Assembly: GCA_947651225.1 (NCBI GenBank)
Contig: CANSYK010000025.1
Span: 1 to 44,747 of the forward strand
DNA from: an uncultured bacterium
GTDB taxonomy: Bacteria; Bacillota; Clostridia; Lachnospirales; Lachnospiraceae
Direction of reading: 5' to 3'
DNA length: 44,747 nucleotides
Both the position numbers and the translations under genes were made by a program. Position 1 is the first letter of the stretch. Each line of letters starts with the position of its first letter. Shown in pieces: positions 1 through 44,747 of the stretch. The notes beneath the pieces are model-generated. The model had not been told where the DNA came from, ran no database searches, and saw only the letters and a list, made by a program, of their open reading frames with translations.

Positions 1-17
1 TATCCGTGCGCATCCAT

Positions 18-52
18 TATAGTAAACGCATGTATTTTATGCGTTTACTATA
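18..52 (-). terminator. Perfect hairpin just past the trmB stop
   Basis: Two 14-base arms (TATAGTAAACGCAT and its exact complement) surround a 7-base loop, 7 bases beyond the trmB stop. The placement fits a 3'-end hairpin for trmB. No run of U follows on the trmB strand, so a classical intrinsic terminator is not certain. Confidence 0.4.
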
Positions 53-58
53 AATTAT

Positions 59-715
59 TTACAGGTTCCTATGTGCAATAAAACGGCAGATAGGGTTACC
101 CAGCTTATAAAATTTTTCTTCATATTCTGTCATAATATTATTTGGAGCTGGACCGTTTTTGTGCAAATCAAAACTGACATCATCGCAGATCCAGCCAGCA
201 TTTTCCAGTTGTTCTAAAGAAAAATCAAAGAGTGGGCGGTTATCGGTCTTAAATTGAACTTGTCCATCTGTACGGAGGATAGCTTCGTATTTTGTAAGGA
301 AATTTACAGAAGTCAGCCGTCTTTTTGCATGGCGGTCTTTTGGCCATGGATCAGAAAAATTCAGATAAATTTGGTCAACTTCTTCTGGCGCAAAATAGGA
401 AACAATGTCCTCGGCATCCATCCGCAGAAATATCAGATTATCAACTTCCAGTTCTTCCCGTTTGTCCAGAGCACGCACTAATACGCTGGAATATTTTTCA
501 ATTCCAATATAATTAATATGCGGATTGTTTTTGGCAAGCTGTGTGATGAACTGGCCCTTTCCCATTCCGATTTCGATATGAATTGGAGAATTGTTGTGGA
601 AAACAGCAGAGTGCCATAGTCCTTTGTAATCATCTCCGTTTGTTCCATCTGTTTGTATTGTATATGGATTGTCTAAAATTCGTTCCTGAGAACCTCTTAC
701 ATTTCTAAGACGCAT
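59..715 (-). CDS. trmB: tRNA (guanine-N7-)-methyltransferase TrmB
   Basis: Cytosolic SAM-dependent enzyme that methylates N7 of G46 in the variable loop of tRNAs. The 218-residue product has the SAM-binding motif EIGMGKG (residues 48-54) and the family signature FSDPWPK..RH.KRR (residues 120-133), and the length is normal for the family. The reading frame stays open for another 51 codons upstream. I chose the internal ATG because it gives the usual MRLRN start and has a GAGG ribosome site five bases before it (complement of the CCTC at 721-724). The gene is transcribed away from the Dabb/argC pair. A large inverted repeat (882-967) lies between the two units. Function is secure from the motifs; the start is well supported. 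Confidence 0.95.
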   Translation of the reverse strand: MRLRNVRGSQERILDNPYTIQTDGTNGDDYKGLWHSAVFHNNSPIHIEIGMGKGQFITQLAKNNPHINYIGIEKYSSVLVRALDKREELEVDNLIFLRMDAEDIVSYFAPEEVDQIYLNFSDPWPKDRHAKRRLTSVNFLTKYEAILRTDGQVQFKTDNRPLFDFSLEQLENAGWICDDVSFDLHKNGPAPNNIMTEYEEKFYKLGNPICRFIAHRNL

Positions 716-881
716 TTTTTCCTCGTTTCTTTTGATACATTTATGAAAAATATTTTTTACATAATATGTTTTAGGTTTAGTTAAATTGGATTTTTGCATA
801 TACTTTGCGTTTGCTTCTTCTGTTAAAATTCCTGTTACAATATACCATAAGGTACAAAGAATTTTCAAGAGATTCTTTTTT

Positions 882-967
882 GTTACTATTTACGGCTGAT
901 TTCATAATTTTATCACATTTTTGGAGATGTTTTAACAAATATCAATAGTATAGTCGTAAATGGTAAC
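882..967. repeat. Large inverted repeat of the GTTACTATT family
   Basis: Left arm GTTACTATTTACGGCT (882-897) pairs over 16 positions with the right arm AGTCGTAAATGGTAAC (952-967), with two G-U wobbles and a loop of about 54 bases. The same arms, as GTTACTATTCACGGCT and its complement, recur at 20904-20959 and, as single arms, elsewhere in the window. It lies between trmB and the Dabb gene, directly upstream of a TATAAT box. Confidence 0.6.
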
Positions 968-973
968 TTGTGC

Positions 974-979
974 TATAAT
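974..979 (+). promoter_or_regulatory. Extended -10 box for the Dabb-argC unit
   Basis: TATAAT is preceded by TGC, an extended -10 (TGN) arrangement, and ends 55 bases before the Dabb start codon. The expected -35 area (about 951-956, TAGTCG) is poor. It falls at the right arm of the adjacent inverted repeat, so the repeat may contribute to promoter activity. Confidence 0.45.
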
Positions 980-1034
980 GTAGCAGGATGTATTCTATAT
1001 TTACATTTATTATAGCAATAAGGAGGATTTGATT

Positions 1035-1346
1035 ATGGTACGTCATATTGTGATGTTTGAGTTATTAGAGGAGGCAGAAGGAAGGAGTAAGAAAGAAAAT
1101 ATTGAGCTTGCGAGGGAAAAAGCAGAAGCATTAAGGGATAAAATACCAACTTTGAAGGCATATCAGGTGGTTGTTAATGCGCAAAAGGCAGACCAGACAA
1201 ATTATGACATTGCGCTAATTTGTGATTTTGAGGATATGGCTGGATTGGATTCTTATCAGAACCATCCAGAGCACAAAGCGTTTGGTGCCTTTATCGGTGG
1301 AATCCGTAAGAGTCGTGCCTGCATTGATTTTGAAATGGAGGCTTAA
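1035..1346 (+). CDS. Dabb (stress-responsive alpha/beta barrel) domain protein
   Basis: This 103-residue protein starts MVRHIVMFEL and ends with a strand-like segment ACIDFEMEA. That is the usual layout of a single Dabb domain, a dimeric ferredoxin-like fold of about 100 residues. The central stretch from about residue 44 (AYQVVVNAQKADQTNYDIAL) to SYQNHPEHKAF fits the conserved core, in which the HPxH segment is typical. The biochemical role of bacterial stand-alone Dabb proteins is generally unknown. An AGGAGG ribosome site eight bases upstream selects the ATG; a TTG two codons earlier is too close to that site. argC begins three bases after the stop, so the two genes are probably co-transcribed, though I see no functional link. 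Confidence 0.85.
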   Translation: MVRHIVMFELLEEAEGRSKKENIELAREKAEALRDKIPTLKAYQVVVNAQKADQTNYDIALICDFEDMAGLDSYQNHPEHKAFGAFIGGIRKSRACIDFEMEA

Positions 1347-1349
1347 GAC

Positions 1350-2297
1350 ATGAAGACAAAAGTATTTATTGATGGAAGCGAAGGAACAACGGGGCTTAGG
1401 ATTGACGAGCGTTTTCAGGGGCGTGATGATGTAGAGATTTTAAAAATTGATTTAGAGAAAAGGAAGGAGCCAGAGGAAAGAAAGAAGTTAATCAATGCTT
1501 CGGATATTACTTTTTTATGTTTGCCAGATGCGGCAGCGAGAGAATCGGTTTCTCTTGTGGAAAATGATAAGGTATGTATTATTGATACTTCAACGGCACA
1601 TCGTACTGAAAACGGATGGGCATATGGTTTTCCAGAGCTTTCCAAAGAGCACAGGGAAAAGATTATTCATGGAAAGAGGATTGCTGTGCCAGGCTGCCAT
1701 GCGACAGGTTTTATTTCTCTTGTTTATCCATTAGTAACAGGAGGGATTCTTCCAAAAGATTATCCAGTGGCAAGCTTTTCGCTGACTGGTTACAGTGGCG
1801 CTGGCAAAAAGGCAATTGCGGCTTATGAGGAAAAAGACCGCCTGCCAGAGCTTTCTTCGGCAAGGGAATATGCTTTGACACAACAACACAAGCACTTAAA
1901 GGAAATGCAGAAGATTACCGGACTGTCACGTATTCCTCTTTTTTCTCCGGTGATTGATGATTATTATAGTGGTATGGTGGTATCTGTGCCGCTTTATACG
2001 GATTTGTTACAGGATAAGCAGACACCGGAAACATTGCAGGAGTATCTGGAGCAGTATTATAATGGACAGCGCTTTGTTCAGGTGTGCAAACTGGATGATG
2101 CTGTGATAGAGAGCGGCTTCCTTCCAGGAAATGGTTTATCTGGCTGGGATGGCCTGAAAATCTTTGTAACAGGAAATGAAGAAAGGGTTGTATTGTCTGC
2201 ACAATTTGACAATCTTGGAAAAGGTGCGTCTGGGGCGGCAATTGAGTGCATGAATCTTGTACTTGGCTGTGATGAAACGAAGGGGTTGAACTTATAG
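1350..2297 (+). CDS. argC: N-acetyl-gamma-glutamyl-phosphate reductase, type 2
   Basis: NADPH-dependent enzyme of arginine biosynthesis that reduces N-acetylglutamyl-5-phosphate to the semialdehyde. The 315-residue length and the opening MKTKVFIDGSEGTTGLRI match the shorter type-2 ArgC group rather than the type-1 group of about 345 residues. Visible motifs are the N-terminal nucleotide-binding GSEGTTG (residues 9-15) and the catalytic cysteine in VPGCHATGF (Cys116). No other arginine gene is in the window, so this copy is detached from the usual argCJBD cluster. It is coupled to the Dabb gene by a three-base gap. No clear terminator follows it. Confidence 0.95.
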   Translation: MKTKVFIDGSEGTTGLRIDERFQGRDDVEILKIDLEKRKEPEERKKLINASDITFLCLPDAAARESVSLVENDKVCIIDTSTAHRTENGWAYGFPELSKEHREKIIHGKRIAVPGCHATGFISLVYPLVTGGILPKDYPVASFSLTGYSGAGKKAIAAYEEKDRLPELSSAREYALTQQHKHLKEMQKITGLSRIPLFSPVIDDYYSGMVVSVPLYTDLLQDKQTPETLQEYLEQYYNGQRFVQVCKLDDAVIESGFLPGNGLSGWDGLKIFVTGNEERVVLSAQFDNLGKGASGAAIECMNLVLGCDETKGLNL

Positions 2298-2494
2298 TAT
2301 ATAGATTTATTCATTTAAACTAACGTTAAGGTTACATTCATTTTATATAAACCTTCATTTGTTAAGATATCACTATAAAAGATAAGTAAGTAAATTTGGT
2401 GGTAGTTCAAAAAAATTCTATCTTGATATAAGAATGAGAATTTTTGATTAAACAGGGAGTTAAAATTAAGTTATAGGAAAAATGGAGGAGAACA
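2298..2494 (+). promoter_or_regulatory. Intergenic leader before the ABC exporter, with a hairpin
   Basis: This 197-base gap has no ORF. It holds AAAAATTCT (2411-2419) and AGAATTTTT (2437-2445), a perfect 9-base inverted repeat ending in U residues, which could be a weak attenuator or terminator. Further upstream AAGGTT and AACCTT flank an AT-rich stretch (about 2330-2354). I cannot assign an operator or a convincing promoter. Expression control of the exporter presumably acts here. Confidence 0.3.
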
Positions 2495-3394
2495 ATGGAT
2501 GTATTAACCACAAGAAATCTAACAAAGACTTATCGTGGCAGGAATGTTGTAGATAATGTCAATATGCATGTAGAAAAGGGTGATATTTACGGTTTCATTG
2601 GACGAAATGGGGCAGGAAAGACTACCCTGATGAAGATGGTCTGTGGACTGACCCGGACATCTTCTGGTGAGTTTGAACTGTTTGGATCAAATAATCTGGG
2701 AAAGGGAAGAAAAAAGATTGGCTGTGTAATTGAACAGCCAGCTCTTTATCCAGGAATGACAGCACGTGAAAACCTGATTTATTACAGTAAGATGCAGGGG
2801 TGTGGAAAGACAACAGATTTTGATGAGCTTTTACAGCTTGTAGGGCTGGTGGACACAGGAAAAAAGAAGGCGAAGAAGTTTTCTCTTGGTATGAAACAGA
2901 GGCTTTCGATTGCGATTGCATTGATTGGAGAGCCGGAGTTTTTGGTATTAGATGAGCCGATGAACGGTCTGGATCCGGCGGGAATCCGTGAAATCAGGGA
3001 AATGCTTTTGGGGTTACATGAGAAAAAGCAGACTACAATTTTAATGTCCTCCCATATTTTAGGGGAGCTTGGGAAGATTGCGACAAAATACGGAATTATT
3101 AATTCTGGAAGGTTGGTAGAGGAGTTTAGCGCAAATGAGTTAGAAGAGCGGTCGAAACATTTTCTCCATATTGCAGCGGATGATTCTGACAGGGCGTGTC
3201 AGATTCTGTCACAGGAATGCAAGGTGGAAAAGTATAAGGTCATGGAAGACCAGTCGATTTGTGTTTATGACAGAATAGAAGAACCGGCAGCAATTAACCA
3301 GGCATTAGTGCAAAATAATATAATGGTTTCTTATCTTGCGGTAGAGGGGCAGGATATGGAAATGTATTTTGTAGAAAGAATGGGAGGAATGTAA
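2495..3394 (+). CDS. ABC transporter ATP-binding protein (BcrA/antibiotic-exporter type)
   Basis: Cytosolic ATPase subunit of a two-component ABC exporter. The 299-residue sequence has Walker A GRNGAGKTT (36-44), a Q-loop glutamine (Q81), the signature LGMKQ (131-135, a common variant of LSGGQ), Walker B FLVLDEP (149-155) and a switch histidine in MSSHIL. The length, with about 80 residues after the ATPase core, is typical of BcrA/lantibiotic-immunity-like ATPases. The permease starts one base after the stop, so the two form one transporter. A response regulator and histidine kinase lie 3 kb downstream on the same strand, a frequent arrangement for peptide-antibiotic resistance modules. The substrate is not deducible. 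Confidence 0.92.
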   Translation: MDVLTTRNLTKTYRGRNVVDNVNMHVEKGDIYGFIGRNGAGKTTLMKMVCGLTRTSSGEFELFGSNNLGKGRKKIGCVIEQPALYPGMTARENLIYYSKMQGCGKTTDFDELLQLVGLVDTGKKKAKKFSLGMKQRLSIAIALIGEPEFLVLDEPMNGLDPAGIREIREMLLGLHEKKQTTILMSSHILGELGKIATKYGIINSGRLVEEFSANELEERSKHFLHIAADDSDRACQILSQECKVEKYKVMEDQSICVYDRIEEPAAINQALVQNNIMVSYLAVEGQDMEMYFVERMGGM

Positions 3395-3395
3395 A

Positions 3396-4151
3396 ATGTT
3401 GGATATCATTAGAAGTGAATTTTATAAAGTCAGAAAAAGCAAGGTGACATTTGTAACAGCATTGTGTCTTTTAGGAATCGCAGGTCTTCAGATTGCAGTA
3501 TTTTTATATGCGAAGATAAAGGGCGGCGTCTGGATGGAAATGTTAGAGGGCACAAGGGGACTTGATGTTTATTTTGCATTTGCAAATGGAACGTTTTATT
3601 TAGTGTTTGTTGCACTTTTCGTTGGAGGAATGATTTCTAATGAATATACAAACAGAACGGTGCGACAGGTGGTGAGCCGTGGGGCGTCCCGAATAAAGAT
3701 TGCACTGGGGCAGTATATTGCACTTTCTGTCACAATGACAGTAATTTCCGTTGTACCAGCGGCGCTTTCAGGGCTTGTTGCCAGCATAATCTGGGAGTTT
3801 GGAATGCTTTCGGCAGGTCGGTTTGCGTTGACACTTTTGGGTCAGATATTATTGATTTGGAGTTATTCGGCAATTACGATGCTGATTGCGCATTTGGCAC
3901 GTTCTGGCGGCCTTTCAATAGGGGTTAATTTTATGATGCTGCTGGGCGGTTCTGTTGCTGCCATGTTCTTAACAACGTTCACGAAAAATGATTTTTTTAA
4001 TACTTATTGGCTGACAAATATACAGTTTGAGGCATTGAACTATACGTCAACTGTTGCGAGTCAGGGAAAATTTGTAGTACTTTTATTTCTAATAGGTGCG
4101 GTTTTTACAATTTTGAGTTTGGTACGTTTTAAAATTCGTGATGTAGATTAA
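3396..4151 (+). CDS. ABC transporter permease (ABC-2 type, BcrB-like)
   Basis: Integral membrane partner of the preceding ATPase. The 251-residue protein shows about six hydrophobic segments (roughly residues 20-38, 60-80, 104-130, 140-165, 174-195 and 228-245). A short cytosolic segment NEYTNRTVRQVVSRGASR follows the second. This matches the NEYRYGTLR/ANEYRNGTIR-type motif seen in ABC-2 permeases. The stop lies just before the secreted FN3-like protein gene, which begins within 30 bases, so the three genes probably share a transcript. No extracellular loop large enough to be a sensor domain is visible, unlike BceB-type permeases. Confidence 0.88.
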   Translation: MLDIIRSEFYKVRKSKVTFVTALCLLGIAGLQIAVFLYAKIKGGVWMEMLEGTRGLDVYFAFANGTFYLVFVALFVGGMISNEYTNRTVRQVVSRGASRIKIALGQYIALSVTMTVISVVPAALSGLVASIIWEFGMLSAGRFALTLLGQILLIWSYSAITMLIAHLARSGGLSIGVNFMMLLGGSVAAMFLTTFTKNDFFNTYWLTNIQFEALNYTSTVASQGKFVVLLFLIGAVFTILSLVRFKIRDVD

Positions 4152-4178
4152 CAATCTATGCAGAAGGGAATGAATAGG

Positions 4179-5450
4179 ATGATGAAGAAAAAATGGAACA
4201 GAACAGGTATTTTGCTGCTGATATTTTCGATGCTGCTGGCAGGGTATAGCGGAAATACAGCAGCAGCACAGACGCCATTTCAGGTAACAGAAGCGGCAAA
4301 AGGCAAAGCTGCGGGAGTACCTTTTTTGTCTGGGAAGACAGCTCAGGCTGAAACAAGTCCAGAACCCGAAGGTACGCCAAGTCCGACAGCGACCCCGGAA
4401 CCTGTGATAACGCCGGAACCCACAGAAGCGCCCCGTGATGATATTTCATTGGTGAAGGTTGAAAATTATACTTCAACGACACTTACTTTGTCGTGGTTCA
4501 GTGATGGAAATAATGAGGGGTTTTATATTTACCGCAAGTGTAAATACGATAAAGAATACAAAAAGCTTGGAAGTGTCAAGAATAATCCTTATGAAACACA
4601 TGTTTTCAAGGACAAAAATTTTATAAGAGGGATTAATTTTACTTACAAAATCGTGGCATACAGGCATGATAGTAAGGGAACGATTACAGAAGGTTCTTCC
4701 AAAAAGCAGAGCATTAAGATAGCAATTCCAAAACCAACGCTTTCTTCTGCAAGCAGAAGTGGTAAAAAGGCTTCATTGAAGTGGAAAAAAGTTTCTGGTG
4801 CCAGCGGCTATGAAATTTATCAGAAAAATGGCAGTGGTTCCTATAAAAAAGTAAAGACAATAAAAAAAGGTTCTACTGTCAGCAGCAGTGTGCCTAATGT
4901 ACCAGAAAATTCAACAGTAAGGTTCAAGGTACGTGCTTATACGACATATAGTGGAAATAATGCTTATGGTTCTTATAGTGCGGTAAAAGTGATACAATCT
5001 ACGGCAAAAGAGAGGATTGTTAAAAAGTTCAAAAAGCTTCAGAAACTCTATCCAGATGGGAGATACTGGAACCATGTGGGAAAGACAAAATATAACAGCT
5101 CTACCACAACAAACAAACCATGTAACCATATCACCTATGATGATATTTCTACCTGCAACCATTACAATTGTCCAAATGGGATTTTGGGATTCCAGTGTTA
5201 TGGGTTTGCATGGAAAATGAGTGATCTGATTTATGGAAGGAATGCAAAGATTAAGAATTTTAAATCATTTGCGAAGTGTGGTATGGGAGATGTGATTCGC
5301 TATAGCGGCCATTCTGTAATTATTATGGAAAAGCATAAGAATTATGTTGTTGTAGGGGAGTGTAATTATGGAAATACCTGTATTATTAAATGGGGACGGA
5401 AGGTATATAAAGGAGAGCTTGGCAATGCTACCTACAGCAGCCGTTATTGA
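4179..5450 (+). CDS. Secreted protein: two FN3-like domains and a putative cysteine-hydrolase domain
   Basis: Exported 423-residue protein with no assigned family. A Lys-rich start and hydrophobic core end in NTAAAQ, a likely signal-peptidase I site near residue 30. A Pro/Thr/Glu linker follows (about 60-90), then two fibronectin-III-like domains (about 90-180 and 185-275, with SWFSDGNNEGFYIYR and LKWKKVSGASGYEIYQ). The C-terminal 130 residues carry the order Cys340 (GFQCYGFAW), His378 (YSGHSVII) and Glu394/Asn396 (VGECNYGN). That spacing suggests a papain-like/CHAP-like amidase or peptidase triad; this is inference. Earlier cysteines and histidines (CNH, CNHYNCPNG) could bind metal. AGAAGGG ten bases upstream favours this ATG over the ones at 4158 and 4170. 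It sits between an exporter and a DUF975/two-component cluster. Confidence 0.75.
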   Translation: MMKKKWNRTGILLLIFSMLLAGYSGNTAAAQTPFQVTEAAKGKAAGVPFLSGKTAQAETSPEPEGTPSPTATPEPVITPEPTEAPRDDISLVKVENYTSTTLTLSWFSDGNNEGFYIYRKCKYDKEYKKLGSVKNNPYETHVFKDKNFIRGINFTYKIVAYRHDSKGTITEGSSKKQSIKIAIPKPTLSSASRSGKKASLKWKKVSGASGYEIYQKNGSGSYKKVKTIKKGSTVSSSVPNVPENSTVRFKVRAYTTYSGNNAYGSYSAVKVIQSTAKERIVKKFKKLQKLYPDGRYWNHVGKTKYNSSTTTNKPCNHITYDDISTCNHYNCPNGILGFQCYGFAWKMSDLIYGRNAKIKNFKSFAKCGMGDVIRYSGHSVIIMEKHKNYVVVGECNYGNTCIIKWGRKVYKGELGNATYSSRY

Positions 5451-5467
5451 TATAGGAGTTTGTATCT

Positions 5468-6367
5468 ATGGAAAATAAAATGCAGTGGAGCCGCCGTGAA
5501 TTGAAAGAGCGCAGTAAAGCGGTATTGCGTACGCATTACTGGCGAATTGTATTGGTTGCACTTCTTCTTTCTCTTTTAGCGGATGGTGACAAGACTCCTC
5601 TTGGTGTAATAGAGTCTGTAGTACAGGAGCAGACAGGCTCCGTTGAGGAAAAAGAGCCTGTCCTGTATTCTTTAGGACTGTCTGATACGTATAGAATAAT
5701 CAGGGATCATGTGCTGAATAAACAGTATATGGGGGGCATTGTAGTTGGGACAGCAGTGTTTACGGCGTTTATTCTTTTTTTAATTGTGGCTTTTAGCGGA
5801 CTGTTGCTTTCAATTTTTATCATTAATCCGCTGGAGGTAGGAAGCCTGCGTTTTTATAATAGAGGATTTGATACAAAGCCACGGTTTAAGGAGCTGTTTC
5901 ATGTTTTTGAGTATAAATATAAAAATGTGGTCAGTGTTATGTGTTTGAAGGATATCTATACTTTTCTCTGGTGCCTTTTATTTATTGTTCCGGGGATTAT
6001 AAAGTCATACGAATATCTGATGGTTCCCTATATTTTGTCAGAACATTCCGATATGCGGCCAAAGGAAGTTTTTGCCGCCAGCCGGCAGTTAATGAGGGGA
6101 CAGAAATGGAAGGCATTTGTGTTGGATTTGTCTTTTCTTGGCTGGGTAATTTTGTCAGGAATGACTTTTGGGATTCTGGGAATTTTTTTTGTAAGTCCTT
6201 ACAGGGCATTGACTTTTACAGCCCTATATCGAAAGCTCTTAGGGGGGGATGTTATACCGCATAATATCTATTATGATGGGATGGAGGAAGAGACAGGAAA
6301 TAACTGGTATGGTCTGCCGGACAACAAAATACCATATGGTGGACAGGAGGAGAAACAGGAGGTTTGA
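5468..6367 (+). CDS. DUF975 family membrane protein
   Basis: Integral membrane protein of the DUF975 family, common in Lachnospiraceae and of unknown function. The 299-residue sequence has the typical amphipathic start WSRRELKERSKAVLRTHYWR, immediately followed by a hydrophobic segment. Further hydrophobic segments lie near residues 95-128, 153-175 and 215-245. The family-like stretch VPGIIKSYEYLMVPYILSE is followed by AASRQLMRGQKWKAFVLDLSFLGW. The gene ends only a few bases before the response-regulator start, with that gene's AGGAGG inside the end of this one, so the two are translationally coupled. The association suggests it belongs to the stimulus sensed or controlled by the two-component pair, but no role is shown. 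Confidence 0.85.
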   Translation: MENKMQWSRRELKERSKAVLRTHYWRIVLVALLLSLLADGDKTPLGVIESVVQEQTGSVEEKEPVLYSLGLSDTYRIIRDHVLNKQYMGGIVVGTAVFTAFILFLIVAFSGLLLSIFIINPLEVGSLRFYNRGFDTKPRFKELFHVFEYKYKNVVSVMCLKDIYTFLWCLLFIVPGIIKSYEYLMVPYILSEHSDMRPKEVFAASRQLMRGQKWKAFVLDLSFLGWVILSGMTFGILGIFFVSPYRALTFTALYRKLLGGDVIPHNIYYDGMEEETGNNWYGLPDNKIPYGGQEEKQEV

Positions 6368-6371
6368 GAGG

Positions 6372-7067
6372 ATGGGTTATCGTATTTTAATTGCTGATGA
6401 TGAGGCAGAAATCAGGGATTTGCTGCGTTTGTATCTGGAAAAAGAAGGCTATGAGATTTTAGAGGCGGCCGATGGGGAGGAAGCATTGCGGGCTCTGCAA
6501 GAGTATGGGGATGTTGCGATGCTTCTTTTGGATATTATGATGCCAAAAAAGGATGGTTTTCATGTGTTAAAAGAGCTGCGGAAAAAAAGCAATCTTCCCG
6601 TGATTATTTTATCGGCAAAGACAGCAGATAATGATAAAATATTGGGGCTTGACCTGGGAGCAGATGATTACATTGTAAAGCCTTTTAATCCATTAGAAGC
6701 AGTGGCCCGGATTAATTCCAATATCCGGCGTTTTTATTCGCTTGGGGCAAATGATTCCCAGGCTGCAAAGCGGCTGTTAAAAGTAAAGGATCTGACGCTT
6801 GACTTAGATGGCTGTATTTTGCGAAAAGGGGAGGAAGTGATAGAGCTTTCTTCTACAGAGTATCGGCTGATGGAATTGTTCATGGGAAATCCGGGAAAGA
6901 TTTTTACAAAACAGCAGATTTATGAATATGGCTGGCAGGAAGCTTATTTTATTGCAGATAATAATATTATGGTATGTATCAGCAAGCTGCGTGCAAAGCT
7001 TTCACAGGACAGTAACCGGTATATCCGTACCGTAAGAGGGCTTGGTTATCGTTTTGAAGAGGACTAA
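6372..7067 (+). CDS. OmpR/PhoB-family response regulator
   Basis: DNA-binding response regulator of 231 residues. The receiver domain (1-120) has the acidic pocket DDE (9-11), the phosphoacceptor Asp54 (LLLDIMMPKKDG) and Lys103 (VKPFNP). The C-terminal winged-helix domain (about 135-231) ends RYIRTVRGLGYRFEED, the standard OmpR-type ending. The frame is open for 41 codons upstream, but AGGAGG (6357-6362) lies nine bases before this ATG, and starting here gives a complete receiver domain. The cognate kinase follows five bases after the stop. Likely targets are its own cluster, including the ABC exporter and DUF975 gene; this is inference from adjacency. Confidence 0.95.
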   Translation: MGYRILIADDEAEIRDLLRLYLEKEGYEILEAADGEEALRALQEYGDVAMLLLDIMMPKKDGFHVLKELRKKSNLPVIILSAKTADNDKILGLDLGADDYIVKPFNPLEAVARINSNIRRFYSLGANDSQAAKRLLKVKDLTLDLDGCILRKGEEVIELSSTEYRLMELFMGNPGKIFTKQQIYEYGWQEAYFIADNNIMVCISKLRAKLSQDSNRYIRTVRGLGYRFEED

Positions 7068-7072
7068 CCGGA

Positions 7073-8260
7073 ATGGGAGAGAAAAATAATTTAAAAAAGT
7101 TTCTGGTAAAAAAGTTTTTATTAGTAATTTTTGGAATAGCAGTTTGTGAGTTTTTAATTAATTTATTATACTCGAGTGTTGTTTTTCCAGGTCTCCAACA
7201 TGAGGTTGGAGGTCCCTTTTTTGAAAATCTTGGAAATGGAACCTATGGTTCGAGTGCTCTATATACAACTTTCTTCTGGTTTTTTGGGGAAGCACTCTTA
7301 TTTTTATTACCAGATATTGCAACAAAATCTGTACGGGGATTTATTAATACGTATTTTTATCGAATGCTTCCACAGGAAGTTGGGCTGCTTTCGCAGGGAA
7401 AGGGACAGGACATCTGGAATCTGTATTATATCGGTTGTCTGATGATTCTGGTTTTGTTGATTCTGTTTGCGCTTCTTCCATATGTGGTAGGGGCTATTAA
7501 ATTTGGCCGCCTGATTCAGAAGGAGATGGAACTGCGCTGGAATGAGGACAAGGAACGCCATAAGGAATACGAACGCCGCAGGAGCCTTATGTTATCTGAT
7601 ATTGCACATGACTTAAAGACTCCGATTACTACAATTAATGGATATGCGCAGGCGCTCCGGGATGGGGTTGTAACAGAAGAGGATAAGAGGGAACAATACC
7701 TGGATGCTATCTGCAATAAATCACAGAGAATGGATGATTTAATTTCTCTGCTTTTTGAATATGTAAAGATTGACAGTGAGGGTTTTTCGCTCCATAAAGA
7801 AAGTGTGGATATTGTAGAGCTATTAAGGGAAAATGTGGCGCTTTATTATTCGGATTTTGAACGAAAGGGAATTGAGGTCGAGTTAGATATTCCAGAACAG
7901 TGTATTTGGTGGAAAGTTGATAAAATCCAGTTTTCAAGAGCAGTAGCAAATTTATTGACAAATGAGTTGCGTCATGTGGAGCAGGGGCAGGCCGTTTTAA
8001 TCCGATTGCGATGGGATCAGGACAGGGAAAGGGTATCTGTTCTTTTTGGTGATACTGGAGAGCAGATATCAGATGAGATTGTAAAACATATTTTTGAGCC
8101 ATTTGTTATGGGAGATGCTTCCCGCAGCACAAAGGGCGGAAGCGGCCTGGGACTCAGTATTTCCTCGAAAATTGTCAAAATGCATGGAGGAAGGCTGTAT
8201 TTGGACAGAAATTCTACAGAAGAATATAAAAAGGCGTTTGTTATTCTTCTTTGGAATTGA
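7073..8260 (+). CDS. Sensor histidine kinase
   Basis: Membrane histidine kinase of 395 residues, partner of the preceding regulator. Hydrophobic segments at about 12-36 and 117-143 bracket an extracytoplasmic stretch of about 80 residues that also contains a hydrophobic patch (62-80). The HisKA H-box is SDIAHDLKTPITTINGY with phosphoacceptor His179. The ATPase domain shows an N-box NLLTNELRH, in which Glu replaces the usual small residue. A D-box-like FGDTGEQI (usually DxGxG/D.G.GI, so divergent) and a G2-box GGSGLGLSISSKIV follow. The extracytoplasmic domain matches nothing I recognise, so the stimulus is unknown. A consensus promoter for the next gene overlaps its final codons. Confidence 0.92.
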   Translation: MGEKNNLKKFLVKKFLLVIFGIAVCEFLINLLYSSVVFPGLQHEVGGPFFENLGNGTYGSSALYTTFFWFFGEALLFLLPDIATKSVRGFINTYFYRMLPQEVGLLSQGKGQDIWNLYYIGCLMILVLLILFALLPYVVGAIKFGRLIQKEMELRWNEDKERHKEYERRRSLMLSDIAHDLKTPITTINGYAQALRDGVVTEEDKREQYLDAICNKSQRMDDLISLLFEYVKIDSEGFSLHKESVDIVELLRENVALYYSDFERKGIEVELDIPEQCIWWKVDKIQFSRAVANLLTNELRHVEQGQAVLIRLRWDQDRERVSVLFGDTGEQISDEIVKHIFEPFVMGDASRSTKGGSGLGLSISSKIVKMHGGRLYLDRNSTEEYKKAFVILLWN

Positions 8261-8284
8261 CATATTTAGAAAAGATGGTATAGT
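8257..8284 (+). promoter_or_regulatory. Consensus promoter inside the 3' end of the kinase gene
   Basis: TTGACA (8257-8262) and TATAGT (8279-8284) are separated by 16 bases. The -35 box spans the histidine kinase stop codon. It reads into the membrane-anchored repeat protein that starts 40 bases downstream, so that gene can be expressed separately from the two-component operon. Confidence 0.65.
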
Positions 8285-8324
8285 TAGAGTGTTTATATTG
8301 TGATTTCAATACTGGAGGCTGTCA

Positions 8325-9059
8325 ATGGCAGAAGAATTATTTAAAAAGAAAATTTCCAGAGAAGAGAGGATATATGTAGAAGCATTGGAGCTGCAAAAGG
8401 CGGTTTCCTGTGTTCTGCGTTTTGAAAATAAAGTATCGGCACTAAAAAGCGCAGCAAGAAAATTTCAAAAGCTGGAAGATTATAAGGATGCAAAAACACA
8501 TATGGAGGAATGCCGTGCCGAAGCTGCAAAAGTGGCAGAAGAGGGTATCAGAGAGGTTTTTGAAGAGGCTGTCAGAAGAGAAGAACAGGCAAAAAGTAAA
8601 AGTGATTATGTAGATGCGCTGACCGAGTTTAAACGTGTTTCCAGAAAAGGGAATTATGCGGAGGAAGCAAAGGAACATATCCGTATGTGTAAACGCAGAA
8701 TTGCCCGTTTGGAAACTTATGCCGTTTGGAAAAGGAGATTTAAGGTGTTGGCAGTGGTGGTAATTTGTGCCTTTATACTGACCCGTACACCGCTGTATCC
8801 GTTTGCCAAAGGATATGTCCACCAGCAGATGGGGGAATATAAAGCAGCACTTGCAAATTATAAGCAGTCCAGGATTTCCTGGACGAGGGATTTGGAAGGA
8901 GTCTGCTATTACAAGATGGGGATGGATAAGTTATTGCAGGGAAACAAGGAGGAAGCCCTGAAACTATTGCATAAAGCAAAGAAAAGGGGAAATTTTAAAG
9001 CAAAAAAAGAGTACAGGAAATTGAAAAGGGAAATGGATTCCGGGGAGCAGGCGTTTTAA
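8325..9059 (+). CDS. Membrane-anchored helical/TPR-like protein, unrecognised
   Basis: The 244-residue product has a charged, helical N-terminal half (residues 1-135) with TPR-like spacing (FQKLEDYKDAKTHMEECRAEA and, later, EFKRVSRKGNYAEEAKEHIRMCK). One hydrophobic segment (about 139-156, VLAVVVICAFIL) is followed by a second TPR-like region (GEYKAALANYKQSR; YYKMGMDKLLQGNKEEALKLL). There is no signal peptide, so it is probably cytosolic N-terminus, one membrane span, then a repeat domain outside. The reverse topology is possible. GGAGG nine bases upstream supports the start, and a consensus promoter lies in the end of the kinase gene. I do not recognise the family. A scaffolding or chaperone-like role would be a guess. 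Confidence 0.75.
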   Translation: MAEELFKKKISREERIYVEALELQKAVSCVLRFENKVSALKSAARKFQKLEDYKDAKTHMEECRAEAAKVAEEGIREVFEEAVRREEQAKSKSDYVDALTEFKRVSRKGNYAEEAKEHIRMCKRRIARLETYAVWKRRFKVLAVVVICAFILTRTPLYPFAKGYVHQQMGEYKAALANYKQSRISWTRDLEGVCYYKMGMDKLLQGNKEEALKLLHKAKKRGNFKAKKEYRKLKREMDSGEQAF

Positions 9060-9141
9060 GAATATTTGTGAAAGAATGAACACAAAGGCAAAATCTGCCA
9101 TAAAAATAGTATAGAGAAAGTGATTGGAGGAAAGAAAACAT

Positions 9142-10962
9142 ATGTGTGGAATTGTAGGATATACAGGGAAGGAGTCAGTGACAGACCAGCTTTTGAATTC
9201 TTTGGAACTTTTAGAGTACCGTGGTTATGACAGTGCAGGGATAGCGACTTTGAATGGGGAAACGGGCAAGGCAAAACTTCGTAAATGTGCCGGAAGAGTA
9301 AAGGATCTGCGAAAGCTCTGCAAAAAGGATAAAAAGGTTTCTACTTGTGGGATTGGCCATACAAGATGGGCAACACATGGCGGCGTCAGTGATACGAATG
9401 CACATCCGCACCGCAATGGGGATGTTTTGCTGGTACACAATGGTATTGTAGAAAATTATGAAGAATTAAAGGATCATTTTATGCTTCATAAGGAATTAAA
9501 GTCGCAGACGGATACAGAAGTAGTAGCGGCAGTATTGAACCGCTTTTATCATGGAAATCCACATGAGGCAATCAGAGAAACTGTAAAGTATTTAAGAGGG
9601 ACTTTTGCCCTGGTTATTATGTTTTCTGACCAGCCAGATGTGATTTATGCGATCCGCAATGTAAGCCCGATTGTGGCAGCCTATAATGAAAATGGAACAA
9701 TGTTAGCTTCTGATGTGGTTGCGCTTGGTTCATCGGCAAAAAAGTATATGGTTGTGCCGGAATATGTGATTATGGAGCTTCATAAGACGGAAATTAAGTT
9801 GTTTCATCTGGATGGAAAGCCATGTGAAGCAGAGTATATTGATATTGATTGGGATACGACAAGAAGTGGAAAGGGCAGCTATCCATTTTATATGGAGAAA
9901 GAAATTATGGAGCAGCCAGATGCGTTAAAAGCAACAATGGAATCCCGTATAGTAGACGGAAAGATTGATTTGTCTGCAGATGGTGTTCCAGATGAAGTGC
10001 TAAAAGATTGTGAGAGGATTTGTGTTGTTGCCTGCGGCACGGCGATGCACGCCGGACTTGTAGCACAGTCATTGGTGCAGTCTAAATTAAAGATGCATAT
10101 GAGTGTGGAATATGCGTCAGAATTTATGTATGCAGATCCGGTAATTGATGATAAGACATTAGTGCTTGCCATTTCCCAGTCAGGAGAGACGATTGATACT
10201 CTTGAGGCGTTAAAATATGCGAGAAAGCAGGGTGCAAAGAGCATTGCGGTGATTAATGTGAAAGGTTCTTCGATTGCAAGGGAAAGTGACTATGTGATGT
10301 ATACAGCAGCAGGACCAGAGATAGCAGTAGCAAGCACAAAGGCATATACAACACAGTTAATTACGTTGTTTTTGTTAATTGGGCGTATGGCAAAGGTACG
10401 TGGGCTGCTTGATGAGGCTGCAGAAAAGGGATATCTGGAAAATCTGGTGCAGGCACCAGATAAAATGCAGGAGGTGTTAGACCAGAGACAGGACATTCAT
10501 AAAATAGCAAGACAGATGTTAGATGCAAAAGATGCATTTATGATTGGGCGTGGACTGGATTATTCTATTTTGCTGGAAGGTGCTTTAAAACTGAAAGAGG
10601 TTTCTTATATTCATACAGAGGCATATGCTTCTGGAGAGTTAAAGCATGGGACAATTGCACTGATTACAGAAAATACTCCAGTTGTTGCGACGGTTACACA
10701 GACGAAGTTAAAAGACAAGGAGCTGTCTAATATCCGTGAGGTACAGTCCCGTGGTGCAAGCGTCGTATTGATGGTAAAAGATGGATTTGAACTGGCAGAT
10801 GCAGAATATGCAGATGTGTTTACACTTCCGGCGATGGCGGATGAATTTATGGTTTTTCCGGCATCAGCAGCATTGCAGCTTCTGGCATATTATGTTTCCA
10901 TGGATAAAGGGCTGGATGTTGATAAGCCAAGAAATCTGGCAAAGGTTGTGACGGTGGAATAA
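9142..10962 (+). CDS. glmS: Glutamine--fructose-6-phosphate aminotransferase (isomerizing)
   Basis: Cytosolic enzyme making glucosamine-6-phosphate from fructose-6-phosphate and glutamine, the first step to UDP-GlcNAc for peptidoglycan. The 606-residue protein begins MCGIVGYTG. After Met removal, Cys becomes the N-terminal nucleophile of the glutaminase domain, which fixes the start. The frame is open six codons further (TTG), but that would bury the cysteine. Two SIS domains follow, with SQSGETIDTLEA and the conserved C-terminus KPRNLAKVVTVE. GGAGG lies 11 bases upstream. The upstream gap is only 82 bases and has no room for a glmS ribozyme, so control must differ from the Bacillus model. 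Confidence 0.97.
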   Translation: MCGIVGYTGKESVTDQLLNSLELLEYRGYDSAGIATLNGETGKAKLRKCAGRVKDLRKLCKKDKKVSTCGIGHTRWATHGGVSDTNAHPHRNGDVLLVHNGIVENYEELKDHFMLHKELKSQTDTEVVAAVLNRFYHGNPHEAIRETVKYLRGTFALVIMFSDQPDVIYAIRNVSPIVAAYNENGTMLASDVVALGSSAKKYMVVPEYVIMELHKTEIKLFHLDGKPCEAEYIDIDWDTTRSGKGSYPFYMEKEIMEQPDALKATMESRIVDGKIDLSADGVPDEVLKDCERICVVACGTAMHAGLVAQSLVQSKLKMHMSVEYASEFMYADPVIDDKTLVLAISQSGETIDTLEALKYARKQGAKSIAVINVKGSSIARESDYVMYTAAGPEIAVASTKAYTTQLITLFLLIGRMAKVRGLLDEAAEKGYLENLVQAPDKMQEVLDQRQDIHKIARQMLDAKDAFMIGRGLDYSILLEGALKLKEVSYIHTEAYASGELKHGTIALITENTPVVATVTQTKLKDKELSNIREVQSRGASVVLMVKDGFELADAEYADVFTLPAMADEFMVFPASAALQLLAYYVSMDKGLDVDKPRNLAKVVTVE

Positions 10963-10983
10963 ATTGCCTGGGAGGGGAATAGA

Positions 10984-11289
10984 TTGAGCAAAGAATATGA
11001 ATTTGAAGAAACAATGGTGACCTTGACGGACGAAGATGGTCAGGATCGTGATTTTTATATTGATGAAATCTACGAAGTGGGGAAAAAACTCTATGCTGCC
11101 CTGATTCCGGGAGATGTGGAAAATGTAGAGGAATATTATGTTTTTCGCTTGAAAGATCTTGGCGGGGATGATTTTGAGTTAGAAGATATTGATGACGAGG
11201 AAGAATACGATGCGGCTGCAGATGCTTATGAAGAATGTCTTGATACCAGGGCATGGAATATGACCTTTGAGGGAGAAAATGAAAATTAA
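10984..11289 (+). CDS. DUF1292 family protein
   Basis: Small acidic protein of 101 residues of the DUF1292 family, widespread in Firmicutes and of unknown function. Family features are the opening strand pattern TMVTLTDEDGQDRDFYIDEIYEVGKKLYAAL and the later EEYYVFRLKD. An acidic tail (DFELEDIDDEEEYDAAADAYEE) follows. Translation starts at TTG, six bases after a GGAGGGG site. No ATG lies near that site, so the unusual start codon is likely real. The end overlaps the trpF start by 11 bases, which suggests translational coupling of these two otherwise unrelated genes, probably in a glmS-DUF1292-trpF transcript. Confidence 0.88.
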   Translation: MSKEYEFEETMVTLTDEDGQDRDFYIDEIYEVGKKLYAALIPGDVENVEEYYVFRLKDLGGDDFELEDIDDEEEYDAAADAYEECLDTRAWNMTFEGENEN

Positions 11290-11887
11290 AATTTGTGGTT
11301 TGACAAAAGTAGAAGAGGCGGCGTATTTGAATCAGTATCAGGTGGATTTTGCGGGCTTTGTTCTGTTTTTTCCGAAAAGTAAAAGAAATAATACATTAGG
11401 GCAGGCTGAAAAAATTGCTCTGTTACTGGATGATTCTATCAAAAGGGTTGCGGTTGTAGTTTCTCCTTCTCTGGAAGAAATCAGGGAAATAGAAGCTTCC
11501 TGCGCCCGGTTTGATTATATTCAGATTCATGGGGCTCTTTCCGAAGAATTGTTAGAGCAGATTCAACTGCCTGTTTTAAGAGCTTTTAATGTTACAGATA
11601 TAGATAGTTATCCCATTTACCATGCGTCAAGTCAGGTTGCTGGTTATGTTTTTGATGCGGCAGAACCAGGAAGCGGCAAGACGTTTGACTGGAATCTTGT
11701 AAAAAAAGTTCCCCGGGATGAGAAAATTTTTTTGCTGGCTGGTGGGCTTCATGCCGGAAATGTCAGTGAGGCAGCAGCACTCTGTCCGGATGGGGTGGAT
11801 GTTTCTTCTGGTGTGGAATATGATGACAGACCAGGGAAAGATCCAGAGAAAATCCGGCAGTTCGTGCAGAACTGCCGCAGAATCTGA
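11279..11887 (+). CDS. trpF: Phosphoribosylanthranilate isomerase
   Basis: Tryptophan-pathway enzyme converting N-(5-phosphoribosyl)anthranilate to CdRP. The 202-residue TIM barrel starts MKIKICGLT with the catalytic cysteine (Cys6). It carries FVLFFPKSKRN and VAVVVSPS, and ends with the phosphate-binding LLAGGLHAGNV and GVDVSSGVE segments. The start overlaps the end of the DUF1292 gene, with GAGGGAG just upstream. Unlike the other trp genes it sits before the T-box promoter, so it should escape tryptophan attenuation by that leader. trpC and trpB in the main operon are separated by a gap where trpF lies in many operons. The product completes the pathway from chorismate to tryptophan in this window. 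Confidence 0.95.
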   Translation: MKIKICGLTKVEEAAYLNQYQVDFAGFVLFFPKSKRNNTLGQAEKIALLLDDSIKRVAVVVSPSLEEIREIEASCARFDYIQIHGALSEELLEQIQLPVLRAFNVTDIDSYPIYHASSQVAGYVFDAAEPGSGKTFDWNLVKKVPRDEKIFLLAGGLHAGNVSEAAALCPDGVDVSSGVEYDDRPGKDPEKIRQFVQNCRRI

Positions 11888-11895
11888 AAAAATAC

Positions 11896-11923
11896 TTGAC
11901 AAAAAGAAAGTGCAGAGTATAAT
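11896..11923 (+). promoter_or_regulatory. Consensus promoter of the trp operon
   Basis: TTGACA (11896-11901) and TATAAT (11918-11923), both perfect consensus, are 16 bases apart, directly after the trpF stop. Transcription should begin near 11930 at the start of the T-box leader. A strong constitutive promoter followed by an RNA switch is the usual T-box design. Confidence 0.85.
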
Positions 11924-11929
11924 AGTATG

Positions 11930-12232
11930 CATGATTACAATTTCATATGAAACCGTTGAAGTGGAGATAACGATAAAAGATGCGCTTCCAGAGAGCAGGG
12001 ATGGTGGAAACCTGTAGAGATGCAGTTTATCAAATGGACCACGGAGGGCATGGTCAAAGGACTTTTTGTCTGAGTATTCCATGACGTGCGGGCATACGTT
12101 AGTTGCCGGAAATATGTTTGTATTTCGCTAAGAGTGTGGGAAACCATGAAGCAAGGTGGCACCGCGGATAATTTTCTGAATTAACCGTCCTTGACTGATA
12201 TAGTATAGTCTGTATTGGTCAGGGACTTTTTT
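11930..12232 (+). promoter_or_regulatory. T-box riboswitch leader with a Trp (UGG) specifier
   Basis: Untranslated leader that senses uncharged tRNA-Trp. Visible parts are the stem I AG bulge (AGAGAG, near 11991) and distal loop GGTGGAAACC. The 3' side of stem I has a likely specifier TGG at 12035-12037. The conserved T-box AAGGTGGCACCGCGG (12153-12167) pairs with the tRNA acceptor end. A terminator hairpin with U-tract closes the leader. The UGG assignment fits the trpEGDCBA genes directly downstream. The exact specifier register comes from reading by eye, not from a covariance model. Confidence 0.88.
12187..12232 (+). terminator. T-box attenuator terminator
   Basis: Arms GTCCTTGACT (12187-12196) and GGTCAGGGAC (12217-12226) pair with two G-U wobbles and run into TTTTTT. 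The 5' arm follows the T-box sequence, so binding of uncharged tRNA and formation of the antiterminator would prevent this hairpin. Confidence 0.85.
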
Positions 12233-12281
12233 GTGTGATAGAAAGCCATGGCATACAGGCATGGAAAAGGAGGCAGAAGTT

Positions 12282-13739
12282 GTGATTACATTACAAGAAG
12301 CAAAGGAACTGGCAGAAGGTTACAAGGTTGTTCCAATTAGCAAAGAGATTATGGCGGATATTAAGACGCCAATGGAGGTGCTGCGCATCTTAAAGGGAGT
12401 CAGCAAGCATTGTTATATGCTGGAAAGTGTTGAAAATCAGGAAAAATGGGGACGTTACACTTTTTTAGGGTATGAGCCGAAGATGGAAGTTACCTGTATG
12501 AATGGGCAAATGACAATCCGAAATGGAAAAGAAACTACTAAAGTGGTAAAACACCCTGGTGAGAGTATTAAGGAAATTCTAAAAGAATATACCAGTCCAA
12601 GGGTGGATGGGCTTCCGACTTTTACTGGCGGACTGGTGGGATACTTTTCTTATGATTATATTAAGTACAGTGAACCAAAGCTGAATTTAGATGCAGCAGA
12701 TGAAGAAGGGTTTAAAGATGTGGATTTGATGTTGTTTGATAAGGTAATTGCATTTGACAACTTTCATCAGAAAATATTTGTGATTGCAAATGCCAGAACA
12801 GAAAATCTGGAAGAAGAATATAACCACTGTATCGAAGAAATTGATAAAATTATCTCACTGATTACCAATGGTGTTCCGGTGGATGTAGTGCCAGGAAAGA
12901 TTACTTCAGACTTCCGTTCGCTATTTTCGGAAGAAGAATATTGTAAGATGGTGGAAAAGGCAAAGCATTATATTTATGAAGGTGATATTTTTCAGGTAGT
13001 GCTTTCCAATCGCCTGGAAGCTGATTACGAAGGAAGCCTTTTAAATGCGTACCGTTTGCTTCGCACAATTAATCCTTCACCATATATGTTTTATTTTAGC
13101 AGTGATGATATGGAGGTAGCGGGGGCTTCACCAGAGACATTAGTAAAATTAGACAATGGCACATTGCATACGTTTCCGTTAGCAGGAACACGCCCAAGAG
13201 GTGGAAGCAAGGAAGAGGATGACTGTCTGGAAAAAGAATTGTTAGCAGATGAAAAAGAGTGTTCGGAACATAACATGTTGGTAGATTTAGGGCGAAATGA
13301 TTTAGGGAAAATTAGTAAATTTGGTACTGTTGAGGTAGAAAGTTATATGGAAATCTTAAAGTATTCACATGTAATGCATATTGGTTCTACGGTAAAGGGT
13401 ACGATACAAGAAGAAAGGGGAAGTCTGGATGCTGTGGATGCGGTGCTTCCGGCAGGGACACTTTCTGGTGCTCCGAAAATTCGTGCCATGGAAATTATTA
13501 ATGAATTGGAAAATAACAAACGTGGTATCTATGGCGGTGCAATTGGATATGTCGATTTTACTGGAAATCTGGATACCTGTATTGCTATTCGCACAGCATA
13601 TAAGAAAAATGGAAAAGTGTTTGTTCGTTCTGGCGCTGGAATTGTTGCAGACAGTGTGCCGGAAAATGAGTATAGGGAATGTATTAATAAGGCAAAAGCA
13701 GTAATGAGTGCGGTTGAACAGGGACAGGAGGTGATGTAA
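12282..13739 (+). CDS. trpE: Anthranilate synthase component I
   Basis: Large subunit of anthranilate synthase (chorismate to anthranilate, with ammonia supplied by TrpG). The product has 485 residues starting at GTG. AAGGAGG eight bases upstream decides this, since the ATG at 12261 precedes that site. The N-terminal half carries the tryptophan-feedback LES motif (CYMLESVE), so allosteric inhibition is probably retained. The chorismate-binding domain has FPLAGTRPRG, DLGRNDLGK, LPAGTLSGAPKIRAMEII and the C-terminal IRTAYKKNGKVFVRSGAGIVADSVPE. The frame lies under T-box control. The stop is one base before the trpG start, implying coupled translation of the two subunits. Confidence 0.97.
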   Translation: MITLQEAKELAEGYKVVPISKEIMADIKTPMEVLRILKGVSKHCYMLESVENQEKWGRYTFLGYEPKMEVTCMNGQMTIRNGKETTKVVKHPGESIKEILKEYTSPRVDGLPTFTGGLVGYFSYDYIKYSEPKLNLDAADEEGFKDVDLMLFDKVIAFDNFHQKIFVIANARTENLEEEYNHCIEEIDKIISLITNGVPVDVVPGKITSDFRSLFSEEEYCKMVEKAKHYIYEGDIFQVVLSNRLEADYEGSLLNAYRLLRTINPSPYMFYFSSDDMEVAGASPETLVKLDNGTLHTFPLAGTRPRGGSKEEDDCLEKELLADEKECSEHNMLVDLGRNDLGKISKFGTVEVESYMEILKYSHVMHIGSTVKGTIQEERGSLDAVDAVLPAGTLSGAPKIRAMEIINELENNKRGIYGGAIGYVDFTGNLDTCIAIRTAYKKNGKVFVRSGAGIVADSVPENEYRECINKAKAVMSAVEQGQEVM

Positions 13740-13740
13740 G

Positions 13741-14319
13741 ATGGTTATTTTAATTGATAATTATGATAGTTTTTCGCATAATCTGTACCAGCTTGTGGGG
13801 AGTATTCAGCCTGATATCAAGGTAGTTCGTAATGATGCATATACACCAGAAGAGTTAGAACAGATGAAACCATCCCGCATTATTCTTTCACCAGGACCGG
13901 GAAAGCCGCAGGATGCAGGAATTTGTGAAGATGTAATAAAGCATTTTAAGGGAAAAGTGCCGATTTTGGGGGTCTGTCTGGGTCATCAGGCGATTTGTGA
14001 AGTATTTGGCGCAACGGTATCTTATGCAAAAGAGTTAATGCATGGGAAAATGTCTGTTGTACGTTTAAAAGAAGACTGCAGGCTGTTTCAGGGAATTGGA
14101 ACAGAAGCAGAAGTCGCAAGATATCATTCCCTGATTGCATTAAAAGATACCATCCCGGACTGTCTTGAAGTTACGGCAGTGACAGAGGATGGAGAGATTA
14201 TGGCAGTTCAACACAAAGAATATGAGATTTATGGATTACAATTTCATCCAGAGTCTATTTTGACACCAGAGGGAAAAGTCATGGTAGAAAATTTTCTTAG
14301 AGGGGGGAGGAGAGATTGA
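13741..14319 (+). CDS. trpG: Anthranilate synthase component II (glutamine amidotransferase)
   Basis: Class I glutamine amidotransferase of 192 residues that supplies ammonia to TrpE. The opening MVILIDNYDSFSHNL, the oxyanion region PGPGKPQDAG (51-60), the nucleophile Cys79 in GVCLGHQAI, and His169/Glu171 in QFHPESILTPEG complete the catalytic triad. It begins one base after trpE and ends three bases before trpD. The protein is a free TrpG rather than a TrpG-TrpD fusion. PabA-like dual use in folate synthesis cannot be excluded from sequence, but the operon makes TrpG the natural call. Confidence 0.96.
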   Translation: MVILIDNYDSFSHNLYQLVGSIQPDIKVVRNDAYTPEELEQMKPSRIILSPGPGKPQDAGICEDVIKHFKGKVPILGVCLGHQAICEVFGATVSYAKELMHGKMSVVRLKEDCRLFQGIGTEAEVARYHSLIALKDTIPDCLEVTAVTEDGEIMAVQHKEYEIYGLQFHPESILTPEGKVMVENFLRGGRRD

Positions 14320-14322
14320 AAA

Positions 14323-15354
14323 ATGATTAAAGAAGCGATTAGCAGTTTGATAAAAGGAAATAACTTAGAAGATAAACGGATGGAGCAGGTTATCAATGAA
14401 ATTATGACAGGAGAGGCTACAGATGCACAAAAGGCAGCTTTTTTGACGGCATTGGCGGTGAAAGGGGAAACGGTAGAAGAAATTGCGGCTGCTGTAAGAG
14501 TGATGCACAAGCATTGTGTAGAATTTCATAATGATAAAGATGCATTGGAGATTGTGGGTACTGGTGGGGATGGTTCCAATACATTTAATATTTCTACTCT
14601 TTCAGCGATTGTGACATCAGCTGCGGGATATCGTGTAGCAAAACATGGAAACCGTGCCGCAAGCAGTAAGTGTGGTACGGCGGATTGTCTGGAAGCACTT
14701 GGCGTAAAGATTGATGCAGAAGTGCCAATAAGTGAAAAAAGCCTGGAAGAGTTAAATCTCTGCTTTCTGTTTGCGCAGAAATATCATCCGGCAATGCGCT
14801 TTGTAGGAGCTGTCCGTAAAGAAATTGGGATTCGTACTTTATTTAATATTTTAGGACCGCTTTCTAATCCAGCAGGAACAACACAGATGCTTTTAGGTGT
14901 TTTTGGTAAAGGGCTTGTGGAACAGCAGGCACATGTACTTGCTAATCTGGGAGTAAAGCGTGCCATGGTTGTTCATGGGTTAGACTGCATGGATGAGATT
15001 TCACTTAGCGCACCGACTTTTGTTTGTGAGATGCGGAACGGAGAATTTAAGACTTATGAAATCACACCGGAGCAGTTTGGATTGAATCGCTGTAAAAAAG
15101 AGGATTTAGTTGGTGGAAATCCAGAGGAAAACGCAAAGATTACGTTGGATATCCTTTCTGGAAAGACAGGAGCAAAGTTTGATGCCGTTGTCTTAAATGC
15201 TGGAGCGGCGATTTATATTGCGGATGGAAAGATTACAATAGAAGAGGGAATAGAAAAGGCAAAAGAGGCTCTTTTTAGCGGGAGGGCAAAAGAGAAGCTT
15301 GAAAAGTTTGTTGCTAAAACAAACACGCATATATTTGCGGGCAGAATGGAGTAA
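14323..15354 (+). CDS. trpD: Anthranilate phosphoribosyltransferase
   Basis: Cytosolic enzyme transferring phosphoribose from PRPP to anthranilate. The 343-residue sequence has the PRPP-binding loop [14 protein letters not shown] (79-92), KHGNRAASS (107-115) and the anthranilate-site segment [27 protein letters not shown]. These are hallmark motifs, and the length is standard. The start is three bases after trpG, with the GGGGGGAGGAGA-rich end of trpG giving the ribosome site. trpC follows four bases after the stop. No odd residues were noticed. Confidence 0.96.
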
Positions 15355-15358
15355 AAAG

Positions 15359-16147
15359 ATGGATATTTTAGACGAGATTGCTCAAAAGACAAGGGAACGC
15401 CTTGTTCTTTGTAAAGAGCTAAAAACATTGGAGCAGGTAAAGGAAGAAGCCCTTGCGATGGACTGTAATACAGGATTTCCGTTTGAAGAGGCATTGAAAA
15501 AGAAAGGAGTTTCTTTTATCTGTGAGGTTAAAAAGGCGTCACCTTCTAAGGGGGTGATAGCAAAAGAATTTCCTTATGTAGAAATTGCAAAAATGTATGA
15601 AGAGGCAGGAGCCAGCGCAGTTTCTGTATTGACAGAACCATATTATTTTCAGGGCGCAAATCAGTATTTGACAGAGATTCACGATGCTGTAACGCTTCCG
15701 CTTTTGCGAAAAGATTTTACGGTAGATGAATATATGATTTATGAAGCCAAGGTAATTGGTGCTTCTGCGGCACTTTTAATCTGTTCTTTATTGGATGGGA
15801 GCGTTTTAAAAAATTATATTAAAATTGCGGATAAACTTGGGTTAACAGCATTAGTGGAGGCTCATAATGAAGAAGAGGTCAGGCAGGCAGTAACGGCAGG
15901 CGCCCGTGTGATTGGTGTAAATAACCGTGATTTAAGAACATTTACAGTGGATATTAAAAACAGTATACGGCTGCGAAAGCTTGTACCAGGGGAAATTCTA
16001 TTTGTTTCAGAAAGCGGCATACGTACGGCAGAGGATATCAAAGAATTGGCTGAGAATCATGTAAATGCGGCTTTGATTGGTGAAACAATGATGCGTTCAG
16101 GCAATATAAAAGTAACATTGGCAGAAATGATAAAGAACGGTCAATAA
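15359..16147 (+). CDS. trpC: Indole-3-glycerol-phosphate synthase
   Basis: TIM-barrel enzyme closing the indole ring (CdRP to indole-3-glycerol phosphate). The 262-residue protein carries the expected active-site residues. They are Glu56/Lys58 in CEVKKASPSKG, Lys118 in LLRKDF, Glu167 in LVEAHN and Asn188 in GVNNRDL, and the phosphate-binding SESGI lies near the C-terminus. It is a stand-alone TrpC, not a TrpC-TrpF fusion; trpF lies upstream of the promoter. The start comes four bases after trpD, with GGAG just upstream. An open extension of 20 codons into trpD is rejected because MDILDEIAQKTRERL is the normal N-terminus. The 52-base gap before trpB contains nothing recognisable. Confidence 0.96.
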   Translation: MDILDEIAQKTRERLVLCKELKTLEQVKEEALAMDCNTGFPFEEALKKKGVSFICEVKKASPSKGVIAKEFPYVEIAKMYEEAGASAVSVLTEPYYFQGANQYLTEIHDAVTLPLLRKDFTVDEYMIYEAKVIGASAALLICSLLDGSVLKNYIKIADKLGLTALVEAHNEEEVRQAVTAGARVIGVNNRDLRTFTVDIKNSIRLRKLVPGEILFVSESGIRTAEDIKELAENHVNAALIGETMMRSGNIKVTLAEMIKNGQ

Positions 16148-16199
16148 TTTAACAGGGTAAATGGTTGGCAGTTCTGAAAGATTGGAATGAGGTGAAAGA

Positions 16200-17384
16200 A
16201 TGAGTGCAGGAAGATTTGGAAAGCATGGGGGACAGTATATACCGGAAACTTTGATGAATGAGATTCATAGTTTGGAAGCTGCTTATGAGCGTTATAAAAA
16301 TGATGCAGAATTTGTTGCGGAGTTAGATAAACTGAACCGTGAATATGCAGGGCGTCCATCACTTTTATATTATGCAGAGAAAATGACAAAAGCGCTTAAA
16401 GGAGCAAAAATCTATTTTAAGCGTGAAGATTTGAACCATACCGGTTCACATAAAATTAATAATGTCTTAGGTCAGGTGCTTTTGGCTAAAAAGATGGGCA
16501 AGACCAGAGTAATTGCAGAGACAGGCGCTGGTCAGCATGGTGTAGCAACGGCAACGGCAGCAGCCCTCCTTGACATGGAATGTGAAATTTTTATGGGAAA
16601 AGAAGATACCGTTCGTCAGGCATTAAATGTCTATCGTATGGAACTGCTTGGAGCAAAGGTACATCCGGTAGAAAGCGGAACAAAGACATTAAAAGATGCT
16701 GTAAATGCCTGCATGGGAGAATGGACGGCCAGGGTAAATGATACACTTTATGTGCTTGGCTCTGTAATGGGGCCACATCCATTTCCAACAATCGTACGTG
16801 ATTTTCAGAGCATTATCAGCAAAGAATCCCGTGCGCAGATTCTTGAAATGGAGGGAAGGCTTCCTGATGTTGTAATGGCATGTGTTGGCGGCGGAAGCAA
16901 TGCAATTGGCTCTTTTTATGAATTTATCGAAGACAAAGATGTGCGGTTGATTGGCTGTGAGGCAGCAGGACATGGCGTGGATACGGATAAGACGGCGGCC
17001 ACTATGGCAGTCGGGACAGAGGGGGTCTTTCATGGTATGAAATCCTATTTCTGCCAGAATGAATATGGACAGATTGCACCAGTCTATTCTATTTCTGCGG
17101 GACTGGATTATCCAGGAGTTGGGCCAGAGCATGCCTATCTAAAAGATATCGGAAGGGCGGAATATGTTCCGGTTACAGATGAAGAGGCTGTGAGGGCATT
17201 TGAATATATTGCAAGAGAAGAGGGCATTATTGCGGCTATTGAAAGTTCCCATGCAGTGGCACATCTGATGAAAATTGCACCAGAGATGAGAAAAGACCAG
17301 ATTATTATCTGTACTCTTTCCGGCCGCGGGGATAAGGATGTGGCAGCAATAGCAAGATACAGGGGGATTGATTTACATGAGTAG
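16200..17384 (+). CDS. trpB: Tryptophan synthase beta chain
   Basis: PLP-dependent beta subunit joining indole with serine. The 394-residue, TrpB1-type protein has the PLP lysine in HTGSHKINN (Lys85), the phosphate-binding [19 protein letters not shown] and the C-terminal [20 protein letters not shown] precedes the ATG. The stop overlaps the trpA start by eight bases (CATGAGTAG), a classic sign of coupled alpha/beta synthesis. No sequence oddity was seen. It is the enzyme's indole-consuming half, working with TrpA through an intersubunit tunnel. Confidence 0.97.
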
Positions 17385-18150
17385 AATAAAAAAAGCGTTT
17401 GAGAATAAAAAGGCGTTTATTGGTTTTTTAACAGCAGGAGATCCAACTTTGGAAAAAACAGAGGAATTTGTGCTGGAGATGGAGCGGGCGGGGGCTTCTC
17501 TGATTGAATTAGGCGTTCCGTTTTCAGATCCAATTGCAGATGGGCCGGTAATTCAGGCGGCAAATATCCGCTCTCTTTCAGCAGGTTGTACCACTGATAA
17601 AATCTTTGAAACGGTAGCTTCCCTTCGTAAAAAAACGGAAATTCCACTGGTATTTTTGGCATATCTGAACACATTGTACAAATATGGATATGAAGCGTTC
17701 TGCAAGCGTTGCCAGGATTGCGGTGTGGATGGTGTGATTATACCGGATATGCCATTTGAGGAAAAAGAAGAGCTTGTGCCGATTGCTTCCCAATATGGTG
17801 TGGACATCATTACAATGGTAGCTCCAACATCAAAGGAACGGATTAAAATGATTGCAAAAGATGCAACAGGATTCATATATGTGGTGTCCTCTATGGGTGT
17901 AACCGGAGCTAGAAGTGAGATTACAACAGATGTTGCAGAGATTGTTGAAATAATTCGGAGTGTGACCAAAACCCCGACTGCTGTTGGGTTTGGTATCAAT
18001 ACAAAAGAGCAGGTCCACAAATATTCTTCGATTGCAGATGGTGCAATTATCGGCAGCGCAATTGTAAAAATTGTAGCGCAGTATGGGGAGAAGTCAGGGG
18101 CAAAGCTGTATGACTATGTTTCTGAAATGGCAGACGCTCTGACAAAATAG
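17377..18150 (+). CDS. trpA: Tryptophan synthase alpha chain
   Basis: Alpha subunit that cleaves indole-3-glycerol phosphate to indole and glyceraldehyde-3-phosphate. The 257-residue barrel has catalytic Glu44 ([11 protein letters not shown]) and Asp55 (PIADGPVIQ), corresponding to the known Glu49/Asp60 pair. Later come [11 protein letters not shown] and [10 protein letters not shown] of the phosphate site. The ATG lies inside the trpB stop region. An open extension of three codons upstream (TTG) is ignored. It is the last gene of the operon, and a strong terminator follows 25 bases later. Confidence 0.97.
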
Positions 18151-18174
18151 AATAAGTATATAGTACTATAGGAG

Positions 18175-18211
18175 AAAAAAGAAGGATACGATGGATAATC
18201 CTTCTTTTTTT
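18175..18211 (+). terminator. Terminator of the trp operon
   Basis: GAAGGAT (18181-18187) and ATCCTTC (18198-18204), preceded by an A-run and followed by TTTTTTT, form a strong stem with a 10-base loop. The A-run on the left extends pairing with the T-run, so it may work on both strands. Confidence 0.9.
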
Positions 18212-18353
18212 GTACGTTTCCTTTTTCGATTTTGTTTGTACGAAGGAAAGAACAATAAATATATGGAATTCTTGTCGAAACTGTGTTATACTAAATATAT
18301 TTATATTGTTCGGTGAGAAATTGTGTAGAAATATTCGGTGTAGGCTGTGAATG

Positions 18354-18371
18354 AATTTTCAAACACGCTCT
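18354..18371 (+). repeat. Solo end of the AATTTTCAAACACGCTCT repeat family
   Basis: AATTTTCAAACACGCTCT matches the right terminal repeat of the element at 20464-20629 over 18 bases. The match extends left to GAATGAATTTTC (23 bases in all). No left end is visible here. It lies just upstream of the diguanylate cyclase start, so it may be part of that gene's leader. Confidence 0.6.
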
Positions 18372-18393
18372 GAGACGAGAATGGAGATAAGAG

Positions 18394-20250
18394 ATGAGAG
18401 AAAAGCGTTGGAGTTATTGCAAGTACTATTTTACAGTGTTGCTTATCGTATTGTTTTCTATTGTTTCGATAATGGCAATATCACATGATATGAATGGGAG
18501 TACAACAGAACTTGCTGCAAGGAATTTAGGTGATGCTGCAAGGATGTTTACTGCCCATTTTGATGATATGTTTACCCAGAATTTTTATCATTTGCAGCAG
18601 CTTGGGAAACAACTGAAGGGGACGGATTATCTGCCTGATATGCAGGCAGCACTGGAAGATTATAAAACAATTTTTCATTCTGTGGAAGTGATGGGCTTGG
18701 ATGGGAATTGGAAGTGCGGTGATGAGCTTGATGTGGAGCTTAAACAGGGTGGAGTATTTGATTCTATCGTATTTGATAAGGCAAACGTAGTATATTCAAA
18801 AAAGATCAATGAGGAAGATAATGAAGAATCTATTGGTCTTTGTGTGCCGTTGGAACAAAATGGAGAGGCAGCAGGAGTATTGATAGGAACAATAGCTGTC
18901 AGCAAAATTAATGAATTGATGGATTCCTGGGGGTATACGGACGAAGACTGTGCATTTGTTGTAAATATACAGGGAAATTGCATGAGTTCTGGTGAAAAGT
19001 TTAATAAGGTTCTTGGAGAAAAGACAACTAATTATTTTACGTGCCTGTCAAACAGTGATTTAGAAGGAGAAATAAGTTCAATATCAAAATTTGAACGGGC
19101 GTTTTTAGAGGGAGATCCTTTTCCTATTCGTTATAGCTATGTTGGTAAGGAGTATATCGGCGAATTTTATCCAAGTAACTATGGGAACTGGTATGTAGGT
19201 TTTATTGAAAGGACAGATAACTTATATCAGGATTGGGTTTCTTTTTCTGGAAAGACAATTGCTTTTTTGGTAATTACTTCTATTTTATGGATAGGAGTAC
19301 TGGTTTTTACAATATATGCTATTTACAATAAAGTATTTTTGCAGACAGAATTAGAGCGGTATACTATTGTACATAATCTGGAGCAGTCCATCATTTTAGA
19401 AATGCGGTTTTCTCCAAGGAGATTGGAATTTTTTGGGGATACAAAAGAGATGTTTGGGGTGGAAAATGTTGTACTGAATGGCGAGGAAGTTTTTGATATC
19501 TATAAGTATGTGCATGAAGATGACCAGTCAGTACGTGGAAGGCTTCATCATTTTTACGATGAAGGGGAGGAAAGCGTTTTTACGGCAGAAATCCGTATCA
19601 AAAACGGTGTTGACAGTTATGGCTGGTATCGGATTTCTGGTACTGTAATTAAAGATAAGCATTTGGGGATCAATACTAAGTTTGTTGCCAAGATTTCAAA
19701 TGCTGACCAGCAGATTTCGGAAGAAAAGGATTTAGTACAGAGAGCAGAAAATGATTTGCTGACAGGTATTTTAAATAAGAAGACAATGGAAGAAAAGGTG
19801 TCAGGTGCGTTAAAAGAGATAAAGGGCAACAACCACTGTATTTTTTTCATGGTAGATTTGGATAACTTTAAAAATGTCAATGATAAGCTGGGGCATATTT
19901 ATGGAGATAAGGCGATTGTTGATACCGCCCATCTTTTGACAGAGCTGTTTCCGAATAATGCTTATGTCGGACGTCTGGGTGGTGATGAATTTGCTGTCTG
20001 TGCAATTTATGATGCATTTGATAAAGAGAGCATGATAAATTATATAAAGAAAAAAGCAGATAAAATATGTGAAGTAAATCGACGTACTTATGCGAATGGA
20101 AATGTTTCTGTTGATATTTCAAGCAGTGTGGGAATTGCAATAGCGCCTGATTCAGAACAGAATTTTGAAATTGTTTACAAGATGGCAGATAGTGCGCTGT
20201 ATCGTTCAAAAAATGGGGGAAAGAACTGCTATCATATCTATCAGAGTTAA
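18394..20250 (+). CDS. Membrane diguanylate cyclase with Cache-like sensor (GGDEF)
   Basis: Predicted to make cyclic di-GMP in response to an extracellular cue. The 618-residue protein has an N-terminal membrane segment (about 13-30), a large extracytoplasmic region (about 31-285, Cache-like by layout) and a second membrane span (about 291-316). A PAS-like region follows (about 340-450), then a C-terminal GGDEF domain starting near DLLTGILNKKTMEEK. The active motif is intact: GGDEF at 529-533 within VGRLGGDEFAVC. The usual inhibitory RxxD site just before it is absent (FPNNAYVGRLGG), so product inhibition through that site is unlikely. The start is preceded by GGAGATAAGAG. A broken membrane gene with a GGDEF-like remnant follows 30 bases later. 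Confidence 0.92.
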   Translation: MREKRWSYCKYYFTVLLIVLFSIVSIMAISHDMNGSTTELAARNLGDAARMFTAHFDDMFTQNFYHLQQLGKQLKGTDYLPDMQAALEDYKTIFHSVEVMGLDGNWKCGDELDVELKQGGVFDSIVFDKANVVYSKKINEEDNEESIGLCVPLEQNGEAAGVLIGTIAVSKINELMDSWGYTDEDCAFVVNIQGNCMSSGEKFNKVLGEKTTNYFTCLSNSDLEGEISSISKFERAFLEGDPFPIRYSYVGKEYIGEFYPSNYGNWYVGFIERTDNLYQDWVSFSGKTIAFLVITSILWIGVLVFTIYAIYNKVFLQTELERYTIVHNLEQSIILEMRFSPRRLEFFGDTKEMFGVENVVLNGEEVFDIYKYVHEDDQSVRGRLHHFYDEGEESVFTAEIRIKNGVDSYGWYRISGTVIKDKHLGINTKFVAKISNADQQISEEKDLVQRAENDLLTGILNKKTMEEKVSGALKEIKGNNHCIFFMVDLDNFKNVNDKLGHIYGDKAIVDTAHLLTELFPNNAYVGRLGGDEFAVCAIYDAFDKESMINYIKKKADKICEVNRRTYANGNVSVDISSSVGIAIAPDSEQNFEIVYKMADSALYRSKNGGKNCYHIYQS

Positions 20251-20280
20251 TAAGCTGTAATAGATAGGAGAAGGTAAGCT

Positions 20281-20940
20281 GTGTGGATATTTGCAGCTTG
20301 CAGGATTCTGACGGCGGTTGTGGTATGGGAATTGATTCTGGTTTTTGTTAGCAGGAACTGGCTGCCCTTGTGGAAAAATCGAATTTATTTGAAAATGTTA
20401 ATTCTGCTGCTAACAGTGGCAGCAGAATTGTTATGGCGAGATATTCTGTCGAATTTTATTCAGCTAGAGTGTGTTTGAAAATTGCTTTTTGCAAGATATG
20501 CTTCTCACTTTGTGGGAGATTTGGCTCAAATTTAAGAGGTGTAGCGGGCTACATTGACTAAATTTGAGCTAAATATAGCGCAAAGTGGGGAGTGCAGATT
20601 GTGAGAATGAATTTTCAAACACGCTCTAGGAGTTGTATTAGAAACGGGATATCAGATTTTTGTAAGTGTTTGTACTTTGTTTTTATATTACCAGATTTTG
20701 CTATATGATTTGGCGCTTACTGGTAAGATGCTATTGAAAAAACAGTTCTTTTTCGGGTATTTTTTTATACCTTTCTTTTGGTCAGTATTATTTCTGTGGC
20801 GGCATAATGTATATCAGGTTGATGATTATGAGTTTGCGGTTCTGTTCCCGAAAAAAATGACAGCAGAGAAAATGCGCCATGTATTGGAACAGGAAACTGC
20901 AAAGTTGCTATTCACGGCTGGTTTTTCGCATGATGTTTAG
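20281..20940 (+). pseudogene. Membrane-protein gene split by a palindromic element (possible GGDEF relative)
   Basis: The first part (GTG start, AGGAGAAGG just upstream) encodes a hydrophobic N-terminus up to FIQLE, then runs into a stop inside the element at 20464. The second part resumes in the same frame after it (GVVLETGYQIFVSV...). Removing 162 bases (20464-20625) restores one frame of 165 codons, so this gene was interrupted by an insertion. The rejoined product is a multi-span membrane domain followed by YQVDDYEFAVLFPKKMT, which resembles a worn GGDEF motif (DDYEF). It then stops within a hairpin repeat (20904-20959). The family assignment is weak; the interruption is clear. Confidence 0.75.
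20464..20629. mobile_element. MITE-like palindromic element with 20-base terminal inverted repeats
   Basis: Left end CTAGAGTGTGTTTGAAAATT (20464-20483) and right end AATTTTCAAACACGCTCTAG (20610-20629) are complementary at 19 of 20 positions. A second inverted pair lies inside (TTTGGCTCAAATTTA at 20520-20534 and TAAATTTGAGCTAAA at 20559-20573, 14 of 15). The whole element can therefore fold as one long hairpin. It has no coding capacity. Flanking CTAG (or the inner TA) occurs at both ends and fits a target duplication. Excision of 162 bases rebuilds the host gene in frame. No transposase is in the window. Confidence 0.8.
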
Positions 20941-20959
20941 AATAGCCGTGAATAGTAAC
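20904..20959. repeat. Hairpin repeat of the GTTACTATTCACGGCT family
   Basis: Arms GTTGCTATTCACGGCT (20904-20919) and AGCCGTGAATAGTAAC (20944-20959) pair at 15 of 16 positions around a 24-base loop. The last 38 bases are identical to 44195-44232. It provides the final codons and stop of the broken gene before it, so it likely truncated that gene. Confidence 0.7.
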
Positions 20960-21049
20960 ACTGCAAAATGTTTATATAATTTTTCTTTGATTAACAGTGG
21001 AAAATAAGGAACACTTGTATTATACTTAAAGATGGTATGAAAATTAATT

Positions 21050-21090
21050 GTTACTATTGTGCATGTATATGGAAGGCTGTGAATAGTAGC
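21050..21090. repeat. Short member of the same hairpin family
   Basis: GTTACTATT (21050-21058) and AATAGTAGC (21082-21090) are complementary at 8 of 9 positions, and the right side reads GGCTGTGAATAGTAGC as in the longer copies. It lies 33 bases before the aldolase start and would form a hairpin in that gene's leader. Confidence 0.5.
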
Positions 21091-21123
21091 AGGAATTCGC
21101 ACTAGTGATGAATGGAGGAGACT

Positions 21124-21810
21124 ATGGAATTAACGAATAAGGAGTTAAGGGATGAAATCTGCGATGCCTGCCATAAAATGTGGCAGCTTGGCTGGGTAGC
21201 GGCAAACGATGGAAATGTTTCTGTGAAACTGGAGGACGGCACTTTTCTGGCAACACCGACTGGCATCAGCAAAAGCTTTATTACACCGGAAAAGCTGGTA
21301 CATATTGATAAAGATGGTAATGTACTGGACGGATTGGAAGGATACAGGCCATCTTCAGAGATTAAAATGCATTTAAGGTGCTATGCAGAACGTGAGGATG
21401 TTGGCGCTGTTGTGCATGCGCATCCACCAGTAGCGACAGGGTACGCTGTTGCCAATGTACCACTGGATGAGTATTCTATGATCGAAACGGTAATTGCGAT
21501 TGGCTCGGTGCCAGTAACGCCATATGGAACACCTTCCACCAATGAAGTGCCAGAGGCGATTGCGCCATATCTTGGGGAGCATGATGTAATGCTTTTACAG
21601 AACCATGGTGCGCTTGCAGTAGGGGCTGATGTTTTGACAGCATACTATCGTATGGAATCATTGGAGCTGTTTGCTAAAATCAGCCTGAATGCACATCTGC
21701 TTGGCGGGGCACAGGAACTTTCACGTGAAAATATTGACCGTTTGATTGGCATGAGAACACAGTATGGGGTAACAGGAAAACATCCAGGTTATAAGAAGTA
21801 TTCGAAATAG
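21124..21810 (+). CDS. Class II aldolase (L-fuculose/rhamnulose-phosphate aldolase type)
   Basis: Zinc-dependent aldolase of 228 residues in the class II aldolase/adducin family. These enzymes split 1-phosphorylated deoxy-ketoses into DHAP and lactaldehyde. Motifs are NDGNVSVKLEDG, TPTGISK, the catalytic-glutamate region PSSEIKMH, and the metal ligands HAHP and QNHGA. GGAGG lies just before this ATG and inside an upstream in-frame ATG at 21112, so the internal one is the start. A damaged rhamnulokinase gene follows, which points to L-rhamnulose-1-phosphate or L-fuculose-1-phosphate as substrate. The length is closer to FucA than to E. coli RhaD. The pathway around it is no longer intact here. 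Confidence 0.85.
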   Translation: MELTNKELRDEICDACHKMWQLGWVAANDGNVSVKLEDGTFLATPTGISKSFITPEKLVHIDKDGNVLDGLEGYRPSSEIKMHLRCYAEREDVGAVVHAHPPVATGYAVANVPLDEYSMIETVIAIGSVPVTPYGTPSTNEVPEAIAPYLGEHDVMLLQNHGALAVGADVLTAYYRMESLELFAKISLNAHLLGGAQELSRENIDRLIGMRTQYGVTGKHPGYKKYSK

Positions 21811-21842
21811 TAATGATTGACAATTTTTAAACATGTTCAGGC

Positions 21843-21876
21843 AAAAGGGCAGCAGCATATGCACTGCTGTCCTTTT
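21843..21876 (+). terminator. Terminator after the aldolase gene
   Basis: GGGCAGCAG (21847-21855) and CTGCTGTCC (21864-21872) pair with one G-U, extended by AAAA/TTTT, with an 8-base loop and a U-tract. A degenerate AATTTTTAAACATGTTC just before it resembles the repeat ends seen elsewhere. Confidence 0.8.
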
Positions 21877-21931
21877 TGGCAAATGTGATTAAGTTGTTTC
21901 ATTTAATTATTTACAGAGCCTAGGAGGAGAT

Positions 21932-23396
21932 ATGGCAACAAAAAATGTATTGGCGTTTGATTTGGGGGCAAGCAGTGGACGTGGAATGCTTGCACGTTTT
22001 GATGGGAAAAAGATAACTTTGGAGGAAATACATCGTTTTCCGCATAATTTCAGTGTAATGAATGGACATGTTTATTGGAATATTCTGCTGCTGGCAGACG
22101 AAATAAAGCATGGAATGTCACTTTGCAGGGAAGAACTGAGCGGAGTAGGCTTTGATACATGGGGCGTTGACTGTGGGCGGCTTGACCGTGAAGGGAATCT
22201 GCTTTCTCTGCCAGGAAGCTATCGTGATGCGGCTTTAGACGATGCCAATATGGAAGAGGTGTTGGAAAAAATCGGTGGGGAGCAGTATGCTTTTGAGCAG
22301 ACCGGGATTGCAAGTCTTGCCTATAATACATTGTATAAGCTTTATTATATGCAGAAAAATATGCCGTCGCTGTTAGGTTGTGCGGATAAGATGCTTTTAA
22401 TGCCCAATTTATTGGAATATCTTTTTTCGGGTGTAGTGCATACGGAATATTCCATTGCATCTACAACACAGCTTTATGATATGCATAAGAAAGCATGGGT
22501 AAAGTCTTTTATTGATAAACTTGGACTAAAGGAAAGCCTGTTTACGGAGGTTGACCTTTGCAGGCAGGGATATGGGTGTGCTTCGCCCTGAAGTAGCTGT
22601 GGAAGTAAGACAGGAGCAGCTTCATGTAATATCTGCACCAGGGCATGATACGGCGTGTGCGGTTGCCGCTGTGCCGGCGCAGGCAGAGGAATTTACGTTT
22701 CTGTCCAGTGGCACATGGTCATTAATGGGGATATCTTCTAAGAAGCTTTTAGAAGGCGAGGCAATCATTCGTGATAAAATTTCAAATGAAGGGACAGCAG
22801 ATGGTGGTTATCGGCCGACCGTTAATATTATAGGGCTTTGGATTATTCAGGAGCTTCGGAGGAATTTTGCGGCGCAGGGAAAGAATTATGACTTTGCGCA
22901 GATGGCAGAAATGGCTTCTAAGGAAAAGCCGTTACAGTGCTTTATCTGCCCAGATGATTTTATGCAGCCTGGTGACTACACGCATCAGATTCGGGAATAC
23001 TGTAAAAAGACAAACTAGGCAGTGCCGGAAACAGATGGTGCGTTGATACGCTGTGTTTTAGAAAGCCTTGCATTAAAGTATCGGCAGGTATATGATACAT
23101 TAAGACCGTTCATTACATGGGAAGAAAAGCTGTATATTGTCGGAGGCGGAGTACAGAACAGGCTTTTGTGCCAGTTTACGGCGAATGCACTGGGAATTCC
23201 GGTTGTGGCAGGCGCAAGTGAGGCGACGGCTGTTGGAAATGTGATGTCACAGCTCAAGGCGGTTGGGGCTTATCAGACAAATGATGACAAGTGTAATATT
23301 TTAGCGGCTTCTTTTGGCACAACAGAATATCTTCCAGAGAATCAGGAAGAGTGGCAGGAAGCATATGCCCGTTTTCAAATTTGGAAGTTTCTTTGA
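21932..23396 (+). pseudogene. rhaB: Rhamnulokinase, broken by a frameshift and an amber stop
   Basis: The reading frames together cover a full-length FGGY-type rhamnulokinase (L-rhamnulose plus ATP to rhamnulose-1-phosphate). The opening AFDLGASSGRGMLARFDG, DTWGVDCGRLD, GHDTACAVAAVPA, LSSGTWSLMG and IVGGGVQNRLLCQ match the family. Two lesions are visible. Near 22550 the frame shifts by one base (GAGGTTGACC reads as an extra T relative to EVTFAGRD). At 23016 an in-frame TAG sits in KKTN*AVPETDGALIRC, where Gln (CAG) is expected. The start has a strong AGGAGG site. Sequencing error could explain one lesion, but two make true decay more likely. The translated pieces end at 22591, 23018 and 23396. 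Confidence 0.85.
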
Positions 23397-23455
23397 TGCA
23401 AAGTCAGAGTATTTTGCAGCAGATAGTTTCAGAGTTTCTTAATAATATAGGACTG

Positions 23456-23496
23456 TTCAAAAACAGGCAGGTCGGTATGTATCTGTTGTTTTTGAA
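23456..23496 (+). terminator. Hairpin between the rhaB remnant and the M16C peptidase gene
   Basis: TTCAAAAAC (23456-23464) and GTTTTTGAA (23488-23496) are perfectly complementary, with inner CAG/CTG extending the stem. The right arm carries five T residues but no long T-tract follows, so terminator function is moderate. It ends 28 bases before the peptidase start. Confidence 0.45.
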
Positions 23497-23523
23497 TGAT
23501 TCTAAGATAAATGGAGGATTAGA

Positions 23524-26496
23524 ATGGCAGCAAGTATAACAGAGATTTCCCAGGTGGAAATTCCAGAGGCTTACGAATTGATAAAAGGAGAATTTGTGAA
23601 AGAAGTAAATAGCTTTGTCCTGACACTGCGACATAAATTGAGCCAGGCAAGGGTGCTTGTTTTCAGTAATGAGGATGAAAATAAAGTGTTTAATATTGGA
23701 TTTCGTACACCGCCCGAAGACGAAACAGGAGTACCGCATATTATTGAGCATACGGTGCTTTGTGGTTCGGAGCATTTTCCGGCGAAAGATCCATTTGTGG
23801 AACTGGTAAAAGGCTCGTTAAATACGTTTCTGAATGCGACAACTTATCCGGACAAGACAATGTATCCTGTTGCAAGCTGTAATGATAAGGATTTCCAGAA
23901 CCTGATGCATGTTTATCTGGATGCTGTTTTTTATCCGAATATTTATCATTATGAGGAAATCTTCAAACAGGAGGGTTGGCATTACGAGCTGGAAAGCAAA
24001 GAGGATGAGATTACCTATAATGGTGTTGTATATAATGAGATGAAAGGGGCTTTTTCTTCTGAAGAAAGTGTTTTGGAGCGTTTCATTATGAACAGTCTTT
24101 TTCCGGATAATACTTATGGTCACGAGTCTGGCGGAGATCCAAAATGCATTCCTGACTTAACTTATGAAGATTATCTGGATTTCCACAGACAGTATTATCA
24201 TCCATCAAACAGTTATATCTGCCTGTATGGAAATATGGAGGTAGAGGAGCGTTTACAGTTTCTGGATGAAAATTATCTGAAGAATTTTTCGGCGATTACT
24301 GTTCATTCTGAGATTCCTTTGCAGAAGCCGTTTACACAGATGAAAGATTTGTCTAAGGAATATGCTGTTGCAAAGGATGCGGATTGCACAGAAAAGACAT
24401 ATTATGCTTATGCGGCTGCTATGGATATTACGCTTGACCAGGAAACCTGCCGGGCGTTTGAACTATTGTCCTATGTTTTGGTTGAAATGCCGGGTGCGTC
24501 ATTAAAACAGGCGCTTTTAGATGCCGGGATTGGCTCTGATATTTATGTGGATTTCTGCGATATATTGCGCCAAAGCTACTTTGCGATATTTACGAAAAAT
24601 GCGAAAAAAGGGCAAAAACAGGAATTTTACCAGATTATCCGCAGTACCTTAGAAAAATTGGTGGCTGAGGGAATTGACCGTAAAGCTTTAGAGGCGGCAA
24701 TTAACGGTACAGAGTTCCGGGAGCGGGAGGCAGATTATGGATCTACTCCAAAGGGCTTGTTGTATAGCATAAGGACTTTTAAAACATGGTTGTATGATGA
24801 TAATGAACCGTATGCTGCTTTGTGCTATGAAAAATATTATGATTTCCTTCGGGAAAAATTAGGGACAGATTATTATGAGCAGTTAATCCAGAAATATCTT
24901 TTGGACAATCCGCATGCGGTGCTGGTGGAAATGATGCCAGAGCCAGGACTTGCCCTTAAAGTAGAGGAAGAAACAAAGGAGAAGCTGAAAAGCTATAAGG
25001 CGAGTCTTTCCGACAAGGAGCTGGAGGAGCTGATTGAGGCAACAAGGGCTTTGAAACGATATCAGGAGGAGCCGACACCAAAAGAGATTCTGGAAAAGAT
25101 TCCAATGTTGAAACGGGAGGACATTGGCAAAAAGGTACAGCCTTATTACAATGAAGAGAAGCAGATTGACGGAGTAAAGACGATACACCACAATATTCCG
25201 ACAAACGATATTATATATCTTCGCATGTTTTTTGATATTGATGGACTTGAGGAATATTTGCCACAGATTAGTTTTCTGACTACTCTGCTTGGGTATATGA
25301 ATACAAAAAAACGTACTTATACGGAATTTGATACAGAGACGAATTTTTATACAGGCGGGATTGCATCGGATGTTGATATTTATTGCAGGAACCATGACAG
25401 CGATGATTACCGGATAGAATTTGAGGTTAATACAAAGGTGCTTCGGAGCAAGTTGAAAGAAGCGCTTGATTTGATGGCAGAAATGATGTTTGAAACCCTG
25501 TTTACGGATGAAAAGCATTTGCGTGAGGTTGTGGCAGAGGGACGTTCCCGTTTAAAGATGCGCCTGCTCTCTGCAGGGCATCAGGCGGCGGCAAGCAGGG
25601 CGACTTCTTATTTTTCAAAAAGTGCATGGTTAAATGACCACTATATCGGAATTGGTTATTATGGGTATCTGGCAAAGCTGGATGAGCATTTTGAGGAAGA
25701 AAAAGAGGATCTGATTGCAGGATGTAAAGCACTTCTTGCAAAAATATTCTGTCGCAGCGGGCTTTCTTTCTCTGTTACCGGAGAGGACAGTGCGTTTGAG
25801 GCATTGGAAGCAGAACTTCCATCATTTTTGGAAAGACTTGCTGCCTTTGAAAAGGAAGCGGCAGAAGAAAGCAATGAGAAGATATTGGAACAGCTTGCAA
25901 AATATGTACCAAAACTTTCACGCAGGCAGGAAGGATTTTCTACTCCGGCAGAAATCCAGTATGTGGCTCTTGGAGGAAGTTTTGCAAAGGTGCCATACAA
26001 TTTTGGAGCGTTGCGTGTGGCAAGGCATCTTTTGAACTATGATTATCTTTGGAATGAAGTCCGTGTGAAAGGTGGGGCATATGGTGTGGCATGTCAGTTT
26101 AACCGTGAAGGGGAGGGGTATTTTACCTCTTATCGGGACCCGAATCTTTCTGCAACGATTAACGTATACAAAAAAGCGGCTGATTTTCTGGCTGGATATG
26201 ATGCGCAGGAGCGTGAGGTCACAAAGACGATTATTGGAACAATCAGCGGCATGGATACGCCATTGACACCGAATATGAAAGGAAGGCGTTCTATGACCGG
26301 ATATTTTTCCGGTGTGACAATTGAAGAGCTGCAAAAAGAACGTGACCAGGTGTTAAATTGCAGTCTGGAGGATATCCGTAGTCTTGCACCTGTTCTCAGG
26401 GCAGTAGCAGAAAGCGATAACCTCTGTGTTATTGGAAATGAACAGCATATTGCGGAAGAAAAGGAATTGTTTGCGTCAGTGCGGACTTTGTCTTAA
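23524..26496 (+). CDS. M16C-family zinc metallopeptidase (presequence-protease-like)
   Basis: Large insulinase-family peptidase of 990 residues without a signal peptide, so probably cytosolic. The inverted zinc motif HIIEH (72-76) is intact. The companion glutamate is probably in NEMKGAFSS, as in other M16C enzymes. The length and two-fold arrangement (catalytic half, then a half with VKGGAYGVACQF and YRDPNLSATINVY) fit the PreP/Hyp1 subgroup with its peptidase M16C-associated linker domain. It likely degrades unstructured peptides. The start ATG has ATGGAGGATTAG just upstream. Codon use looks like the neighbours. It stands alone between the rhaB remnant and era. Confidence 0.93.
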   Translation: MAASITEISQVEIPEAYELIKGEFVKEVNSFVLTLRHKLSQARVLVFSNEDENKVFNIGFRTPPEDETGVPHIIEHTVLCGSEHFPAKDPFVELVKGSLNTFLNATTYPDKTMYPVASCNDKDFQNLMHVYLDAVFYPNIYHYEEIFKQEGWHYELESKEDEITYNGVVYNEMKGAFSSEESVLERFIMNSLFPDNTYGHESGGDPKCIPDLTYEDYLDFHRQYYHPSNSYICLYGNMEVEERLQFLDENYLKNFSAITVHSEIPLQKPFTQMKDLSKEYAVAKDADCTEKTYYAYAAAMDITLDQETCRAFELLSYVLVEMPGASLKQALLDAGIGSDIYVDFCDILRQSYFAIFTKNAKKGQKQEFYQIIRSTLEKLVAEGIDRKALEAAINGTEFREREADYGSTPKGLLYSIRTFKTWLYDDNEPYAALCYEKYYDFLREKLGTDYYEQLIQKYLLDNPHAVLVEMMPEPGLALKVEEETKEKLKSYKASLSDKELEELIEATRALKRYQEEPTPKEILEKIPMLKREDIGKKVQPYYNEEKQIDGVKTIHHNIPTNDIIYLRMFFDIDGLEEYLPQISFLTTLLGYMNTKKRTYTEFDTETNFYTGGIASDVDIYCRNHDSDDYRIEFEVNTKVLRSKLKEALDLMAEMMFETLFTDEKHLREVVAEGRSRLKMRLLSAGHQAAASRATSYFSKSAWLNDHYIGIGYYGYLAKLDEHFEEEKEDLIAGCKALLAKIFCRSGLSFSVTGEDSAFEALEAELPSFLERLAAFEKEAAEESNEKILEQLAKYVPKLSRRQEGFSTPAEIQYVALGGSFAKVPYNFGALRVARHLLNYDYLWNEVRVKGGAYGVACQFNREGEGYFTSYRDPNLSATINVYKKAADFLAGYDAQEREVTKTIIGTISGMDTPLTPNMKGRRSMTGYFSGVTIEELQKERDQVLNCSLEDIRSLAPVLRAVAESDNLCVIGNEQHIAEEKELFASVRTLS

Positions 26497-26623
26497 ATGT
26501 GTAAAGAAATTCTAAGCCAGCAGAAAACGCTGACTAATACTTTCTAAGTTACACATATTACACTGTAATATAGAAGGAAATGTTCTTTCAGAAGCATTTA
26601 AGCATATTTGAAGGAGTTACAGA

Positions 26624-27532
26624 ATGAAAAAGTTTAAGTCGGGTTTTGTGACGCTGATTGGGCGTCCAAATGTAGGTAAATCAACTTTGATGAATCACCT
26701 GATTGGCCAGAAAATAGCGATTACTTCAAATAAACCACAAACAACTAGAAACAGGATTCAGACGGTTTATACCAGTGAAGAAGGGCAGATTATCTTTTTA
26801 GATACGCCGGGAATCCACAAAGCAAAAAATAAACTGGGAGAATATATGGTGACGGTTGCAGAACGCACTCTGCATGAGGTGGATTTGATTTTATGGCTTG
26901 TAGAGCCAACCACCTTTATCGGGGCAGGGGAGCGCCATATTGCGGATCAGCTAAAAAAAACGGATACCCCGGTGATTCTGGTGATTAATAAAATTGATAC
27001 AGTAAGCAAAGCAGAGATTTTAACCTTTATAGATGCGTATAAGGATATTGTGGCATTTCAGGAAATTATACCCGTTTCGGCATTAAAGGGTGAAAACACA
27101 GATGAACTTTTGAAGGTGATGTTTGAATATCTGGAGGAAGGTCCATGTTATTATGATGAAGATACTATTACAGACCAGCCAGAGCGTCAGATTGTATCAG
27201 AGCTGATTCGTGAAAAGGCACTGCGTAATTTGAATGATGAAATTCCACATGGAATTGCTGTGGCAGTTGAGCGGATGGCGGAAAGAAAGTCAGGGCGGCT
27301 CATAGATATTGATGCAACGGTTGTCTGTGAGCGAGATTCCCATAAAGGGATGATTATTGGAAAACAAGGCGCAATGTTAAAAAAAATTGGCAGTCAGGCG
27401 AGACAGGATATTGAAAACCTTTTGGACTGCAAGGTGAATTTAAAGCTTTGGGTAAAAGTAAAAAAGGATTGGCGTGACAGTGATTTTTTGATGAAGAATT
27501 TTGGGTATAGAAAAAGTGATATAGAAGGATAA
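26624..27532 (+). CDS. era: GTPase Era
   Basis: Essential GTP-binding protein that binds the 3' end of 16S rRNA and helps 30S maturation. The 302-residue protein has G1 GRPNVGKS (13-20), switch I TTRNRIQ, G3 DTPG, G4 NKID and SALKGEN. The C-terminal KH domain contains GKQGAMLKKIGSQARQDIE and ends MKNFGYRKSDIEG. GAAGGAG precedes the ATG. recO lies about 1.4 kb downstream, separated by an esterase gene and a small ORF. Era and RecO genes are commonly adjacent in Firmicutes, so the esterase looks inserted into that pairing. Confidence 0.97.
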   Translation: MKKFKSGFVTLIGRPNVGKSTLMNHLIGQKIAITSNKPQTTRNRIQTVYTSEEGQIIFLDTPGIHKAKNKLGEYMVTVAERTLHEVDLILWLVEPTTFIGAGERHIADQLKKTDTPVILVINKIDTVSKAEILTFIDAYKDIVAFQEIIPVSALKGENTDELLKVMFEYLEEGPCYYDEDTITDQPERQIVSELIREKALRNLNDEIPHGIAVAVERMAERKSGRLIDIDATVVCERDSHKGMIIGKQGAMLKKIGSQARQDIENLLDCKVNLKLWVKVKKDWRDSDFLMKNFGYRKSDIEG

Positions 27533-27598
27533 CAATTGTAAGGGAAAGTTGTTCAGGTTAATTATTTACAGGTTCTTAAGTGCCTAAGGAGAAGATTT

Positions 27599-28669
27599 AT
27601 GAAATTTGAAGCAGTATCAGAGTATACAAAAATATCAGGAAGAACATTGTTCCGTGAAAGTATTCGTTTTTTGGGATATAGTGGCACATCTGTTTCCTTT
27701 CGTTTTAATGGAAAGAAAGCGAAAGCGTATATTATTTCTGACATGGAGCATTATGAAACATTTCATCGGGCGTGGGCGGCTGTTTTTATTGATGATAAAA
27801 AAGAACCTTATAAACGATTTGAGATTACCTCTGTAGAGGCGGAGTATGTTTTATATGAATCGGATGTTCCAAAGGAGGTAACGGTTACTCTAATGAAATA
27901 TTCAGAACCAGAATATGCGCCTTTGGGTGTGAAATGGTTGGAAATAGACAGTGAAGTCTTGCTGCCGCCTCCGGAGAAGAAGCAGAGGAAAATTCAGATT
28001 GTGGGTGACTCTATTACTTGCGGGTATGGAGTGGAAGGAAGCCTTGCGGATGCGTTTCACCGGACTTGTACAGAAAATCCAATGAAATCCTATTCCCTTC
28101 TGACAGTGACAGAGTTGGAGGCTGAGGCAGAAGTGATTGCATGGAATGGAAAAGGCGTTATCACAGAATATATTGGTGATGACAGGGAATGTGTAGAGGA
28201 TAGCTGGCTGGTTCCGATGCTTTACGAATACACTGATGCCGGCTGTGAAAGGGATTATTTTCATGCTCCTCAAGACGTATGGGAAAAATGGGAACATAAC
28301 AGCTATGAACCGGATTTGGTTTTGATTAATCTTGGAACAAATGATGCCAGTTATACTAGGGAGATTCCAGAGAGGAATGAAGAATTTAAAAAAGCATATC
28401 TTGCATTTTTGATAAGGATACATACTCTTCATCCTGCCTCTAAAATCCTCTGCATGGGTGGAACAATGGATCGAAGGCTTTGTGATGCCATAAATTGTGC
28501 GGTAAAAGAATTTCAGGAAGATAATTCTGATGTCAGCATCGAGTTTCTTGCACTTCCTCCACAAAGGGAAGAAGAGGGATTTGGAACATTCTGGCATCCT
28601 ACAGAAATAACCCAGCGTAAAACAGCAGATGTTGTAATTGCAAAGGCAAGGGAAATGATGGGTTGGTAA
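27599..28669 (+). CDS. SGNH-type carbohydrate esterase (CE2-like)
   Basis: The 356-residue protein has a jelly-roll-like N-terminal domain (about 1-125) and a C-terminal SGNH hydrolase domain. Block I is GDSITCGYG with Ser138, block III is NLGTNDASY, and the block V histidine is in TFWHPTE. That two-domain order matches CE2 deacetylases of plant-polysaccharide-degrading Firmicutes, which remove acetyl groups from xylan or mannan oligosaccharides. There is no signal peptide, so it would act on imported, acetylated sugars in the cytosol; this is inference. The ribosome site is weak (AAGGAGAAG nine bases before the ATG). It interrupts the era-recO neighbourhood. Confidence 0.85.
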   Translation: MKFEAVSEYTKISGRTLFRESIRFLGYSGTSVSFRFNGKKAKAYIISDMEHYETFHRAWAAVFIDDKKEPYKRFEITSVEAEYVLYESDVPKEVTVTLMKYSEPEYAPLGVKWLEIDSEVLLPPPEKKQRKIQIVGDSITCGYGVEGSLADAFHRTCTENPMKSYSLLTVTELEAEAEVIAWNGKGVITEYIGDDRECVEDSWLVPMLYEYTDAGCERDYFHAPQDVWEKWEHNSYEPDLVLINLGTNDASYTREIPERNEEFKKAYLAFLIRIHTLHPASKILCMGGTMDRRLCDAINCAVKEFQEDNSDVSIEFLALPPQREEEGFGTFWHPTEITQRKTADVVIAKAREMMGW

Positions 28670-28789
28670 AATTTGTTTCGTATAGGTGAAGGTATCTTTA
28701 GCCATGCTATAATCAGTACAATACAGTGGAAACTGCAAATAGGTAATTTATTTATAGTTTCTTATGAAAGGGAAAGGCATGGCGGAGAA

Positions 28790-28975
28790 ATGGATCAAGA
28801 GGAACGTTGGAATCAGTTTGCCGCAACAGGCAAAATAATGGACTATTTGGAATACCGGAAAGGAACGGGAGAAACAGGGTGCAGCTTTTCGGCAGAAGGA
28901 AGCAGGGAACATGAGAGAGACAGTAGTACTTACAGGGATGATATTAACGGCATCTCCCATGAAAGAATACGATAG
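28790..28975 (+). CDS. Small YqzL-like protein upstream of recO
   Basis: A 61-residue ORF whose first 23 residues, MDQEERWNQFAATGKIMDYLEY, follow the YqzL pattern W..F..TG.I..YL. In Bacillus, yqzL sits directly upstream of recO, as here. The C-terminal part is low-complexity and overlaps the recO start in another frame by 65 bases. The frame is open for 39 codons upstream with no better start. The ribosome site (GGCGGAGAA) is close to the ATG, so the start is uncertain. The role is unknown. I rate it as a probable real gene because of the conserved position and motif. Confidence 0.5.
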   Translation: MDQEERWNQFAATGKIMDYLEYRKGTGETGCSFSAEGSREHERDSSTYRDDINGISHERIR

Positions 28976-29657
28976 GCGGGTGGAGCTGCTTACCCGTGAA
29001 AGAGGACGGATATCGGCATTTGCACAGGGCGCACGGAGAGTCAACAGCGCCCTGTCTGCATGTACGATTCCTTTTACATTTGGAGAATTTACGATTTACG
29101 AAGGGCGTAATTCTTATAATGTCAAATCTGCCGTAATACAAAAATTTTTTGGGGACATCGCACAGGATTATGATATGACCTGTTATGCCTCCTATTTTGC
29201 AGAAATGGCGCAGTATTTTACAAAAGAAAATATAGAGGCGCCGGAAGAACTTTTGCTTTTATATGTAACACTTCTGGCAATGCAGAATAAACGTGTGCCG
29301 TTCCGGTTGGTGCGTGTAGTTTATGAAATGCGCATGATGATGATAGAAGGGCAGGGGTTGGAATTATTTGAATGTCTTCATTGCCATCAAACCGGCACAA
29401 GGGCAGTTTATTTTGCGGAAGGCGGTCTGCTTTGTGAAAAGTGTGCAGCAAAAGACCAGGAGCTGAAACGGGTATATCCATTAATTCTTAGTGCAGATGC
29501 ATTGTATTCTTTGCAGTACATATTGTCATCCCCGTTGGAACGGCTGTATTCTTTTACGGTTGCTGATACAGTGCAGGAAGAATTGGAACACTTTATGAGA
29601 AGCTATCTGGGGAGGTATCTGCCGCATCGTTTTAAATCGCTGGATTTTATAATTTAA
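28911..29657 (+). CDS. recO: DNA repair protein RecO
   Basis: RecF-pathway protein that helps load RecA at gaps and anneals strands. The 248-residue protein has the N-terminal OB-fold opening VVLTGMILTASPMKEYDRRVELLTRERGRISAFAQGARR. A C-terminal four-cysteine zinc site follows (CLHCHQTG and LLCEKC). The ending YLPHRFKSLDFI is typical. AGCAGGGAAC precedes the ATG. glyS follows after a promoter, so recO probably ends a transcript with the small upstream ORF and the esterase. No unusual residues. Confidence 0.95.
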   Translation: MRETVVLTGMILTASPMKEYDRRVELLTRERGRISAFAQGARRVNSALSACTIPFTFGEFTIYEGRNSYNVKSAVIQKFFGDIAQDYDMTCYASYFAEMAQYFTKENIEAPEELLLLYVTLLAMQNKRVPFRLVRVVYEMRMMMIEGQGLELFECLHCHQTGTRAVYFAEGGLLCEKCAAKDQELKRVYPLILSADALYSLQYILSSPLERLYSFTVADTVQEELEHFMRSYLGRYLPHRFKSLDFII

Positions 29658-29659
29658 CT

Positions 29660-29682
29660 GTTACCAGAGCGTGAATAGTAAC
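29660..29682. repeat. Partial member of the GTTAC...GTAAC hairpin family
   Basis: CGTGAATAGTAAC (29670-29682) is the right arm found in full at 20944-20959 and 44217-44232, minus its first letters. Upstream only GTTAC (29660-29664) remains of the left arm. It lies just after recO and before the glyS promoter. Confidence 0.5.
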
Positions 29683-29722
29683 AACCACTTTGGTATGATT
29701 TATTCCAAAAGTAACATAAAAC

Positions 29723-29751
29723 TTGCAATCTGTGAGGGATAATGGTATATT
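29723..29751 (+). promoter_or_regulatory. Promoter of glyS
   Basis: TTGCAA (29723-29728) and TATATT (29746-29751) are 17 bases apart, with a 35-base distance to the ATG. The leader would be under 30 bases, so no T-box or riboswitch precedes glyS. Confidence 0.6.
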
Positions 29752-29786
29752 TTTGAAAGATAAAACAGAAAGGCGTGGTTAGAATA

Positions 29787-31175
29787 ATGGAAAAAACGAT
29801 GGAAAAAATAGTTGCTCTTGCAAAGGCAAGAGGTTTTGTATACCCAGGTTCTGAGATTTATGGAGGGCTTGCCAATTCATGGGATTTTGGAAACCTTGGT
29901 GTAGAGCTGAAAAATAATATTAAGTCAGCTTGGTGGCAGAAGTTTATCCGTGAAAATCCATACAATGTTGGTATTGACAGTGCAATTTTAATGAATCCGC
30001 AGACATGGGTTGCTTCAGGGCACCTTGGAAGCTTTTCCGATCCTCTGATGGATTGCCGTGACTGTCATGAGCGTTTCCGTGCTGATAAGGTAATTGAGGA
30101 CTACATGGCAGAAAATGAAATTAAAATAGAAGGAAGTGTAGATGCGTGGACACATGAAGAGATGGAAAGTTACATCAAAGAGCATGAAATTCCTTGTCCG
30201 GGCTGTGGGAAGCACAATTTTACAGAAATCCGCCAGTTTAATTTGATGTTTAAAACATTTCAGGGCGTTACAGAAGATGCAAAAAGTACAGTATATCTCC
30301 GTCCTGAAACAGCGCAGGGGATTTTTGTAAACTTTAAAAATGTTGCACGTACCTCTCGTAAGAAAATTCCATTTGGAATTGGTCAGGTAGGCAAATCTTT
30401 CCGCAATGAAATTACACCAGGTAATTTTATCTTCCGAATCCGCGAATTTGAACAGATGGAACTGGAATTTTTCTGTGAACCAGATACCGATTTGGAATGG
30501 TTTGCTTATTGGAAGCAGTTCTGCATTGACTGGTTAAAATCCCTTGGAATGAAAGATGAGGAAATGCGTGTTCGTGATCATGAAAAAGAAGAGCTTTCCT
30601 TCTACAGCAGGGCAACAACGGATATTGAATATCTTTTCCCATTTGGCTGGGGTGAACTTTGGGGCATTGCTGACCGTACAGATTATGATTTGACTCAGCA
30701 CCAGGAGGTTTCCAAGGTAGATTTAACCTATTTTGATGATACAAAAAATGAAAAGTACCTTCCATATGTTATTGAGCCGTCCCTTGGTGTAGAACGCCTT
30801 ACGCTGGCATTTCTTTGTGCTGCTTATGATGAAGAGGAAATTGGTGAGGGGGATGTGCGTACGGTAATGCATTTCCACCCGGCTATCGCTCCGGTTAAAA
30901 TTGCAGTGCTTCCTCTTTCAAAGAAGCTTTCAGAGCAGGCAGATGAAATTTATGCAAAGCTTTGCAAAAAATATAATTGCGAATTTGATGACCGTGGAAA
31001 TATTGGTAAACGCTATCGTCGTCAGGATGAGATAGGTACACCGTTCTGTGTTACATTTGACTTTGATTCCTTAGAGGATCAGGCGGTAACCGTGCGTGAC
31101 CGTGATTCCATGGAGCAGGAGCGTGTAAAGATTTCAGAGCTGGAACAGTATTTTGAAGGAAAGTTTGCATTTTAA
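29787..31175 (+). CDS. glyS: Glycyl-tRNA synthetase (alpha2, eukaryote-like type)
   Basis: Class II aminoacyl-tRNA synthetase charging tRNA-Gly. The 462-residue protein starts [27 protein letters not shown] and has motif 2 [24 protein letters not shown] and motif 3 [11 protein letters not shown]-terminal anticodon-binding domain ends at FEGKFAF. It is the single-chain alpha2 form, not the glyQ/glyS alpha2-beta2 pair. A GTG four codons upstream is too close to the GAAAGG site, so I chose the ATG. The spacing to that site is long, and the next ATG (29799) is an alternative. A strong terminator follows. Confidence 0.96.
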
Positions 31176-31212
31176 AAGATCTATAATTTTTTATGTACAT
31201 TTGAATTGGCAG

Positions 31213-31246
31213 CCGCCTGTCCCATGAAAAGGATAGGCGGTTTTTT
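31213..31246 (+). terminator. Terminator of glyS
   Basis: CCGCCTGTCC (31213-31222) pairs with GGATAGGCGG (31231-31240) with one G-U wobble, an 8-base loop and TTTTTT. This is a textbook intrinsic terminator. Confidence 0.92.
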
Positions 31247-31271
31247 GCGGTTGTTCGGGAGAAATTGAACG

Positions 31272-31300
31272 TTGACATATGTAATGTAGCATGGTATATT
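31272..31300 (+). promoter_or_regulatory. Consensus promoter far upstream of the Rpn-family gene
   Basis: TTGACA (31272-31277) and TATATT (31295-31300) have ideal 17-base spacing. The next gene begins about 250 bases later, so a long leader would be made. Confidence 0.7.
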
Positions 31301-31306
31301 TCTTGT

Positions 31307-31554
31307 AAGCATATTTTCTGATAATTTTTTCTATGCGTAAAGCAGTCTATATTCAGGTTATTCAAAGAATCTATGCTGAATTCCATTTTTGGTAAAGCAG
31401 GAGATTTTTTGAAACTCCTGCTGAAAATTTAATAGAAAATGCCAGAACGGGGAGAGTGGTGTTTTTGCAGTTGTTCAAGTTAATTTATGGCATTTTTTCG
31501 TATAGTATAGGTAAATTCCTATACAACTAAATGTTCTCACAGGAGGAATAGAAT
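31307..31554 (+). other. Structured, unassigned leader region before the Rpn-family gene
   Basis: No ORF of note lies here. AGCAGGAG/CTCCTGCT (31396-31403 and 31415-31422) form a perfect 8-base stem. AAAATGCCA (31436-31444) pairs with TGGCATTTT (31498-31506), which leads into a T-run. GTATAGG/CCTATAC (31515-31521 and 31528-31534) forms a last hairpin just before the AGGAGG site. A promoter, nested stems and a T-tract before a gene are the layout of an attenuated or switch-type leader. I recognise no known class. Confidence 0.4.
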
Positions 31555-32424
31555 ATGGCAGATGATAAAAAATATAATAGAAAGTACAAAGACTCTTTGT
31601 TTCGAATGGTGTTTCGAGAAAAAGAAAACCTGTTAAGTTTGTATAATGCGGTCAATAGCACAGATTATGCAGAAGTAGGGGAGCTGAAAATTGTAACATT
31701 AGAAAATGCGATTTATATGACTATGAAAAATGATGTGGCATTTTTGTTGTATGACTATATAAATATGTATGAACACCAGTCAACAATAAATCCTAATATG
31801 CCGTTAAGAGACTTGTTTTATATTGCGTACGAATATGAAAAACTGGTAGATGGAAAACAAATATATGGAAGTAAGACAATTCAAATACCAACTCCAAGGT
31901 TTATTATGTTTTATAATGAAACAGAGACAGCAGAGGAAAGTGTACTATTGAAGCTGTCAGATTTATATAGTGTTTCACTGGATGAACCGGAACTGGAACT
32001 AAAAGTAAAAATGTTGAATATTAATTATGGGTATAATAAGGAATTGCTGAAACAGTGTAAAATACTTGGAGATTATAGTGTTTATGTACATAAAGTGCGC
32101 AGTTATGCAAAAGAAATGCCTACAGAAGAAGCTGTTGATGTGGCAATGGAAGAATGTATCAGGGAAGGTGTGTTGGAAGAGTTTCTGATAAAATATCGTA
32201 AGGAGGCGAGGATGATGAGTATATTTGAATATGATGAAGAACAGGTTATGAGTATGATACGGGAACAGATAAGAGAAGAAGGATTAGAGCAGGGACGAAG
32301 GCAGGGGCTGGTTATAGGGGCAATAGAAGCTCTTAGGGATTTTGGACATGATGATAAAGAAATAAAGGCAGTAGTTATGAAAAAATACAGTTTATCAGAA
32401 GAAGAGATAACAGCGTATTTATAG
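31555..32424 (+). CDS. Rpn-family / PD-(D/E)XK nuclease-transposase-like protein
   Basis: The 289-residue protein has the opening KYKDSLFRMVFREKENLLSLYNAVN and DVAFLLYDYINMYEHQSTINPNMPLRDLFYIAYEYE. These are typical of the large Rpn/PDDEXK-type family that is often annotated as a putative transposase. The family forms a PD-(D/E)XK-like fold; some E. coli Rpn proteins are DNA endonucleases that promote recombination. The C-terminus (IREEGLEQGRRQGLVIGAIEALRDFGH) carries the charged helical repeat common in gut Firmicute members. No terminal repeats flank it, so it is not a transposon in itself. A strong AGGAGG site precedes the ATG. Its cell role is not established. Confidence 0.85.
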   Translation: MADDKKYNRKYKDSLFRMVFREKENLLSLYNAVNSTDYAEVGELKIVTLENAIYMTMKNDVAFLLYDYINMYEHQSTINPNMPLRDLFYIAYEYEKLVDGKQIYGSKTIQIPTPRFIMFYNETETAEESVLLKLSDLYSVSLDEPELELKVKMLNINYGYNKELLKQCKILGDYSVYVHKVRSYAKEMPTEEAVDVAMEECIREGVLEEFLIKYRKEARMMSIFEYDEEQVMSMIREQIREEGLEQGRRQGLVIGAIEALRDFGHDDKEIKAVVMKKYSLSEEEITAYL

Positions 32425-32543
32425 ATGGATAGTAACCAAATTGAAATTTATAGTTTGAATGTCTCCAAAATGCCTTTGTGTAGATTTGCCAAAAAGAATT
32501 ATTAATATTTGGTAATTCTGCTAATTTATGGAAAAATTATTAA

Positions 32544-32573
32544 CTGCCAGAAATAAGTAAAAATTTCTGGCAG
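32544..32573. repeat. Perfect 11-base hairpin at the start of an unrecognised ORF
   Basis: CTGCCAGAAAT (32544-32554) and ATTTCTGGCAG (32563-32573) are exact complements around an 8-base loop. No T-run follows, so it is not an ordinary terminator for the upstream gene. Its last base is the first base of the GTG that opens the next reading frame. Confidence 0.6.
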
Positions 32574-33355
32574 TGGTGGTATTTACTAGTACAGCGAATA
32601 ATTATATTGGCGAGTATTTTTCTGATGGTAATTCATCGCTGTTTTCATTAGAATCGCTTTCATCAAAAGGTAATCTTTTGAAATCTAAAGATAAGGAGAT
32701 TCGAATTTCTCTATTGACAGATGATGATATCATATATTTATTGAAAAATGTTTGTATTAGTGATATAGGTGGAGAGTATTTTGCGAGAAATAAGAGAATG
32801 AATCCTATATGGAAATCGGAAGCAGAATATAGAGCATATATTTGTGGAAGTCAAGGGAAGATTGGGCCATTAGAAGAACTTATAGAACGGGATATGATAT
32901 CGTTGATAAAGTTCATAAACAAGGCTGGTACAAATGGAATTGTAAATAGCAGAGCTTTAGAATATTGTGAGGAAGAAATTCTAAAAGTCAAAAACTCTCA
33001 GACGTTGAAAGGTGAGGCAGAAAAGCATCTACATACTGTGGAAAAATATTTAAGGTGGATTCAATTATTCCAAGAAATAGCTAAAGATTATAACATTCCA
33101 TTTGAATTTCTTATGTTAGATGCAAAACAATTTAGTAGCGGATTTGGAAATTTGGATTTTGGAAAGCTCCAGATAGAGTTTGATTCAGCAAAAAAGAAAA
33201 TCTGTGAATTCAGAAACGTATGTAATACTTTACATAACAGTGAAAAAGTAAGTGAGAATTTTTTTTATATTTTTTATCGGAGGAATGAAGAAAATAGGAT
33301 TAGTATAAAAGATATGTTTAAAAGGTTTCGTGCTTTGGAAAATGACTTAGATTAA
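32573..33355 (+). CDS. Unrecognised protein, possibly N-terminally truncated
   Basis: A 260-codon open frame with no match I recognise. It encodes a mostly helical, charged soluble protein with no signal peptide and no membrane segment. It includes a stretch EEEILKVKNSQTLKGEAEKHLHTVEKYLRWIQLFQEIAKDYN that may form a coiled coil. Translation would open with GTG or TTG, but no ribosome site is visible upstream, and a perfect hairpin occupies that place. The gene may therefore have lost its 5' end, or be expressed by an unusual route. AT-rich codon use differs slightly from the housekeeping genes around it, suggesting acquired DNA. A strong bidirectional terminator follows. Confidence 0.55.
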   Translation: MVVFTSTANNYIGEYFSDGNSSLFSLESLSSKGNLLKSKDKEIRISLLTDDDIIYLLKNVCISDIGGEYFARNKRMNPIWKSEAEYRAYICGSQGKIGPLEELIERDMISLIKFINKAGTNGIVNSRALEYCEEEILKVKNSQTLKGEAEKHLHTVEKYLRWIQLFQEIAKDYNIPFEFLMLDAKQFSSGFGNLDFGKLQIEFDSAKKKICEFRNVCNTLHNSEKVSENFFYIFYRRNEENRISIKDMFKRFRALENDLD

Positions 33356-33368
33356 CCGAAGTTATGAA

Positions 33369-33411
33369 AATAAAACTACCGCTCAGATAAAATCTGAACG
33401 GTAGTTTTATT
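33369..33411. terminator. Bidirectional terminator between converging genes
   Basis: AATAAAACTACCG (33369-33381) and CGGTAGTTTTATT (33399-33411) are exact complements. TCAGAT/ATCTGA continues the stem after one mismatch, around a 3-base loop. A- and T-rich flanks on both sides let it serve both the plus-strand ORF and the minus-strand lipoprotein gene. Confidence 0.9.
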
Positions 33412-33435
33412 TAATATCATATTTTTAATCGTATC

Positions 33436-34458
33436 TTATTCTGATGCAGCTTCCAGTTTTTCATAATCTTCTGGTACAGTCAGGTTCAAAGCCTTGCAGT
33501 TTTCTTCGTTATACATTTTTGTGAAAGTATCTGCAAATTCGATTTCCATATCACCAGGTTTTTTGCCATTTACAAGGATCTCGTATGCCATTTCACCTGT
33601 TTTGCGTCCAATGTCATAGTAGCTGATGGAGAGAGTTGCAACACCTGCGGAGCAGATACCAGCTTCTCCTGCAATTACTGGGATTCCTGCAGGGATCACA
33701 ACATTTTTAATTGTTTCAGCGCTGGATGCCATGGTGTTGTCTGTTGGTACATAAATCACATCGCATTCATTGCAGGCAGTAGTTGTAACTGTCTGGATTT
33801 CATTAGAATCAGCAGCAGTATATTCTTTATACTCAATTTTGTCTTCATCTAAGGCTTTCATCATTAAATCAGACTGATATGCTGAGTTTGGCTCTGAGGA
33901 GCAGTAGATAATGCCAACTTTCTTAACATTTGGGTATAATTCTAAAATCATATCTTCCTGTTGTTCGATTGGAGCAAGGTCAGAAGTTCCAGATACATTT
34001 GTGCCTGTCTTGCCTGTCCAGTTTTCAATATTTAATGCAGTGCCATAATCAGTAATGGAAGTACCAAGAATTGGAATATCAGCAGTAGCCTGCGTTGCCG
34101 CCTGCAGCGCTCCGGTTGCATTTGCCATAATCAGGTCTACATTGCTTGTAACAAATCCATTTGTAATAGTGGAGCAATTCGTTGCTTCTCCCTGGGCATT
34201 CTGCTCATCAAATTTTACATTGCCTTCGCCAAGTTTTTCTGTCAATGCTTCTTTAAAACCTCTTGTGGCCTCATCTAAAGCTTCATGTTCTACAAGCTGG
34301 CAGATTCCGATAGTATATTTCTTAGATGATGAATCGGAAGAAGGACCAGAACCAGAACCGCTGTCAGAAGTAGATCCGGGATCAGAGCCACAGGCGGTCA
34401 GGCATGCTACTAAAGCAGCTGTAGTTAAAACAGATACAAGTTTTTTTGTGATTTTCAT
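33436..34458 (-). CDS. ABC transporter substrate-binding lipoprotein (TrpX/ABC_sub_bind type), orphan
   Basis: Exported lipoprotein of 340 residues: LTACGS gives a lipobox with Cys23, followed by a Ser/Gly-rich linker. The mature part (YTIGICQLVEHEALDEATRGFKEAL, IMANATGALQAATQATADIPILGTSITDYGTAL, VKKVGIIYCSSEPNSAYQ) matches the ABC_sub_bind family. Members include the TrpX-type tryptophan/tyrosine-binding proteins of streptococci. The permease and ATPase genes that normally follow are missing here. AAGGAGGAG lies just before the ATG, so a 13-codon upstream extension is rejected. A perfect consensus promoter precedes it. Specificity for aromatic amino acids is inference from family only. Confidence 0.88.
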   Translation of the reverse strand: MKITKKLVSVLTTAALVACLTACGSDPGSTSDSGSGSGPSSDSSSKKYTIGICQLVEHEALDEATRGFKEALTEKLGEGNVKFDEQNAQGEATNCSTITNGFVTSNVDLIMANATGALQAATQATADIPILGTSITDYGTALNIENWTGKTGTNVSGTSDLAPIEQQEDMILELYPNVKKVGIIYCSSEPNSAYQSDLMMKALDEDKIEYKEYTAADSNEIQTVTTTACNECDVIYVPTDNTMASSAETIKNVVIPAGIPVIAGEAGICSAGVATLSISYYDIGRKTGEMAYEILVNGKKPGDMEIEFADTFTKMYNEENCKALNLTVPEDYEKLEAASE

Positions 34459-34502
34459 AAACTCCTCCTTATGTTGATTATTTAATTTCATGTACAATGG
34501 CT

Positions 34503-34531
34503 ATTATAGTTTCCAGTCTTTTTTATGTCAA
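34503..34531 (-). promoter_or_regulatory. Perfect consensus promoter of the binding-protein gene
   Basis: On the minus strand TTGACA (complement of 34526-34531) and TATAAT (complement of 34503-34508) are 17 bases apart. The -35 box is 12 bases from the repeat at 34544. Both hexamers are exact consensus, so strong expression of the orphan lipoprotein is expected. Confidence 0.85.
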
Positions 34532-34543
34532 GTGCAAAATCAT

Positions 34544-34579
34544 CCTCTTACGTGCAAGCACAACGAGTTTGACTATTTT
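34544..34579 (+). repeat. Direct repeat copy 1 (CCTCTTACGTGCAAGCA)
   Basis: CCTCTTACGTGCAAGCA plus the next 19 bases match the copy at 35162-35197 in the same orientation. About 31 of 36 positions agree, including the exact 17-base core. The two copies flank the small gene at 34700-35065. Confidence 0.75.
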
Positions 34580-34591
34580 CTGAAATCAACA

Positions 34592-34603
34592 GTGAATAGT
34601 AAC
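34592..34603. repeat. Partial arm GTGAATAGTAAC
   Basis: Identical to the last 12 bases of the hairpin repeat arms at 20959 and 44232. Only the right arm is present. It sits between direct repeat copy 1 and the small gene. Confidence 0.45.
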
Positions 34604-34699
34604 CTCTGCCCAATGTTATTGGCAGAAAGTAGCAAGAAAGGTCTTTACAAATCATCTATTTACTGCGATAATAGTAAAAAAATAAAGGAGTGGATTGAA

Positions 34700-35065
34700 A
34701 TGAGTACATATCAAAAACCGGTGGCAGCACAAATTGCCACAGAAGCAGAAGGTATTTACATGGCAAGTGGCGCAACAGAAGGTGATATTTCAGCAAAAGT
34801 TACTAAACAAAGTGAAGAAAGCTGGGGCGAGAGCGGACAGACCACCTTTAAAGTAGCATTAAAGGGGAAACTTAGTAATCGTATCAAACTGACTATTGTA
34901 TTTGATAAGGAAATTACCAATGCATGGGGTGGCGGCGGAAGCTGTGAAATTTCTTCACCAAAGGCAATCTTTGATATTTATAATCCTTCAGACAGTTTTG
35001 AGATTACCGCACAGGGAAAAACGGGCTTAGGTGTAACAGACAGCTATGTTGAAAATGTAAAATAA
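34700..35065 (+). CDS. Small beta-rich protein with a leader-like N-terminus, unrecognised
   Basis: A 121-residue protein that starts MSTYQKPVAAQIATEAEGIY and continues MASGATEGD. It has no hydrophobic signal peptide. The first 27 residues look like a leader (acidic, ending AEGIYMASG). The rest is beta-rich, with SWGESGQTTFKVALKGKL, ITNAWGGGGSCEI and SDSFEITAQGKTG. The spacing of tryptophans and glycines is reminiscent of the beta-sandwich of CBM2-type carbohydrate-binding modules, but this is only a resemblance. AAAGGAG nine bases upstream selects this ATG over a 70-codon open extension. A strong terminator closes it as a single-gene unit. Direct repeats lie on both sides. It might be a secreted or processed protein; no maturation gene is next to it. 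Confidence 0.7.
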   Translation: MSTYQKPVAAQIATEAEGIYMASGATEGDISAKVTKQSEESWGESGQTTFKVALKGKLSNRIKLTIVFDKEITNAWGGGGSCEISSPKAIFDIYNPSDSFEITAQGKTGLGVTDSYVENVK

Positions 35066-35075
35066 CAGGAAAAGG

Positions 35076-35099
35076 CGCTGCCAGATGGCAGCGTTTTTT
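35076..35099 (+). terminator. Terminator of the small gene
   Basis: CGCTGCC (35076-35082) and GGCAGCG (35087-35093) pair perfectly around AGAT, followed by TTTTTT. Confidence 0.9.
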
Positions 35100-35161
35100 A
35101 TTGTGTAGAAAATTACGACGCATGTTGTTTGTGAAGAACGCTGATTTTAGAAAATAATTAC

Positions 35162-35210
35162 CCTCTTACGTGCAAGCATGACAAGTTTGGCTATTTTTAA
35201 ACACGCTCTA
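35162..35210 (+). repeat. Direct repeat copy 2 joined to a repeat end (AAACACGCTCTA)
   Basis: The first 36 bases repeat the sequence at 34544-34579. They are followed directly by TAAACACGCTCTA, the outer end of the element family seen complete at 20464-20629. The joint suggests that both repeats are parts of one larger element family with different interiors. Confidence 0.7.
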
Positions 35211-35328
35211 TTCTTTTAGATTAAATACAAAAAAGTGTGAAATAATTTTGAAATCTGATATAAGGACAGAAAAAATACACGAAATCCTGGTTATAATGTT
35301 ATCAACACAGAAGCAGAGGAGGAAAGCC

Positions 35329-36039
35329 ATGAATTATCAGCAAATATTTGAACGGTATGAGATAAAATACCTGCTGACCATGCGGGAAAAGGAACTTATA
35401 TTAGAAACAATGAAACCATATATGCGGCTTGACAACTATGGACATTCCACAATCCGCAATGTTTATTTTGACACAGATACATTCCGTCTTATCAGGCGTT
35501 CTCTGGAAAAGCCTGTATACAAGGAAAAATTGCGTGTGCGCAGCTATAAGGCAACAAAAGAGGATGATGATGTTTTTGTAGAGTTAAAAAAGAAATATCA
35601 GTCTGTTGTTTATAAACGGAGACTTGTCCTTACAGAGTTACAAGTCATAGAATGTTTTCAAAAAGACCTTCCGCTGCCTGTCAATTCGCAGATTGCAGAT
35701 GAAATAGAATATTTTCGTAATTATTATAAGCCGTTGTATCCGAAGGTTTTTATTTCTTATGAGCGTGAAGCATATGAAATGATGGATGGCAGTGATTTTC
35801 GGGTGACATTTGATGAAAATATATTATACCGGGAAGATGATTTTTCATTTGCATCTGAAATTTATGGAATGCCTATTCTTAATGAGGGTGTGACTTTAAT
35901 GGAAATTAAGGCTCCAAGCGCTATTCCCCTTTGGATGAGCAGGCAGCTAACCGAAATGCAGTTATTTAAGACATCTTTTTCAAAATATGGATTGGCTTAT
36001 CAGGATATTTTTAAAAATGGAGGATTAAAATATGCTTAA
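35329..36039 (+). CDS. VTC-domain polyphosphate polymerase-like protein
   Basis: Cytosolic VTC-domain protein of 236 residues. In yeast Vtc4 this tunnel-shaped domain polymerises polyphosphate from ATP. The tunnel residues are visible: Lys13 (EIKY), Arg69/Arg71 (LRVRSY), Glu85/Lys87 (VELKKKY), Arg158 (FRVTFDENI), Glu192/Lys194 (LMEIKAP) and Lys219 (FSKYG). A catalytically competent enzyme is therefore likely. GAGGAGG six bases upstream fixes the ATG; a 27-codon extension is ignored. The stop overlaps the next gene (DUF4956) by eight bases. In other Firmicutes VTC and DUF4956 genes occur together, often with CotH-like genes, which are absent here. Polyphosphate synthesis is inferred, not shown. 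Confidence 0.88.
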   Translation: MNYQQIFERYEIKYLLTMREKELILETMKPYMRLDNYGHSTIRNVYFDTDTFRLIRRSLEKPVYKEKLRVRSYKATKEDDDVFVELKKKYQSVVYKRRLVLTELQVIECFQKDLPLPVNSQIADEIEYFRNYYKPLYPKVFISYEREAYEMMDGSDFRVTFDENILYREDDFSFASEIYGMPILNEGVTLMEIKAPSAIPLWMSRQLTEMQLFKTSFSKYGLAYQDIFKNGGLKYA

Positions 36040-36727
36040 TAATTTATTTCGTGGGATTTTTGATACCGATATGACGACAGTTATTTCTGTGACTGATTTT
36101 TTAATTTGTGTTGGAACTGCTTTAATAGCAGGCGCCATTTTAGCGGTTATGTATATGTATAAAACCCGTTATACGAAAAGCTTTGTGGCAACACTTGCGC
36201 TTCTTCCCGCTGTTGTTTGTGTTGTTATAATGATGGTAAATGGTAATGTAGGTGCGGGAGTTGCTGTTGCAGGAACTTTTAGTCTCGTTCGTTTTCGTTC
36301 CGTTCCTGGTACGGCAAAGGAAATCGGAGCAATATTCCTTGCTATGGGAACAGGACTTGTTGCAGGCATGGGATATATAGGATATACTCTGTTGGTCGCC
36401 GTTTTATTAGGGGCAATAGGTATGTTGTATAATCATTTTGATTTTGGTATGAAGAAAAAAATGTCATTATATAAAACACTTAATATTACGATACCAGAAG
36501 ATTTAGATTATAATGGTGTGTTTGATGAGATGTTAGAAGAATATACAACGGAATACGAATTAGCTCATGTTAAAACTACAAATATGGGGAGCCTTTTTAA
36601 ACTTACCTACAATATGATATTGAAAAATTCTAATCAGGAAAAAGAACTTATTGATAAGATTCGCTGCCGTAATGGAAATTTGGAAATAAGCATTTCAAGG
36701 CAGACAACAGAAAATGGAGAGCTTTAG
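36032..36727 (+). CDS. DUF4956 membrane protein
   Basis: Membrane protein of 231 residues. The N-terminal half has about four hydrophobic segments (near 18-42, 50-68, 72-90 and 95-130), including GNVGAGVAVAGTFSLVRFRSVPGTAKEIGAIFLAMGTGL, which is highly characteristic of DUF4956. The C-terminal 90 residues form a soluble domain (NITIPEDLDYNGVFDEMLEEY). GGAGG precedes the ATG, which overlaps the end of the VTC gene. The coupling suggests a membrane partner of the polymerase, perhaps for export or anchoring of its product. No biochemical function is established for the family. Confidence 0.88.
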   Translation: MLNNLFRGIFDTDMTTVISVTDFLICVGTALIAGAILAVMYMYKTRYTKSFVATLALLPAVVCVVIMMVNGNVGAGVAVAGTFSLVRFRSVPGTAKEIGAIFLAMGTGLVAGMGYIGYTLLVAVLLGAIGMLYNHFDFGMKKKMSLYKTLNITIPEDLDYNGVFDEMLEEYTTEYELAHVKTTNMGSLFKLTYNMILKNSNQEKELIDKIRCRNGNLEISISRQTTENGEL

Positions 36728-36749
36728 AAATGAAAAGGAGGAAATGCAT

Positions 36750-38710
36750 ATGAAGTTAAAAAACAGTTTTTTGTCAATTACGCTTATATCTGCTTTGCTT
36801 TTTACAGGATGTGGTAATACAAATGCAGGGAAGGATAGTGAAGATATAAGTAATAAAGAAGCATCTGATGCCACAGGGATAATGCTTCTTCTGGAAATTC
36901 AGTGAATAATTCAGCAGACAAAATCTCTGCTTCTGATGTGTTTTCGGACAGGGATTTAGAAACAGGATATGATGAAAGTTCTGCTGCTGTAATAAAATTG
37001 AGTGGAAAGAGCGCATCATGCGATTCGGACGCTGTAAAGGTAAGCGGCAGTAAAATTACGATTACAGATGAGGGGACTTATATTATTTCTGGTACGCTGC
37101 AAGATGGAATGGTAGTTGTAGATGCAGATAAATCCGATAAGATACAGATTGTTTTAAATGGTGTAACTATTTCTAATTCCACTTCTGCCGCTTTATATGT
37201 GTTAAAAGCAGATAAGGTTTTTATTACTACAGCAGAAAAATCGGAGAATACTCTTTCTAATGGTGGTACTTATAAGGCTATTGATGATAATAACATTGAT
37301 TCTGTTATTTATTCCAAAGAGGATCTGACACTGAATGGAAAGGGATGCCTGACGATAAATGCGGATGCAGGACATGGTATTGTTTCTAAAGACAGTCTTG
37401 TATTGACAAGCGGTGAATATAATATTACTGCTGAAAGTCATGGGCTTTCTGGTAAAGATGATGTGTCTGTTGCAGATGGAAATTACAAAATTGTTTCAGG
37501 CAAGGACGGAATTCATGCAGAAAATTCAGATGATGAAAGCTTAGGATTTGTATATATTTTAGATGGCACTTTTGATATTACATCTGAGGGGGATGGAATA
37601 AGCGGAGCTGCATTGGGGCAGATTGGAAATGGCAATTTTAAAATTAAGACAGGCGGAGGCTGTGAAGCAGCAGAGGTGAAGACAGAGCAGAATATGGGCG
37701 GTATGCGTAATGGTCATGAGCCAGGAATGAAGGACGCACGCAGGCCGGAACAGCAGGGAGACAGGCCAGATGCACCATCAGATGTACCGTCAGATACAAT
37801 ACCAGATACAACAGAAAGCAGTGATAGCACAGATACAGTCAGCATGAAGGGAGTTAAGGCAAGTGGGAATTTATATTTAGATGGTGGAGAATTTGAAATT
37901 GATTCTGAGGATGATTCTTTGCATTCTAACAGTAATATTTCTATTACAAAAGGAAACTATAAGCTGGCATCAGGTGATGATGCCATGCACGCTGATTCTG
38001 ATGTTGCCATTTCAGGCGGAACGATTGATATATCACATTGTTATGAGGGAATTGAAGGAAAGGCAATTAATATTTCAGGTGGTGATATTTCGCTTGTGTC
38101 AAGTGATGATGGATTAAATGCGAGTGGGGGAGCGGATGGCAGCGGTTACGGCGGACATGGTGATTCATTTGCATCTTCTGATGATGTATATATTTCCATT
38201 TCAGGTGGAACGATTTATATTACCGCTTCCGGTGACGGTGTTGATTCTAATGGCAATTTGACTATAAGCGGTGGGCAGACTTATGTTTCAGGACCTTCTA
38301 ATAGTGGTAATGGTGCACTTGATTATAATGGGGAAGCAAGTATTTCGGGCGGAATTTTTGCAGCATCAAGCGCCTCAGGCATGGCACAGAACTTTGGTTC
38401 ATCTTCTACACAGGGAGCAATGCTTGTTTCAACAGAAGCAGGAAATTCCGGTGATGAAATTTCTTTGGCTGATTCCGATGGAAATGTGCTTGTATCATGG
38501 AAGGCTGAAAAAGATTATTCATGTGTAAATATCAGTTGTCCAGAGTTGGTTAAGGGTGAAACTTATACGTTGACTGCAGGGGATACAGTAAGTGAAATTA
38601 CAATGTCTGACCTTATTTATGGAGAAGGAAATGAGGCAGGAAAAGGCGGTGGAAAAGGAGCTGGCGGCATGGGTGGCCGCAGAGGCAGCAAAGATATGAA
38701 GCAAACATGA
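36750..38710 (+). pseudogene. Carbohydrate-binding beta-helix lipoprotein (DUF4353/Cthe_2159-like), frameshifted
   Basis: The first 45 codons encode a lipoprotein signal (ALLFTGCGN, Cys21) after AAAGGAGG. The frame then stops at 36905. A second frame, open from 36902 to 38710, carries the rest: a long beta-helix with repeats such as ISGGTIDISHCYEGIEGKAI, SKDSLVLTSGEYNI and ASGDGVDSNGNLTISGG, a Pro/Asp/Ser linker and a Gly-rich basic tail (GKGGGKGAGGMGGRRG). A single lost base near GCCACAGGGATAATG would restore one frame (GGGGATAAT reads GDNASSGNS). Many DD/DSDD sites fit calcium binding as in Cthe_2159 adhesin-like proteins. The break could be mutation, phase variation or sequencing error. 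It is the third gene of the VTC operon. Confidence 0.75.
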
Positions 38711-38718
38711 AAGAGAAC

Positions 38719-38737
38719 AATTTTCAAACACGCTCTA
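38719..38737 (+). repeat. Solo end of the AATTTTCAAACACGCTCTA family
   Basis: All 19 bases match the right end of the element at 20464-20629 in the same orientation. It lies nine bases after the beta-helix gene stop and before its terminator. No left end is visible. Confidence 0.6.
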
Positions 38738-38751
38738 AGGCAATTTTTGTC

Positions 38752-38783
38752 AGCGCACCAGTGAAGTTGGTGCGCTTTTTTTT
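38752..38783 (+). terminator. Terminator of the VTC-DUF4956-lipoprotein operon
   Basis: AGCGCACCA (38752-38760) and TGGTGCGCT (38768-38776) are perfect complements with a 7-base loop, followed by eight T residues. Confidence 0.92.
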
Positions 38784-38932
38784 GGTTAGTAGAAAGGCTG
38801 CAAATCTTCCAAAAAGATTGACTGACAATAATTTTGATATATAATTACTAAATAGGAAAGTACGCAATAATTGGGAAAGGGTAAAATTTGATAGTCAAGG
38901 AATATCAGGTACAGAAAAAAACGGAGGTCAGA

Positions 38933-40600
38933 ATGGCGAGAGTAGTATCGGTTGGAACTCAGAATTTTGAAAAATTAATTTCTAATAACTGTTTTTATAT
39001 AGATAAGACTCTTTTCATCAAAGAGTGGTGGGAGAACGAAGATGAAGTTACTTTAATTACCAGGCCAAGACGATTTGGCAAGACACTGAATATGAATATG
39101 CTTGAGCGTTTCTGGAGTGTCGAATATAAGGGGCAGGGGGAAGTTTTTCAGAATCTTTTTATTTGGCAGGAGGAAAAATACAGAGAATTACAGGGAACAT
39201 ATCCAGTTATTTTTTTATCCTTTGCTGGTGTCAAGGAAACCAGTTATGATATGGCAGTTTACCGAATTTGCTTTTTTTTGCAGGAATTGTATATCAAATA
39301 TTATAATCTGTTGGACTCTGCTGTGCTGACAGATGGGGAAAAGCAGGTGTTTAGGAACATGACAGATGGGATAAAAGTTGAAGATGCACCGACAGCTTTG
39401 TACCAACTGTCAAAATATTTGTATCGCTATTATGGGAAAAAAGTGATTATTTTGTTGGATGAATATGATACGCCGATACAGGAGGCGTATGCAGGTGGGT
39501 ACTGGAAAGAAATAGTCTCATTTACAAGGACTTTATTTAATAATACTTTTAAAACTAATCCGTATTTGGAGCGTGCAGTAATGACAGGAATTACCAGAAT
39601 AAGCAAAGAATCTTTGTTTTCAGATTTAAATAACCTCAAGGTGGTTACTATGACCTCAAAAAAATATGCTTCCTGTTTTGGTTTTACAGAGACAGAGGTG
39701 TTTGCGGCGATGGACGAGTTTGGAATGAAAGATAAGGAAGAAGTAAGAAAATGGTATGATGGGTTTACAATAGGGGATTTAGAGGATATATACAATCCAT
39801 GGTCAATTATCAACCTATTGGATGAGGGAAAACTGAAATCTTATTGGGCAAATACAAGTTCTAATGAATTGGCTGGCAGTTTGATTAGGATGGGGGACAT
39901 AAACCTGAAAATGCAATTTGAGGAACTTTTGTCTGGCGGCACAATTGCGTGTAAAATTGATGAGGAAATTGTATTTCACCAGTTAGGGCAGAAGAGAAAT
40001 GCAGTTTGGAGTCTTTTGCTGGCAAGTGGTTATTTGAAAATTACAGAAATTAGAGATGATATTTACGAGATGGAGCTGACAAATTATGAAGTTAGGAAAA
40101 TGTTTGAAAATATGGTTAGTGACTGGTTTGGCGAAGATACTGTAAATTATAATGGTTTTCTAAAAGCTCTTTTAAGGGGAGATTTAGAGGAAATGAATGA
40201 ATATATGAACCGTTTTTCTTTGTCGATGTTCAGTTCTTTTGATGGAGGGACACATCCCTCGGAGCCGGCTGCTCCAGAACGCTTTTATCATGGCTTTGTA
40301 TTAGGGCTGCTTGTGGATCTTGCAGGCAGGTATAAGGTGACATCAAACAGGGAGAGCGGACTGGGGCGTTATGATGTGATGTTAAAGCCTTTAAATAAGG
40401 AGGATGATGGGATTATTTTGGAATTTAAGATTTATAACCCAAAGAAAGAGGCTGATTTAGAGGAAACTGTTCAGGCGGCATTGAAACAAATCGAAGAAAA
40501 AAGATATGAACAGGAGTTGCTGGATAGTGGTGTTAAGAAAAGTCATATTAGGAAATATGGTTTTGCATTTGCGGGCAAGAAGATTTTAATTGGAAAATAA
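38933..40600 (+). CDS. AAA-ATPase with C-terminal PD-(D/E)XK-type nuclease domain
   Basis: A 555-residue member of the AAA-ATPase-like/PDDEXK_9 two-domain family, abundant in gut Firmicutes. The N-terminal ATPase has NFEKLISNNCFYIDKTLFIKEWW, a modified Walker A RPRRFGKT (44-51) and Walker B KKVIILLDEYDTPIQEA. The C-terminal part has RYDVMLKPLNKEDDGIILEFKIYNP, giving the D...ExK order expected of a PD-(D/E)XK nuclease core. Function in cells is not known; links to mobile elements are often assumed. CGGAGG lies five bases upstream of this ATG, so a 15-codon extension is rejected. The HD-GYP gene follows on the same strand with a short gap. Confidence 0.88.
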   Translation: MARVVSVGTQNFEKLISNNCFYIDKTLFIKEWWENEDEVTLITRPRRFGKTLNMNMLERFWSVEYKGQGEVFQNLFIWQEEKYRELQGTYPVIFLSFAGVKETSYDMAVYRICFFLQELYIKYYNLLDSAVLTDGEKQVFRNMTDGIKVEDAPTALYQLSKYLYRYYGKKVIILLDEYDTPIQEAYAGGYWKEIVSFTRTLFNNTFKTNPYLERAVMTGITRISKESLFSDLNNLKVVTMTSKKYASCFGFTETEVFAAMDEFGMKDKEEVRKWYDGFTIGDLEDIYNPWSIINLLDEGKLKSYWANTSSNELAGSLIRMGDINLKMQFEELLSGGTIACKIDEEIVFHQLGQKRNAVWSLLLASGYLKITEIRDDIYEMELTNYEVRKMFENMVSDWFGEDTVNYNGFLKALLRGDLEEMNEYMNRFSLSMFSSFDGGTHPSEPAAPERFYHGFVLGLLVDLAGRYKVTSNRESGLGRYDVMLKPLNKEDDGIILEFKIYNPKKEADLEETVQAALKQIEEKRYEQELLDSGVKKSHIRKYGFAFAGKKILIGK

Positions 40601-40647
40601 AAAAGACATTGCTATGTGGCAAAGGATTTGAAGAAGTGGAGGAAAAA

Positions 40648-41286
40648 ATGGGGGAATTAGAAAGAATGCGTGGCAAGGCAGAGGATGCAGAGCGGAAGGT
40701 AGAGCGTTTGTCAGAGCAGATTATGAAGGCATTGGCAAGCACGATTGATGCAAAAGATAAGTATACGAATGGGCATTCCTTCCGGGTTGCAGAGTATTCA
40801 GAGGAGATGCTGCGTCGGGCGGGTGGTTCGGTTAAGGAGCAGGAGGAGCTCTATTATATGGGGTTATTACATGATATTGGAAAGATAGGAATTCCAGATG
40901 AAATTATCCGCAAAACTTCTGGCCTGACTGAGAAAGAATATACATTAATTAAGTCACATCCAGTCATTGGATATAATATTTTAAAAAATATATCAGAAAT
41001 TCCTGATCTTGCGGTCGGGGCAAGATGGCACCATGAGAAATATGATGGCACTGGTTATCCAGATGGGTTAAAGGGCGAAGAGATACCACTTATGGCGAGA
41101 ATTATTGCGGTTGCGGATGCTTATGATGCAATGGCTTCCAGAAGAAGTTACCGGGATGTCCTGCCACAGCAGGTAGTGAGAAATGAGTTGGAAATGGGAA
41201 AGGGAAAACAGTTTGATCCATATTATGCGGATATTATGATTGCTATGATTGATGATGATATGGGGTATCAGATGCGTGAGATGTAA
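40648..41286 (+). CDS. HD-GYP domain phosphodiesterase
   Basis: Cytosolic 212-residue protein with a short coiled-coil N-terminus (1-28) and a full HD-GYP domain. It has HDIGKIGIPDEII (HD at 75-76), HPVIGY and HHEKYDGTGYPDGLKGEEIP (128-147, GYP at 136-138). The family degrades cyclic di-GMP, in balance with GGDEF cyclases such as the one at 18.4 kb. It has no receiver or membrane sensor domain, so activity would depend on the coiled coil or a partner. GGAGG five bases before this ATG decides the start; an in-frame TTG 13 codons upstream has no ribosome site. Confidence 0.9.
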   Translation: MGELERMRGKAEDAERKVERLSEQIMKALASTIDAKDKYTNGHSFRVAEYSEEMLRRAGGSVKEQEELYYMGLLHDIGKIGIPDEIIRKTSGLTEKEYTLIKSHPVIGYNILKNISEIPDLAVGARWHHEKYDGTGYPDGLKGEEIPLMARIIAVADAYDAMASRRSYRDVLPQQVVRNELEMGKGKQFDPYYADIMIAMIDDDMGYQMREM

Positions 41287-41380
41287 GTGAAGTTATGGAA
41301 GATGGACGCAAAAGACCAGACTGTATAGGATAGATTGAGGTGTAACAGCGGATTGCGTTAGGCAGAGGAGTGAGAATGGT

Positions 41381-42727
41381 ATGGACAAGGAAAAGTTGTT
41401 ATTTTCTAATCGGGATTTATGGAAATTAATTATGCCAATGATACTGGAGCAGATGCTTGCAGTTCTTGTAGGGTTTGCAGATACGGTTATGGTTGCAAGT
41501 GTAGGGGAATCTGCGGTTGCAAGTGTATCTTTGGTGGATAATATCAATATTTTGCTGATTAGTGTTTTTGCGGCGCTGGCAACAGGCGGAGCGGTTGTTG
41601 CGGGACAGTTTATGGGGCATGGGGATGACAAAAAGGCGTGTCAGGCGGGCGAGCAGCTTGTGATTTTTATGGTGTTTTTTTCTGTGATAATTATGGCCCT
41701 GTTATATCTTTGCAAGGGCTTTGTGCTAAATGTCGTTTTTGGAAAGATTGAACCAGAAGTAATGGAATATGCTGATACATATTTGATGATTGTAACGGCA
41801 TCGATTCCTTTTATTGCGCTTTATAATTGCGGTGCCGCAATTTTTCGTGTACAGGGCAATTCGATGATTTCCATGCTGGTTTCCCTTCTGATGAATGCAA
41901 TCAACGTGGCAGGAAATGCGATTCTTATTTTTGGATTTCATTGCAAGGTAGAAGGTGTAGCCATTCCAACTTTGGTTTCCCGGGCCATTGCTGCAGTTGT
42001 TATTGTACTATTGATGCGCAGACAGGATTTGAAAATACATCTTAGCAGACCATTTCGTTTTCGGCTGGATGGAAATATGATTCGAAGAATTCTTCAGATT
42101 GGCATTCCGAACGGAGTGGAAAACAGCATGTTCCAATTGGGAAAAATTGTGTTGTTAAGTCTGATTTCCAGTTTTGGAACAGTTGCTATTACAGCAAATG
42201 CGGTCAGCAATGCAGTCGCTGCTTTTGCTATTTTGCCGGGGCAGTCTTTGGGAATGGCTTTGGTTACGGTTGTGAGCCAGTGCGTAGGGGCAAGGGATTA
42301 TAAGCAGGTGAGATATTATACGAAAAAACTGATGATATTTACCTATGTGGCAATGGCATTTACCAATATGGTTATTGCGTTTGGAATTCCAGTAATTAAT
42401 CAGGCATATCAGCTTTCCACAGATACGGCTGCACTTACCAGACAGATTTTGATTCTCCACAGTATTTGTGCAATCGTAATCTGGCCGGTTTCTTTTACAT
42501 TGCCAAATACACTTCGGGCGGCAAGTGATGCAAAATACACTATGATGATTAGTCTTTTGTCTATGTGGTTATGCAGAATTATCTTAGGATTTTTGCTTGG
42601 GAAATATGCAGGTATGGGGCTTTTTGGGATTTGGGTTGCTATGATTATTGACTGGTGCGTGAGAAGTGTTTTTTTCTGTGTGCGCTATGGAAGGGGGAAA
42701 TGGGAAGAACAGAAGATTGTTTTTTAA
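41381..42727 (+). CDS. MATE family efflux transporter
   Basis: A 448-residue polytopic inner-membrane protein with about 12 hydrophobic segments in two similar halves. The start LWKLIMPMILEQMLAVLVGFADTVMVASVGESAVASVSLVDNI is the classic MATE N-terminus. NPIFL-like helical repeats follow, with IPNGVENSMFQLGKIV in the second half. It would expel cationic drugs or metabolites using Na+ or H+ gradients; the substrate is not predictable. AGAGGAG lies upstream. A GC-rich hairpin follows the stop and separates it from the converging capA-like gene. Confidence 0.93.
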   Translation: MDKEKLLFSNRDLWKLIMPMILEQMLAVLVGFADTVMVASVGESAVASVSLVDNINILLISVFAALATGGAVVAGQFMGHGDDKKACQAGEQLVIFMVFFSVIIMALLYLCKGFVLNVVFGKIEPEVMEYADTYLMIVTASIPFIALYNCGAAIFRVQGNSMISMLVSLLMNAINVAGNAILIFGFHCKVEGVAIPTLVSRAIAAVVIVLLMRRQDLKIHLSRPFRFRLDGNMIRRILQIGIPNGVENSMFQLGKIVLLSLISSFGTVAITANAVSNAVAAFAILPGQSLGMALVTVVSQCVGARDYKQVRYYTKKLMIFTYVAMAFTNMVIAFGIPVINQAYQLSTDTAALTRQILILHSICAIVIWPVSFTLPNTLRAASDAKYTMMISLLSMWLCRIILGFLLGKYAGMGLFGIWVAMIIDWCVRSVFFCVRYGRGKWEEQKIVF

Positions 42728-42740
42728 GGTATTCAAATTT

Positions 42741-42764
42741 GCCCTGCCGATTTAGTGGCAGGGC
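42741..42764. terminator. Hairpin between converging genes
   Basis: GCCCTGCC (42741-42748) and GGCAGGGC (42757-42764) are perfect complements with an 8-base loop, between the MATE stop and the end of the minus-strand lipoprotein gene. The T-tract is weak on both sides. Confidence 0.6.
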
Positions 42765-42784
42765 ATGGGAAAGCTTTGCTTTTA

Positions 42785-44041
42785 TCAGTTCTGTACTTTG
42801 CCGTTTTTTTGAAAATGAATACCAAAAGGTTTGCTAAAGTTGTTCATGTTTTGAATGATTTGCTGTTTGCTTTTGCCTTTTAAAGGAACAGGCTGATAAT
42901 TATTGATTGCTGTTGTGGAAGAAACACGGCAGGGGATAATGCGGACATTGTTATCCTTTTTCAGTTTGTCTCCTTTAAAGGTAAATGTCTGCTGAAAAAT
43001 CATGGTATCTTTATCGGAAGGATTTGTATTGCCGCCGAAACAGAAGTTGGCGAGGCTATATACAATGTAAGCGCCTTTGTATTTTTCAATACCCTGTAAA
43101 GTATGTGGGTGGTGTCCCAGGACAAGATTTGCTCCTTTCTGGACAGCATAATGTGCCAGTTGTGTCTGTACATCGTTTATGGTGCTTGTATGTTCGATGC
43201 CTGCATGTATACTGACAATAATCAGGTCGGCCTTTTTCTTTTTCAACTTTTTTATACCAGACTTAATCAAGTTTTTGGAATAGTCTGTTCCAGAAAGTCC
43301 GTTTACGGCAATCATTCCGATTTTTTTCTCTTTGGCCTTGAAAATGCTGACTTTCTCAAAGGAAGAATATTTTATTTTGGCACTTTTTAATACGCTGATG
43401 GTATCTGTATAGCTGATTTCACCATAGTCCTTGCAATGGTTATTTGCAAAAGAAACGGCTTCTACACTGCCTTCTTTTAAAATATTTACATAGGAAGGAT
43501 CTCCACGGAAAGCATAGGTCTTATCCATGCGAACGCCTCTTGTTGTCAGGGTGCCCTCCAGATTGACTAAGGTTAAATCATCCTTTGCAAAAATCTTTTT
43601 TACTTTTTGGAAAAAGTAGGCGTTATTTTTTTTCTGGTTGTAAACAGAATAAAAATTTACACTGCCAGGAGAACTCTGGTCACTTCCAAAAGTGCAATCA
43701 CCAGCGGCACTGATTGTGATTTCTGTAATTTGCGGAGCCTCGGTAGCGGTTGGTGGTTCTTCTGTTAGTAATGTGTTGTTTTGTGTTTGATGGGCATTGT
43801 TTTCTGTTGGAAGCGTGCCATCTTGTGCCTGGTTCGCATTGTCTTCTGCTGAGGCAGGGGCATCCTGTGTCTGCATTGGCTGCGGGCTGTTGGATTCTGC
43901 ATTGTCAGAGGAGTCTGAACCTGAAGTGTTTTGTGTTTCCTGCTCTGTTGCGGGATTTGTCGTTTCTTTAGAGGAAGAACATCCGGTAAAGGAAAGGCAT
44001 GAAATAAGGGCAAATGATAGGAAATAAAATATTTTTTTCAT
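42785..44041 (-). CDS. CapA family lipoprotein (poly-gamma-glutamate-type metallophosphatase fold)
   Basis: Exported lipoprotein of 418 residues: FTGCSS gives the lipobox (Cys21). A long Ser/Thr/Asn/Gln-rich linker follows (about 22-105), then a CapA/PgsA domain of the calcineurin-like metallophosphoesterase fold. Metal-site motifs are SAAGDCTFG, NLEGTLT, SFANNHCKDYG, VSIHAGIEHTS and GHHPHTLQGIE. PgsA takes part in poly-gamma-glutamate capsule export with PgsBC, but those genes are not here. This lone copy may have a different cell-surface role. GGAGG lies before the ATG. The promoter is on the repeat-rich side shared with the PH-domain gene. Confidence 0.9.
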   Translation of the reverse strand: MKKIFYFLSFALISCLSFTGCSSSKETTNPATEQETQNTSGSDSSDNAESNSPQPMQTQDAPASAEDNANQAQDGTLPTENNAHQTQNNTLLTEEPPTATEAPQITEITISAAGDCTFGSDQSSPGSVNFYSVYNQKKNNAYFFQKVKKIFAKDDLTLVNLEGTLTTRGVRMDKTYAFRGDPSYVNILKEGSVEAVSFANNHCKDYGEISYTDTISVLKSAKIKYSSFEKVSIFKAKEKKIGMIAVNGLSGTDYSKNLIKSGIKKLKKKKADLIIVSIHAGIEHTSTINDVQTQLAHYAVQKGANLVLGHHPHTLQGIEKYKGAYIVYSLANFCFGGNTNPSDKDTMIFQQTFTFKGDKLKKDNNVRIIPCRVSSTTAINNYQPVPLKGKSKQQIIQNMNNFSKPFGIHFQKNGKVQN

Positions 44042-44085
44042 TTGTATGTAACCTCCATAACTGTTTTTGCATAGTAACTGTAGGT

Positions 44086-44114
44086 ATAGTAACTGATATT
44101 TTTGTTCTTGACAA
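44086..44114 (-). promoter_or_regulatory. Promoter of the CapA-type gene, built on a repeat arm
   Basis: On the minus strand TTGTCA (complement of 44109-44114) and TACTAT (complement of 44086-44091) are 17 bases apart. The -10 is part of GTTACTATA, the same short word as the hairpin repeat arm. TTGACA on the plus strand at 44108-44113 overlaps the -35, so a divergent promoter toward the PH-domain gene (weak -10 TTCAAT, 44131-44136) is possible. Confidence 0.55.
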
Positions 44115-44194
44115 GACTGTAAAAAAACAGTTCAATAGAAATAAGAAAAAGAAAAGCTGCTGTTTTTGCAGCGCCAGACGGCATAGCTGGATGA

Positions 44195-44232
44195 TTTTTC
44201 GCATGATGTTTAGAATAGCCGTGAATAGTAAC
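44195..44232. repeat. 38-base exact copy of the 20922-20959 repeat
   Basis: All 38 bases equal 20922-20959, ending in AGCCGTGAATAGTAAC. The matching left arm is absent or decayed. It lies 33 bases before the PH-domain start codon. Confidence 0.75.
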
Positions 44233-44264
44233 TAAAAGATATTTTGAAGAAAGGGATTATTATT

Positions 44265-44639
44265 ATGGAAAATGGTATAGAATTTATATGGAAGGATCGC
44301 AAAAGGAATGCTTTGGGGCTTCCATGGACATTTACTAAGTATTCGCTGTCTGCGGATCGTCTTTTTATAGAAAGTGGTCTTTTGAAGACGGTAGAAAATG
44401 AAGTGCGCCTATACAGAATTCTGGATTTATCCTTAACCAGAACGCTTTCACAAAAAATATTTGGTATTGGAACAATTAAGGTTTCATCAGCCGATAAAAC
44501 ATTGGGAGATTTTGAAATCAAAAATGTGAAAAAGCCAAATGAAGTGAAAGAGTGCCTTTCTGGCCTTGTGGAGGAAAATCGTGAAAAGAAACGGGTATCA
44601 GGTCGGGAGTATATGGGAGATGACGATGAAGATTTGTAG
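44265..44639 (+). CDS. Bacterial PH-domain-like protein
   Basis: A 124-residue soluble protein. Residues 1-100 (IEFIWKDRKRNALGLPWTFTKYSLSADRLFIESGLLKTVENEVRLYRILDLSLTRTLSQKIFGIGTIKVSSADKTLGDFEIKNVKKPNEV) match a bacterial PH (bPH_2) domain of the DUF304/YdbT group, with the conserved W/G turns before a charged tail EYMGDDDEDL. PH-type modules in bacteria often bind membranes or scaffold complexes, but no partner is visible. AGAAAGGG upstream supports the ATG; a TTG seven codons earlier is in the same frame and less likely. A 38-base dispersed repeat lies just upstream. Confidence 0.75.
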   Translation: MENGIEFIWKDRKRNALGLPWTFTKYSLSADRLFIESGLLKTVENEVRLYRILDLSLTRTLSQKIFGIGTIKVSSADKTLGDFEIKNVKKPNEVKECLSGLVEENREKKRVSGREYMGDDDEDL

Positions 44640-44747
44640 TAGTTCCCGTCAAAATCTATTGCATATGCTTAGGAACTGATGTGAATCAATGCCATTTAGT
44701 TAAGTTTATTATTTTGTTGCTCATATATATTAGGAGTGATGGATGAC
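44640..44747 (+). other. 3' flank with a possible start of the next gene
   Basis: No feature is complete here. TTAGGAG (44730-44736) is followed by ATG at 44739 and again at 44743, so a gene on the plus strand may begin at the window's last bases. Too little remains to name it. Confidence 0.3.

Follow-up and report, generated by a model that had tools for sequence, protein, structure and literature searches.

Positions 20464-20629 of the window, the whole 44,747-nucleotide stretch of DNA analyzed, hold a MITE-like unit that splits a reading frame. What is this unit, what moved it, and why do its copies prefer one orientation? The element proper spans 160 bp, has TA on either side, and is very probably a MITE of an insertion sequence (IS) of the IS5/IS427 type. 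Bases 20464-20483 match the reverse complement of 20610-20629 at 19 of 20 positions (terminal inverted repeats), and the whole unit is an inverted repeat with 82-nt arms, 72% complementary, separated by a 2-nt gap. The predicted RNA fold has an energy of -85.9 kcal/mol (z -13.7), equaled by none of 200 shuffles. A sequence-only reading had described a complete palindromic MITE devoid of coding capacity. Both points hold, the former on the terminal match, the arms, the many copies and the empty site described below, the latter on size and frames: 160 bp accommodate at most 53 codons, and the ORF list has none of 80 aa or more that runs into the unit. The features of the locus are:

20467..20626, plus strand: element proper, noncoding, 160 bp (164 bp including both TA); plus is the strongly folding strand
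20465..20466, no strand: left TA target duplication; the outer C at 20464 is target
20627..20628, no strand: right TA target duplication; the outer G at 20629 is target
20465..20483, plus strand: left terminal inverted repeat TAGAGTGTGTTTGAAAATT, differing from the consensus at one position
20610..20628, minus strand: right terminal inverted repeat TAGAGCGTGTTTGAAAATT, equal to the consensus and identical to the IS ends in G219
20495..20496, plus strand: 5' half of a conserved tandem G.A/A.G mismatch, partner 20597-20598 (alignment columns 31-32 with 133-134)
20536..20537, plus strand: 5' half of a second tandem G.A/A.G mismatch, partner 20556-20557 (columns 72-73 with 92-93)
20538..20555, plus strand: apical stem-loop (alignment columns 74-91), 96.3% of cells paired
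18354..18372, minus strand: solo end, 1 mismatch, no partner seen
35192..35210, minus strand: solo end, 2 mismatches, no partner seen
38719..38737, minus strand: solo end, exact, no partner seen
20281..20466, plus strand: 5' piece of the host gene (..FIQL), hydrophobic, matching no Pfam family; over 60 columns it shares 52% identity with the N-terminal part of the G008 orthologue
20626..20940, plus strand: 3' piece of the host gene (LGVVLETG..), about 165 residues shorter than the orthologue

The 19-base end, with up to 3 mismatches, is found five times in the window (mean of 0.00 in 100 shuffles), two of the matches being the ends of the element itself. The three partnerless ends, as several more in the same genome, are half-elements or decayed copies.

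Removal of the insertion rejoins the reading frame (cag-cta / gga-gtt), as had been read from the sequence; the insertion brings a stop codon, TGA (20476-20478), just past the insertion point. An empty site of the host gene, to be sought in relatives, was found in the congener G008, where the same neighbourhood features an uninterrupted ORF of 356 aa, flanked by a GGDEF-like gene on one side and an ORF read as aldolase on the other. The window flanks, joined through a single CTAG, align gap-free through this site. No Pfam family was found for the 356-aa orthologue. The 3' piece is 62% identical to the orthologue over its residues 3-39; beyond these, only 19 residues stand where the orthologue has 185, so that on balance about 165 are missing between the KK and RHNVY motifs of the window gene. 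The claim that excision restores a gene is right for the frame and too strong for the gene, because these residues are lost besides the insertion: the host gene is doubly broken, and decayed in any case. Nor does the frame alone establish that the insertion was recent, as had been claimed. The adjoining gene (18394-20250) codes for a GGDEF protein, a diguanylate cyclase, in which Cache and PAS are matched weakly.

Ends and targets were compared in 89 distinct paired elements. Terminal repeat positions are conserved at 92-99% each, TA is found at 96% of the ends, and the G inside, adjoining TA, is conserved at 95%. The bases outside TA are C..G in 49 elements, C..A or T..G in 31, T..A in 3 and others in 6; 80 of the 89 sit at CTAG, CTAA or TTAG. 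TA is present on both sides in all 44 copies of G142, in 28/39 copies of G219 and in 20/21 tested in the window's genome (G000), and is not intact on both sides in 11/39 and 1/21 copies of the latter two. MITE copies and ISs also abut end to end, sharing CTAG sites. The target duplication is TA, and CTAG is a preferred target only. A 4-bp CTAG duplication was rejected because the outer bases vary untied while the inner G stays, also where the outer base is not C. Where CTAG or TA had been proposed as duplication, TA stands, and CTAG is reduced by the 89 elements to a target preference.

A search of the genome and its relatives, suggested earlier for the 20-base ends, revealed multiple dispersed copies in both. 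At least 40 places match the element in G000 (4.38 Mb, 167 contigs), 40 of 263 first-look candidates having been scored, and a search for ends allowing 2 mismatches yields 320, compared with 6 when the pattern is reversed as a control. Among 41 genomes searched, the element is present in G000 and in four of 24 congeners; the exact 19-base end is found in 14 of 397 Lachnospiraceae genomes, G000 included. A covariance model built on 42 copies matched (E 1e-4) at least 45 of the 397 genomes and 42 of 334 genera, seven candidates being scored per genome. Thirty model loci were fetched; 18 of them, representing 17 genera, measure 163-164 bp and have ends near TAGAGCGTG, the remaining ones being of other length, or having other or decayed ends. 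The element is a length-conserved hairpin across 17 genera; the weakest model matches may be other palindromic families. Four weaker matches (L220, L222, L225, L226) are long palindromes that end quite differently (TAAGGAACTG.. and TGCATCGG.., for example) and may belong to other MITE families built along similar lines. No insertion site shared between species was recognized among the few loci compared, the flanks of which are only about 68-84% identical. The exact 19-base end was not found in IMG/VR. A full-length 77% copy resides in an unverified 4.3-kb faecal "Bacteriophage sp." scaffold (MT839353.1:1126-1291; L167). End strings of 15 and 14 bases did not occur in the literature searched, and no title or abstract on MITEs or palindromic repeats of Lachnospiraceae and Clostridia, or on IS5/IS427 MITEs, described the family.

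Alignment A2 comprises 42 of 56 full-length copies in 164 columns (41 copies of 164 bp, one of 163 bp), taken from nine genomes and one unverified phage scaffold. The fold derived from the window copy pairs 95.1% of the cells of A2, and 19 pairs show double changes; double-change cells number 109 vs. 34 in shuffled data, and slid controls reach 17 at most. Over the 82 register pairs of 41 copies (gapped row excluded), G.U cells outnumber A.C cells 402 to 32. On one strand the consensus has 10 G.U pairs and no A.C; 10 of the 11 other consensus mismatches are purine-purine, one of the 11 lying in the loop. The two strands differ in fold because each G.U becomes A.C on the opposite strand, and folding energies range from -81 to -102 on one and from -48 to -62 kcal/mol on the other (11 of 41 copies folded). 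The plus strand folds better in 29 of the 30 fetched model loci, and the tandem mismatch at 20495-20496/20597-20598 is kept in newly found genera too. Eleven 164-bp loci from genomes outside A2 have a consensus with 6 G.U and 1 A.C pairs, 10 purine-purine mismatches and 1 pyrimidine-pyrimidine, their orientation being set by the model, which itself leans to this pattern. Strand asymmetry is well supported; it had escaped the sequence-only reading, as had the orientation bias described below.

Variants differ by how widely they are shared. Copy-private changes are symmetric (9 G.U, 11 A.C), shared variants are not (17 G.U, 6 A.C, p 0.035), and fixed consensus pairs are all of one kind (10 G.U, 0 A.C, p 0.002); the counts are small, and copies share descent. 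This grading from private to shared to fixed argues for selection in spreading lineages. Mutation bias as the source of G.U is not favoured, because private changes are symmetric. To judge from these statistics, the 164-bp quasi-palindrome would have been kept foldable on one strand.

The orientation of copies relative to replication was determined by judging the fork side from GC skew and scoring the strong strand on the C-rich strand. The leading strand is usually G-rich in Firmicutes; provided that this holds, the C-rich side is the leading-strand template. In G142 (3.59-Mb contig) a single boundary at about 1.66 Mb separates the skew signs of all 44 loci scored (45 places were listed, one overlapping a neighbour), and the strong strand is on the C-rich side in 34 of the 44 copies. 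The same is true for 31/42 copies in G219 (42 of 57 listed places scored, 7 weaker matches left out), for all 6 copies fetched in G358, among the matches listed, and for 16/24 scored copies, of about 40 places, in G000, a figure not significant alone (p 0.15). Pooling these four genera, 87 of 116 copies have the strong strand on the C-rich side (p 6e-8), the p values being optimistic because copies share descent. The excess is not visible among 15 full-length copies in G004, G007 and G008 (8 vs. 7), judged from only about 3 kb each; with these added, the count is 95/131. One G360 copy was left out of the orientation counts. The window copy is in the minority orientation. Pooled over four genera, the data support the bias, which is best read as the strongly folding strand being tolerated chiefly where it is not on the lagging-strand template.

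Shortened elements bear on how such a bias might arise. Hairpins on the lagging-strand template would be deleted during replication, leaving remnants of 32-121 bp, and plausibly copies with the strong strand on that template would become rarer through such deletion. Among 25 elements no longer than 130 bp, the two ends of a long copy account for the full length of 19, and the other 6 have extra bases; junction repeats are overstated here, because up to 2 mismatches per side were allowed in end matching. Derivatives lie in the usual orientation in 8/26 cases in the window genus and 2/2 in G219, or 10/28 (p 0.18 alone), vs. 55/81 for full-length copies of the same genomes (p 0.004, weakening to 0.08 if seven same-junction 38-bp derivatives are counted once). 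Their opposite lean fits hairpin deletion on the lagging-strand template, but both orientable G219 derivatives point the way that is unexpected for deletion. The seven 38-bp derivatives, six in G004 and one in G000, share one junction and are all "with"-oriented; a mobile 38-bp unit is not favoured, because all seven lie in the orientation predicted by in situ deletion. The six G004 remnants (L082, L086, L105, L190, L192, L194) occupy six different places, one with a base change. Where the deletion occurred, some shortened elements (L048:3415-3520, L106:1449-1519) have gained a short inverted repeat resembling GGAAC..GTTCC.

Alternatively, the bias could be produced at insertion, by fork-coupled transposition through a strand-specific intermediate. 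This is possible, if on the unlikely side. In its favour, "with" copies are not younger (p 0.29), as a slow-loss model predicts they should be, and G142 is remnant-free in the 428 kb read, its copies being young (mean of 0.5-0.6 private changes) and already biased at 34/44. The derivatives argue against coupling at insertion, both by their opposite lean and by the seven one-junction 38-bp remnants, all "with" as in situ deletion predicts; moreover, the usual mechanism of DDE transposition requires no single strand. Deletion of hairpins during replication is the likelier of the two readings.

A source of the bias in flanking transcription, strong hairpins being selected out of mRNAs, is rather unlikely. 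It would suit the majority of genes being co-oriented with the fork, and flanking genes being mostly antisense to the strong strand (60 vs. 37, 54 copies). Yet the bias is as strong where flanking frames disagree or one is missing (37/49, p 0.0005) as where they are co-directional (46/62), and of the 5 copies flanked by head-on genes, 4 are oriented according to replication, flanking genes being here long open frames, not annotated genes. Because the bias is equal with mixed, co-directional and head-on neighbours, it is better explained by replication direction than by transcription.

More speculative, and in our view improbable, is the idea that a single folding strand, either RNA or ssDNA, with its G.U pairs and tandem G.A/A.G mismatches, has been kept since the fold aids spread, fork polarity following from this. 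If true, strand-specific hairpins of the attC or REP kind would have in this element, found in no fewer than 17 genera, an equivalent that is DDE-borne.

As to what moves the element, unpaired ends, followed to a reading frame, led to a transposase in G067 (Hominisplanchenecus faecis), and a protein search of 18 genomes detected it in two, G067 and G219 (Robinsoniella peoriensis). It belongs to an IS of 879 bp, or 883 bp from TA to TA, that is flanked by TA, codes for the transposase in two ORFs and has the same 19-bp ends as the element. Related transposases were also found in Anaerobutyricum hallii and Clostridium. The 883-bp copies in G219 carry CTAG flanks; L140 and L141 have the outer 16 bases exact at either end, L142 has one mismatch on one side, and the second ORF contains a stop and an N in L140, neither in L141 and L142. 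Pfam matches of the transposase are PF13340 and PF01609, and NF033580 (IS5 family) was matched above cut-off by the first ORF in G067 and the second in G219. The ORFs overlap at a run reading A7G5 in the G219 IS and A5G6 in the G142 IS, and frameshifting probably joins them. The ends of MITE and IS correspond down to details, with GAAAATT in both in G219 and GAAAAA in both in G142, where a full 883-bp IS abuts a MITE copy. Of 22 loci with related transposases, eight (L168-L175; identity of 72% or more over 112-113 residues) have GAGCGTGTTTGAAAA-type ends, on both sides in six, and on one side in L168 and L172, where the contig breaks off; L178, a truncated copy in R. peoriensis, has its one end with two mismatches, and the other 13 (L176, L177, L179-L189) have different ends or none recognized.

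The IS was not found in the 167-contig draft of G000, either by protein search for its transposase or by DNA search (40 of 197 candidates scored). The congeners G007 and G008 have IS relics at 70-72%, and the first 33 bases of the IS are matched at 16 additional places in G008, some of which, at the least, are parts of a second MITE family. Members of this family (e.g. L087, L091, L146-L161) are about 241-243 bp long and have the same 33 left-end bases as the IS; L091:903-1519 is a 617-bp composite of a second-family copy and other repeats. Four PF01609 matches in G000 (L074-L077) were rejected as drivers, the element ends being absent. Unpaired ends in G000 and G008 were considered as ends of long ISs; no transposase was seen in the inner open frames, read by eye.

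The driver is very likely an IS5-family, IS427-type IS found in relatives, to go by shared ends and ORFs, and we infer that a particular IS of this kind moved the window copy. The surmise that the transposase lies elsewhere fits this result, and a likely driver of an abundant Lachnospiraceae repeat family can now be named. The transposase would recognize the 19-bp ends common to IS and MITE and insert at NTAN, preferably CTAG, duplicating TA; the window copy would so have entered the gene for a hydrophobic protein adjoining the GGDEF gene.

An IS630/Tc1-mariner transposase is a very improbable driver: such enzymes also duplicate TA, as seen here, and G000 has nine DDE_3 (PF13358) matches, but at eight of these loci the element ends (up to 3 mismatches) are absent from the 1.5-kb flanks, or as far as the contig end, whereas the IS5-type IS carries exact element ends on both sides. 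That the element is an immobile structured RNA or host regulatory element, as its strand-asymmetric conserved fold and constant length in 17 genera might suggest, is hardly credible given the dispersed copies, TA at 96% of ends, the empty site, the insertion into a gene, the ends common to the IS and the lack of any Rfam match at the gathering threshold.

Among known repeats, REP/REPIN sequences and integron attC sites are imperfect palindromes in which strand polarity matters. The former are tied to RAYT (tyrosine) transposases and the latter to integron integrases, whereas ends and TA duplication indicate a DDE transposase here. The bcr1 repeats of Bacillus cereus and Ypal repeats of Yersinia, about 150-170 bp long and with a conserved fold, are like the element in size and folding, compared by description only; neither is known to have an IS5 partner. 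As a natural test of the interplay between hairpin strand polarity, replication direction and deletion, the element family is unusually clean, having many young copies, fixed length, two unlike strands and measurable remnants.

The driver IS probably belongs with the IS427 group, with which it agrees in size, in duplicating 2 bp and in its pair of ORFs with a frameshift-like run. Elements of the group, such as ISPpa2 and ISPaes1 of Paracoccus, are tabulated at 832-865 bp, vs. 879 bp here; tabulated duplications are mostly of 2 bp, one being listed with 4, and some elements have two overlapping ORFs and a frameshift motif (PMC3281130). The nearest named relative in a plasmid search was ISLpl3 of Lactiplantibacillus, listed as IS5/IS427 (PMC9670130). 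The ISLpl3 copy examined also has CTAG flanks, but transposases of ISLpl3-type elements are only 55-56% identical over the first ORF, and its ends are different (GGGACTGTCTGAAAAC). RUP of Streptococcus pneumoniae, described as a MITE of IS630-Spn1 with a 107-bp unit and 110 copies in one genome, resembles the element in being short and noncoding, in having ends like those of a resident IS, and in its predicted fold and strand bias (PMC3049150). The two differ in unit length and in the proposed driver, IS630 for RUP, and also in polarity: RUP orientation mirrors the coding bias (60.9% leading strand; PMC3049150), and the element described here opposes it.
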